Of a stretch of DNA of 33,747 nt, positions 1 through 33,747 are shown in pieces; the stretch's first letter is position 1; each line of letters starts with the position of its first letter. Source of the DNA: Clostridia bacterium. Lineage in GTDB: Bacteria; Bacillota; Clostridia; Oscillospirales; Acutalibacteraceae. Location of the stretch: positions 1-33,747 of the forward strand of contig JAFXDE010000012.1 in NCBI GenBank assembly GCA_017516315.1, written 5' to 3'. A program made the translations under genes and the position numbers. Below the pieces are notes generated by a model. It saw nothing but the letters and a program-made list of their open reading frames with translations, ran no database searches and was not told where the DNA came from.

Positions 1-5
1 AACTG

Positions 6-52
6 GTTCAGGCGTTGCCGCTTCCTGCGGAAGATGAAGGCAATGCCTGAAC
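6..52 (+). other. long perfect stem-loop upstream of the tRNA-like end
   Basis: GTTCAGGC (6-13), G14 and TTGCC (15-19) pair with GGCAA (39-43), T44 and GCCTGAAC (45-52). This gives a 14-bp stem with one wobble pair. A smaller CTTCC/GGAAG hairpin sits inside its loop. It directly precedes a second structured element at 59-108. I do not recognise an RNA family. Confidence 0.5.
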
Positions 53-58
53 AGCGTA

Positions 59-108
59 GCGGTCAAAGCTCATAGGCGCTCCAAGCCGTAATGAGCTTTG
101 GGCACCGC
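59..108 (+). ncRNA. covarying stem-loop motif, copy A (unknown structured element)
   Basis: Outer stem GCGGT (59-63)/ACCGC (104-108), middle stem AAAGCTCAT (65-73)/ATGAGCTTT (91-99), and inner stem GGC/GCC closing the loop GCTCCAA. A second copy at 28044-28095 keeps the outer stem and the flanks, but its middle stem is AAAGTTTTG/CAAAACTTT. Several positions therefore change on both sides and pairing is kept, which argues for a selected structure. Both copies lie beside tRNA sequence. The family is not recognised; it could be an RNA or the end of a mobile element. Confidence 0.5.
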
Positions 109-122
109 AAGTCGTGGGTGTC

Positions 123-150
123 ACAGGTTCGAGTCCTGTTTGAGGCGCCA
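123..150 (+). tRNA. 3' end of a tRNA-like gene (T arm, acceptor strand, CCA); remainder not contiguous
   Basis: A perfect T stem (ACAGG 123-127, CCTGT 135-139) encloses the loop TTCGAGT. It is followed by the acceptor strand TTGAGGC (140-146), a discriminator G and an encoded CCA (148-150). The sequence just upstream could form a long variable arm (GGCACC 101-106 with GGTGTC 117-122), which would suit a class II tRNA such as Leu. I cannot find a matching 5' half or a normal D and anticodon arm in 1-122. Either the gene is interrupted and begins left of the window, or this is a 3' half left by an integration event like the one at 20440-20483. The amino acid cannot be assigned. Confidence 0.55.
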
Positions 151-155
151 AAACA

Positions 156-185
156 GAAACCACCCAAACGGGTGGTTTCTTGACT
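156..185 (+). terminator. intrinsic terminator after the tRNA-like end
   Basis: GAAACCACCC (156-165) and GGGTGGTTTC (170-179) form a 10-bp stem with an AAAC loop. It is followed by TTGACTTTTT. Confidence 0.85.
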
Positions 186-301
186 TTTTATTCGGTTTTT
201 GTTATATTTCTTATAGAGATGAGTTTTGTGACCTGCTCGATTGTTGACTTTCTAAAACAGAAGAAAGTGTTATAATAAATAAAAACCAAGAAGGTGATTA
301 A

Positions 302-682
302 ATGATTAAAAGCGTTTTCCTAAGGAGAGTGTTATCTTGGATTATAGATGCACCTGTTTATGCTTGTCCTGCTATGGTATTGGCTACGGTATTAGATAAT
401 TTTGAAATTGCTTTATTAGAGTATATAAGTTTTATAATTATGGGCGTTTTAATGCCTCTTACTTTTGTTCTCAGAGATGTAATTACTAAAGGACGTAGTT
501 TCGGAAAACGCATGTTTGAGCTGAATATTTTAGATAAAAGCTCAAATGAGCCAGCTTCCGCGAAACAAAAAATTGTTCGTAATTTGTTTTTCTTGATTTA
601 TTTTATTGATGGCATTGTAATGATTGTTACAAAAGAGTCAATCGGTGACAAAGTTGCTAACACAGTTGTTGTTAAGAATTAA
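302..682 (+). CDS. RDD family small membrane protein
   Basis: A 126-residue protein with the RDD-family pattern: an N-terminal Arg-Arg followed by an Asp in the first membrane segment (RRVLSWIID), a central RDVITKGRSFGKRMF stretch and a C-terminal GDKVANTVVV motif. Two to three hydrophobic segments are visible (about residues 9-30, 38-58 and 93-110). RDD proteins are integral membrane proteins, some linked to ion or solute transport; the substrate cannot be told here. The start is supported by AAGGTGAT at 291-298. A TATAAT at 271-276 may be its -10 box, but I see no well-spaced -35. A 7-bp inverted repeat (684-690/701-707) follows the stop. The gene is single and not in an operon. Confidence 0.75.
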   Translation: MIKSVFLRRVLSWIIDAPVYACPAMVLATVLDNFEIALLEYISFIIMGVLMPLTFVLRDVITKGRSFGKRMFELNILDKSSNEPASAKQKIVRNLFFLIYFIDGIVMIVTKESIGDKVANTVVVKN

Positions 683-701
683 CATGCAAGCTAATAATCC
701 C

Positions 702-729
702 TTGCATTTCCCGAATTTTATGATATAAT
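702..729 (+). promoter_or_regulatory. promoter of the leader-peptide/methyltransferase transcript
   Basis: TTGCAT (702-707), a 16-nt spacer, then a perfect TATAAT (724-729). The predicted start is near 735, about 25 nt before the leader ATG. The -35 overlaps the 3' arm of an inverted repeat (ATGCAAG 684-690/CTTGCAT 701-707), which could be the end of the upstream transcript or an operator. Confidence 0.65.
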
Positions 730-759
730 ATCCTAAATTAACCAAACGGAGGAAACATA

Positions 760-795
760 ATGTTCTTTATCTCTATTCGACGCAGACGAAGATAG
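760..795 (+). CDS. leader peptide MFFISIRRRRR of an attenuator
   Basis: An 11-codon ORF behind a good ribosome site (GGAGG about 749-753). It ends in five consecutive arginine codons (CGA CGC AGA CGA AGA) and TAG. It lies between promoter and terminator ahead of the methyltransferase. Macrolide-type drugs are known to stall ribosomes at (+)-X-(+) motifs such as Arg-X-Arg in nascent chains, and erm/msr-type leaders exploit this. The five Arg fit that logic but could equally sense arginine charging. It is too short to have another function. That it is translated is inferred from the ribosome site and context. Confidence 0.65.
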   Translation: MFFISIRRRRR

Positions 796-899
796 CTTGT
801 ATCTTTTATTGGGTACAAGCTTACTTTGCTGTGTGCCTGACGGAGTAATAAAGAGATTTATATTACTGTTAACGGCATATAGCTGTTAACAGTTTTTTT
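795..899 (+). promoter_or_regulatory. attenuator: hairpin, candidate antiterminator and intrinsic terminator
   Basis: Beginning at the leader stop, GCTTGTA (795-801) pairs with TACAAGC (814-820). Farther down, AGTAATA (844-850) can pair with TATTACT (861-867). That pairing competes with the terminator stem CTGTTAAC (866-873)/GTTAACAG (885-892), which is followed by seven T. This is the arrangement expected for ribosome-controlled transcription attenuation of the methyltransferase at 922. The alternative pairings were read by eye and not energy-evaluated. Confidence 0.7.
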
Positions 900-921
900 C
901 TTATTTCGGAGGTTATTATAA

Positions 922-1668
922 ATGAACAGTTTTAAATACAAGACATTATTCAAAGTAATTTCAGAGCAGACAGACTTACCCGATAATGCAGTAATTGCGG
1001 ATTTAGGCTGCAAGGACGCGACCTTTCTTCTGGCATTTCAGGAAGCATTTCCTGAAAAAATCAAGTCAGCCGTAGGTGTAGACATAACCGATAAACGGTT
1101 CAAGGATGTTAAACATAAAAAGCCGATTAAGCTAAAGGTTATGGATTGCTCGAAGAAGCTTAAGTTCGCGGATAACACTTTTGATTTCGTTTTCACAAAG
1201 GATATGTTTGAGTGTGTTTCTGACAAGGATTTACTGGTTCGTGAAATTCACAGAATTTTAAAGCCGGGCGGAGTGGTAATATCAGTAAACTGTGACTGGG
1301 ACAGTGTTACCTATAACGGTGAAAATAAGCAGCTGATTTCAAAAGCTCTTCAAGCTTACGCTGTGACAAAGCAGCCCTGGATGGATGATCTTGACAGCTG
1401 GATCGGCAGAAGAATGTACGGCTTTTTTAACAAGAGTAATCTGTTTGAAAGCTCTGTGAGTGTTTATAATGTTGTCGAAACGGATTTTACAGAAGGCACC
1501 TTCGGCTATGATTTAAGTATGGATATCGCATGGCTTTATAAAGAGAACACAGGAGCTTTGAAAGAAAAAGAATACAATGAGTTTATTGATAATCTGAAAT
1601 CGGCTCAAAATAAAGGCCTGTATATTTTCTCAAAGCCTTACTATATTTATAAAGGAATTAAAAAATAA
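922..1668 (+). CDS. class I SAM-dependent methyltransferase under leader-peptide attenuation
   Basis: A 248-residue protein of the Methyltransf_11/UbiE type. The SAM-binding motif I is VIADLGCKDATFL (about residues 24-36). An acidic residue follows the second strand (VGVDIT), DCSKKLKFADNTFDFVFTKD is the motif II/III region, and HRILKPGGVVIS is the typical post-motif. The substrate is unknown. The start is supported by CGGAGG (907-912). The context suggests a stress or drug response, because its expression must pass the terminator at 866-899 and is preceded by the Arg-rich leader peptide. It is not a recognisable Erm (rRNA adenine dimethylase) sequence, so rRNA methylation is only a possibility. 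It converges on the phosphoesterase gene. Confidence 0.8.
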   Translation: MNSFKYKTLFKVISEQTDLPDNAVIADLGCKDATFLLAFQEAFPEKIKSAVGVDITDKRFKDVKHKKPIKLKVMDCSKKLKFADNTFDFVFTKDMFECVSDKDLLVREIHRILKPGGVVISVNCDWDSVTYNGENKQLISKALQAYAVTKQPWMDDLDSWIGRRMYGFFNKSNLFESSVSVYNVVETDFTEGTFGYDLSMDIAWLYKENTGALKEKEYNEFIDNLKSAQNKGLYIFSKPYYIYKGIKK

Positions 1669-1685
1669 TTCGGGCAAAAACAAAC

Positions 1686-1718
1686 AACCGCAAGCGGAAT
1701 TTAATCTCGCTTGCGGTT
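1686..1718. terminator. bidirectional terminator between convergent genes
   Basis: AACCGCAAGCG (1686-1696) and CGCTTGCGGTT (1708-1718) form an 11-bp perfect stem in AT-rich flanks. It serves the methyltransferase and the convergent phosphoesterase. Confidence 0.75.
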
Positions 1719-1734
1719 AATCATTGTTATTTAT

Positions 1735-2964
1735 TTAAAAGAGCTGTATCTCTTTTATGATTCTTATTACACCACTCATAAAGTCGCTGAGAGTCATGCC
1801 GTCAGCTTTTGCTATTTTAATAAGGCTCTTTAACTTCGTGCAGACATCCGTGGTGTCGATGTTATAAAGAATGCGTGCCTCGTAAAGCTCGTCAATATCA
1901 GTGTATACATCCGAATATGTAAGGCAGTAGGTTTCAAAATTTTCGGGATCATTTTCATTGATAACGAAAACTCTCGAGCCTACATTTATGTCGTTGTAAG
2001 CGTTAAATCCGATGGTCGGTGTGTTTATAATCTTTATACCCTTGTAATCGATTTCGAAGGTGTTTTCGTGGTCGTGGCCGCTTACTGTAGCAAGAACATC
2101 TCCTGTCTCCAGCATTGCATCGAACTGTCCGTTATTATAGTAGGGCGGGCAAGGATACTCCCGGAGCTGACCCTTTGCACCGTCGGGGAGGGTGTAATAT
2201 CTTGTTTTATCATTAAGGGGATTTTTGCTTCTGATTACGCAGCCGAACCATAAAAGCTTGACCTCTTTCAGTGCATCGTAAATTTCGGGAACAATAATGT
2301 GCTGGAAATTAATGGCAGGAACTACCTTGCCGCCGTTTTCTTCCTTAAGCTTTTCTGCGGTTTCCTTATACAATTCTATCTGCTCCTTATACACGCAGGC
2401 ATAGCCACCGTAATCGTTTTCGGTGTTATAGGTGCCTGAGTCCGTAAGCCACAGATTGAAGCCGTAGCCGCTGCCGTCGCTTTTCATAATGGGAAGATTA
2501 TAGGTGCCCACTCTGTCTTTTATGCAGAAGCCCCTTTCACCCACATAGCAGTCGTAGCTTTCATAAACCGTAAGCTGCTCCTCTTTGGTAAGCTTGGTTT
2601 CCTCGTCGTCGTGATTTCCGAAAACTGCGGCAACGGGGATTTCTCTTGCCTCGAAAATGTCCATAAACTCACGGATAGCCTTTTCTGCATCCTCTTTTTC
2701 GTGAACATCATAGCCTGAGATGTTGTCACCGGTAAGGACAATAAGGTCGGGATTTACCTTGTCTACGGTCTTTTCGATGTAGTCTTTTGTAAGAGAATTT
2801 AAAGGATAGCCGTCCTGGATGTCACTTATATTAAGAATGGTGAACTTACCGTCTTCGTTAAACTGCAAACTGTTTTCAGCTCCTTTCTTTTCAGCAAAAG
2901 CTGATAGATAAAAACAGCTTAAAAGTATGATTGCGCTAAGAATAACAGATATGATTTTCTTCAT
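1735..2964 (-). CDS. secreted calcineurin-like metallophosphoesterase
   Basis: A 409-residue exported protein. Residues 1-24 are a signal peptide (KK, hydrophobic core, AFA cleavage site); an LLSC at 14-17 leaves a lipoprotein variant possible. The metallophosphoesterase motifs appear in order: NISDIQDG (motif I, with Gln where many members have His), VLTGDN, VFGNHDDE, INFQHI and VSGHDHEN. Together these give the two-metal active site of a phosphodiesterase or phosphomonoesterase acting outside the membrane. The substrate is not deducible. The ribosome site AAAGGAGGAATT is 5 nt upstream of the ATG. The gene is single and convergent with the methyltransferase. It is longer than the minimal domain because of a C-terminal helical tail of about 60 residues. 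Confidence 0.85.
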   Translation of the reverse strand: MKKIISVILSAIILLSCFYLSAFAEKKGAENSLQFNEDGKFTILNISDIQDGYPLNSLTKDYIEKTVDKVNPDLIVLTGDNISGYDVHEKEDAEKAIREFMDIFEAREIPVAAVFGNHDDEETKLTKEEQLTVYESYDCYVGERGFCIKDRVGTYNLPIMKSDGSGYGFNLWLTDSGTYNTENDYGGYACVYKEQIELYKETAEKLKEENGGKVVPAINFQHIIVPEIYDALKEVKLLWFGCVIRSKNPLNDKTRYYTLPDGAKGQLREYPCPPYYNNGQFDAMLETGDVLATVSGHDHENTFEIDYKGIKIINTPTIGFNAYNDINVGSRVFVINENDPENFETYCLTYSDVYTDIDELYEARILYNIDTTDVCTKLKSLIKIAKADGMTLSDFMSGVIRIIKEIQLF

Positions 2965-2984
2965 TTTAATTCCTCCTTTTTTAC

Positions 2985-3013
2985 ATTATAAAATAATAAT
3001 CCGAAATTTTCAA
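2985..3013 (-). promoter_or_regulatory. sigma-A promoter of the phosphoesterase gene
   Basis: Read on the minus strand: TTGAAA (3008-3013), a 17-nt spacer, TATAAT (2985-2990). It lies 20 nt upstream of the ATG. Confidence 0.7.
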
Positions 3014-3098
3014 TCGGTATAAAAATAATTTTTGCGCAAAGCGAAATCGTCTCTTTGAAATATATAAGTGAGAACTCAGAACACAAAGAATAAGAGCC

Positions 3099-3302
3099 TC
3101 ATTCTATTTTGATTTCCAATAATTCATCTGCGCTGATTTTATAAAATTCGCAGAGCTTTTTAAAATCCTCTATCGGCAGCTTTGCCCGTCTTTTCTCGAT
3201 ATGGTCATAGCCCTGCTGGGATTTGTCTATAATTTTTCCGACCTCCTTCTGAGAAAGATCGTTGTCGATCCGTAAAGCAATCAGTTTATCCAAATAGTCC
3301 AT
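3099..3302 (-). CDS. small XRE-family helix-turn-helix repressor
   Basis: A 67-residue single-domain DNA-binding protein. IALRIDNDLSQKEVGKIIDK contains the first helices and SQQGYDHIEKRRAKLP is the recognition helix region. It is an HTH_3/XRE fold of minimal length with no sensor domain. The start has AGGTGAT 5 nt upstream. It is divergent from the membrane-protein gene at 3461, and the shared region contains two palindromes built on ACTC/GAGT half-sites overlapping a consensus promoter. Autoregulation and control of the neighbour are therefore the likely role (inference). Confidence 0.85.
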   Translation of the reverse strand: MDYLDKLIALRIDNDLSQKEVGKIIDKSQQGYDHIEKRRAKLPIEDFKKLCEFYKISADELLEIKIE

Positions 3303-3326
3303 AAAATCACCTCGGGTAAATCATAC

Positions 3327-3374
3327 AATACTCTAAAATTGAGTATTGACAATAACTCAAAGATTGAGTATAAT
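3327..3374 (+). promoter_or_regulatory. consensus promoter with embedded XRE operators
   Basis: TTGACA (3346-3351), a 17-nt spacer and TATAAT (3369-3374) form a perfect sigma-A promoter for the gene at 3461. Palindrome 1, AATACTC (3327-3333)/GAGTATT (3341-3347), overlaps the -35. Palindrome 2, ACTCAA (3355-3360)/TTGAGT (3364-3369), fills the spacer up to the -10. A protein bound at both would block the promoter. The adjacent divergent XRE gene is the obvious candidate. Confidence 0.75.
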
Positions 3375-3460
3375 TGACAATATACAAGAGAAAAATTTTA
3401 TTGACAAAAGATGACAGCAGCAGTATTATGAAAGTACAAAAAGAAAAAGGAGAGAATAAT

Positions 3461-4318
3461 ATGACGGAATTATCAGGCGGTAAATTAACGGACAGAACTA
3501 AAAAAAGTAACCTGCAGACAAGATATAACAGCGCGATTTCTAATTTACTTTTGGTTATTGCCTTCAGTGTTATAAACATAGTATTACTGCTTACTGACGG
3601 AAGCTCCTATTTTCTGTTTTCGGCGTTTATTCCTTATTTCGCAGTAGATTACGGAATGTATTTTTGCGGTCTTTATCCTGAAGAATACTATGCGGATGTA
3701 CCCGATATGGAATTTGCAGATAAATCGTTTTTAGCCGTAACGGTTGTCGCGGCGGCGGTTATTCTTCTTATTTATCTGCTGTGCTGGTATCTGGCTAAAA
3801 AGAAAAAAATCGGTGCTGTAATATTTGCTTTGGTATTTTTCCTTGCAGATACGGTGGCAATGCTTGTCTTATCCGGTATTTCTTCGGATTCTTTCGTTGA
3901 TATTTTGGTTCATATCTGGGTTATATACTATCTTATAATGGCAATAGTAACCTATAACAGAATGAAAAAAGCTCCGGATGTAAGTCCTGAGACAGAAATG
4001 GAAGAGGAAAGCACGGATGCAGGCGGTGAATTTACGGGTAACAGAGGAATTCTCCGTATGGCAGAGGATGTGAAGTGTAAAATTTTTCTCGAAGCAGAGT
4101 ATTCCGGTATGCACATCGTTTACAGAAGAGTGAAGCGCACAAACGAGCTTGTGGTCAACGGTGGCGTTTACGATGAATATGTGGCGTTGGCTGAATTCGC
4201 TCATAAGCTTACTGCTGATGTAAACGGCCATAAGGTAGAGGCGAGTTACGACGGCGGAACATGTGTAAGAATTTTAGTCGACTCCTGTGAGATAGCTAAA
4301 AAAAGAAGACTGTTTTAA
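3461..4318 (+). CDS. membrane protein of unknown function, four predicted TM helices
   Basis: I start this at ATG 3461 (AAGGAGAG 12 nt upstream). The more upstream ATG at 3374 overlaps the -10 box and cannot be used. The product is 285 residues. The hydrophobic segments lie at about residues 20-43, 66-110 (two helices) and 118-165. A Glu-rich linker of about 30 residues and a soluble C-terminal domain of about 90 residues follow, with no motif I recognise. It is paired with the divergent XRE regulator, whose candidate operators cover its promoter. Function unknown. Confidence 0.7.
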   Translation: MTELSGGKLTDRTKKSNLQTRYNSAISNLLLVIAFSVINIVLLLTDGSSYFLFSAFIPYFAVDYGMYFCGLYPEEYYADVPDMEFADKSFLAVTVVAAAVILLIYLLCWYLAKKKKIGAVIFALVFFLADTVAMLVLSGISSDSFVDILVHIWVIYYLIMAIVTYNRMKKAPDVSPETEMEEESTDAGGEFTGNRGILRMAEDVKCKIFLEAEYSGMHIVYRRVKRTNELVVNGGVYDEYVALAEFAHKLTADVNGHKVEASYDGGTCVRILVDSCEIAKKRRLF

Positions 4319-4324
4319 AAGTAT

Positions 4325-4358
4325 GACGGAGGCAGAAAAAGTCTCCGTCTTATTATTT
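4325..4358 (+). terminator. intrinsic terminator
   Basis: GACGGAG (4325-4331)/CTCCGTC (4343-4349), followed by TTATTATTT, just after the membrane-protein gene. Confidence 0.75.
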
Positions 4359-4361
4359 CTC

Positions 4362-4390
4362 TTGAATAATCGATTTTAATATGTTAGAAT
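4362..4390 (+). promoter_or_regulatory. sigma-A promoter of the PrsW-family gene
   Basis: TTGAAT (4362-4367), a 17-nt spacer, TAGAAT (4385-4390). The TTTCTCTTGAAT block is also found at the AI-2E permease promoter (about 7166-7177). Confidence 0.55.
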
Positions 4391-4421
4391 GATTTAAGGG
4401 TAATATGATAAAACAGAGGTA

Positions 4422-5363
4422 ATGACTATGCATAATATAGTATTGATAGCCGCGGCATTACTTCCTGCGGTTTTTCTGTGTTTTTATGTTTTTAAAAAGG
4501 ACAGAGCAGAAAAGGAGCCTTGGTGGCTTTTGCTTTTGCTTTTGGCTTCGGGTGTGCTGATATCCTTTCCCGTGGCTACGGTCATCGAGTGGCTCAGAAG
4601 GCTGGAAACAGATATTTTTCTTCCCTATACTACAGAATTTGACGGAGGAAATTATCTGGACGGATGGGTTTTCGAGCTTTACAGAGTAATAGATAAATTT
4701 ATAGCTGTGGCTATGGTTGAGGAAGGCTTTAAATGGCTGGTGCTTTTAGGCTTTACGAAAAAGAATAAGCACTTCAACAGCCTTTTCGACGGTATAATTT
4801 ATTCGGTTTTCATCTCTCTCGGCTTTGCAGGCTTCGAAAATTTGCTTTACACCTTCGAATACGGAGTGGAAACAGCTATGGTAAGAATGATTACAGCCAT
4901 ACCTATTCATCTTTTCTGCGGAGTGAGTATGGGCTATTATCTTACCTGGTATTATATAAAAAATACGGCTAAAGCAAGTGAAAAAAGACTCGTGAAGCTC
5001 GGAGTAATAAATGAAAAAAGTAAACGCATTTCCGCGAGACGCTTTTTTGTTATGAGCGTAATTATGCCTTCTCTTGCTCACGGCTTTTATAACTACAGCT
5101 ACAGCATAAACAAAGGGTGGTCCACGGCTGTTTTCTGTATCTTTTTGGCTTTTCTTTACGGCTTTTGTATGGGCAGAGTCAGACGAATGTCAAACGGAGA
5201 TATGCTTAACCGAAAGGCAGTGCTTCTGGTCCTTTATGAAAAGCACAGCTGTGTACAGAATGCGGTAAAGGCTATTTTTGAATCAAGACAGGAAAAGGGC
5301 GATGTGAGCCACGATGTAAGTCTGGATGAAATATATGAGCAAATTAAAAAATCATCGGTGTAA
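4422..5363 (+). CDS. prsW: PrsW-family intramembrane metalloprotease
   Basis: A 313-residue polytopic membrane protein with the PrsW signature motifs: VEEGFKW (EExxK, about residues 93-99), GFAGFENLLY (GFxxxEN), IPIHLFCGVSMG and SLAHGFYN. These Glu and His residues are the proposed zinc ligands of this CAAX-protease-like superfamily. In Bacillus subtilis PrsW makes the first cut in anti-sigma RsiW and so releases an ECF sigma factor. Here an ECF sigma gene and a single-pass membrane protein start about 270 bases downstream, which supports the same job by context. Starts at 4422 or 4428 are both possible. The C-terminus is a cytoplasmic helical tail of about 60 residues. Confidence 0.85.
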   Translation: MTMHNIVLIAAALLPAVFLCFYVFKKDRAEKEPWWLLLLLLASGVLISFPVATVIEWLRRLETDIFLPYTTEFDGGNYLDGWVFELYRVIDKFIAVAMVEEGFKWLVLLGFTKKNKHFNSLFDGIIYSVFISLGFAGFENLLYTFEYGVETAMVRMITAIPIHLFCGVSMGYYLTWYYIKNTAKASEKRLVKLGVINEKSKRISARRFFVMSVIMPSLAHGFYNYSYSINKGWSTAVFCIFLAFLYGFCMGRVRRMSNGDMLNRKAVLLVLYEKHSCVQNAVKAIFESRQEKGDVSHDVSLDEIYEQIKKSSV

Positions 5364-5436
5364 GGGCGAGACTCCATAAGGAATTTTAAGGCGTAAAGCA
5401 GTTTTTATTGAGATATTTTTTGTTTGAGTAAATGAC

Positions 5437-5473
5437 AAAACCACCGCAATACTCGCGTATTACGGTGGTTTTT
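5437..5473 (+). terminator. strong intrinsic terminator
   Basis: AAAACCACCG (5437-5446) and CGGTGGTTTT (5463-5472) form a 10-bp stem with an inner AATAC/GTATT stem and a T run. It separates prsW from the sigma operon. The rest of 5474-5628 shows no convincing promoter by eye. Confidence 0.85.
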
Positions 5474-5628
5474 CGCAATGTCAAAGTAGAAAACAGCCGG
5501 TAAAAGCCTTAATTTACTTGTGAAGTGCCGCCGACCGATGATTTTTTTCTTTGACAGTGTGAGTTTTTTTCTTCTCAGATGTTTAATTAGTGAAAGGACC
5601 GGTTCTTAAAAAAGAAGGGAGGGCTTTA

Positions 5629-6183
5629 ATGGATAAGGGTGCGCAGCATTATGAGGGATTTTTAAGAGGCGATAAAAATGCCATCGCAGACATAATAGAG
5701 GAGTACCGTGCAGGACTCGAGCTTTATCTTTATTCCGTGGTGGGAGATATTTATCTTGCCGAAGAAATCACTCAGGAAACCTTCGTTAAGCTCTTCACTA
5801 AAAAGCCGCATTTCAGAGCGAAGGCGAGCTTTAAAACCTGGCTTTACACCATCGGTAAAAATTCTGCTTTGAATTACATAAAAAGGCACGGCAGAGACAT
5901 CAGCTTAGACAGAGAGGATATACCGGAAATCGCAAATGATGTGGTAACCTTAGAGGAAATTTATTTGGCCGATGAAAGAAAAAAGGCAGTACACAGGGCT
6001 TTGGGTAAGCTGAAAAAGGAGTACCGTGAGGTACTGTGGCTGACCTATTTCGAGGGTATGAGCAATAAGGAAAGTGCCGAGGTGATGAATAAAAGGGTAC
6101 ATAATATTCACACCCTGCTCACACGGGCAAGACAGGCACTTAAAAAGCAGTTAGAGGAGGATGGATTTGACTATGAAATCTGA
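5629..6183 (+). CDS. ECF-type RNA polymerase sigma factor
   Basis: 184 residues from ATG 5629, chosen because GGGAGGG lies 7 nt upstream; a GTG at 5590 is in frame but lacks a ribosome site. Sigma region 2 runs from about residue 10 to 75 (YLYSVVGDIYLAEEITQETF, then FKTWLYTIGKNSALNYIKR). Region 4 follows at about 120-180 (LKKEYREVLWLTYFEGMS, then a helix-turn-helix). There is no sigma region 1 or 3, as expected for the group IV class. The stop overlaps the start of the next gene, so the two are translationally coupled. That is the usual sigma/anti-sigma arrangement. Neighbouring prsW suggests release by intramembrane proteolysis. Confidence 0.88.
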   Translation: MDKGAQHYEGFLRGDKNAIADIIEEYRAGLELYLYSVVGDIYLAEEITQETFVKLFTKKPHFRAKASFKTWLYTIGKNSALNYIKRHGRDISLDREDIPEIANDVVTLEEIYLADERKKAVHRALGKLKKEYREVLWLTYFEGMSNKESAEVMNKRVHNIHTLLTRARQALKKQLEEDGFDYEI

Positions 6184-7087
6184 CAGAGAAATGATAGCCT
6201 CGGTAATGCACGAGGTAGACGAATACGAAAGGAGAAGCAAAATGCTTAAGAAAAAGACAGCTATGAGCATAGCGGCAGTAATCTGTGTTTTAGTATGCTT
6301 AGGCACAGCAGTAGGCGCAGTTACCGGTTATTTCACCTTCGGCGGAATAAAGACACCGACAGACATAAGAGAAAATATACTTAATGCGGGAAGCGCAGAG
6401 GGTGTAGAGGAGTTTGATAAAAGAATGGCACAGAGCGAGGATTCTTTTGCAAAAGCTTCTCTCGGAGATGACAGAGAAGGATCCGGTTTCATTCTCGATT
6501 ACAGTACTGAAGAAGAAAAGAATGTCACCGTAACCAGCGGAGACTATAAATTCGAGCTTAAATCTGTAGTCAGAGCAGATAAAAAGAAAAGAGAAATGAC
6601 AGGAGGCTCTATTGCAGAGGGAACAGCTGAATTTACCTGGGCGGTGAACGAGGCTTGGTATGCACTTGTTGAGCTTTCACGTACAGATGGTGGCAAACTT
6701 ACGGAAGAAGAAATAAATAAGTATTATCGCTGGTATGTACTTATAGCGGGCTACGAGCCTGTAGCGACATATATGTGCACATCAGGATACGGTGTAGTGG
6801 AGTATAATGACGAATATAAAAGATATATCGCCGTGGAAATTACGCCTATAATGCCTTTTGCTGAAACCGATTTTGCCATAGTTGCTTTCGAGGAAGGGGT
6901 TGAGCTTAGCAGAGATACCTTCTATGCCGATAAAGAGGGCTCTTTGGAAATCAAAGATAATGTTCCTGCAGGCAATGCCCTTATGAGGTTTTCCGTGGAC
7001 AAAGAACACGCTGATGAAGAGGCCGTAAAGAAATTTCTTAAAGAACACGAAATTATGAAGAATAAAATCAAGGGTTATGAAAGATAA
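6173..7087 (+). CDS. single-pass membrane protein, candidate anti-sigma factor
   Basis: 304 residues from ATG 6173. The ATG at 6161 directly abuts AGGAGG and is not usable; a TTG at 6167 with ideal spacing is an alternative start. A charged cytoplasmic N-terminus of about 24 residues precedes one membrane helix (about 25-48, MSIAAVICVLVCLGTAVGAV), then a large extracytoplasmic domain of about 250 residues. The gene overlaps the sigma gene by 11 nt. Context says anti-sigma, but the cytoplasmic part is very short and has no HxxxCxxC zinc motif, so it is not a standard ZAS anti-sigma. The extracellular part could be the site cut by the upstream PrsW-family protease. Confidence 0.6.
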   Translation: MKSDREMIASVMHEVDEYERRSKMLKKKTAMSIAAVICVLVCLGTAVGAVTGYFTFGGIKTPTDIRENILNAGSAEGVEEFDKRMAQSEDSFAKASLGDDREGSGFILDYSTEEEKNVTVTSGDYKFELKSVVRADKKKREMTGGSIAEGTAEFTWAVNEAWYALVELSRTDGGKLTEEEINKYYRWYVLIAGYEPVATYMCTSGYGVVEYNDEYKRYIAVEITPIMPFAETDFAIVAFEEGVELSRDTFYADKEGSLEIKDNVPAGNALMRFSVDKEHADEEAVKKFLKEHEIMKNKIKGYER

Positions 7088-7112
7088 ACATTGTGATATC
7101 CTGATTGTTCAG

Positions 7113-7162
7113 GGCGGATGCGACAAGCATCCGCCTCCTTTTCTGCCTGTGAGGCTTTTTTT
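7113..7162 (+). terminator. tandem intrinsic terminators after the sigma operon
   Basis: GGCGGATGC (7113-7121)/GCATCCGCC (7127-7135), then TCCTTTT. A second short hairpin GCCT-GTG-AGGC (7145-7155) has seven T after it. Confidence 0.75.
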
Positions 7163-7171
7163 ATGTTTCTC

Positions 7172-7200
7172 TTGAATTTCCCTTTCTTTTATGCTAAAGT
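7172..7200 (+). promoter_or_regulatory. sigma-A promoter of the AI-2E-family permease
   Basis: TTGAAT (7172-7177), a 17-nt spacer, TAAAGT (7195-7200). Confidence 0.6.
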
Positions 7201-7231
7201 ATTTTTATAATATGAAGAAGGGAAAAACACT

Positions 7232-8410
7232 ATGAAAAATGAAATGAGAATAAAAATAGAGTGGAAGACCTGTCTGAGGGTGGGCATAAGCGCCTTTCTG
7301 CTTTTCCTGTGTATTCATTACTGGACATCCACTGCCTCGGTAATAAAGACCTTCATCGGTGCCGTTCTGCCTCTGATTATCGGTGCGGTCATCGCTTATC
7401 CGCTGAGCATACTGATGAATTTTTACGGCAGACATATTTTTAAAAAGGCGAAGAATAAAAATCTTCTCCGCTGCAAAAACGGCATCTGTTTAGCTCTGAC
7501 TCTGCTGACTCTGGTGGCCATAATAACCTTCGTTATCGCTATGGTAGTGCCTCAGCTGGTAAACTGCGTAAAGCTCCTTATTGATAAGGTGCCGGGTGCC
7601 ATAAAGATAGTCACCGACTACATTTCTCAGTTTGATTTTATCCCTGACGATATTTTTGAGATGATTTATTCCATCGACTGGAAGTCAAAAATCGGTGAGA
7701 TAATCTCCACCGTCACTACGGGACTCGGCAGTGCAGCAAATGTGGTTATTTCCACGGTATCCTCTGTGGTTTCGGGTGTTACCAGCGCAGTTTTAGCCGT
7801 TATTTTCGCCGTCTATCTTCTTCTCAGTAAGGAAAAGCTTACGGGACAGGTGAACAGAGTAGCAAAGCATTACATTAATAGCTCTATTTACGATAAGGCA
7901 AGATACATTCTTTCCGTGGCTGATGATGCCTTTAAAAAGTTCATCGTCGGTCAGTGTACCGAGGCTCTCATTTTAGGCGGTCTGTGTACTGTGGGTATGC
8001 TTATTCTCCGTCTGCCTTATGCGGTGATGATGGGTGCGGTTACGGCTTTTACAGCTCTCATTCCCGTGGTGGGCGCTCTCATCGGCGGTGCTATAGGTGC
8101 GGTGCTTATTTTCGTAGAGTCACCGGTAAAGGCTCTTATTTTCATTATATTTATCGTGGTTTTACAGCAGTTAGAGGGTGACCTTATTTATCCGAAGGTA
8201 GTAGGTACATCTATCGGACTTCCCGGTGTATGGGTGTTTACGGCGGTTACCATCGGTGCAGGCGTGTTCGGTATTTTAGGTATGCTTATCAGCGTACCCA
8301 TCGCCGCCACAGCCTACAGACTTTTAAGAAATGAGCTGGACGGAAACGGAATTTCTACTGTGGGAAAGAACACAAAAAGGGAAGTATTTGAGCCTCATAA
8401 GACAGAATAA
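7232..8410 (+). CDS. AI-2E family transporter (UPF0118/PerM type)
   Basis: A 392-residue polytopic membrane protein. An N-terminal helix pair (about 15-60) and a third helix (about 85-110) precede an extended amphipathic region with VPGAIKIVTDYISQ. The conserved C-terminal block contains LRLPYAVMMGAVTAFTALIPVVG, then LEGDLIYPKVVGTSIGLPGVWVF and GILGMLISVPIAA. Members export small molecules or act as ion antiporters; autoinducer-2 export has been shown only for one E. coli member, so the substrate is open. The ribosome site is AAGAAGGG, with ATG 9 nt later. It is monocistronic, between terminators at 7113-7162 and 8417-8457. Confidence 0.88.
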   Translation: MKNEMRIKIEWKTCLRVGISAFLLFLCIHYWTSTASVIKTFIGAVLPLIIGAVIAYPLSILMNFYGRHIFKKAKNKNLLRCKNGICLALTLLTLVAIITFVIAMVVPQLVNCVKLLIDKVPGAIKIVTDYISQFDFIPDDIFEMIYSIDWKSKIGEIISTVTTGLGSAANVVISTVSSVVSGVTSAVLAVIFAVYLLLSKEKLTGQVNRVAKHYINSSIYDKARYILSVADDAFKKFIVGQCTEALILGGLCTVGMLILRLPYAVMMGAVTAFTALIPVVGALIGGAIGAVLIFVESPVKALIFIIFIVVLQQLEGDLIYPKVVGTSIGLPGVWVFTAVTIGAGVFGILGMLISVPIAATAYRLLRNELDGNGISTVGKNTKREVFEPHKTE

Positions 8411-8416
8411 AAAGAA

Positions 8417-8457
8417 AGAGACCGTTTTGCGAAAAAGTGGAAGCGGTCTCTTGTTTT
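8417..8457 (+). terminator. intrinsic terminator
   Basis: AGAGACCG (8417-8424)/CGGTCTCT (8444-8451), then TGTTTT. Confidence 0.75.
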
Positions 8458-8537
8458 ATGAAAAATTCTCACTTTGCGGGAAAAGTATTCAAGGAATATG
8501 TTATTGTGTTTACGGTCGTAAGGAGTTATTATGTAAG

Positions 8538-8547
8538 TGACCGGTCA
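8538..8547. promoter_or_regulatory. 10-bp palindrome TGACCGGTCA, possible operator
   Basis: A perfect palindrome 28 nt upstream of the XRE gene start. Such GACCGGTC-type palindromes are common TetR-family operators, but no TetR gene is nearby. It could be bound by the adjacent regulator. Confidence 0.3.
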
Positions 8548-8574
8548 GTAAGAATTAAACGGAAGGTGATAAAT

Positions 8575-9660
8575 GTGACAGTTTGCCTCGGTGAAAACAT
8601 AAAAAGATTAAGGCGTGAAAAGGGTATAACTCAGGAAGCATTGGCGGAGCTTTTGTCTGTTTCATTTCAGAGTGTCAGCCGATGGGAGAGAGGCGAAAGC
8701 TATCCGGATATTACGCTTTTGCCTGTACTTTCGGGCTTTTTCGGTGTGACTGTGGATGAGCTGCTGGGGGTGAATGAGGCTCGTGACGAAGACGAGCTGC
8801 TGAAGCTGCTTGAAGAATATGACGGACTTCGTTGGGATGTGGAACGCAAGTGGAAAACTCTTGATATTCTTCGTGAAAAATATCCCACTGATTTCCGTGT
8901 TCAAGTTAGATATTTAGGAAAGTATATTTTTGATTGCTGGAAGGATATTGATAAACACAGCTCTAAAATAACTGCAATATATGAAAACATTCAGCGTGGC
9001 TGTACGGATGACTCTATCCGTATGGAAGCTAAACAATACTACATAGGTTATCTTGAGAGAATGTCCTGTATTGAAAACAGCGGTATAACATTTGAAGATG
9101 CTGACAAAATCATACAGACGCTCCCGTCGATAAGATATGCTAAAGAGCTGAATTGCTTCAGTTATCAATATCACACCAACTCCGACGAAAAAGTACACGA
9201 AACCTTGGAGATTTTAATTCACACTCTTTTTGATGTAATGTTAAGCTGGTATGGGCAGTCTGAAAAATTCCCTCTTGACTTTCAGATAGAAATGCAGGAA
9301 GCCGTCATAAAAGCTCTCAACTTCATTTATAGTGACGAAAACTACGGTATTATGTGGAAAGCCGTGATTTCATCCTGCTACGGAATTAATTCTGTATTTT
9401 ATTATCGCAAAGGCGATTGGGATAACGCACTCAGAAGCCTAAAAAGAACAGCTGAGCTTGCTGTGAAATTTGATTCTCTTGACAGATGTTCCACTATGCA
9501 CTCACCTTTATTTAACGGACACATCTTTGATAAGGATGCTAAGGATAGGGATTTCGTTGCAATCAGGCATATCAGAAACAATATGCTTAATGATTACGGC
9601 TTTTCCGACGAATTTAAAGCAACACCTGAATTCAGAGAAATAATTTCAATGCTTGAATAA
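8575..9660 (+). CDS. XRE-family regulator with long helical C-terminal domain
   Basis: 361 residues from GTG 8575, chosen because GGAAGGTGAT lies just upstream and the HTH begins immediately (CLGENIKRLRREKGITQEAL). The HTH_3 domain covers residues 3-60, with SFQSVSRWERGESYPDI as recognition helix. The remaining 300 residues are helical and resemble the TPR-like sensory regions of Clostridial XRE regulators; no catalytic motif is visible. The more upstream ATG at 8437 would read through a terminator and has no ribosome site. The target is unknown. Confidence 0.8.
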   Translation: MTVCLGENIKRLRREKGITQEALAELLSVSFQSVSRWERGESYPDITLLPVLSGFFGVTVDELLGVNEARDEDELLKLLEEYDGLRWDVERKWKTLDILREKYPTDFRVQVRYLGKYIFDCWKDIDKHSSKITAIYENIQRGCTDDSIRMEAKQYYIGYLERMSCIENSGITFEDADKIIQTLPSIRYAKELNCFSYQYHTNSDEKVHETLEILIHTLFDVMLSWYGQSEKFPLDFQIEMQEAVIKALNFIYSDENYGIMWKAVISSCYGINSVFYYRKGDWDNALRSLKRTAELAVKFDSLDRCSTMHSPLFNGHIFDKDAKDRDFVAIRHIRNNMLNDYGFSDEFKATPEFREIISMLE

Positions 9661-9667
9661 ACAAAAA

Positions 9668-9699
9668 CCCGGTAGCTTTTACGCTGCCGGGAAATTTTT
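9668..9699. terminator. bidirectional terminator
   Basis: CCCGGTAGC (9668-9676)/GCTGCCGGG (9683-9691), then AAATTTTT. AAAAA lies on the other side. It sits between convergent genes. Confidence 0.8.
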
Positions 9700-9708
9700 A
9701 TGTAGGAC

Positions 9709-10809
9709 TTACCATTTATTCTCTACATATTCGCAGAAGGCATACATATCCTTGATTTCCAGCTTAGTGCCGTCATCAAGTGTTACATCACCGTTCCACA
9801 GACCGTGTACCTGATGGGTGTGCATTCTTGCGATGCCGAGATTCATATCGCTGTGGTTGTCATAGAAGGGCTTCATAGTAAGATTGAAGCGTCCGTCCTC
9901 AGAGATAAACTTCCATTCATCCATAAACTTGTCAGGCTTCGGGAATACCTCTACATCGACTGCACCGAATTTGTGAGCCTTGCCGTCGAAGAAGAGAGCA
10001 GTCTCGGTAGCGTTGCTTTCGTCACCGATAGCCCATGTAATTTCGAAGCCGAAGAGGTGCTTTTCACCCTTTTCGTCCGTAAGATAGGTAGAACCGTTAC
10101 CCCAGTACCATACCATCTTATGAGGTGTATTTACACGGCCCCAGTCAAGGCAGAGGAAGGTGTCCTCCTTTTTGAATTCGTAAACATCGTCACCGTATTT
10201 GTAGAAGCCTTCACAGGGCATACAGTTCTGCTTGGTGGTCATAAAGTATTTTTTGCTGTCACCTGAGAAGGGAAGAACTGTAGTGATATTTTCGAGACCG
10301 GGCATAATGTCGGCGTCGAATTTACATTCTACCATCTTACCCTTTACAGGCATTCTGAACCAAAGAGTTCTGCTGTCCTCGCGGGTGTCGAAATCGAACT
10401 CAGCCTTACCGATTTTATAGCCGAAGCGGTTTGGAACGTCACCCTTTTTCGGAGGAACATAGTCGTTTTTATGTCCGAGGAAAAGCTGTGTAGCGTCTAC
10501 GATAAGCTCGCCCTTTTCGAGATCGATAAGCTTAGCTGAGATGAATCCGCCGATGGAGATGTTAGCGAAGTTAAGCTGTACCATAAGCTTTCCGTCTGAA
10601 AGCTGGTAGAAATCCCATTCCTTTTTGCTCATGGGATTGCCGGGTTTTACGAAATCGCGGTTGTAGTCGAAAACATTATGTCTTGCCCAGCCGGCCGCGA
10701 GTAAATCACCGTCAGGTGAAAGAAGGGGAGTTTCCTCTGTGTATTCTGTCTGCTTTGATTTTTCCTTCCAGTTTATGTAGCTCTGGTAGGTCTTTGGGAT
10801 GTTGCTCAT
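9709..10809 (-). CDS. DUF2804 family protein
   Basis: 366 residues from ATG 10809 (AAGGAG 8 nt upstream); the GTG three codons earlier overlaps the ribosome site. It is a soluble beta-rich protein without signal peptide or membrane segment. The sequence matches the DUF2804 pattern as I know it: SPDGDLLAAGWARHNVFDYN near the start, GHKNDYVPPKKGD, FRMPVKGKMVECKFDADI, TKQNCMPCEG, LDWGRVNTPHKMVWYWGNG, and HTHQVHGLWNG near the C-terminus. The family has no established biochemical role; similarity to lipocalin-like lipid-related proteins is sometimes suggested. It is the last gene of a leftward run after capA and yfhO, with a 102-nt gap that argues for its own promoter. Confidence 0.75.
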   Translation of the reverse strand: MSNIPKTYQSYINWKEKSKQTEYTEETPLLSPDGDLLAAGWARHNVFDYNRDFVKPGNPMSKKEWDFYQLSDGKLMVQLNFANISIGGFISAKLIDLEKGELIVDATQLFLGHKNDYVPPKKGDVPNRFGYKIGKAEFDFDTREDSRTLWFRMPVKGKMVECKFDADIMPGLENITTVLPFSGDSKKYFMTTKQNCMPCEGFYKYGDDVYEFKKEDTFLCLDWGRVNTPHKMVWYWGNGSTYLTDEKGEKHLFGFEITWAIGDESNATETALFFDGKAHKFGAVDVEVFPKPDKFMDEWKFISEDGRFNLTMKPFYDNHSDMNLGIARMHTHQVHGLWNGDVTLDDGTKLEIKDMYAFCEYVENKW

Positions 10810-10911
10810 ATTTTTCACTCCTTATAGTATTATGAATATATTTTAACAGATTGTCTTTTGTCTTTCAATAACTTTAGGAAAAAAAGAAGGAATAATCCCG
10901 GGGAGTGACTC

Positions 10912-12963
10912 TTAATTATGGGCTTTTCCTTCCGGATTACGCTTTTTCAGTATCTGTTCTGTTGTTATCAGACCTGAAAGAAACAGAAGCGAAGCAAGAG
11001 AAATAGCAGCGCCTGCCTTTATTCCGGGGACTGTGTATTTAAGCGTAATTTCGTGCTCACCCTTATCAATGGGACAGGAAAGAAAATAGCCTGCCGCTTT
11101 TTTCGTTTCTGTCTTTTCTCCGTCAATGAAAATTTCCCAGCCCTCATCGTAGGGAACAGAGATGAAGAAAATTCCGTCACGGTTACTGCTTAAGGTGCCC
11201 TCGATATAATCTGTGTCAAAAAGAGTAATTTCCATCTGATTCTCCGAGAGAAGCTCGAAGCCCTCTTCTAAGGATGTCAAATTTTTATCGCAGAGACAGT
11301 CCCATAAAAGCTGCTGTCCGAGCTCAGGCTTTTTTATTTCTGACGGCTCGAAAACATAGACTGAATCCGAGCAGACGAAGCCGAGGGAAAGCACCTTTTC
11401 GTTTTCGGTTATCTTGCCGCCGTGTTCTCCCGACATAATGTATCTGACGGAGAAAAGAGCGTTGAATATATCAGACTGCTTGTAGTGTACGCTGACATTT
11501 TTAGCATATCTTTCCATACCTGTCTGCTGAAAGAAATCGTAGGCATCAGCGGACATAGTGGAGGAATAGTAGCCTATACCCTTATAGCCGTACTGCTGAG
11601 GATAGTTATTCTTTTTAGTGTCCGTCCATTCCATCCGCGCGAAGGCATCCTCATCGTCGAGAGCGACGAAGGAAGACATAACAGACTCGTATTTTTGTAA
11701 AGAGGTCACCCTCGAAATCCATACATCACGGGAAAACTGAACAGCGAAATTCAGTGTCGCACCTGCGAATAAAAGAACTGTAACAGCATAAAATATTTTC
11801 TTATTTATTCTGCAAAGGGCGAGATACTCGGCCGCTACGGTAAGCATAAGGAAAATTACGAGGAAGCTCTGACGGGCGGGAAGCTGATTAGGATAATGGA
11901 AGCCGTGCCAGATGAATTCACCGAGATTTATACTCATTGAAAGGAACATAAAGGTTACAAAGATGAAGGTGACCGTTCTGTGACGGCGTGAAAAATTCTT
12001 CGAGAAAAGAAAGAAGAAGAAAAGAACAAAGACCGTAACCGTACAGTAGATGTTCGGAAGGTCATATTCGAGAGAGGTTTTCTGAAAGGGGAGAATACGA
12101 AGAAGAAATTCCTTAAGAGAGTAATTCGCCTCCAGAATACCGTCGAAGCTGATATCACTTGCCTTTGTAAGGGAAAGAGCCTTATAGACGGGTATAATCA
12201 CCACGGCACTCATACCTCCGGCAAGAAGTGAGGATACTCCGAATTTAACCGCACAGGCAAATCTTTCTTTAAAGCGGAGTCTGTCTCTGAACATAATAAA
12301 GAAAAACCAGAGTACTGCGAAGATACACACCATAAAGGAGATGTAAAAACAGGAAACAATGGAAATAAAAAGAGCGAAAATATAAAGCAGGGGACTCCTT
12401 TTTTCTTTGATATATTCTATTCCGAGGATAACGAGAGGAAGTAAAACCACCACATCCGTCCACATAAGCTGATTAATAAAGGCTGACATATAGCCGCTTA
12501 ACGCCCATACGAGAGAGAGAACCGGGAATAGATAAACACTCTTTTTATAGGAAAGACTTTTATGTGTGCGGACAAGATAAAAGCAGAAGAACAGCCCCGC
12601 CAGAGAAAGACGGAGAAGGACAGAAAGATTAATATAGCTTACCTGAGCAGAATGAGGAATAAAATACAGAGGAAGCCATAGCAGGCTGTTTGTGTAATAA
12701 CCGCTTTGTGCCCAGAGATTAAAGCCTAAAGCACCGTTAAAGGAATAGAAAAGCTCACCCTCTTTTACTGCCCTGCTCATATTCATAAGCATAGGATAGT
12801 ACTGAGAGTAACCGTCCATAGAGCAGAGTGTACGGTCACCGAAGGGGGCGATTTCCGAGATGGCGAAGCAGATAAGAAGGACTGTAGCAGGCAGACAGAA
12901 AGACAGTGCCAGAGTCAGAGGCACTGTTTTATCTTTTTTTGTCAGCTTGTAAGTCGGTTTCAT
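10912..12963 (-). CDS. YfhO family membrane protein (GT-C type)
   Basis: A 683-residue membrane protein with about 11-13 hydrophobic segments from residue 17 to 405 and a C-terminal extracytoplasmic domain ending in one more TM. YfhO signatures are SMDGYSQYYPML after TM1, FNGALGFNLWAQSGYY, LSGYMSAFINQLMWTDVVVLLPLVILG, LPARQSFLVIF and the C-terminal VPYDEGWEIFIDGEKTE block. YfhO-type proteins are GT-C-fold glycosyltransferases that glycosylate cell-wall polymers such as lipoteichoic acid in some Firmicutes. It is shorter than many members (about 800-900). It follows capA by 59 nt on the same strand and may be co-transcribed, linking both to the cell surface. Confidence 0.82.
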   Translation of the reverse strand: MKPTYKLTKKDKTVPLTLALSFCLPATVLLICFAISEIAPFGDRTLCSMDGYSQYYPMLMNMSRAVKEGELFYSFNGALGFNLWAQSGYYTNSLLWLPLYFIPHSAQVSYINLSVLLRLSLAGLFFCFYLVRTHKSLSYKKSVYLFPVLSLVWALSGYMSAFINQLMWTDVVVLLPLVILGIEYIKEKRSPLLYIFALFISIVSCFYISFMVCIFAVLWFFFIMFRDRLRFKERFACAVKFGVSSLLAGGMSAVVIIPVYKALSLTKASDISFDGILEANYSLKEFLLRILPFQKTSLEYDLPNIYCTVTVFVLFFFFLFSKNFSRRHRTVTFIFVTFMFLSMSINLGEFIWHGFHYPNQLPARQSFLVIFLMLTVAAEYLALCRINKKIFYAVTVLLFAGATLNFAVQFSRDVWISRVTSLQKYESVMSSFVALDDEDAFARMEWTDTKKNNYPQQYGYKGIGYYSSTMSADAYDFFQQTGMERYAKNVSVHYKQSDIFNALFSVRYIMSGEHGGKITENEKVLSLGFVCSDSVYVFEPSEIKKPELGQQLLWDCLCDKNLTSLEEGFELLSENQMEITLFDTDYIEGTLSSNRDGIFFISVPYDEGWEIFIDGEKTETKKAAGYFLSCPIDKGEHEITLKYTVPGIKAGAAISLASLLFLSGLITTEQILKKRNPEGKAHN

Positions 12964-13022
12964 AAAATTCTCCGTTTGTGTGATTTTTTTGCGGAAAAGT
13001 TTTTTCTATCGGAAGAACGTCT

Positions 13023-14363
13023 TTATCCTACGGATGATTCATATACTTCGTCAGGCTTAGGTACTGACGAAAGGTACTTATTGCATTTGCTTGTGCCTTC
13101 CTTTACGAGCTCCATAGTTCTTTCGTAGGAGCCTTTGGCCAGAGAAAGCCCCGTACTGCTTTTCGTAAGGCCCAAATCGGCGGCTTTTCCGTCGAGATTT
13201 TTTGTAAGAGGTACCACGTTGTAGGTGCCTGAGTAAAGATGAACCCAGGTGGGAACGGATTTTACCTTTTCTACTAAAACTGTGCCGTCGCTGTATTTTG
13301 AAAGGGTGACCTTAAATATAAGACCGTCCTCAGTGTGACCTGTTTTTAGTCCCATAAGATTTCTTCTCTGGTTTGATACCATATTTCCTACGGAGTAAAC
13401 GCAGACAGTTTTGTGAGTGCCGTCAGCGGAGGTTATGAGGTCGACAGGCTGAACTACATGAGGATGTCCGCCGATAATAACATCCACACCCATTTCGCAA
13501 AGCTTCTGTGCGATTTCCTTCTGATGTGAGTCGGGGGTAAGCTGATACTCATTGCCCCAGTGAAGATAAACTACGGTAATCTCTGCGCCCTCTTTAACCA
13601 TATTCGTAAGGTCAGCACCGATTTCCTCGTAGAATTTGGTCATATCGGCATAATCAAAGGAGTTTATGAGAGGAGCCGTTTCCTTGCCTACGGGTATTCC
13701 GTTTAGAGCCTTGCCCTTTTCGTATTCCGTTTCGTAGGTATAGCATGCGATACCGAGCTTTATGCCCTTGATATCCTTGACGATATATTTTTTATCTGTC
13801 TCGGCCCGGCGCGTTCCGACACTGTCAAAGCCCTTTTCCTTTACCTTTTCGAGGGTGCGCTTTACGCCGTGTGCTCCTGTGTCATAGGTGTGGTTATTTG
13901 CGGTAAGAAGACAGTCCACGCCTGCCTTTTTCAGCGAGTCCAGAATAGCGTCGGGAGAATTAAAGCAGGGGAAGCCGCTGTATTTTCTGCCGTTTTCCGT
14001 GCCTGCCAGGGTTGTTTCGAGATTAGCTACAAAGTAATCGCAGTCTTTTATCTGTGAGGAAGCATAGGTGAAGATTTTATCGAAATTATAGGTGCCGTCG
14101 CTTTTTTTAGAGCCGTTAAGAACCGGTATGTGTAAAAGTACATCGCCTGCAGAGCCGAGGGTTACCGTGCTGATTTTCGAAGGACCCTGAGGCACCGGCT
14201 CTGTAGTAGTGACGGCAGTGGGTACGGGAGAGGTGCCTTCAATTTTACCGGTAGAGAGGATGAAAGAAAAGGCGACGGTACAGACCAATATTGCACAGAA
14301 TACCGCCAGAAATACGGTGGGAAGTGTTTTTGAGATTTTATTGTTTCGTTTATTTGACGGCAT
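13023..14363 (-). CDS. CapA family protein (membrane-anchored metallophosphatase-like)
   Basis: 446 residues from ATG 14363, the second of two ATGs behind AAAAGGAG. It has an N-terminal anchor (about 14-36) and a Thr/Pro-rich linker, then the PGA_cap/CapA domain: LGSAGDVLLHIPV, YFVANLETTLAG, LLTANNHTYDTG, VVYLHWGNEYQ and DVIIGGHPHVVQP. CapA-like proteins are calcineurin-like enzymes first linked to poly-gamma-glutamate capsule attachment, but no capBC genes are here. A general cell-envelope role is the safer statement. The upstream yfhO on the same transcript supports a surface function. Confidence 0.85.
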   Translation of the reverse strand: MPSNKRNNKISKTLPTVFLAVFCAILVCTVAFSFILSTGKIEGTSPVPTAVTTTEPVPQGPSKISTVTLGSAGDVLLHIPVLNGSKKSDGTYNFDKIFTYASSQIKDCDYFVANLETTLAGTENGRKYSGFPCFNSPDAILDSLKKAGVDCLLTANNHTYDTGAHGVKRTLEKVKEKGFDSVGTRRAETDKKYIVKDIKGIKLGIACYTYETEYEKGKALNGIPVGKETAPLINSFDYADMTKFYEEIGADLTNMVKEGAEITVVYLHWGNEYQLTPDSHQKEIAQKLCEMGVDVIIGGHPHVVQPVDLITSADGTHKTVCVYSVGNMVSNQRRNLMGLKTGHTEDGLIFKVTLSKYSDGTVLVEKVKSVPTWVHLYSGTYNVVPLTKNLDGKAADLGLTKSSTGLSLAKGSYERTMELVKEGTSKCNKYLSSVPKPDEVYESSVG

Positions 14364-14394
14364 AGGCATTCTCCTTTTATTTTCTGTAAATAGG

Positions 14395-14423
14395 ATTATA
14401 CCACGGTAAGGCCTTAAAAACAA
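14395..14423 (-). promoter_or_regulatory. promoter of the capA-yfhO run
   Basis: Read on the minus strand: TTGTTT (14418-14423), a 17-nt spacer, TATAAT (14395-14400), about 30 nt before the capA start. Confidence 0.6.
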
Positions 14424-14535
14424 TACAGAAAGCTTAAAAGTAATTCCTTTGTAACAAAATAGTAAACAAAAAATACTGCAAAAGCACATTTTATTTTACA
14501 TATATGTAAAAATTAATTTATTTTAATTGTTTTGT

Positions 14536-14564
14536 TTGACATTGACTTTTAATAATGTTAAACT
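14536..14564 (+). promoter_or_regulatory. promoter with a long structured 5' leader for the ligase-acyltransferase operon
   Basis: TTGACA (14536-14541), a 17-nt spacer, TAAACT (14559-14564). The 5' untranslated region is then about 200 nt. It contains a 9-bp stem TTTACGGGG (14617-14625)/CCCCGTAAA (14643-14651) with a U-rich loop, and a short GCGG/CCGC hairpin near 14702. I could not match it to a riboswitch class. Confidence 0.6.
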
Positions 14565-14773
14565 TACACTTGTGTTATAAGATGGAAAGGTATGCTTTCT
14601 GTAAAGAAAGTGCGCTTTTACGGGGTATTTTTTCTCTTTTATCCCCGTAAACCGTCACCTAAAAAATTAGCACAGAGGAGGCACGAAAGCAAAGAGAAGG
14701 CGGGAATCCGCACAGATTATGAATTGATAACTACTTTAATATATATATTCTAAATTTTCGGAAGGACAATAAA

Positions 14774-16477
14774 ATGAAATTACCTGAAATAGACTTTACT
14801 CCCGTAAGTCATCCCTATCCCGAAACTACAATGTTCGGCGCAATCGAGCTTTCGGCCAAAAGAGTTCCTCAGGCTCCTGCTCTTGACTTTATGGGAAAAA
14901 TCACTACTTATGAAAAGCTTGTGGAAAAAATCGAGGATGCTGCAAAAGCGTTCATAAGCTACGGCATAAAAAAGGACGATGTAGTTACCGTATGTATGCC
15001 TAATACCCCTCAGGCTATCGTGTGTCTCTACGCTCTTAACAGAATCGGTGCCATAGCCAATATGATACATCCTCTTTCTTCACAGAAGAACATCACCTTC
15101 TATCTTGACTATTCTGAAAGCAAGATGATTCTTACTCTCGACCAGTTCTATGAAAAGATTCTCAAGGCAGTGGACGAGGCTGAAAGAGATGTGGTTATTC
15201 TTACAGCAAGAATTCAGAACGAGCTTCCCTTTATTAAAAGTGTTGCTTACAAATATCTTAAAAATAAGGCTAATAATAAATTTCCCACCCGTGAAAAGGA
15301 TATTGTATGGGCAGATTTCGTAAAGACAGGCAAGGATGCAGTGCTTCCTCCCGTCGAATTCAGCAAGGAAAAGACTGCTGTTATCCTTTACAGCGGCGGT
15401 ACCAGCGGCACACCTAAGGGTATTCAGCTTTCTGATTTCAATTTCAATGCTCTCGGTATGCAGGTAGCTGAAATCTCAGGCTGTAATCTCGACTACGGCT
15501 GTAAATTCCTTTCTGTTATGCCTGTATTCCACGGCTTCGGACTCGGCATCGGTATTCACACCGTTCTCGAAAACGGAGCGCTCTCTATTCTTATTCCTCA
15601 GTTTACCAAGGAAAGCTATGCTAAGGCAGTGCTTAAAAACAAGCCTAACTTTATCGCAGGCGTTCCCACTCTTTATGAGGCACTTCTCAAGGTTGACGTT
15701 TTCGAGGGTGCAGATCTCTCTTTCCTTATCGGTGTATTCAGCGGTGGCGACGCTCTCAGCCCTGAGCTTAAAAAGAGAGCAGACGCTTTCTTCAAGGAGC
15801 ATAACGCTAACCTTCAGATACGCGAGGGCTACGGTCTTACCGAATGTGTTACCGCTTCCTGCGTAACACCCGTTGACCGTTCAAAGGTCGGAAGCATCGG
15901 TGTACCTCTCAGAGATATGCAGTATAAAATCGTAGAGCCGGGCACCTTTAATTATCTTCCTGCAGGTGAAATGGGCGAAATTATCCTCACAGGTCCTACC
16001 CTTATGCTCGGATATATGAAGGCTGACGAAGAAAACGCCAAAACTATGCGTAAGGATGAAAACGGAACAACATGGCTCTTTACGGGCGATGCAGGTTATA
16101 TGGACGAGGAGGGCTTCGTTTACTTCAAGCAGAGAATGAAGAGAATGATAGTAACCAGCGGCTACAATGTGTATCCCTCACATGTCGAAAATATTCTTGA
16201 TAAGCATGAGGCAGTAGATTGCTCCTGCGTTATCGGCGTCAAGGATCCTTATAAGATGCAGAGAGTAAGAGCATACATCGCTCTTAAGCCCGGCTTCGGG
16301 GCAAACGACGAAACAAAGGCAAAAATCCTCGAATACGCAAAGGAATATCTTGATGTGTTCGAAAGACCCAAGGAAATTATCTTTAAGGATGAGCTTCCGA
16401 AAACTCTCGTAGGTAAGGTAGCCTACCATACTCTCGAGAAAGAGGCGGCAGCAGAAGAGGAGGCTATGGCAAAATGA
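14774..16477 (+). CDS. acyl-CoA synthetase / acyl-adenylate ligase (AMP-binding)
   Basis: A 567-residue adenylate-forming enzyme that activates a carboxylic acid, probably a fatty acid, with ATP and transfers it to CoA or another thiol. The motifs are complete: P-loop YSGGTSGTPKG at 206-216, GYGLTE at 352-357, the TGDAGYMDEEGFVYFKQR hinge region near 430, and the catalytic lysine block PKTLVGK near 548. The ribosome site is GGAAGG. Its stop overlaps the next gene by 4 nt (ATGA), so it is coupled to a PlsC-like acyltransferase. That suggests an acyl group activated here is used to acylate a lipid precursor (inference). A distant, degenerate paralogue lies at 18459. Confidence 0.88.
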   Translation: MKLPEIDFTPVSHPYPETTMFGAIELSAKRVPQAPALDFMGKITTYEKLVEKIEDAAKAFISYGIKKDDVVTVCMPNTPQAIVCLYALNRIGAIANMIHPLSSQKNITFYLDYSESKMILTLDQFYEKILKAVDEAERDVVILTARIQNELPFIKSVAYKYLKNKANNKFPTREKDIVWADFVKTGKDAVLPPVEFSKEKTAVILYSGGTSGTPKGIQLSDFNFNALGMQVAEISGCNLDYGCKFLSVMPVFHGFGLGIGIHTVLENGALSILIPQFTKESYAKAVLKNKPNFIAGVPTLYEALLKVDVFEGADLSFLIGVFSGGDALSPELKKRADAFFKEHNANLQIREGYGLTECVTASCVTPVDRSKVGSIGVPLRDMQYKIVEPGTFNYLPAGEMGEIILTGPTLMLGYMKADEENAKTMRKDENGTTWLFTGDAGYMDEEGFVYFKQRMKRMIVTSGYNVYPSHVENILDKHEAVDCSCVIGVKDPYKMQRVRAYIALKPGFGANDETKAKILEYAKEYLDVFERPKEIIFKDELPKTLVGKVAYHTLEKEAAAEEEAMAK

Positions 16478-17664
16478 GTAAGAAGGTAACGAAGCTCGGC
16501 AGCGGGTACTATTTTAACTGCTTTGCAATGAAAACTATCATCGCGCTTCTTAAAAACAAGGTTATCGAAGAAAATAACGTTCATCTCGAATACTACAAGC
16601 CGAAGCACAAGTCTTTTCTATTTATCTGTAATCATACGGAAGCCGCCGATCCCGGTTATGAGATGGCAGCAATGAAAAAATACATCAGATATATAGCAAG
16701 CGACCACACTCTCAGAATGAGTCTCGGCTGGGCGTTCAGACTTTTTGGCGGTGTTATCATCAAATACAGAGACAGACCCTCCGATGCACTTATGGATGAT
16801 ATCAAGGCTAACCTTAAGGCCGGTATTCCCGTAGGTCTTCACGCTGAGGGCGCTATGTCCATAAACGGACAGACAGGTTATTTTTCCGACAACACAGGCA
16901 GACTCGTAAAAGAGTCCGGTGCTGCACTCATTACATACAAGTTTGTCGGTGGATACCTCAGAAGTCCCCGCTGGGCAAACAAATCAAGAAAAGGACCTAT
17001 CATCGGACATTTCGTAGGTGAGTACTCTCCTGAGGAGCTTTCTAAGATGACTGTAGAGGAAATCAATGAGCTTATCCGCCGTGACATACACGTAAATGTT
17101 TATGACGAGCAGAGAAAGAATCCTCACTCTTATGATGGTGAAAACTTAGCTGAATGTGTGGAAAGAATTCTTTATATGTGTCCGAAATGCGGTCAGGTAG
17201 GCACTCTTCACAGTAAGGGTGACGACCTTAAATGTGACTGCGGTGCAGTTTATACCATGAAGGCAGACGGCTTCTTCCACGGTGACGATGTGGTTTACGA
17301 TAATGTTTACGACTGGGATATGTGGCAGAGGAAGGTATGGAAGGAAAAGCTTCTTTCCGCCGAAGAAGGTGAGCTTATTTTCTCTGAGGGCGGACAGATC
17401 GTACGCCTTGTAAAGGAAGATGAAGACGAAATTCTTTCGGAAAACGCTACTCTTTCCCTTTATAAGGACAGATTCGAAATCGCTCTCGAAGACAAGACAA
17501 TCGTTATGCCTGTAAACAAGGTTAAACAGTCCTCTCTTGCCTCAAAGGAAACTCTTTTCCTTGTGGATGACAGAATGTTCCTGGACATCAGAAGCCATAC
17601 ACCCAGAGCCTCGACAAAATATGTCGCAGCCTGGAGATACCTTAACGGTAAGGAATATTATTAA
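16474..17664 (+). CDS. PlsC-like lysophospholipid acyltransferase with C-terminal zinc ribbon
   Basis: A 396-residue protein. The PlsC domain covers about residues 40-205. It has the catalytic H(X4)D as H54 to D59 in CNHTEAADPG and an EGxxS block, HAEGAMS (123-129). Around 236-256 sits a CPKC...CDC cluster (C236, C239, C254, C256) typical of a zinc ribbon. A beta-rich C-terminal domain of about 130 residues follows. Standard PlsC proteins are about 240 residues, so the extra 190 are unusual. The start codon overlaps the stop of the ligase gene. A role in acylating a glycerolipid or similar acceptor is inferred from the fold; the acceptor is unknown. Confidence 0.82.
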   Translation: MSKKVTKLGSGYYFNCFAMKTIIALLKNKVIEENNVHLEYYKPKHKSFLFICNHTEAADPGYEMAAMKKYIRYIASDHTLRMSLGWAFRLFGGVIIKYRDRPSDALMDDIKANLKAGIPVGLHAEGAMSINGQTGYFSDNTGRLVKESGAALITYKFVGGYLRSPRWANKSRKGPIIGHFVGEYSPEELSKMTVEEINELIRRDIHVNVYDEQRKNPHSYDGENLAECVERILYMCPKCGQVGTLHSKGDDLKCDCGAVYTMKADGFFHGDDVVYDNVYDWDMWQRKVWKEKLLSAEEGELIFSEGGQIVRLVKEDEDEILSENATLSLYKDRFEIALEDKTIVMPVNKVKQSSLASKETLFLVDDRMFLDIRSHTPRASTKYVAAWRYLNGKEYY

Positions 17665-17671
17665 AATAGAT

Positions 17672-17707
17672 GAGTCGGGAAAACATTGAAATTTCCCGAC
17701 TCTTTTA
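17672..17707 (+). terminator. intrinsic terminator of the ligase-acyltransferase operon
   Basis: GAGTCGGGAAA (17672-17682) pairs with TTTCCCGACTC (17692-17702), then TTTT. Confidence 0.85.
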
Positions 17708-17709
17708 TG

Positions 17710-17738
17710 TTGACTTTAAGGGCAAAGAATGGTAAAAT
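17710..17738 (+). promoter_or_regulatory. promoter of the original tRNA-Arg, now driving the element tRNA
   Basis: TTGACT (17710-17715), a 17-nt spacer, TAAAAT (17733-17738). The predicted start is about 40 nt before the orphan tRNA-Arg 5' half. No other promoter is obvious before the intact tRNA-Arg at 17890. Confidence 0.6.
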
Positions 17739-17785
17739 GAGATAACTTATTCACTGTTCCCTTTTACTTATTACTTTGAATATAC

Positions 17786-17823
17786 GCCTCCTTAGTTAAA
17801 TGGATATAATAAACCCCTCCTAA
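17786..17823 (+). pseudogene. 5' half of a disrupted tRNA-Arg(CCT)
   Basis: Acceptor GCCTCCT (17786-17792), TA, D arm GTTA-AATGGATA-TAAT (17795-17810), A, anticodon 5' strand AACCC (17812-17816) and loop CTCCTAA (17817-17823) with anticodon CCT. The next bases (GTGTA) cannot close the anticodon stem. The missing 3' half is at 20440-20483: its GGGTT pairs with AACCC and its AGGGGGT pairs with GCCTCCT (two wobbles). The join gives a normal tRNA with a 4-nt variable region. The break is therefore exactly in the anticodon loop. Confidence 0.8.
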
Positions 17824-17889
17824 GTGTATGTTTTAACGCTCGCCTTTGCAAAAAGGCAAAGGGTCATAGGTTTGAATTGTATCGTATAT

Positions 17890-17966
17890 GCGCTTGTAGC
17901 TCAGCAGGATAGAGCGTCCGCCTCCTAAGCGGAAGGTCGGGGATTCGAATTCCTTCAAGCGCGCCA
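17890..17966 (+). tRNA. tRNA-Arg (anticodon CCT), intact
   Basis: 77 nt including encoded CCA. Acceptor GCGCTTG/CAAGCGC, D arm GCTC...GAGC, anticodon stem TCCGC/GCGGA with loop CTCCTAA, T stem GGGGA/TCCTT with TTCGAAT, discriminator G. All stems pair, apart from wobbles in the T stem. Its sequence is unlike the disrupted tRNA-Arg around it, so it came with the element rather than by duplication of the target. It probably supplies the AGG-decoding function lost by the insertion. Confidence 0.93.
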
Positions 17967-17967
17967 A

Positions 17968-18004
17968 AAAGTGCCGAGAAATCAAGGTTTCTCGGCACTT
18001 TTAC
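17968..18004 (+). terminator. intrinsic terminator of tRNA-Arg
   Basis: AAAGTGCCGAGAAA (17968-17981)/TTTCTCGGCACTTT (17988-18001): a 14-bp perfect stem with six-base loop. Confidence 0.88.
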
Positions 18005-18083
18005 TTTTCTTTGCTCACTCGTTTTTTAGAGTGAGTTTTTTATTTTTAGGTATTAAAACAGAATCAAACTTTTACCATATCCC

Positions 18084-18159
18084 GATTAGCAAAAAATTAG
18101 CAGAAAATCGCCGTTTTGCTAATCGCCTGCTAATCGGATTTTTAGTAAAATCCTGCTAA
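18084..18159. repeat. cluster of GCTAAT/ATTAGC repeats, left end of the element
   Basis: Contains GATTAGC and ATTAGC on one side, then TTGCTAAT-CGCC-TGCTAATC (18116-18135), then TGCTAATTCG. A closely matching double repeat (18 of 22 positions) is at 20291-20312 near the right end. A 14-bp direct repeat ATTTTTAGGTATTA also occurs at 18042-18055 and 20395-20408. Such paired end-repeats resemble arm-type recombinase sites. Confidence 0.5.
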
Positions 18160-18205
18160 TTCGCACAGGCGAATGTTCTATCCATAGACTTTTTCTCAAA
18201 AATTA

Positions 18206-18234
18206 TTGTATTCTATTGCAAATTGTGGTAAACT
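18206..18234 (+). promoter_or_regulatory. promoter of the attenuated ligase paralogue
   Basis: TTGTAT (18206-18211), a 17-nt spacer, TAAACT (18229-18234). Transcription would begin at the left arm of the long inverted repeat at 18242. Confidence 0.6.
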
Positions 18235-18241
18235 AAACAAT

Positions 18242-18384
18242 GCCAAACTAAGTTAATAGTAAAATTAGGAGCATTATTTCTATGGGGATATTATACCCTT
18301 TTTGCTTTATTGTTGTGAATTTGATAAAAATGCAAATTCCATCAACATGAAAGCAGAAATGCTCTTATATTGACTTAGTTTGGC
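18242..18384 (+). promoter_or_regulatory. 143-nt self-complementary leader enclosing a leader ORF
   Basis: GCCAAACTAAGTTAATA (18242-18258) pairs along all 17 positions (one G-U) with TATTGACTTAGTTTGGC (18368-18384). Further in, GAGCATT (18269-18275) pairs with AATGCTC (18358-18364), covering the ribosome site AGGAG of the leader ORF. The leader ORF at 18282-18350 lies in the enclosed loop. The structure ends 24 nt before an intrinsic terminator. The layout recalls leaders of tetracycline ribosomal-protection genes (general knowledge, not verified here). Confidence 0.65.
18282..18350 (+). CDS. candidate 22-residue leader peptide
   Basis: It begins MGILYPFCFIVVNL and ends MQIPST, followed by TGA. 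AGGAG lies 10 nt upstream but inside a stem (18269-18275/18358-18364), so translation and folding would affect each other. It lies between promoter and terminator of the ligase gene. I infer a sensing role; translation is unproven. Confidence 0.5.
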   Translation: MGILYPFCFIVVNLIKMQIPST

Positions 18385-18408
18385 GACTATCGGGGTTTGC
18401 GTTTTTTT

Positions 18409-18443
18409 GTGCGGTTACTTCGGTAGCCGCACTTTTTATTTTT
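18409..18443 (+). terminator. intrinsic terminator (attenuator) immediately before the ligase gene
   Basis: GTGCGGTTAC (18409-18418), a TTCG tetraloop, GTAGCCGCAC (18423-18432), then TTTTTATTTTT. It ends 3 nt before the gene's ribosome site, so most transcripts should stop unless the upstream leader prevents it. Confidence 0.85.
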
Positions 18444-18458
18444 ATGGAGGAAAGAAAG

Positions 18459-20249
18459 ATGAACGAAGAAAAGAAACTGACCGCAATTCATTCAATCGAA
18501 AACCCAAAAAGGAGAATTGTAGAGGATTTAAAAATACGAAATAAGGATAATATGAAACTTTGTGCTGGTGAATACTTTGGGAACAAATTTACATATGCAC
18601 AAACCTTTAAAATGTTTGATGATTTCAAGAAAGCTTTTATACATGTTGACGGTTTGAATAAAGATACTATAACTATATCTACTCCATCCACAATTGCCTC
18701 AGTTAATGCGTTTTACGGCGCTCTTGATGCCAATAAAGTATTGAACATGACTGGTCCAGGTTTTCTCCATGCATATACCGAAAAGTACACGAGACAACTC
18801 AATAGCAAAACAGTAATTATTTATGATGGTTTTTTAAGTGATGATTTGATTTCAAAATTCCACGCTGCAGGAATCAAAAACCTTATTATTATGAGCATCA
18901 CAGATTATATGAATCCTATTGTAAAAATGGCTGCGGTAAAGCAAGGTATTATAAGCGATAAGGATTATTTAGACGAATATACAAAACGACACGGTTTCCT
19001 TCCACAAGGAATGGAAATCATACGTATGAAAGAGTTTGCTAAAATTGGTTCAAAAATAAAAGAGTCATATGATTTTAAATACGAAGAAAATCAATTAGCA
19101 GCTTACTTCTTAACCGGAGCAACCACAAGTCAATTTCCAAAGTGCGTTAAAGTATCGGTTGATGGATTCACAAAAATGGCAAGCATTTACGATCACATTT
19201 GGTTTGATTATAAAGCGGGTTCCAGATATTCAGTTCTTATACCTATGTTTTATGCCACAGGTGCAGTTCACAATATCTACACTGGGTTGGTTGGCGGTTT
19301 AACAATGGTATATCAGCCAAAATACGATAGATTTGCCTTTGCCAAGGATCTTGCTGATTCAAAAGCTAACATTGTACTTGCAACACCCAGTCATGTTGCA
19401 ACCTTAAATGAATGTGGTTTGCCTGATAACGCCCTTAGTCATGTTAAGTATGTGTTTATAGGTGGTGAAGCGATCCTTCCTGCCCAAATGGATAAATTTA
19501 GAAAATCAGCCGCTCGTCTAGGTATTAAATATATTCTCAATGGTTATGGTATGACCGAAACTGCGAGTATGTCTTCTGTTTCTGATAAAGATTCTGTGGG
19601 AGATGATGTAACTGTTTCACCTATTCCTGGAGTGGAATATCGAATTGTTGATCCTGTTACCAGAGAAATACTCCCCGATAACACAAGAGGTATCCTTGAG
19701 ACAAAATCCCCCTGTGCTTCCTTGGGTTATTTTGATGTGGAAAAGAATGAAAATCTGTTTACCGAGGATGGCTGGATAAATACAGGAGATGTAGCCATTA
19801 GATATAGTAACGGGAAATATAGAATCTTTGGTAGAAATTCTGACAGTTTTACTAATTGTGGCATTACCTACGCTATGTATGATATTGAGGAACAGGCACT
19901 AAAGCATCCAGATGTTGCTGAAGCAGAAGTGATTAAGTTCGAGATCGACAGCGAAGAATATCCCGCTATGGTTGTTGTATTGAATAGTAATGCAACTAAT
20001 AGAATTGCAGATATTACAAAAGAACTCTGCGCCATTGATGCTGCAGGCATGGAACATTTTATTGGTATTCGTTTCGTTGATAATTTCAAGACGCATCCTG
20101 TTACGTCAAAACGAGATTATCTTTCCTTGCAAAATGATAAAGAAGGATATTTCTTTATGGATAAAAACGATAATGCTTTTGTATGTAATATTGGAGAAAA
20201 AAGGCAAGCGATTAAAAAAGAAAAGATAACAGTTGCAAACATTCAATAA
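18459..20249 (+). CDS. divergent AMP-binding (adenylate-forming) enzyme carried by the tRNA-Arg element
   Basis: 596 residues from ATG 18459 (GGAGG 8 nt upstream; an earlier ATG at 18444 overlaps that site). It is related to acyl-CoA synthetases: NGYGMTETAS matches the A5 motif, GDVAIRYSNGKYRIFGRNSD the hinge region, and HPVTSKRDYL could hold the catalytic lysine. The phosphate loop is degenerate: LTGATTSQFPKC in place of SGTTGxPKG, with Ser and Cys replacing glycines. Activity may be altered or lost. Its DNA is visibly more AT-rich than the ligase at 14774. It is the only cargo of the element and sits behind a leader ORF and terminator. Substrate unknown. Confidence 0.75.
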   Translation: MNEEKKLTAIHSIENPKRRIVEDLKIRNKDNMKLCAGEYFGNKFTYAQTFKMFDDFKKAFIHVDGLNKDTITISTPSTIASVNAFYGALDANKVLNMTGPGFLHAYTEKYTRQLNSKTVIIYDGFLSDDLISKFHAAGIKNLIIMSITDYMNPIVKMAAVKQGIISDKDYLDEYTKRHGFLPQGMEIIRMKEFAKIGSKIKESYDFKYEENQLAAYFLTGATTSQFPKCVKVSVDGFTKMASIYDHIWFDYKAGSRYSVLIPMFYATGAVHNIYTGLVGGLTMVYQPKYDRFAFAKDLADSKANIVLATPSHVATLNECGLPDNALSHVKYVFIGGEAILPAQMDKFRKSAARLGIKYILNGYGMTETASMSSVSDKDSVGDDVTVSPIPGVEYRIVDPVTREILPDNTRGILETKSPCASLGYFDVEKNENLFTEDGWINTGDVAIRYSNGKYRIFGRNSDSFTNCGITYAMYDIEEQALKHPDVAEAEVIKFEIDSEEYPAMVVVLNSNATNRIADITKELCAIDAAGMEHFIGIRFVDNFKTHPVTSKRDYLSLQNDKEGYFFMDKNDNAFVCNIGEKRQAIKKEKITVANIQ

Positions 20250-20290
20250 CAAAATGTACACCTATTATTGCTACCCTAAAATCACAGTTG

Positions 20291-20312
20291 TTGCTAATTG
20301 CTTGCTAATCAA
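20291..20312. repeat. double GCTAAT repeat, right end of the element
   Basis: TTGCTAAT-TGCT-TGCTAATC, matching 18116-18137 in 18 of 22 positions, about 130 nt inside the right tRNA junction. Confidence 0.5.
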
Positions 20313-20370
20313 ACACAGTAAAACAATACAAAACTAGCGGTAACGGCGTAACACAAGATAACACATTCAC

Positions 20371-20403
20371 CCTAAAATCCCCTGACATCAGGGGATTTTT
20401 AGG
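20371..20403 (+). terminator. intrinsic terminator of the ligase paralogue
   Basis: AAATCCCCTGA (20375-20385), loop CA, TCAGGGGATTT (20388-20398), then TT. Outer CCTA/TAGG also pair. Confidence 0.8.
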
Positions 20404-20439
20404 TATTACAAGGGATATCGTTCGTATTTTCCACGGTAT

Positions 20440-20483
20440 CTCCTAAGGGTTAGTTGTGGGTTCGATTCCCGCAGGGGGTGCCA
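20440..20483 (+). pseudogene. 3' half of the disrupted tRNA-Arg(CCT)
   Basis: Loop CTCCTAA (20440-20446), anticodon 3' strand GGGTT (20447-20451), variable AGTT, T stem GTGGG/CCCGC with TTCGATT (20456-20472), acceptor AGGGGGT (20473-20479), G and CCA. It has no 5' half of its own; the bases before it (CCACGGTAT) do not pair with GGGTT. It fits the orphan 5' half at 17786-17823. Confidence 0.8.
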
Positions 20484-20486
20484 AAA

Positions 20487-20514
20487 AAAAATCAAGTCAA
20501 AGGCTTGATTTTTT
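20487..20514 (+). terminator. terminator of the original tRNA-Arg
   Basis: AAAAATCAAG (20487-20496)/CTTGATTTTT (20504-20513), immediately after the CCA of the 3' half. Confidence 0.8.
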
Positions 20515-20554
20515 CTTTTTTATATGTTAAAACAGTCAATAAGGAGTGATAAAT

Positions 20555-21589
20555 ATGAAATTAAGAAAAATCGCAGCAGTTATTCTTGCTCTCACAATGC
20601 TTTTGAGTATTACGGCTGTTTTCTCTTGGGCAAGTTTCGACGATATCGATTCCCAGAAGGAAGCTTTTTTATTCGGTAAAGGCCCGGAAATAAACGGATA
20701 TTCCATCGACTACCGTTATTATTCTCCCGTAAAGGAAAATGATAATACCAAATATTCCCTCGTAATATGGCTTCACGGATTCGGTAACGGTCTAAAAGAG
20801 GGCGATCAGCTCGATGCTAATGATATCGCCGTATGGGCAAAAGAGGATTATCAGCAGCGCTTCAAAGGAAGCGAGGGCGCATTTATTTTAGCTGCCCGTT
20901 CTTTAGAGGAAAAGGGTCTTTTCTGGGATAACTGTCTTATTTATCCTCTTCGCGGAGCTATTGATGCGTTTATCTCTGAAAACAGAGAAAACATAGACAT
21001 CAGCCGTATTTACATAGGAGGATATTCTATGGGCGGAAAGATGACACTTAAAATGGCTATGGCATATCCCGAAATGTTTGCCGCTATTTTTCCTGTATGT
21101 CCTTATCTGACACCTTCTGCCGATGCCTGCTCCACGATCAGCTCGATTCCTATGTGGCTTACAAGCGGAGTAGCCGATTATATAGCGAACTATTATTCGA
21201 TGGCAATGACGGTGTGGAAGAATGTTATCTCTCAGAGTAAGGTGGCTGAGGACTGCCGTTTTTCTACTCTTACTCAGACTGCCTATCCTGACGGATGCCT
21301 TACCCCTACACCGCATCATTCCTGGTTTGCGGTAAACTATGATATGTTCTCCTCTGATAAGGGCGACTATCCCTTTATGAAAACCGTCAACGGAAAGGGA
21401 GAGACTGTTAATCTGACTTATCCCGACGGTATGATCTCCTGGCTGTCAGGCTTTACGAGTGAATATGACGGCTCTGTGGCTTATGACGGAGGAATTTCTG
21501 AGGCTTATAACGCTGAAGAAAGCGCTTTTAATGTTATAATTAATTATTTCAGAAATCTTATAGAATATTTCTTGTCGCTTTTCAGATAA
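20555..21589 (+). CDS. secreted alpha/beta-hydrolase esterase (PHB-depolymerase/feruloyl-esterase-like)
   Basis: 344 residues from ATG 20555 (AAGGAG 8 nt upstream; the GTG at 20546 overlaps it). The signal peptide covers residues 1-27 (KLRKIAAVILALTMLLSI, cleavage near SWA). The catalytic nucleophile is in the elbow GGYSMGG, the oxyanion region is VIWLHGFGNG, an acid is probably the Asp of TSGVADYI, and the catalytic His lies in HHSWF. The family cleaves ester bonds in polymers or plant side chains outside the cell. The C-terminus ends with a hydrophobic stretch (YFRNLIEYFLSLF). It is a single gene just right of the tRNA-Arg element. Confidence 0.82.
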   Translation: MKLRKIAAVILALTMLLSITAVFSWASFDDIDSQKEAFLFGKGPEINGYSIDYRYYSPVKENDNTKYSLVIWLHGFGNGLKEGDQLDANDIAVWAKEDYQQRFKGSEGAFILAARSLEEKGLFWDNCLIYPLRGAIDAFISENRENIDISRIYIGGYSMGGKMTLKMAMAYPEMFAAIFPVCPYLTPSADACSTISSIPMWLTSGVADYIANYYSMAMTVWKNVISQSKVAEDCRFSTLTQTAYPDGCLTPTPHHSWFAVNYDMFSSDKGDYPFMKTVNGKGETVNLTYPDGMISWLSGFTSEYDGSVAYDGGISEAYNAEESAFNVIINYFRNLIEYFLSLFR

Positions 21590-21608
21590 TATGATGCCTG
21601 AATAATAA

Positions 21609-21647
21609 AAAGCAGACTGTTTCCGCAGTGTCGGAACAGTCTGCTTT
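21609..21647. terminator. bidirectional terminator between esterase and clpC
   Basis: AAAGCAGACTGT (21609-21620)/ACAGTCTGCTTT (21636-21647), with an inner TCCG/CGGA stem. Confidence 0.82.
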
Positions 21648-21658
21648 CTGCTTATTGT

Positions 21659-24091
21659 TTATACGGCTTCCTCTAATGAAACCTTGCCGTCTTTCATATC
21701 ACACAGATATTTTTTGTTTTTTTTCACTGAACCGTCGAGTATCTTTTCCGAAAGAATATCCTCTATTTTTGTCTGAATGACTCTGCGAAGAGGTCTGGCG
21801 CCGTAAAGAGGATCAAAGCCCTTGTCGCTGACAAAATCCACGGTTCCGTCGGTAAAGTCAACATCTATTTCCAGGTCAGAAAGTCTGCCCTTCAGATTCT
21901 TGAGCATATTTTTGGCTATCTCTCTGATTTCGGTCTTGGTAAGCTGCTTAAAGATAATGATTTCGTCTATACGGTTTAAAAATTCGGGGCGGAAGGCCTT
22001 TTTAAGCTCACCCGTAACAGCCTGAGAAATTCGTTCATCGTCGGTGAGTGTGCTTTTCGTAAAGCCTATGGAGGAGCTTTCACCTGCGATAAGCTTCGCA
22101 CCGAGATTGGAGGTCATAATGATTACCGTATTGCGGAAGTCTACCTTTCTGCCCTGGGAGTCGGTGAGTATTCCGTCGTCAAGTATCTGTAAAAGCATAT
22201 TGAAAACATCGGGATGAGCCTTTTCTATTTCGTCGAAAAGAATGACGCTGTAGGGCTTTCGTCTTACTCTTTCTGTAAGCTCGCCGCCCTCCTCATAGCC
22301 TACATAGCCGGGAGGTGAGCCTACGAGACGGGAGGCATTATGCTTTTCCATAAACTCACTCATATCGAAACGGATAACGGCGTTCTCGTCTCCGAAAACC
22401 GCACTTCCCAGAGCCTTGCAAAGCTCTGTTTTGCCTACACCCGTAGGACCGAGAAAGATAAAGGAGCCCATAGGTCTTTTCGGATCCTTCAGTCCGCTTC
22501 TGCCCCGCCTTAGAGCCTTGGAGACGGCAGTAACTGCGGCGGCCTGCCCGATGATTCTTTCGTGTAGAATGTCCTCCATGTGAAGTAGACGCTCACTTTC
22601 CTGCCTGGTGAGCTCGTCGGCGGGAATTCCAGTCCAGCCTGCGATTATTTTGGCTACCTCTTTAGCTGTAACGAGACCTGTATCTGTTCTTTTTTCTTCC
22701 TTCCAACGGGTTCTTTCCGCTGTGATTTCACTCATAAGCTCCTTTTCCTTGTCTCTGAGACCTGCCGCGCGCTCAAAGTCCTGATTATTGATGGCGGCAG
22801 CCTTCTCCTCCTGAAGAGCTTTCAGCTTTTCCTCTGCCTGTTTTATTTCGGGAGGAGCGATATAGGCCTCGAGTCTTACCTTAGAGGCAGCCTCGTCGAT
22901 AAGGTCTATTGCCTTGTCGGGCAGAAAGCGGTCGCTGATGTACCGTACAGACATTTTTACGGCGGCAGAAATAGCCTCGTCGGTAATTTTTACCTTGTGG
23001 TGTGCCTCGTATTTATCGCGAAGGCCTTTGAGAATGGCTACGGTTTCGTCCTCTGTGGGTTCGCCGACCTTGACCGGCTGAAAGCGTCTTTCGAGGGCGG
23101 AATCCTTTTCGATATACTTCCTGTATTCCTCTAAGGTGGTGGCTCCGATTACCTGTAATTCACTTCGGGCAAGAGAAGGCTTAAGAATGTTCGCCGCATC
23201 CACGGCGCCTTCGGCGGAGCCTGTGCCGATAAGGTTATGCACCTCGTCGATGAAAAGAATTACTCTTTTACTTTTGGTGACCTCGTCTATACAGTGCTTG
23301 ATTCTTTCCTCGAAATCACCGCGGTATTTGGTTCCTGCAACCATTCCCGTAAGGTCAAGGCTGACGATTCTTTTGTCAGCTAAAAGCTCGGGTACCTCGC
23401 CGCCTGCTATTTTAAGGGCAAGACCCTCGGCTATGGCAGTTTTGCCTACACCGGGCTCGCCGATGAGGCAGGGATTATTTTTATTTCTGCGGCAGAGAAT
23501 CTGTATGACTCTTTCGATTTCCTTTTCTCTGCCTATAACCGGGTCGATGGCTCCCTTACGCGCCTTATCGGTGAGATCCTGGCCGTATTTATCGAGGTTA
23601 GGAGTGCTTTCCTTTTCTGCGCTTTTCTTATCGGAAAATCTTCCCTGAAAGCTGTTTGTTGTGTTTGAGCGCACCTGGCTTAAAAGAATATGAGGTGAAA
23701 GTCCCATCTGGGAAAGAATGAAGCAGGCGCTGTTATCGTTTTCCTTAAGCATGGCGCACAGAAGATGCTCCGTACCGATATAGCCTGAGTTTTCCTTGCC
23801 TGCCAAAGAAACAGAAAGCTCGATAACACCCTTGCATCGGGGCGAGAAATCCTCGGGTGAAAGCACGGTGGGAATACCCACACCGATATGCTTTTTAATA
23901 AGCTCCAGAACACGCTGATAGCTGACTCCCTTGGAAATGAGGGCAGAGGTGCCGGCTCCGTTATCCTCGCGGACTATTCCTGCTAAAAGATGCTCGGTGC
24001 CGATATATGTGTGACCGAAGTTTTCCGCTATTTCCACAGCGGAATTGAGAGCTCTGTTTGCTCTTTCGGTAAAGCCTGTGAATTTGTACAT
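21659..24091 (-). CDS. clpC: ClpC-type AAA+ unfoldase of the Clp protease
   Basis: 810 residues from ATG 24091, with AAAGGAGG just upstream; the longer reading frame to 24199 has no ribosome site. Domain order: Clp_N double repeat (about 1-145), AAA+ domain 1 with Walker A GEPGVGKT, a middle region with a UVR-like coiled coil (NNQDFERAAGLRDKEKEL) characteristic of ClpC, then AAA+ domain 2 with GPTGVGKT and the C-terminal D2-small domain. ClpC unfolds substrates, including those marked by McsB arginine phosphorylation, and feeds them to ClpP. It is the last gene of the ctsR operon; a 122-nt gap containing a palindromic repeat separates it from mcsB. Confidence 0.95.
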   Translation of the reverse strand: MYKFTGFTERANRALNSAVEIAENFGHTYIGTEHLLAGIVREDNGAGTSALISKGVSYQRVLELIKKHIGVGIPTVLSPEDFSPRCKGVIELSVSLAGKENSGYIGTEHLLCAMLKENDNSACFILSQMGLSPHILLSQVRSNTTNSFQGRFSDKKSAEKESTPNLDKYGQDLTDKARKGAIDPVIGREKEIERVIQILCRRNKNNPCLIGEPGVGKTAIAEGLALKIAGGEVPELLADKRIVSLDLTGMVAGTKYRGDFEERIKHCIDEVTKSKRVILFIDEVHNLIGTGSAEGAVDAANILKPSLARSELQVIGATTLEEYRKYIEKDSALERRFQPVKVGEPTEDETVAILKGLRDKYEAHHKVKITDEAISAAVKMSVRYISDRFLPDKAIDLIDEAASKVRLEAYIAPPEIKQAEEKLKALQEEKAAAINNQDFERAAGLRDKEKELMSEITAERTRWKEEKRTDTGLVTAKEVAKIIAGWTGIPADELTRQESERLLHMEDILHERIIGQAAAVTAVSKALRRGRSGLKDPKRPMGSFIFLGPTGVGKTELCKALGSAVFGDENAVIRFDMSEFMEKHNASRLVGSPPGYVGYEEGGELTERVRRKPYSVILFDEIEKAHPDVFNMLLQILDDGILTDSQGRKVDFRNTVIIMTSNLGAKLIAGESSSIGFTKSTLTDDERISQAVTGELKKAFRPEFLNRIDEIIIFKQLTKTEIREIAKNMLKNLKGRLSDLEIDVDFTDGTVDFVSDKGFDPLYGARPLRRVIQTKIEDILSEKILDGSVKKNKKYLCDMKDGKVSLEEAV

Positions 24092-24128
24092 TAGTAAAGT
24101 CCTCCTTTGATGTTTTGCGGTTTGTTTG

Positions 24129-24175
24129 CCTCTCCTGAAAGGAGAGGTGGCAGCCGATAGGCTGAGGGAGAGGTG
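24129..24175. repeat. intergenic palindromic repeat between mcsB and clpC
   Basis: CCTCTCC (24129-24135)/GGAGAGG (24141-24147) and CAGCC (24151-24155)/GGCTG (24160-24164), then a further GGGAGAGG. It looks like a dispersed Clostridial extragenic repeat and may act as an RNA stabiliser or attenuator within the operon. Confidence 0.5.
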
Positions 24176-24213
24176 AAAAAACGGAACGCTTTTTTCCACG
24201 TCCCGTTTAATAT

Positions 24214-25209
24214 TTAACCTAATGCTTCTCTTATTCTTTCAGCACGCTTTATGTCGCGCTGTGAACGGGTGAGAGGCACTTCGCTCTTTGTGTTCATGGT
24301 TGCCGGCTGAAGCTCTGCATTAAGAGCGCTGAGCTTTTCGACGGGAATGTCGAAAAGGCCCTCTGCCGCACCTAAACGAACATAAGAGATAAGGTTTGTA
24401 AGCTCCTTTGAGGTGAGCTTGTAGGCACTTTTAAGAATACCGTAGGCTCTGAAAATTTTGTCCATAAAATCCTCGTCCTTTATGAGTACGGCTCTCGCCT
24501 GCTTTTCCTGAGTGACTATCTGCAGGGCGATGGAGTTAAGATTCTGAAGGGCAGCTTTTTCGGAAATGCCTAAGGTTACCTGGTTGCTGAGCTGATAAAT
24601 ATCGCCTAAAATTTCGCCGTCCTCACCGTAGGAGCCGCGAAGGGTAAGACCTAATTTGGCTACGGTAGCGGTCAGATTTCTAACGGCGCCCTTACGCGAA
24701 AGGGCAGGCAGATGAAGCAGCACCGAGGCCCTCATTCCCGTGCCTAAATCTGTGGGACACTGTGTAAGATAGCCTATACGCTCGTCAAAGGCATAGGTAA
24801 GTCTGTTTTCGATAAGGGAGTCTATTCTGTCGGCTTTTCTGTAAGCCTCCTCGAGAGAAAGACCGGACTCGATAATCTGTATACGGATGTGATCCTCCTC
24901 GCAGAGCATCAGGCTTACATCCTCGTTCTTTGAAAGGAGAAGAGATCTGCCTGTGCCGTTAGAGGCAAATTCTGCGCTGATTAGATGCTTTTCAGCTAAG
25001 GATACAGCCTCTACGGGCGAAAGAGTCTCCATATCGATGCAGTCGAGGTTTTCACCGTCGAGTGCATCCTTTATAAGAGAGCAGACAGTCTTTTTTTCGT
25101 CTCTGTCAAGACGGGCGGGAAAGGGGTACTTTCTGAGATTTCTCGCAAGTCTTACGCGGGTGGATAAAACCACATCGGATACTGAATTACAGTTGCTTTC
25201 GTTATTCAT
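24214..25209 (-). CDS. mcsB: protein arginine kinase McsB
   Basis: 331 residues. Phosphagen-kinase-like catalytic domain: STRVRLARNLR near the N-terminus, CPTDLGTGMRASVLLHLPAL for the catalytic cysteine loop. The C-terminal pArg-binding segment RSQRDIKRAERIREALG carries the RDxxR pattern. McsB phosphorylates arginines on CtsR and damaged proteins, marking them for ClpC-ClpP. All key residues I can check are present. The start lies 1 nt after the mcsA stop, indicating tight coupling. Confidence 0.94.
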   Translation of the reverse strand: MNNESNCNSVSDVVLSTRVRLARNLRKYPFPARLDRDEKKTVCSLIKDALDGENLDCIDMETLSPVEAVSLAEKHLISAEFASNGTGRSLLLSKNEDVSLMLCEEDHIRIQIIESGLSLEEAYRKADRIDSLIENRLTYAFDERIGYLTQCPTDLGTGMRASVLLHLPALSRKGAVRNLTATVAKLGLTLRGSYGEDGEILGDIYQLSNQVTLGISEKAALQNLNSIALQIVTQEKQARAVLIKDEDFMDKIFRAYGILKSAYKLTSKELTNLISYVRLGAAEGLFDIPVEKLSALNAELQPATMNTKSEVPLTRSQRDIKRAERIREALG

Positions 25210-25210
25210 T

Positions 25211-25723
25211 TCAGTTTTCTCCCTTCATTTTCTTTATTTCATCTCTGATTATTGCTGCTCTTTCGAAGTTTTGTTCTGCTACTGCCTTTTGCATTTCAGC
25301 TTCAAGGTCAGCGATTTTTTCTTCCGGAGTCTTTTCTTTTACGGTGACCTCTTCCTTGCGGATTACAGGTATCTTTCCCGAATGCTTTGCCTTGCCGTGG
25401 ATTCTCTGGATAGAGGGGAGAAGCTTGGTATAGAATTTATCGTAGCAGTCGGCACAGCCTACGATACCTGTTTTGATAATATCATCGAAGCAGCAGCCGC
25501 ATTTTTCACAGCGATCCAGTCTGCTTTCACCGAGGGAAAGGGCGGTATCTCCGAAGAAAGAGGAGAAAATACCGGGAAGATTAAAGGAAAAATCGTCGAA
25601 AAGATCTCTGTAGCCTGAGTTCTGCGCGCAGGAGGAGCAGAGATGGCTTTCGGTGGCTTCACCGTTTATTACGCGCTTGATATGGGTGGTTGCTTCGCTT
25701 TTTTTACAGTTCTGACATAACAT
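25211..25723 (-). CDS. mcsA: McsA, zinc-binding activator of McsB
   Basis: 170 residues from ATG 25723, chosen for AAGGAGGT just upstream. Four CxxC motifs (CQNC, CSSC, CEKC, CADC) form two zinc-binding modules, and a C-terminal UVR motif (AEQNFERAAIIRDEIKKMKG) follows a coiled-coil. McsA stimulates McsB kinase activity and links it to ClpC. It is the second gene of the operon, 69 nt after ctsR. Confidence 0.93.
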   Translation of the reverse strand: MLCQNCKKSEATTHIKRVINGEATESHLCSSCAQNSGYRDLFDDFSFNLPGIFSSFFGDTALSLGESRLDRCEKCGCCFDDIIKTGIVGCADCYDKFYTKLLPSIQRIHGKAKHSGKIPVIRKEEVTVKEKTPEEKIADLEAEMQKAVAEQNFERAAIIRDEIKKMKGEN

Positions 25724-25792
25724 AGTAATTACCTCCTTGTAATAATCCGGAATATGCAATCCGGTATAAATTCAGCGTTTTATATCTGCTGT

Positions 25793-26245
25793 TCAGTCTT
25801 TGCTTACAGTCAGCAGCAGCTGTTTGAATATATCTGCTCTTACCGTATCTCTGAAGGGTGCAGGTAAAGAGCGATAAGGTGCATCTGATGTAGCGGTAAG
25901 GATGAGCTTTGCCTGATCCTTCGTAATAAGCTCTCTGTAAAGAAGATTCATAATGTGAGCACGGGCTGTATCCGTATCGAGCTTATCTCCTACAGAGGAA
26001 ATGATGCGGGGGAGAAGAGTGTCATCGTCATAGACGATACGGGTTATTTTTATGAAGCCGCCGCCGCCGCGTCTGCTTTCGACCATATAGCCTCTTTCGG
26101 GAGTGAAGCGTGATGAAAGCACATAATTTATCTGGCTTGGTACACATCCCAAATCCTGTGCGAGGATGTTGCGCTGTATTTCTATTTCGTTTTTTTCCTC
26201 GAGCATATCGCTTATCATTCGGGCAATAGCATTGGAAAGATTCAT
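25793..26245 (-). CDS. ctsR: CtsR, heat-shock repressor
   Basis: 150 residues. Winged HTH with VPSQINYVLSSRF and the wing VESRRGGGGFIKI, whose glycine-rich tip is the thermosensor in known CtsR proteins. The C-terminal domain contacts McsB. It represses its own operon: two CtsR boxes lie around the promoter (26264-26280 and 26320-26336). First gene of ctsR-mcsA-mcsB-clpC. Confidence 0.94.
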   Translation of the reverse strand: MNLSNAIARMISDMLEEKNEIEIQRNILAQDLGCVPSQINYVLSSRFTPERGYMVESRRGGGGFIKITRIVYDDDTLLPRIISSVGDKLDTDTARAHIMNLLYRELITKDQAKLILTATSDAPYRSLPAPFRDTVRADIFKQLLLTVSKD

Positions 26246-26263
26246 TTGATCACTTCCTTTGAC

Positions 26264-26336
26264 TTTGACTTTCTTTGACCTTACGCTTTTATTATAGCCC
26301 GAAATAAAGTTTTTTCAAAGGTCAAAAAAGGTCAAA
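26264..26336 (-). promoter_or_regulatory. ctsR operon promoter with two CtsR boxes
   Basis: On the minus strand: TTGAAA (26313-26318), a 16-nt spacer, TATAAT (26291-26296). Box 1, GGTCAAA-AAA-GGTCAAA (26320-26336, plus-strand reading), abuts the -35. Box 2 on the minus strand is GGTCAAA-GAA-AGTCAAA (26264-26280), just downstream of the start point. Both match the known CtsR heptad repeat. Confidence 0.9.
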
Positions 26337-26365
26337 AACATAACCCTTGACCTTGATTTTTAAAT

Positions 26366-26554
26366 TTAGCTTTGATTTTCGATTGTTTTCGTGAAATTTT
26401 GAGAATTTTTATTTTCAGCTGCAGGGGTTAATCCTGATCTTTCATATATATTATGCTCGGATGTTTTTGACCTTGACTCAGAGAAAGCTTTTTCGTAAAT
26501 ATCCTCGTCACGCAATAAAATTTTTCCGCGTGAGAAAGAGAAAATGTCATTCAT
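26366..26554 (-). CDS. small hypothetical protein upstream of ctsR
   Basis: 62 residues, hydrophilic, no recognised motif, with GGGTGAT 5 nt before the ATG. It ends about 30 nt before CtsR box 1. A single GGTCAAA half-site lies upstream (about 26577-26583 on the minus strand) and another inside it (about 26468). It may be a real small gene or chance. Confidence 0.35.
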   Translation of the reverse strand: MNDIFSFSRGKILLRDEDIYEKAFSESRSKTSEHNIYERSGLTPAAENKNSQNFTKTIENQS

Positions 26555-26689
26555 ATATTGATCACCCTAATTATTTTTGACCTTTAAAAATTTCTTATTC
26601 AAAAACAGTAACACACTTCTCTCTTATTCATATACTGATGATGTAGGGCGACGGAAAACGCCCTTAAAGAAGAGAGGGGGTAAAGGTAA

Positions 26690-26875
26690 ATGGGCTGTAA
26701 TAACGGTTTATTCGGCGGCAACTGCTGCACCTGGATTATCATTCTTATTCTCTTATTCGTATGCTGCGGTGACGGCGGAAGCGTATTCGGCGGTAACGGC
26801 GGTTGCGGTTGCAACAGCTGCAACAACTGCGGTGGCTGCAATAACGGCTGCGGTTGTCACGACAACTGCTGCTGA
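26690..26875 (+). CDS. Cys/Gly/Asn-rich small membrane protein (often named 'chorion class high-cysteine HCB protein 13')
   Basis: A 61-residue protein: GCNNGLFGGNCC, one hydrophobic helix (TWIIILILLFVCC, about 14-26), then a tail made almost only of Gly, Cys and Asn (NGGCGCNSCNNCGGCNNGCG). There are 15 cysteines in all. The ribosome site is AGAGGGGGT. Such proteins are common in Ruminococcaceae and Lachnospiraceae; the insect-chorion name reflects composition only. Role unknown; a surface or spore-coat cross-linked structure, or metal binding, is conceivable. The reverse-strand Pro/Gln-rich frame is a shadow. Confidence 0.7.
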   Translation: MGCNNGLFGGNCCTWIIILILLFVCCGDGGSVFGGNGGCGCNSCNNCGGCNNGCGCHDNCC

Positions 26876-26884
26876 GTGCAGTAA

Positions 26885-26923
26885 AAAAGAAAAGAGGCTG
26901 AACACTCAGTCTCTTTTCTTTTT
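26885..26923. terminator. bidirectional terminator
   Basis: AAAAGAAAAGAG pairs with CTCTTTTCTTTT around an inner CTG/CAG stem, with T runs on both strands. It sits between the Cys-rich gene and the convergent YkvA gene. Confidence 0.8.
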
Positions 26924-26924
26924 A

Positions 26925-27449
26925 TCATTTTTCTGAAATTAAATCGGGGCTTTCGTTTTCCTTTTTCCATTTTTCGTATTTTTTAAGATCGGCTCTTGCC
27001 GCATCCTGAACGAAGCCGAAGATAATCATATCGTCAAGATGTCCCACAAGAGGGAGAAAATCAGGGATGATATCGATAGGACTTACGAAATACAGTACGG
27101 CAGCCAGGAGGGTAATAACCGTAGCCGTAGGTATCTGTGTATAGCGTTTGCAGATGTAGTCATTCAGCATACTGCAGACAAGAGAAGCCTCTTTGAAATG
27201 CTTTCCGATTATACGCAGCTCGGAAAGACTTTCACAAAGGGCGGTAGCCTTCTCCAAAACAGCACTGACCTTTTCGGGGTGTTCCATAAGCTGCTTCGCT
27301 TTTTCAGAAAATTTATCTATCTGCTCTTTGATCTTTTCTTTGGACAGTATTTTTATTATTTTTCTGTCACCGGCAAAGGCCTCGGCAGATTTTATGCTCT
27401 CCCCGAAAAAGTCAAAGTCAGCAGAGCTTTCTCTGATGAAATCTTCCAT
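26925..27449 (-). CDS. YkvA-family (DUF1232) membrane protein
   Basis: 174 residues. The C-terminal DUF1232 core has a hydrophobic helix and the signature VSPIDIIPDFLPLVGHLDD. The N-terminal 90 residues are helical and charged. Start after AAAGGAG. The family function is unknown. It follows the DtxR-type regulator by 14 nt on the same strand, so the two form an operon and it may be part of a metal-responsive unit (inference). Confidence 0.8.
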   Translation of the reverse strand: MEDFIRESSADFDFFGESIKSAEAFAGDRKIIKILSKEKIKEQIDKFSEKAKQLMEHPEKVSAVLEKATALCESLSELRIIGKHFKEASLVCSMLNDYICKRYTQIPTATVITLLAAVLYFVSPIDIIPDFLPLVGHLDDMIIFGFVQDAARADLKKYEKWKKENESPDLISEK

Positions 27450-27463
27450 TTCCGTTTTCTCCT

Positions 27464-27826
27464 TTATTTGCTGAAATGATTTTTAATAGCCTTAAAGGTT
27501 TCTTCGGAGATAATATGCTCGATTTTGCAGGCATCCTCGGAGGCTGTTTCTGCGTCTACGCCGAGGGAAATAAAGGCGCCCGTAAGAACGGTATGTCTTT
27601 CGAAAAGATTTTCGGCGATTTTTTTACCCGGCTCCAAAAGAACTATTCTGCCGTCACCCATAACATCGATATAGCCGTTTTCGCGTAAATTTTTCATAGC
27701 GACACTGACGCTTGGCTTTGAAAAGCCTAACTCATTGGCTATATCTATGCTTCGGCAGGAGCCGTTACGGTAGGTGAGCATTAAAATGGTTTCAAGATAA
27801 TTTTCTGCTGATTGATGTATTTTCAT
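27464..27826 (-). CDS. DtxR/MntR-family metal-dependent repressor
   Basis: 120 residues: winged HTH (about 5-65, DIANELGFSKPSVSVAMKNL) and dimerisation helices with GVDAETASEDACKIEHIIS. No SH3-like domain, as in MntR. Likely metal ligands by alignment from memory: E12, H78, C100, E103, H104. A Cys at 100 is as in DtxR (Fe) rather than the Glu99 of MntR (Mn), while N9 replaces Asp8. It is co-transcribed with the YkvA gene. No metal transporter is in the window. Confidence 0.82.
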   Translation of the reverse strand: MKIHQSAENYLETILMLTYRNGSCRSIDIANELGFSKPSVSVAMKNLRENGYIDVMGDGRIVLLEPGKKIAENLFERHTVLTGAFISLGVDAETASEDACKIEHIISEETFKAIKNHFSK

Positions 27827-27913
27827 AGTTAATTCCTCATATTTTCACTTCATAAAGAGATTATACACGAAAACAGACCTTTTTTCAAGGGTATTAAAAA
27901 ATTAGTCAAAACT

Positions 27914-27944
27914 GTTGACAAATAAGGGCTTTTGGGGTAAACTT
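27914..27944 (+). promoter_or_regulatory. consensus-like promoter in front of the tRNA-Pro locus
   Basis: TTGACA, a 17-nt spacer and TAAACT, about 12 nt upstream of the orphan tRNA-Pro 5' half. This is the expected position for a tRNA promoter. Confidence 0.7.
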
Positions 27945-27955
27945 AATTGACTAAT

Positions 27956-27991
27956 CGAGGCGTAGCGCAGCTTGGTTTGCTCTGCTTTGGG
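27956..27991 (+). pseudogene. 5' half of a tRNA-Pro(TGG), broken at the anticodon loop
   Basis: A 24-nt identity (27953-27976) with the intact tRNA-Pro (28145-28168) covers acceptor and D-arm start. After a short change in the D arm, TCTGCTTTGGG (anticodon 5' strand and loop) is again identical. The sequence then departs (CATTGACC) and no anticodon 3' strand or T arm follows. The break point is the same as in the tRNA-Arg 5' half. No matching 3' half was found in the window; it may lie beyond the right edge. Confidence 0.7.
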
Positions 27992-28043
27992 CATTGACCC
28001 CGACCGCCGCCGGTGGCGGATTAAGGAAGGGTGAAATGGCGCA

Positions 28044-28095
28044 GCGGTCAAAGTTTTGGTGCCTATCCAAGGCACGGCAAAACTTTGGGAACCGC
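28044..28095 (+). ncRNA. covarying stem-loop motif, copy B
   Basis: Outer GCGGT (28044-28048)/ACCGC (28091-28095), middle AAAGTTTTG (28050-28058)/CAAAACTTT (28078-28086), inner GTGCC/GGCAC with loop TATCCAA. Compare copy A at 59-108: same outer stem, flanks (GCGYAGCGGTCAAAG ... CTTTGGG, ACCGCAAG) and loop TCCAA, but different compensating stem pairs. It lies between the tRNA-Pro 5' half and the intact tRNA-Pro. Confidence 0.55.
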
Positions 28096-28147
28096 AAGAG
28101 GGCGAGAAAAGCAGCCGAAATCATAAAAACAGAATAAACTTTAAAAT

Positions 28148-28224
28148 CGAGGCGTAGCGCAGCTTGGTAGCGCATCTGCTTTGGGAGCAGAGGGCCGCAG
28201 GTTCGAATCCTGTCGCCTCGACCA
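28148..28224 (+). tRNA. tRNA-Pro (anticodon TGG), intact
   Basis: 77 nt with encoded CCA: acceptor CGAGGCG/CGCCTCG, D arm GCGC...GCGC, anticodon stem TCTGC/GCAGA with loop TTTGGGA, T stem GCAGG/CCTGT with TTCGAAT, discriminator A. All stems pair. It marks the left boundary of an AT-rich accessory segment. Confidence 0.95.
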
Positions 28225-28230
28225 CATAGA

Positions 28231-28281
28231 ACAAATCCGAACCCTTACCTTATAGGTGAAGCGTTCGGATTTGTTGTTTTT
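28231..28281 (+). terminator. intrinsic terminator of tRNA-Pro
   Basis: ACAAATCCGAAC (28231-28242)/GTTCGGATTTGT (28263-28274): 12 bp, then TGTTTTTG. Confidence 0.85.
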
Positions 28282-28336
28282 GTGTCATAATAACACTGAA
28301 ATTAAGGCTGTTACATTAACCAATATTGTTAATTGT

Positions 28337-31300
28337 TTAAATATTCACAGGCATTTTAGCAATATAATCTCTTATTATTCTTTCAAATTTCTTGACATAA
28401 TCAATATTATTTTCAACCCTATACCTATTAAGATAATGAATATATAATGGTAAAAAATATTCAGGCAATTCTAACCTTAACGATAAATTTAAAACTAGTG
28501 AACTTGCATCTTCATCACTTAATAATGGTAAAAGATTTTGTATTACATCATCTTTTGTTTTAATTGTCGATATTTCTTTCAAGCAATAAATTCTTTGATC
28601 TTTGAAAGTATCCAAAAAAGACCAATCTGTTTTGAGCAATGTTTCCAGATCCAAATTTAATGATATATAGTCATATAAAAAATCAAAAGCTGTTATATTT
28701 TTTGTTGTGTAAATGTACAGAATCAGATTTTTAATCATTTTTTCTGAATCTTCCTTATCTAACTCAAAATATTCAATTTTAGTTTTTGAGTACTCAGGAA
28801 TAGCAAATGATTCAGTAACATTTTTTGAAATATCTTCACCTTGTAAATTCAAGAAAAATATGCACCACATATATTTTTTCCATACATTGTAATATTTTTC
28901 TGATTGTGAATATTCGAAAATCTGATTAGCATAACCATTCAAAGTTATAAGTGAACTTGTTCTATAATCAGAGGTCTCCTGCATATATATATGATTATAA
29001 TTACACAAATACATAAAACTATAAATAGAACATAAGCCAGGGTGATTCTTTATCTTGAAATTATCAGCTTCTTTTTGGATTTTTGAATTAAAATCCAAAA
29101 AATTTTTCAATCCTAGAGTTACCGAAATAGAGTAAAAAGAAAAGTCGGTTTCGCTTTCTTTCACTAAATCTAAAATACTGTTTATTGATTTATAATTTTT
29201 AGAGATATCGTTATTGTTGTTTTCTAGTATAAAATTCAAATCGATATCTATATTGTAATTAACTTTCTGCCACAATTTCCACATTAGAGGATTTTGTTTA
29301 ATCAAGTTATCCTCACTAAGCAAAATGATTTCTTTTTCATACTTTTTTATATTATTGTAAAACTCTTGATAATTTTTTACTTTCGTACTACCTATTGTCT
29401 TCACTATGAGCGACATACCTTTTAATGAATATTTATCAAAGAGATTGATTAATTCTTGTATTTCAGTTTCTCCTATCTCAGGAATTAAATATTGAAGTGA
29501 TAAATATTCTGTAACTTTCGTTTCTTCTTTTAAAAATCTGCGTATGTTGTAAATAAGAGATAAATTACAATCGAAGTATTTGTTTATTACGGTTAAATTC
29601 GGTTCGGTAAGCGTATGTTGTTTCAATAGGCTTTTTAGAGTTATTTTCAATATATTTTCTTTCGCTTTATCACAAGAAAGATTTTTAGCATTCAAGATAA
29701 TATCGGTAATTTGTGATAAATTAATTTCCAAAAATGCACCTCTATTAATAGCTGTTGAAACCACTTCATAAAGTTCTTCTGGACAAGAAGAATTGAACAT
29801 TTCAAAATAGTGAACTGCTATTTCTGATGCATATTTTTCAGAAAACCCTTTTAGTTTTAATTTGGTCTTTTTGTCTTGAAGCAAAACTGCAGCAAAAGAA
29901 AAATCTGTATTGGTAAGGTTATCTTTGTTTATAAGATAATCTGCTAATTCTGATTTAACAGAATCTGACATAGTTAAGATGGATGATATGTTGTCCAAAA
30001 ATTCTAATTTACTGTAGTTCTCAATATATTTACATAATTTGTTTTCATATTTAGGTAGATTTTTGAAAATATTATTTGCCAATAATGTAAAAGCAACTTG
30101 AGAGCCATAATATATGCTTTTTGTTTCGCACATTTCTTCTGAATTTATGTCGCTTCCATTTAACTCTCCTAATACAGTATCAATTAAATGGTCTAAATAA
30201 TAGCCTTTCATTTTTGCTATACATTCTACTAAAAAGATAAATGTATTTTTCCAATAAGAACTTTTTGCTAAATCTTTTAAAACTGTTCGCAAATTCACAT
30301 CATTAAAGGTTAAAACAATGTGTACTGCGGCAAGAAATTCTTGCATAGAGCGAATAGAAAATCCAATATAACCTTCTTTTATTTCTGATGCGAAATTAAT
30401 TCTATGTACAATTATAGAATATGTTTGATTCAGCAAATCGTTATAATTAGGCGCAGTTTCTTTAATACCATCCAAGCACAATTTCTCTTTTATCAATTCC
30501 TTCATGCGATCTAAAGATATTAATGCATCGCTTCCTTCTGTAGTCGACGAACGTTTTTGTAATTCGTAACCTAAAAGATAATAAACGCCTTCTACAAGAT
30601 CTTGATTACTATTTAAAATTGACCCCATACCCTTTTGTTTTTCTCTTTTTAAAATAATATCAAAGTATTCTTTAAAAAGAGAATATTTATCTCGAGGAGG
30701 TTCGCCACCAGCACGTACTAGTATGGCTATAATAGTTGCTTGCAAAGGAGTTTTCATCATAAAAGCAATTTGCTCATTATCCAAGCCTTGTTTTAGAATT
30801 TCTAAATAATTATTGCGCTTTGTGCTATCATCTTCGATAACTTTTAAGAGCTTATTTAAATATTCAAAACAACTTGGTCTATCTAAGGGTATTAGATCTA
30901 TATGTGTAAAATTTGTTTTGTTGAATTCGCCAACATACCCCTCTGGACGAGTTGTTGCAAAAAACAAAGCATCTGAATCTGCTTGACGCAATTCAATTTC
31001 CATAAAACGGTTTATTTCATCCATTAATTCTTTTCTGTTAGAAGTTTCGGGAACTTCATCTAATCCATCAAAGAAAAATGCCCATGAATATTTTTTAAAA
31101 TATAATCTTAATGTTTCATTGTCAAATTTATGAGACGACTTATCCGCTATGATAGAGGATATATATGTTACTAAGTCAAATGACTTTTTTTCTTTTTGCC
31201 TATTATTTATCCAAGAAGAATAAAGTCGCAATTCAATACGGACAGGAACGCGATGGCAAATAGGTAAAGAAATACCATCTTCATATATTCTTTTGATAAA

Positions 31301-32233
31301 ATCTTCCTGTTTTGAGTTAGACATTGTAGAAAAGTTTTTTATAAATGTAACACGATAAATTTGTGCTAAAAATTGACATACTGTTGATTTTCCTTGACCA
31401 GCTGATCCTTTTAAAACATATTTGTTTGAATTATTAATTTTATTTCTTTGTTTTGATTTTTGGTATTCTAATGTAGAATATCTGTAGATTTCATTTCCTA
31501 CATCAATAGCATGAGAAATAAATTTTCCTGTTTTTTCCGTTTCTTCAAATTTAAAATTCAAATCAATATAAACCTTATCTATTGAAACTTTTTCATCTGT
31601 GAGTTTTCCAGCTTGCTCCATTCTAGAACAATAATCATCATCAAAAGCTTGCATCAAATAGCGAAAAAACGCATTTTGCCTCTCTGTTTCATGAGCAGTA
31701 ACATGATCATACAAACTATGTAGAATATCACCCGATAAAATATAACTAGAGTAAGAAGTTGCAACATCCCTATGTCCATCTAAAAATCTAGCTATATCAT
31801 CGGCGCCGATTATATGTATATTTGGAATTAGAGTTTTGTAATGCTCTGCAATACTATCAATTTTATCTTTTATGCCTTTTTCTGCCACTGGTGTTAACAC
31901 TATGTTCGTAAAAAAAAGATAGTTGTCTGGAAGCTGCTTTCCTGCTAACTTTTTGTTTTTGAAAGCACTCATTTCTGATTCAAAGCATTCTTTCAACCAA
32001 AGATAATCCGCTTTTTTAGTGTTTGGTTCTTTAAACTTTGCTTGAATAATCCAATATCCATCCCAAGACTCAGAACTACTTGGATAAGGGGCCTTACCTT
32101 TGAAAGTTGCTTCTCTTTGTCCATCTGAACCATTTCCAAATATACTTACCCCTTCACCAATTATTTTTTTACTTAAAGCTTGTACCAAATGCTCAAAGTT
32201 ACGTGCTCCAAGATTATTTAATGTATAACTCAT
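28337..32233 (-). CDS. Mrr-like nuclease-NACHT NTPase, probable anti-phage NLR-like protein
   Basis: A 1298-residue protein in three parts. Residues 1-150 resemble a PD-(D/E)xK/Mrr-type nuclease: NFEHLVQAL (E14), GSDGQREATF (D37, E41) and WIIQAKF (Q64-x-K66). Residues about 268-560 are a NACHT-type STAND ATPase: Walker A GSAGQGKS (276-283), Walker B AFFFDGLDEVP (385-395), sensor ATTRPEGY (426-433) and MKTPLQATI. The last 700 or more residues are helical, without known repeats, and suit a sensor. Bacterial NACHT and Avs proteins of this build recognise phage products and then cut DNA or otherwise stop growth. The DNA is strongly AT-rich. Its place next to a tRNA-Pro integration site suggests a mobile defence gene. 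Start after AGGGAGG. Defence is inferred, not shown. Confidence 0.8.
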   Translation of the reverse strand: MSYTLNNLGARNFEHLVQALSKKIIGEGVSIFGNGSDGQREATFKGKAPYPSSSESWDGYWIIQAKFKEPNTKKADYLWLKECFESEMSAFKNKKLAGKQLPDNYLFFTNIVLTPVAEKGIKDKIDSIAEHYKTLIPNIHIIGADDIARFLDGHRDVATSYSSYILSGDILHSLYDHVTAHETERQNAFFRYLMQAFDDDYCSRMEQAGKLTDEKVSIDKVYIDLNFKFEETEKTGKFISHAIDVGNEIYRYSTLEYQKSKQRNKINNSNKYVLKGSAGQGKSTVCQFLAQIYRVTFIKNFSTMSNSKQEDFIKRIYEDGISLPICHRVPVRIELRLYSSWINNRQKEKKSFDLVTYISSIIADKSSHKFDNETLRLYFKKYSWAFFFDGLDEVPETSNRKELMDEINRFMEIELRQADSDALFFATTRPEGYVGEFNKTNFTHIDLIPLDRPSCFEYLNKLLKVIEDDSTKRNNYLEILKQGLDNEQIAFMMKTPLQATIIAILVRAGGEPPRDKYSLFKEYFDIILKREKQKGMGSILNSNQDLVEGVYYLLGYELQKRSSTTEGSDALISLDRMKELIKEKLCLDGIKETAPNYNDLLNQTYSIIVHRINFASEIKEGYIGFSIRSMQEFLAAVHIVLTFNDVNLRTVLKDLAKSSYWKNTFIFLVECIAKMKGYYLDHLIDTVLGELNGSDINSEEMCETKSIYYGSQVAFTLLANNIFKNLPKYENKLCKYIENYSKLEFLDNISSILTMSDSVKSELADYLINKDNLTNTDFSFAAVLLQDKKTKLKLKGFSEKYASEIAVHYFEMFNSSCPEELYEVVSTAINRGAFLEINLSQITDIILNAKNLSCDKAKENILKITLKSLLKQHTLTEPNLTVINKYFDCNLSLIYNIRRFLKEETKVTEYLSLQYLIPEIGETEIQELINLFDKYSLKGMSLIVKTIGSTKVKNYQEFYNNIKKYEKEIILLSEDNLIKQNPLMWKLWQKVNYNIDIDLNFILENNNNDISKNYKSINSILDLVKESETDFSFYSISVTLGLKNFLDFNSKIQKEADNFKIKNHPGLCSIYSFMYLCNYNHIYMQETSDYRTSSLITLNGYANQIFEYSQSEKYYNVWKKYMWCIFFLNLQGEDISKNVTESFAIPEYSKTKIEYFELDKEDSEKMIKNLILYIYTTKNITAFDFLYDYISLNLDLETLLKTDWSFLDTFKDQRIYCLKEISTIKTKDDVIQNLLPLLSDEDASSLVLNLSLRLELPEYFLPLYIHYLNRYRVENNIDYVKKFERIIRDYIAKMPVNI

Positions 32234-32411
32234 AATTTGCCTCCCTATATACTATATTGTATATATTGTGTCAAAACTCTTAGAAAGTAACATTGTTTTC
32301 TCGAAAAAAGTTGAACTTTGTCGAAACAGCCAAAACATTATAACTATGCTTGTGCACAATCACAACAAAATTTAATAAAAAGACAATCCCACACATTCGA
32401 CAAAACTTCAA

Positions 32412-32456
32412 CCTCCTTGTACAATGGTCTTACCAAAATACAAGGAGGATTTTTAT
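32412..32456 (+). promoter_or_regulatory. hairpin sequestering the tnpV ribosome site
   Basis: CCTCCTTGTA (32412-32421) pairs perfectly with TACAAGGAGG (32439-32448). The AAGGAGG ribosome site of tnpV is inside the 3' arm, followed by ATTTTTAT and the ATG at 32457. The same structure looks like an intrinsic terminator, so expression of tnpV would be low unless the hairpin is opened. Confidence 0.65.
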
Positions 32457-32843
32457 ATGAATTTACCCAAACACATCACCAACGAACAAACCGGTATCCA
32501 TTACACCCTTCATGGCGACTATTACCTGCCTGACTTAACACTACCTAAGCCTAAAGACAACCGTCCTATCGGTAAATGGGGTCAGTTTCATCTCAACCAC
32601 CTTAAAAAGCACTGCAAATCAACATATTACACCTATCTTATGAACGGCACACTTCACGATTACCTTTGTAGTATCAATGACCAAGCAGAAGAAATGTTCA
32701 ACCGCATAGTGTCACATATGGCTGAGGTAGACGGTACTGACGAAAATCTGAAAGCCAGCGACCAAATGAAATGGGTAGGTCTTATGAATAACTATCGTCA
32801 CTGTGCCGAAGAAATAGTCTTCGACTCAATAATCTACACCTGA
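32457..32843 (+). CDS. tnpV: TnpV-like transposon-encoded protein
   Basis: 128 residues from ATG 32457. It matches the TnpV pattern known from Tn4451-type mobilisable transposons of Clostridia: KHITNEQTGIHYTLHGDYYLPDL, PIGKWGQFHLNHLKKHCK, YLCSINDQAEEMFNRIV, and QMKWVGLMNN near the C-terminus. The role of TnpV is not firmly established. No large serine recombinase or mobilisation gene is in the window, so this is a fragment of, or an entry into, an element that continues to the right. The ribosome site is sequestered in a hairpin. Confidence 0.75.
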   Translation: MNLPKHITNEQTGIHYTLHGDYYLPDLTLPKPKDNRPIGKWGQFHLNHLKKHCKSTYYTYLMNGTLHDYLCSINDQAEEMFNRIVSHMAEVDGTDENLKASDQMKWVGLMNNYRHCAEEIVFDSIIYT

Positions 32844-32858
32844 CAATATTGGAAAATA

Positions 32859-32887
32859 TTGACTTTTAATTATGTCAGTGCTATACT
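32859..32887 (+). promoter_or_regulatory. promoter of the leader-GNAT transcript
   Basis: TTGACT (32859-32864), a 17-nt spacer, TATACT (32882-32887). The predicted start is about 25 nt before the leader ATG. Confidence 0.7.
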
Positions 32888-32918
32888 GATAAAAACATTT
32901 GAAAGGCAGGTGGACAAA

Positions 32919-32975
32919 ATGATGAAAAGAATTTACCTAGTGAAGTCAGCTACAGTTTTGTCCGTTTGCAAATAA
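32919..32975 (+). CDS. leader peptide MMKRIYLVKSATVLSVCK
   Basis: An 18-codon ORF behind AGGTGG, between promoter and terminator of the acetyltransferase gene. Codons 8-11 (32940-32951) contain TGAAGTCAG, which can pair with CTGATTTCA at the base of the terminator loop (33003-33011). A ribosome on the leader would therefore change the downstream folding. It is of the kind seen before antibiotic-resistance genes. Translation inferred. Confidence 0.6.
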   Translation: MMKRIYLVKSATVLSVCK

Positions 32976-32994
32976 TACTTCTTTTATGCGGATT

Positions 32995-33034
32995 ATGCGT
33001 TTCTGATTTCACAGTCAGAGACGCATTTTTAATT
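32995..33034 (+). terminator. attenuator terminator before the GNAT gene
   Basis: ATGCGTTTCTGA (32995-33006)/TCAGAGACGCAT (33015-33026), 12 bp with one wobble, then TTTTAATTTT. A competing 9-bp pairing (32941-32949 with 33003-33011) would prevent it. Confidence 0.82.
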
Positions 33035-33053
33035 TTAAGAAAGAGGTATAATA

Positions 33054-33551
33054 ATGATCGAATTAAAATTTGTAACGCTTAAAAACACGGGAAAACATCA
33101 CAAAATCCTTGAAAGCATAATGCTTCCTTATTGTAGGGAGCTTGACATCAATGTAGGCAGAGAAACACCTGACGCAACGCTGAAAAAGTTTATTGCGAGT
33201 ATAGTCAGCATGTCTGAGGATAAAGACAGATTTGTGGAGCTTTGTTATCTTGGTGAAGATTTAATTGGTTTTGCTTACGGTAAGATTGACCGAGAGGAGC
33301 ACAGAGGTTATGTACGCCCCGACTGGGGATATGTGATGGAGTTTTATGTTAAATCCGAATACAGACGAAATGGCTATGGAAAAGAGATGTACTCTCATCT
33401 TGAAAACATATTTAAATCACACGGGGTCAATAATATTTGGCTTACCGCCGATCCTGTAACAGGTGAGCCGTTTTGGAGTGCGGTTGATTTTACGAACAGC
33501 GGAGAGAAATCGCCTGAAAATAATCTATACATATACGAGAAAACTATTTAA
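33054..33551 (+). CDS. GNAT family N-acetyltransferase under attenuation
   Basis: A 165-residue acetyl-CoA-dependent acetyltransferase. The CoA-binding motif is VKSEYRRNGYGKEMY (RxxGxG, about 102-116), preceded by the beta4 strand YVMEFYV and followed by NNIWLTADPVTGEPFWSAVDF. The start follows AAGAGGT. Expression must pass the leader/terminator at 32919-33034. That arrangement, typical of drug-inducible genes, hints at inactivation of a translation-targeting antibiotic, but the substrate is not deducible. It is followed after 12 nt by a SWIM-like gene on the same transcript. Confidence 0.82.
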   Translation: MIELKFVTLKNTGKHHKILESIMLPYCRELDINVGRETPDATLKKFIASIVSMSEDKDRFVELCYLGEDLIGFAYGKIDREEHRGYVRPDWGYVMEFYVKSEYRRNGYGKEMYSHLENIFKSHGVNNIWLTADPVTGEPFWSAVDFTNSGEKSPENNLYIYEKTI

Positions 33552-33563
33552 GAGGAGTAAACT

Positions 33564-33747
33564 ATGAGTATATTTACAAGCGCAAGCGGAAAATCAATTT
33601 ATCGAGGCTACGACTATTTCCTTAATGATAAGGTTTCGAGTTTTGTCAAAATCAGCGATATCGAATATGAAGCCTTTGTACAAGGCAGTGAAGAAAAGCC
33701 GTATAAAGTACATCTTAATATCAACAAACCTAAAACCTCAGTTTGTG
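33564..33747 (+). CDS. partial SWIM zinc-finger-like protein (N-terminus only)
   Basis: Begins MSIFTSASGKSIYRGYDYFL after AGAGGAG and runs off the right edge after 61 codons. The segment EAFVQGSEEKPYKVHLNI followed by NKPKTSVC resembles the start of a SWIM domain (V.G...PY.V.I....P..S.C.C). Only the first cysteine is inside the window. In SWIM proteins the domain binds zinc and nucleic acid or protein. It is co-oriented with the GNAT gene. Confidence 0.5.
   Translation, partial: MSIFTSASGKSIYRGYDYFLNDKVSSFVKISDIEYEAFVQGSEEKPYKVHLNINKPKTSVC

Follow-up and report, generated by a model that had tools for sequence, protein, structure and literature searches.

A 33,747-bp stretch of DNA (hereafter the window) contains the two halves of a tRNA-Arg(CCT) gene standing apart, with a complete and different tRNA-Arg(CCT) between them, which raises the question of what split the host gene and how the cell keeps this tRNA. 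The insert, a 2,631-bp segment at window positions 17817-20447, is flanked by two copies of CTCCTAAG in the tRNA-Arg(CCT) anticodon loop. We read it, with a probability of roughly 0.7, as a young, non-autonomous integrative element that entered by tRNA-dependent integration, with an integrase acting in trans or in cis. The features of the locus are listed below.

14774-17664, + strand: left host flank, with genes for a 567-aa acyl-CoA ligase-type protein and a 396-aa weakly acyltransferase-like protein
17786-17824, + strand: host tRNA-Arg(CCT), orphan 5' half, the left core forming its last 8 nt; no tRNA by ARAGORN unless rejoined
17817-17824, + strand: left core CTCCTAAG, attL crossover region, one of three occurrences in the window
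17825-17889, + strand: spacer from core to borne tRNA; contains an imperfect hairpin and matches locus L157 at 95% over 63 bp
17890-17966, + strand: complete element-borne tRNA-Arg(CCT) (ARAGORN; Rfam tRNA, 66.4 bits)
17967-18002, + strand: terminator-like hairpin behind the borne tRNA, a perfect 15-bp inverted repeat with a 6-nt loop and T-rich DNA after it
18086-18159, no strand assigned: left arm, five TGCTAA/TTAGCA sites (18086, 18097, 18117, 18128, 18154)
18242-18440, + strand: structured leader RNA, directly ahead of the ribosome-binding site of the cargo gene
18459-20249, + strand: cargo gene for an AMP-binding (adenylate-forming) protein of 596 aa, ATG at 18459 (PF00501, E 1.1e-35)
20264-20447, + strand: right end, kept in the L232 element despite other cargo (80.1% over 186 bp)
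20292-20308, + strand: right arm, a pair of TGCTAA sites with a spacing of 11 bp
20440-20447, + strand: right core CTCCTAAG, attR crossover region, one of three occurrences in the window
20440-20483, + strand: host tRNA-Arg(CCT), orphan 3' half; CCA is encoded, and its own terminator-like repeat comes next

The core occurs exactly three times on the + strand of the window (17817, 17922 and 20440) and not at all on the - strand, that is, at both junctions and inside the intact tRNA, as a sequence-only reading of this DNA had claimed. ARAGORN finds the borne gene as the single tRNA-Arg(cct) and no tRNA in the left or the right half alone, and neither junction restores the target, again as claimed. 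When the flanks are joined in silico a coherent tRNA-Arg(cct) is found, identical at 75/75 nt to the intact tRNA-Arg(CCT) of six congeners (G001, G005, G014, G020, G023 and G025); the rejoined 75-mer is also identical to ten loci of named records, which lie partly on the same contigs as the six congener genomes. Because of this identity with the congeners' intact genes, the insertion looks young. The split given by the sequence-only reading stood and its boundaries were corrected, since the core is common to both halves: the rejoined gene is 17786-17824 plus 20448-20483. The full foreign tRNA which that reading described is indeed supplied, and is identical to the host tRNA at 47/77 positions. 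Elsewhere in the tRNA complement, a tRNA-Arg(TCT) gene (L002) is present, and the product of such a gene could decode AGG by wobble. Two intact tRNA-Arg(CCT) genes are found in congener G018. A loose pattern for the 3' part of the tRNA is found at exactly one place in 22/34 genus genomes and at none in 4/34, and is a weak single-copy test, as it includes orphan halves and misses the borne tRNA of the window.

The genes of the left flank mark the orthologous locus in three congeners (G032, G016 and G013). An empty site is present in G032, which is collinear with the left flank at 82% for 3,334 bp, as far as the 5' half reaches, and continues immediately into the 3' half (47 bp, 96%); together with the core copies and the joined tRNA, this bears out the proposed site-specific insertion in the anticodon loop. 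Both upstream genes are also present in G016 (84% over 3,173 bp), with an intact tRNA that ~0.7 kb of unaligned DNA separates from them. The right flanks, compared to position 21,700, are collinear with neither G032 nor G016. Across the genus the 5' half was found at 30 places (27/34 genomes), of which five are occupied, and all five have an intact tRNA-Arg(CCT) behind (ARAGORN). For named genomes, with 119 stretches listed, at least 100 places are intact and at least 23 are not. Seven of the 23 listed non-intact places end or enter N within 30 bp; among the remaining 16, a tRNA-Arg(CCT) starts within 200 bp of the core in 12 (at L136 it is cut at the 3' end, and one place is G023 again), and the contig ends at 92-220 bp in the other four.

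Inside the element, the core-to-core distance is 105 bp, and 17 of 23 listed spacers measure 102-105 or 123-125 bp (the spacer alignment covered 13 sequences). The spacer may possibly hold a promoter from which the borne tRNA would be expressed. The five sites of the left arm compare with a simulated mean of 0.53 (five reached in 1/5000 simulations) and the two of the right arm with a mean of 0.10 (23/5000), and we presume that the TGCTAA repeats at both ends are integrase arm-binding sites. The left arm shares 81% identity with the G013 element in a 95-bp stretch, and 18004-18195 is 89% identical over 192 bp to L182. Both attL and attR are retained, as the junctions and the empty site show, and genes for integration and transfer are absent, the AMP-binding cargo being the only substantial gene. 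The lack of an integrase had been noticed from the sequence and extends to the whole contig (C18), from which PF00589 is absent; matches to this family in the same genome (G000) lie on C1, C21, C45, C50 and C56 instead.

The leader RNA consists of a long, near-complete hairpin followed by a terminator hairpin that overlaps an alternative pairing, and has a z-score of -8.75 and covariation across five sequences, all copies coming from loci picked near tRNA-Arg(CCT) or integrases. No Rfam family matches it at gathering score (best L20_leader, 25.3 of 58.7 bits, E 0.049), and it has no match in the phage collection. At E<=1e-60, with up to the best three candidates per genome considered in 398 family genomes, the cargo protein matches only itself; in the genus it has distant relatives, with 24-29% identity for the best-scoring among the matches listed and short stretches to 34%, and in the viral contig set no relative was confirmed. 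A viral home for the element was also sought and not found, its arm pattern, spacer and leader-RNA motif having no exact matches in that set. The foreign-type tRNA pattern occurs on one viral contig (L250), on which ARAGORN was run. For the element as a whole there were matches to 12 phage records, covering no more than 1-3% of it and lying mostly in the tRNA.

A candidate source of the integrase is a 53.6-kb conjugative-type element of Negativibacillus massiliensis (NZ_FTRU01000007.1; attL core 516,086-516,093, attR core 462,507-462,514). It combines the core found in the window with a borne tRNA, TGCTAA sites and a 457-aa tyrosine integrase, and this shared layout suggests that the integrase family is the likely helper. 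Its arms hold three exact TGCTAA sites plus two variants behind the tRNA and one site before attR, and the likeness to the arms of the window is one of motif. The N. massiliensis element carries conjugation genes, and no stepwise intermediate towards the window insert was seen. In MT836186.1, 2,169 bp from the integrase through the core are identical to N. massiliensis, after which a different tRNA 3' half follows. Among 300 family genomes, 21 have a close integrase of this type, and in 9 of the best 12 of these 21 loci a tRNA-Arg(CCT) gene or half lies within 1.4 kb of it. No close copy was found in G000 at E<=1e-60 (best five of eight candidates; assembly 82% complete), which leaves G000 without a resident helper, and no relative was confirmed in the viral contig set. 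The ten proteins of MT835493.1 compared with PHROGs gave matches to an integrase and accessory genes and none to structural genes, which makes this record a putative phage only.

The window element is one of a wider set, and the sequence-only reading's term for it, a minimal satellite-like cassette, fits all the better for that. Ten complete integrase-less intervals of 1.2-4.3 kb with differing cargo, in one case a type II restriction-modification pair, were examined at tRNA-Arg(CCT); most compared loci are contigs of metagenome-assembled genomes. Left out of the ten were L163 (G025), with orphan 3' halves and an N gap in the contig, L131 (1.1 kb, degraded 3' half), and the orphan 3' halves of G004 (L055 and L056), for which the left end is out of view. 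Elements with similar ends, which the same reading proposed to look for, were found: besides the window and L232, the right ends of L204, L228 and L237 are 83-86% identical over 139-162 bp and those of G014 and L220 74% over 196 bp, the ends being conserved inside subgroups. Both orphan halves are visible in four of the ten intervals. In the other six an intact tRNA stands directly ahead of the insert and the 3' half alone is orphaned, which looks like ordinary restoration, and replacement is therefore not the sole mode at this site. Intervals of two spacer-length groups are similarly economical in their parts, and the units of G013 and L170 have 1,213 bp in common at 89%, with the same cargo in two non-collinear contexts. 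For the 188-aa cargo of the G013 element, a search of 300 family genomes gave three matches at E<=0.001 (best 47%), all in short loci that hold neither a tRNA nor the core. The pattern TGCTAAT-N4-TGCTAAT occurs at five places in 3/34 genus genomes, and for the G007 place (L249) the stretch viewed holds no core. Chains of broken 5' halves at L178, L191, L233 and L285 look like footprints of accretion.

These observations would fit the following course of events. A tyrosine integrase provided by a different element, most probably a member of the N. massiliensis 457-aa family, would bind the TGCTAA arms at both ends, and crossing over within 8 bp of the anticodon loop would join the element's circle to the chromosome, splitting the host gene, which would be mended at neither junction. 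The cell would still have tRNA-Arg(CCU), made from the complete gene that the element carries immediately behind the attachment core. Reduced to its ends, the tRNA, a leader RNA and one cargo gene, the element would integrate tRNA-dependently like some temperate phages, and would probably move by an integrase in trans, or travel together with a conjugative relative that enters the borne tRNA. The suggestion that it is addicted to its host through an essential tRNA is not supported in that form: precise excision, of which it may still be capable, would restore the host gene, so that loss by excision would go unpunished. The borne tRNA, which the cell presumably needs while its own gene is split, more likely makes integration survivable.

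A less likely alternative is a dead remnant, that is, a conjugative element or prophage with its own integrase and tRNA that was internally deleted to its ends and one gene and is kept for a needed tRNA. Decay would fit both the missing integrase and transfer genes and the lack of a close integrase in G000, and decayed elements keeping attL and attR, the CIMEs, are described in the available text of PMC5704250. The rejoined halves, however, are identical to the working tRNAs of six congeners, which leaves little time for decay, and the economy of parts common to two spacer-length groups and the 1.2-kb unit in two contexts also argue against a remnant. The cargo has no close relative (E<=1e-60, 398 family genomes) that would show movement of the window element itself.

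That foreign DNA was placed between the tRNA halves by assembly or binning is very improbable. The draft assembly comprises 57 contigs, of which the window is one, and assemblers can be misled by tRNA repeats, but the three cores stand in the expected order with TGCTAA sites at both ends and numerous independent assemblies show this layout. Among isolates, An172, N. massiliensis and Pseudoflavonifractor capillosus An386a have loci that bear a tRNA or lack an integrase, and the An386a locus (L159) has at least the left end of such an insert. Group I introns occur in bacterial tRNA-Arg(CCU) anticodon loops, which would favour a self-splicing intron, or a split tRNA joined as RNA. We rejected both as having next to no probability, as no Rfam intron family matches at E<=1 in 17700-20560, the insert contains a complete tRNA-Arg(CCT), and the G032 site is without insert.

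The reading as a young, non-autonomous element can be set beside several known systems. Tycheposons are tRNA-linked cargo elements, some of them without a recombinase, and by description resemble the window element in these two respects. In tRNA-dependent lysogeny, as set out in the available text of Guerrero-Bustamante and Hatfull 2024 (PMC10865867), the integrating DNA is an entire actinobacteriophage that encodes its integrase, and the attP/attB core measures 8-17 bp. Here too a short core (8 bp) lies in a host tRNA, no junction rebuilds the tRNA, and the incoming DNA supplies an entire tRNA matching the disrupted one in isotype; unlike those temperate phages with their own tyrosine integrase, the window element measures 2.6 kb, has one cargo gene and no integrase (PF00589 absent from C18), and sits in tRNA-Arg(CCT) of Clostridia. 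The same text points to the Lactobacillus johnsonii prophage Lj965 as a probable additional case and urges a wider survey. According to the available part of PMC12429752, the mechanism has been described in certain Sinorhizobium meliloti prophages as well, so that actinobacteriophages are not its only users. Like the CIMEs of PMC5704250, as characterised in that text, the window element keeps attL and attR without integration or transfer genes, at a site also used by integrase-bearing relatives, and att-site chains are found nearby in relatives; unlike those decay products, window-type elements have ends alike within subgroups, varying cargo and a full target gene. With the tDNA islands of Islander (PMC4383910, in its available text) it shares a tRNA target, an end marked by a displaced fragment and the anticodon-loop crossover of class A; unlike them it has neither an integrase gene nor a restored tDNA, both of which Islander, as described there, requires, and that software would therefore miss this layout. 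Among open-licence PMC papers, we found nothing closer on integrase-less elements in anticodon loops or on tRNA-Arg sites in Clostridia.

More tentatively, the tRNA-Arg(CCU) gene may serve as a relay in gut Clostridia, where integrase-less cassettes would use the integrases of larger relatives, conjugative and other, in trans, swap cargo and follow each other into the borne tRNA. A cassette would then comprise a core, its own tRNA-Arg, arm sites, in some a leader RNA, cargo, an arm and a core, with cargo exchanged between conserved ends as in integron cassettes. With successive insertion into the borne tRNA, the working tRNA would often be that of the last element and the upstream 5' halves a fossil record. 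If our main reading is true, tRNA-dependent integration, so far a matter of whole phages, would extend to integrase-less elements of 1-4 kb in Clostridia, and finders requiring an integrase and a restored tRNA would overlook such inserts. It would also provide a cassette-like route for single genes in gut bacteria, in one case a restriction-modification pair, and the chains of broken 5' halves would form an ordered record of successive invasions at one tRNA gene.

The tRNA-Arg(CCT) gene of the window is split by an element of 2,631 bp with 36% GC, measured from left to right core, the core being an 8-bp anticodon-loop sequence at which crossover presumably takes place. The core, CTCCTAAG, is present in three copies (17817, 17922 and 20440), every time on the + strand, and the sequence-only reading had rightly placed it at both junctions and inside the intact tRNA borne by the element:

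17786-17824, host tRNA 5' half, closing in the first core
17890-17966, complete tRNA-Arg(CCT), with the second core as its anticodon loop
20440-20483, host tRNA 3' half, opening with the third core

As that reading had also claimed, the gene is not restored at either junction: ARAGORN scores neither half on its own, and gives tRNA-Arg(cct) for the rejoined halves. The rejoined 75-mer is identical to the intact genes of six of the 34 genomes of the genus (G001, G005, G014, G020, G023 and G025) and to 10 loci of named records, some of which are the same contigs. An empty site was found in the relative G032, where the left flank (3,334 bp, 82%) extends across the 5' half, with the 3' half immediately adjoining. 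The two upstream genes recur in the genome G016, whose intact tRNA is preceded by ~0.7 kb of unaligned DNA, and in G013 the left flank is 84% collinear with the window and the site is filled by another element. As the right flanks differ, proof of the empty site covers the tRNA itself and its left flank but not both flanks. The insertion is real and looks young.

From the left core, the element comprises a spacer with an imperfect hairpin, the borne tRNA, a terminator-like repeat, five TGCTAA/TTAGCA sites (presumed arm-binding sites of an integrase), a structured leader, a 596-aa AMP-binding gene (PF00501, E 1.1e-35), two TGCTAA sites and the core. In first-order simulations of 17967-18440, 1 of 5000 attained the five sites of the left cluster; for the right pair, simulated over 20250-20440, the figure was 23 of 5000. 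No integrase domain was found on the window contig, in agreement with the sequence-only reading. A copy of the left-arm region (89% over 192 bp) occurs in another species, where an intact tRNA-Arg(CCT) precedes it by ~0.6 kb (locus L182 6490-7193, - strand).

The leader (18242-18440) is a structured RNA (folding z -8.75) with homologues in loci L228, L131, L183 and L265, and partial ones in L237 and L172. Among five sequences, both sides had changed in 11 of 51 pairs, which was reached by 0 of 500 shuffles and compares with at most 3 pairs in slid controls, and the derivation of the structure from the same five sequences favours this result. The consensus features a terminator hairpin, with part of which CAATCGG..GTTTGCG pairs, and this alternative pairing appears antiterminator-like. 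No Rfam family reached its threshold (nearest L20_leader, 25.3 of 58.7 bits). The copies, all drawn from loci selected near tRNA-Arg(CCT) or integrases, stand before cargo genes, and the RNA may be either a cargo regulator or a separate small RNA.

The 5'-half pattern was found at 30 places in 27 of the 34 genus genomes, five of them occupied (the source genome G000, G004, G008, G013 and G023), with an intact tRNA-Arg(CCT) behind all five. Named genomes gave at least 119 stretches with the same pattern; among the matches listed, 100 places were intact and 23 were not, seven of the latter reaching an end or N within 30 bp. That leaves 16, of which 12 had a tRNA-Arg(CCT) starting at most 200 bp from the core (L136, with its 3' end cut, L153, L162, L172, L180, L189, L191, which is G023, L204, L232, L233, L239 and L240) and four break off after 92-220 bp (L157, L178, L201 and L246). 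In L246 (4233-4376), a foreign tRNA-Arg 3' half is directly joined to the host 5' half, an odd junction such as crossover at the core would produce, but one that lies at a contig end. Additionally, in a gut record (L292 7995-10460, MT835493.1) an orphan 5' half is accompanied by a complete tRNA-Arg(CCT) and a 474-aa integrase, and the spacer contains other repeats.

A relative with an integrase is found in N. massiliensis (NZ_FTRU01000007.1), where the host 5' half and core (516,086-516,093) are followed by a spacer, tRNA-Arg(CCT), three exact TGCTAA sites and two variants. The 53.6-kb element is closed by CTCCTAAG at 462,507-462,514, which has a displaced 3' half, with one TGCTAA before this core and six beyond. 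The displaced half and the 5' half of the host do not match, which means that the site went through more than one event. The element encodes a 457-aa tyrosine integrase ~0.8 kb from attR, the right-end core, as well as TrbL, a coupling protein, ParA, ParB and RepA_N. The coupling-protein gene lies in pieces beside two reverse-transcriptase ORFs (L252 2394-10438), a pattern as from group II introns, and an ORF within the element resembles, by eye, an Erm-type rRNA methyltransferase (L251 16644-17381). Gut record MT836186.1 is identical to this element over 2,169 bp, from the integrase through the core, and then runs into a different tRNA 3' half; the identity ending at the core fixes the right boundary of the element and shows its movement. 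MT836781.1 has the same layout and a 76% integrase. Of 300 family genomes, 21 carry a close integrase, and none was found among the five of eight candidates scored in G000. At nine of the best 12 loci, a gene or half of tRNA-Arg(CCT) lies at most 1.4 kb from the integrase. An integrase ORF is also present ~3 kb or less from the left core in L240 and L153, two of the elements with a longer spacer.

Among the loci examined, 11 combined a left end with an orphan 3' half; leaving out L163 for an N gap, these provide ten complete integrase-less intervals of 1.19-4.30 kb.

Cargo of the ten integrase-less intervals.
Window: AMP-binding
G013 and L170: 188-aa protein
G014: type II methyltransferase and nuclease
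L204: zinc-ribbon protein
L232: 340-aa protein without family
L177 (isolate An172): small ORFs only
L220: GNAT, SatD, DUF3307
L228: DUF4236
L237: DUF2971 and large repeat protein

Their ORFs of at least 60 aa had no match at 1e-5 to three G000 integrases or a profile of these. The ends fall into two groups. Of 23 spacers, 17 give a core-to-core distance of 102-105 or 123-125 bp; the remaining six span 179-221 bp and contain, as seen by eye, the arm-like repeats within the spacer. Inside a group the ends resemble one another and the cargo varies: the window matches L232 (80% over 186 bp), G014 matches L220 (74% over 196 bp), and L204 matches L228 and L237 (83-86% over 139-162 bp). G013 and L170 have the whole 1,213-bp unit in common (89%), beyond which only tRNA pieces and one 599-bp stretch (76%) match; in L170 this stretch separates the tRNA from the unit, which gives the two copies different layouts. 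A small ORF is contained in a stretch (L059 14154-14729, L170 2320-2906) that stands behind the displaced 3' half in G013 but between tRNA and arms in L170.

Both orphan halves are present in four of the ten intervals (the window, G013, L232 and L204, its 5' half cut by the contig start). In the other six, an intact tRNA directly precedes the insert and the only orphan is a 3' half, which is the main result counting against a uniform replacement story; this layout reflects either ordinary restoration or an orphan 5' half since gone. Repeated insertion into the borne tRNA would account for rows of two to five broken 5' halves preceding an intact tRNA or contig end in L178, L191 (one half degenerate), L233 and L285. 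L285 (3120-3592, - strand) has five broken CTCCTAAG sites ~93 bp apart, then an intact tRNA-Arg(CCT), and the row adjoins an integrase gene. Tandem duplication of ~93-103 bp units could lie behind part of the rows (L191, L285).

In its logic, the window element equals tRNA-dependent lysogeny as outlined in PMC10865867 for actinobacteriophages, with L. johnsonii Lj965 also named; PMC12429752 names S. meliloti prophages. In having no genes for integration or transfer, the element is also reminiscent of CIMEs (PMC5704250). No description of the combination, the small size or the replacement chains was found in searches of the open-licence PMC literature. Elsewhere in the window (28148-32843), a tRNA-Pro(TGG) stands beside a TnpV gene and a 1298-aa protein in which an NTPase signal and an N-terminal PADLOC match are both weak, perhaps another tRNA-linked island.

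The likely mechanism is recombination at the anticodon loop of the host tRNA, carried out by an integrase in trans or by a relative next to the element. The element had been proposed to be addicted to its host through the tRNA, a reading that we do not adopt since excision would restore the host tRNA. AGG makes up 20 of 226 arginine codons (14 window genes). Given the presence of a tRNA-Arg(TCT) gene, and of two intact tRNA-Arg(CCT) genes in G018, the need for the borne tRNA may be partial; after insertion, it is likely this tRNA that keeps AGG decoding alive.
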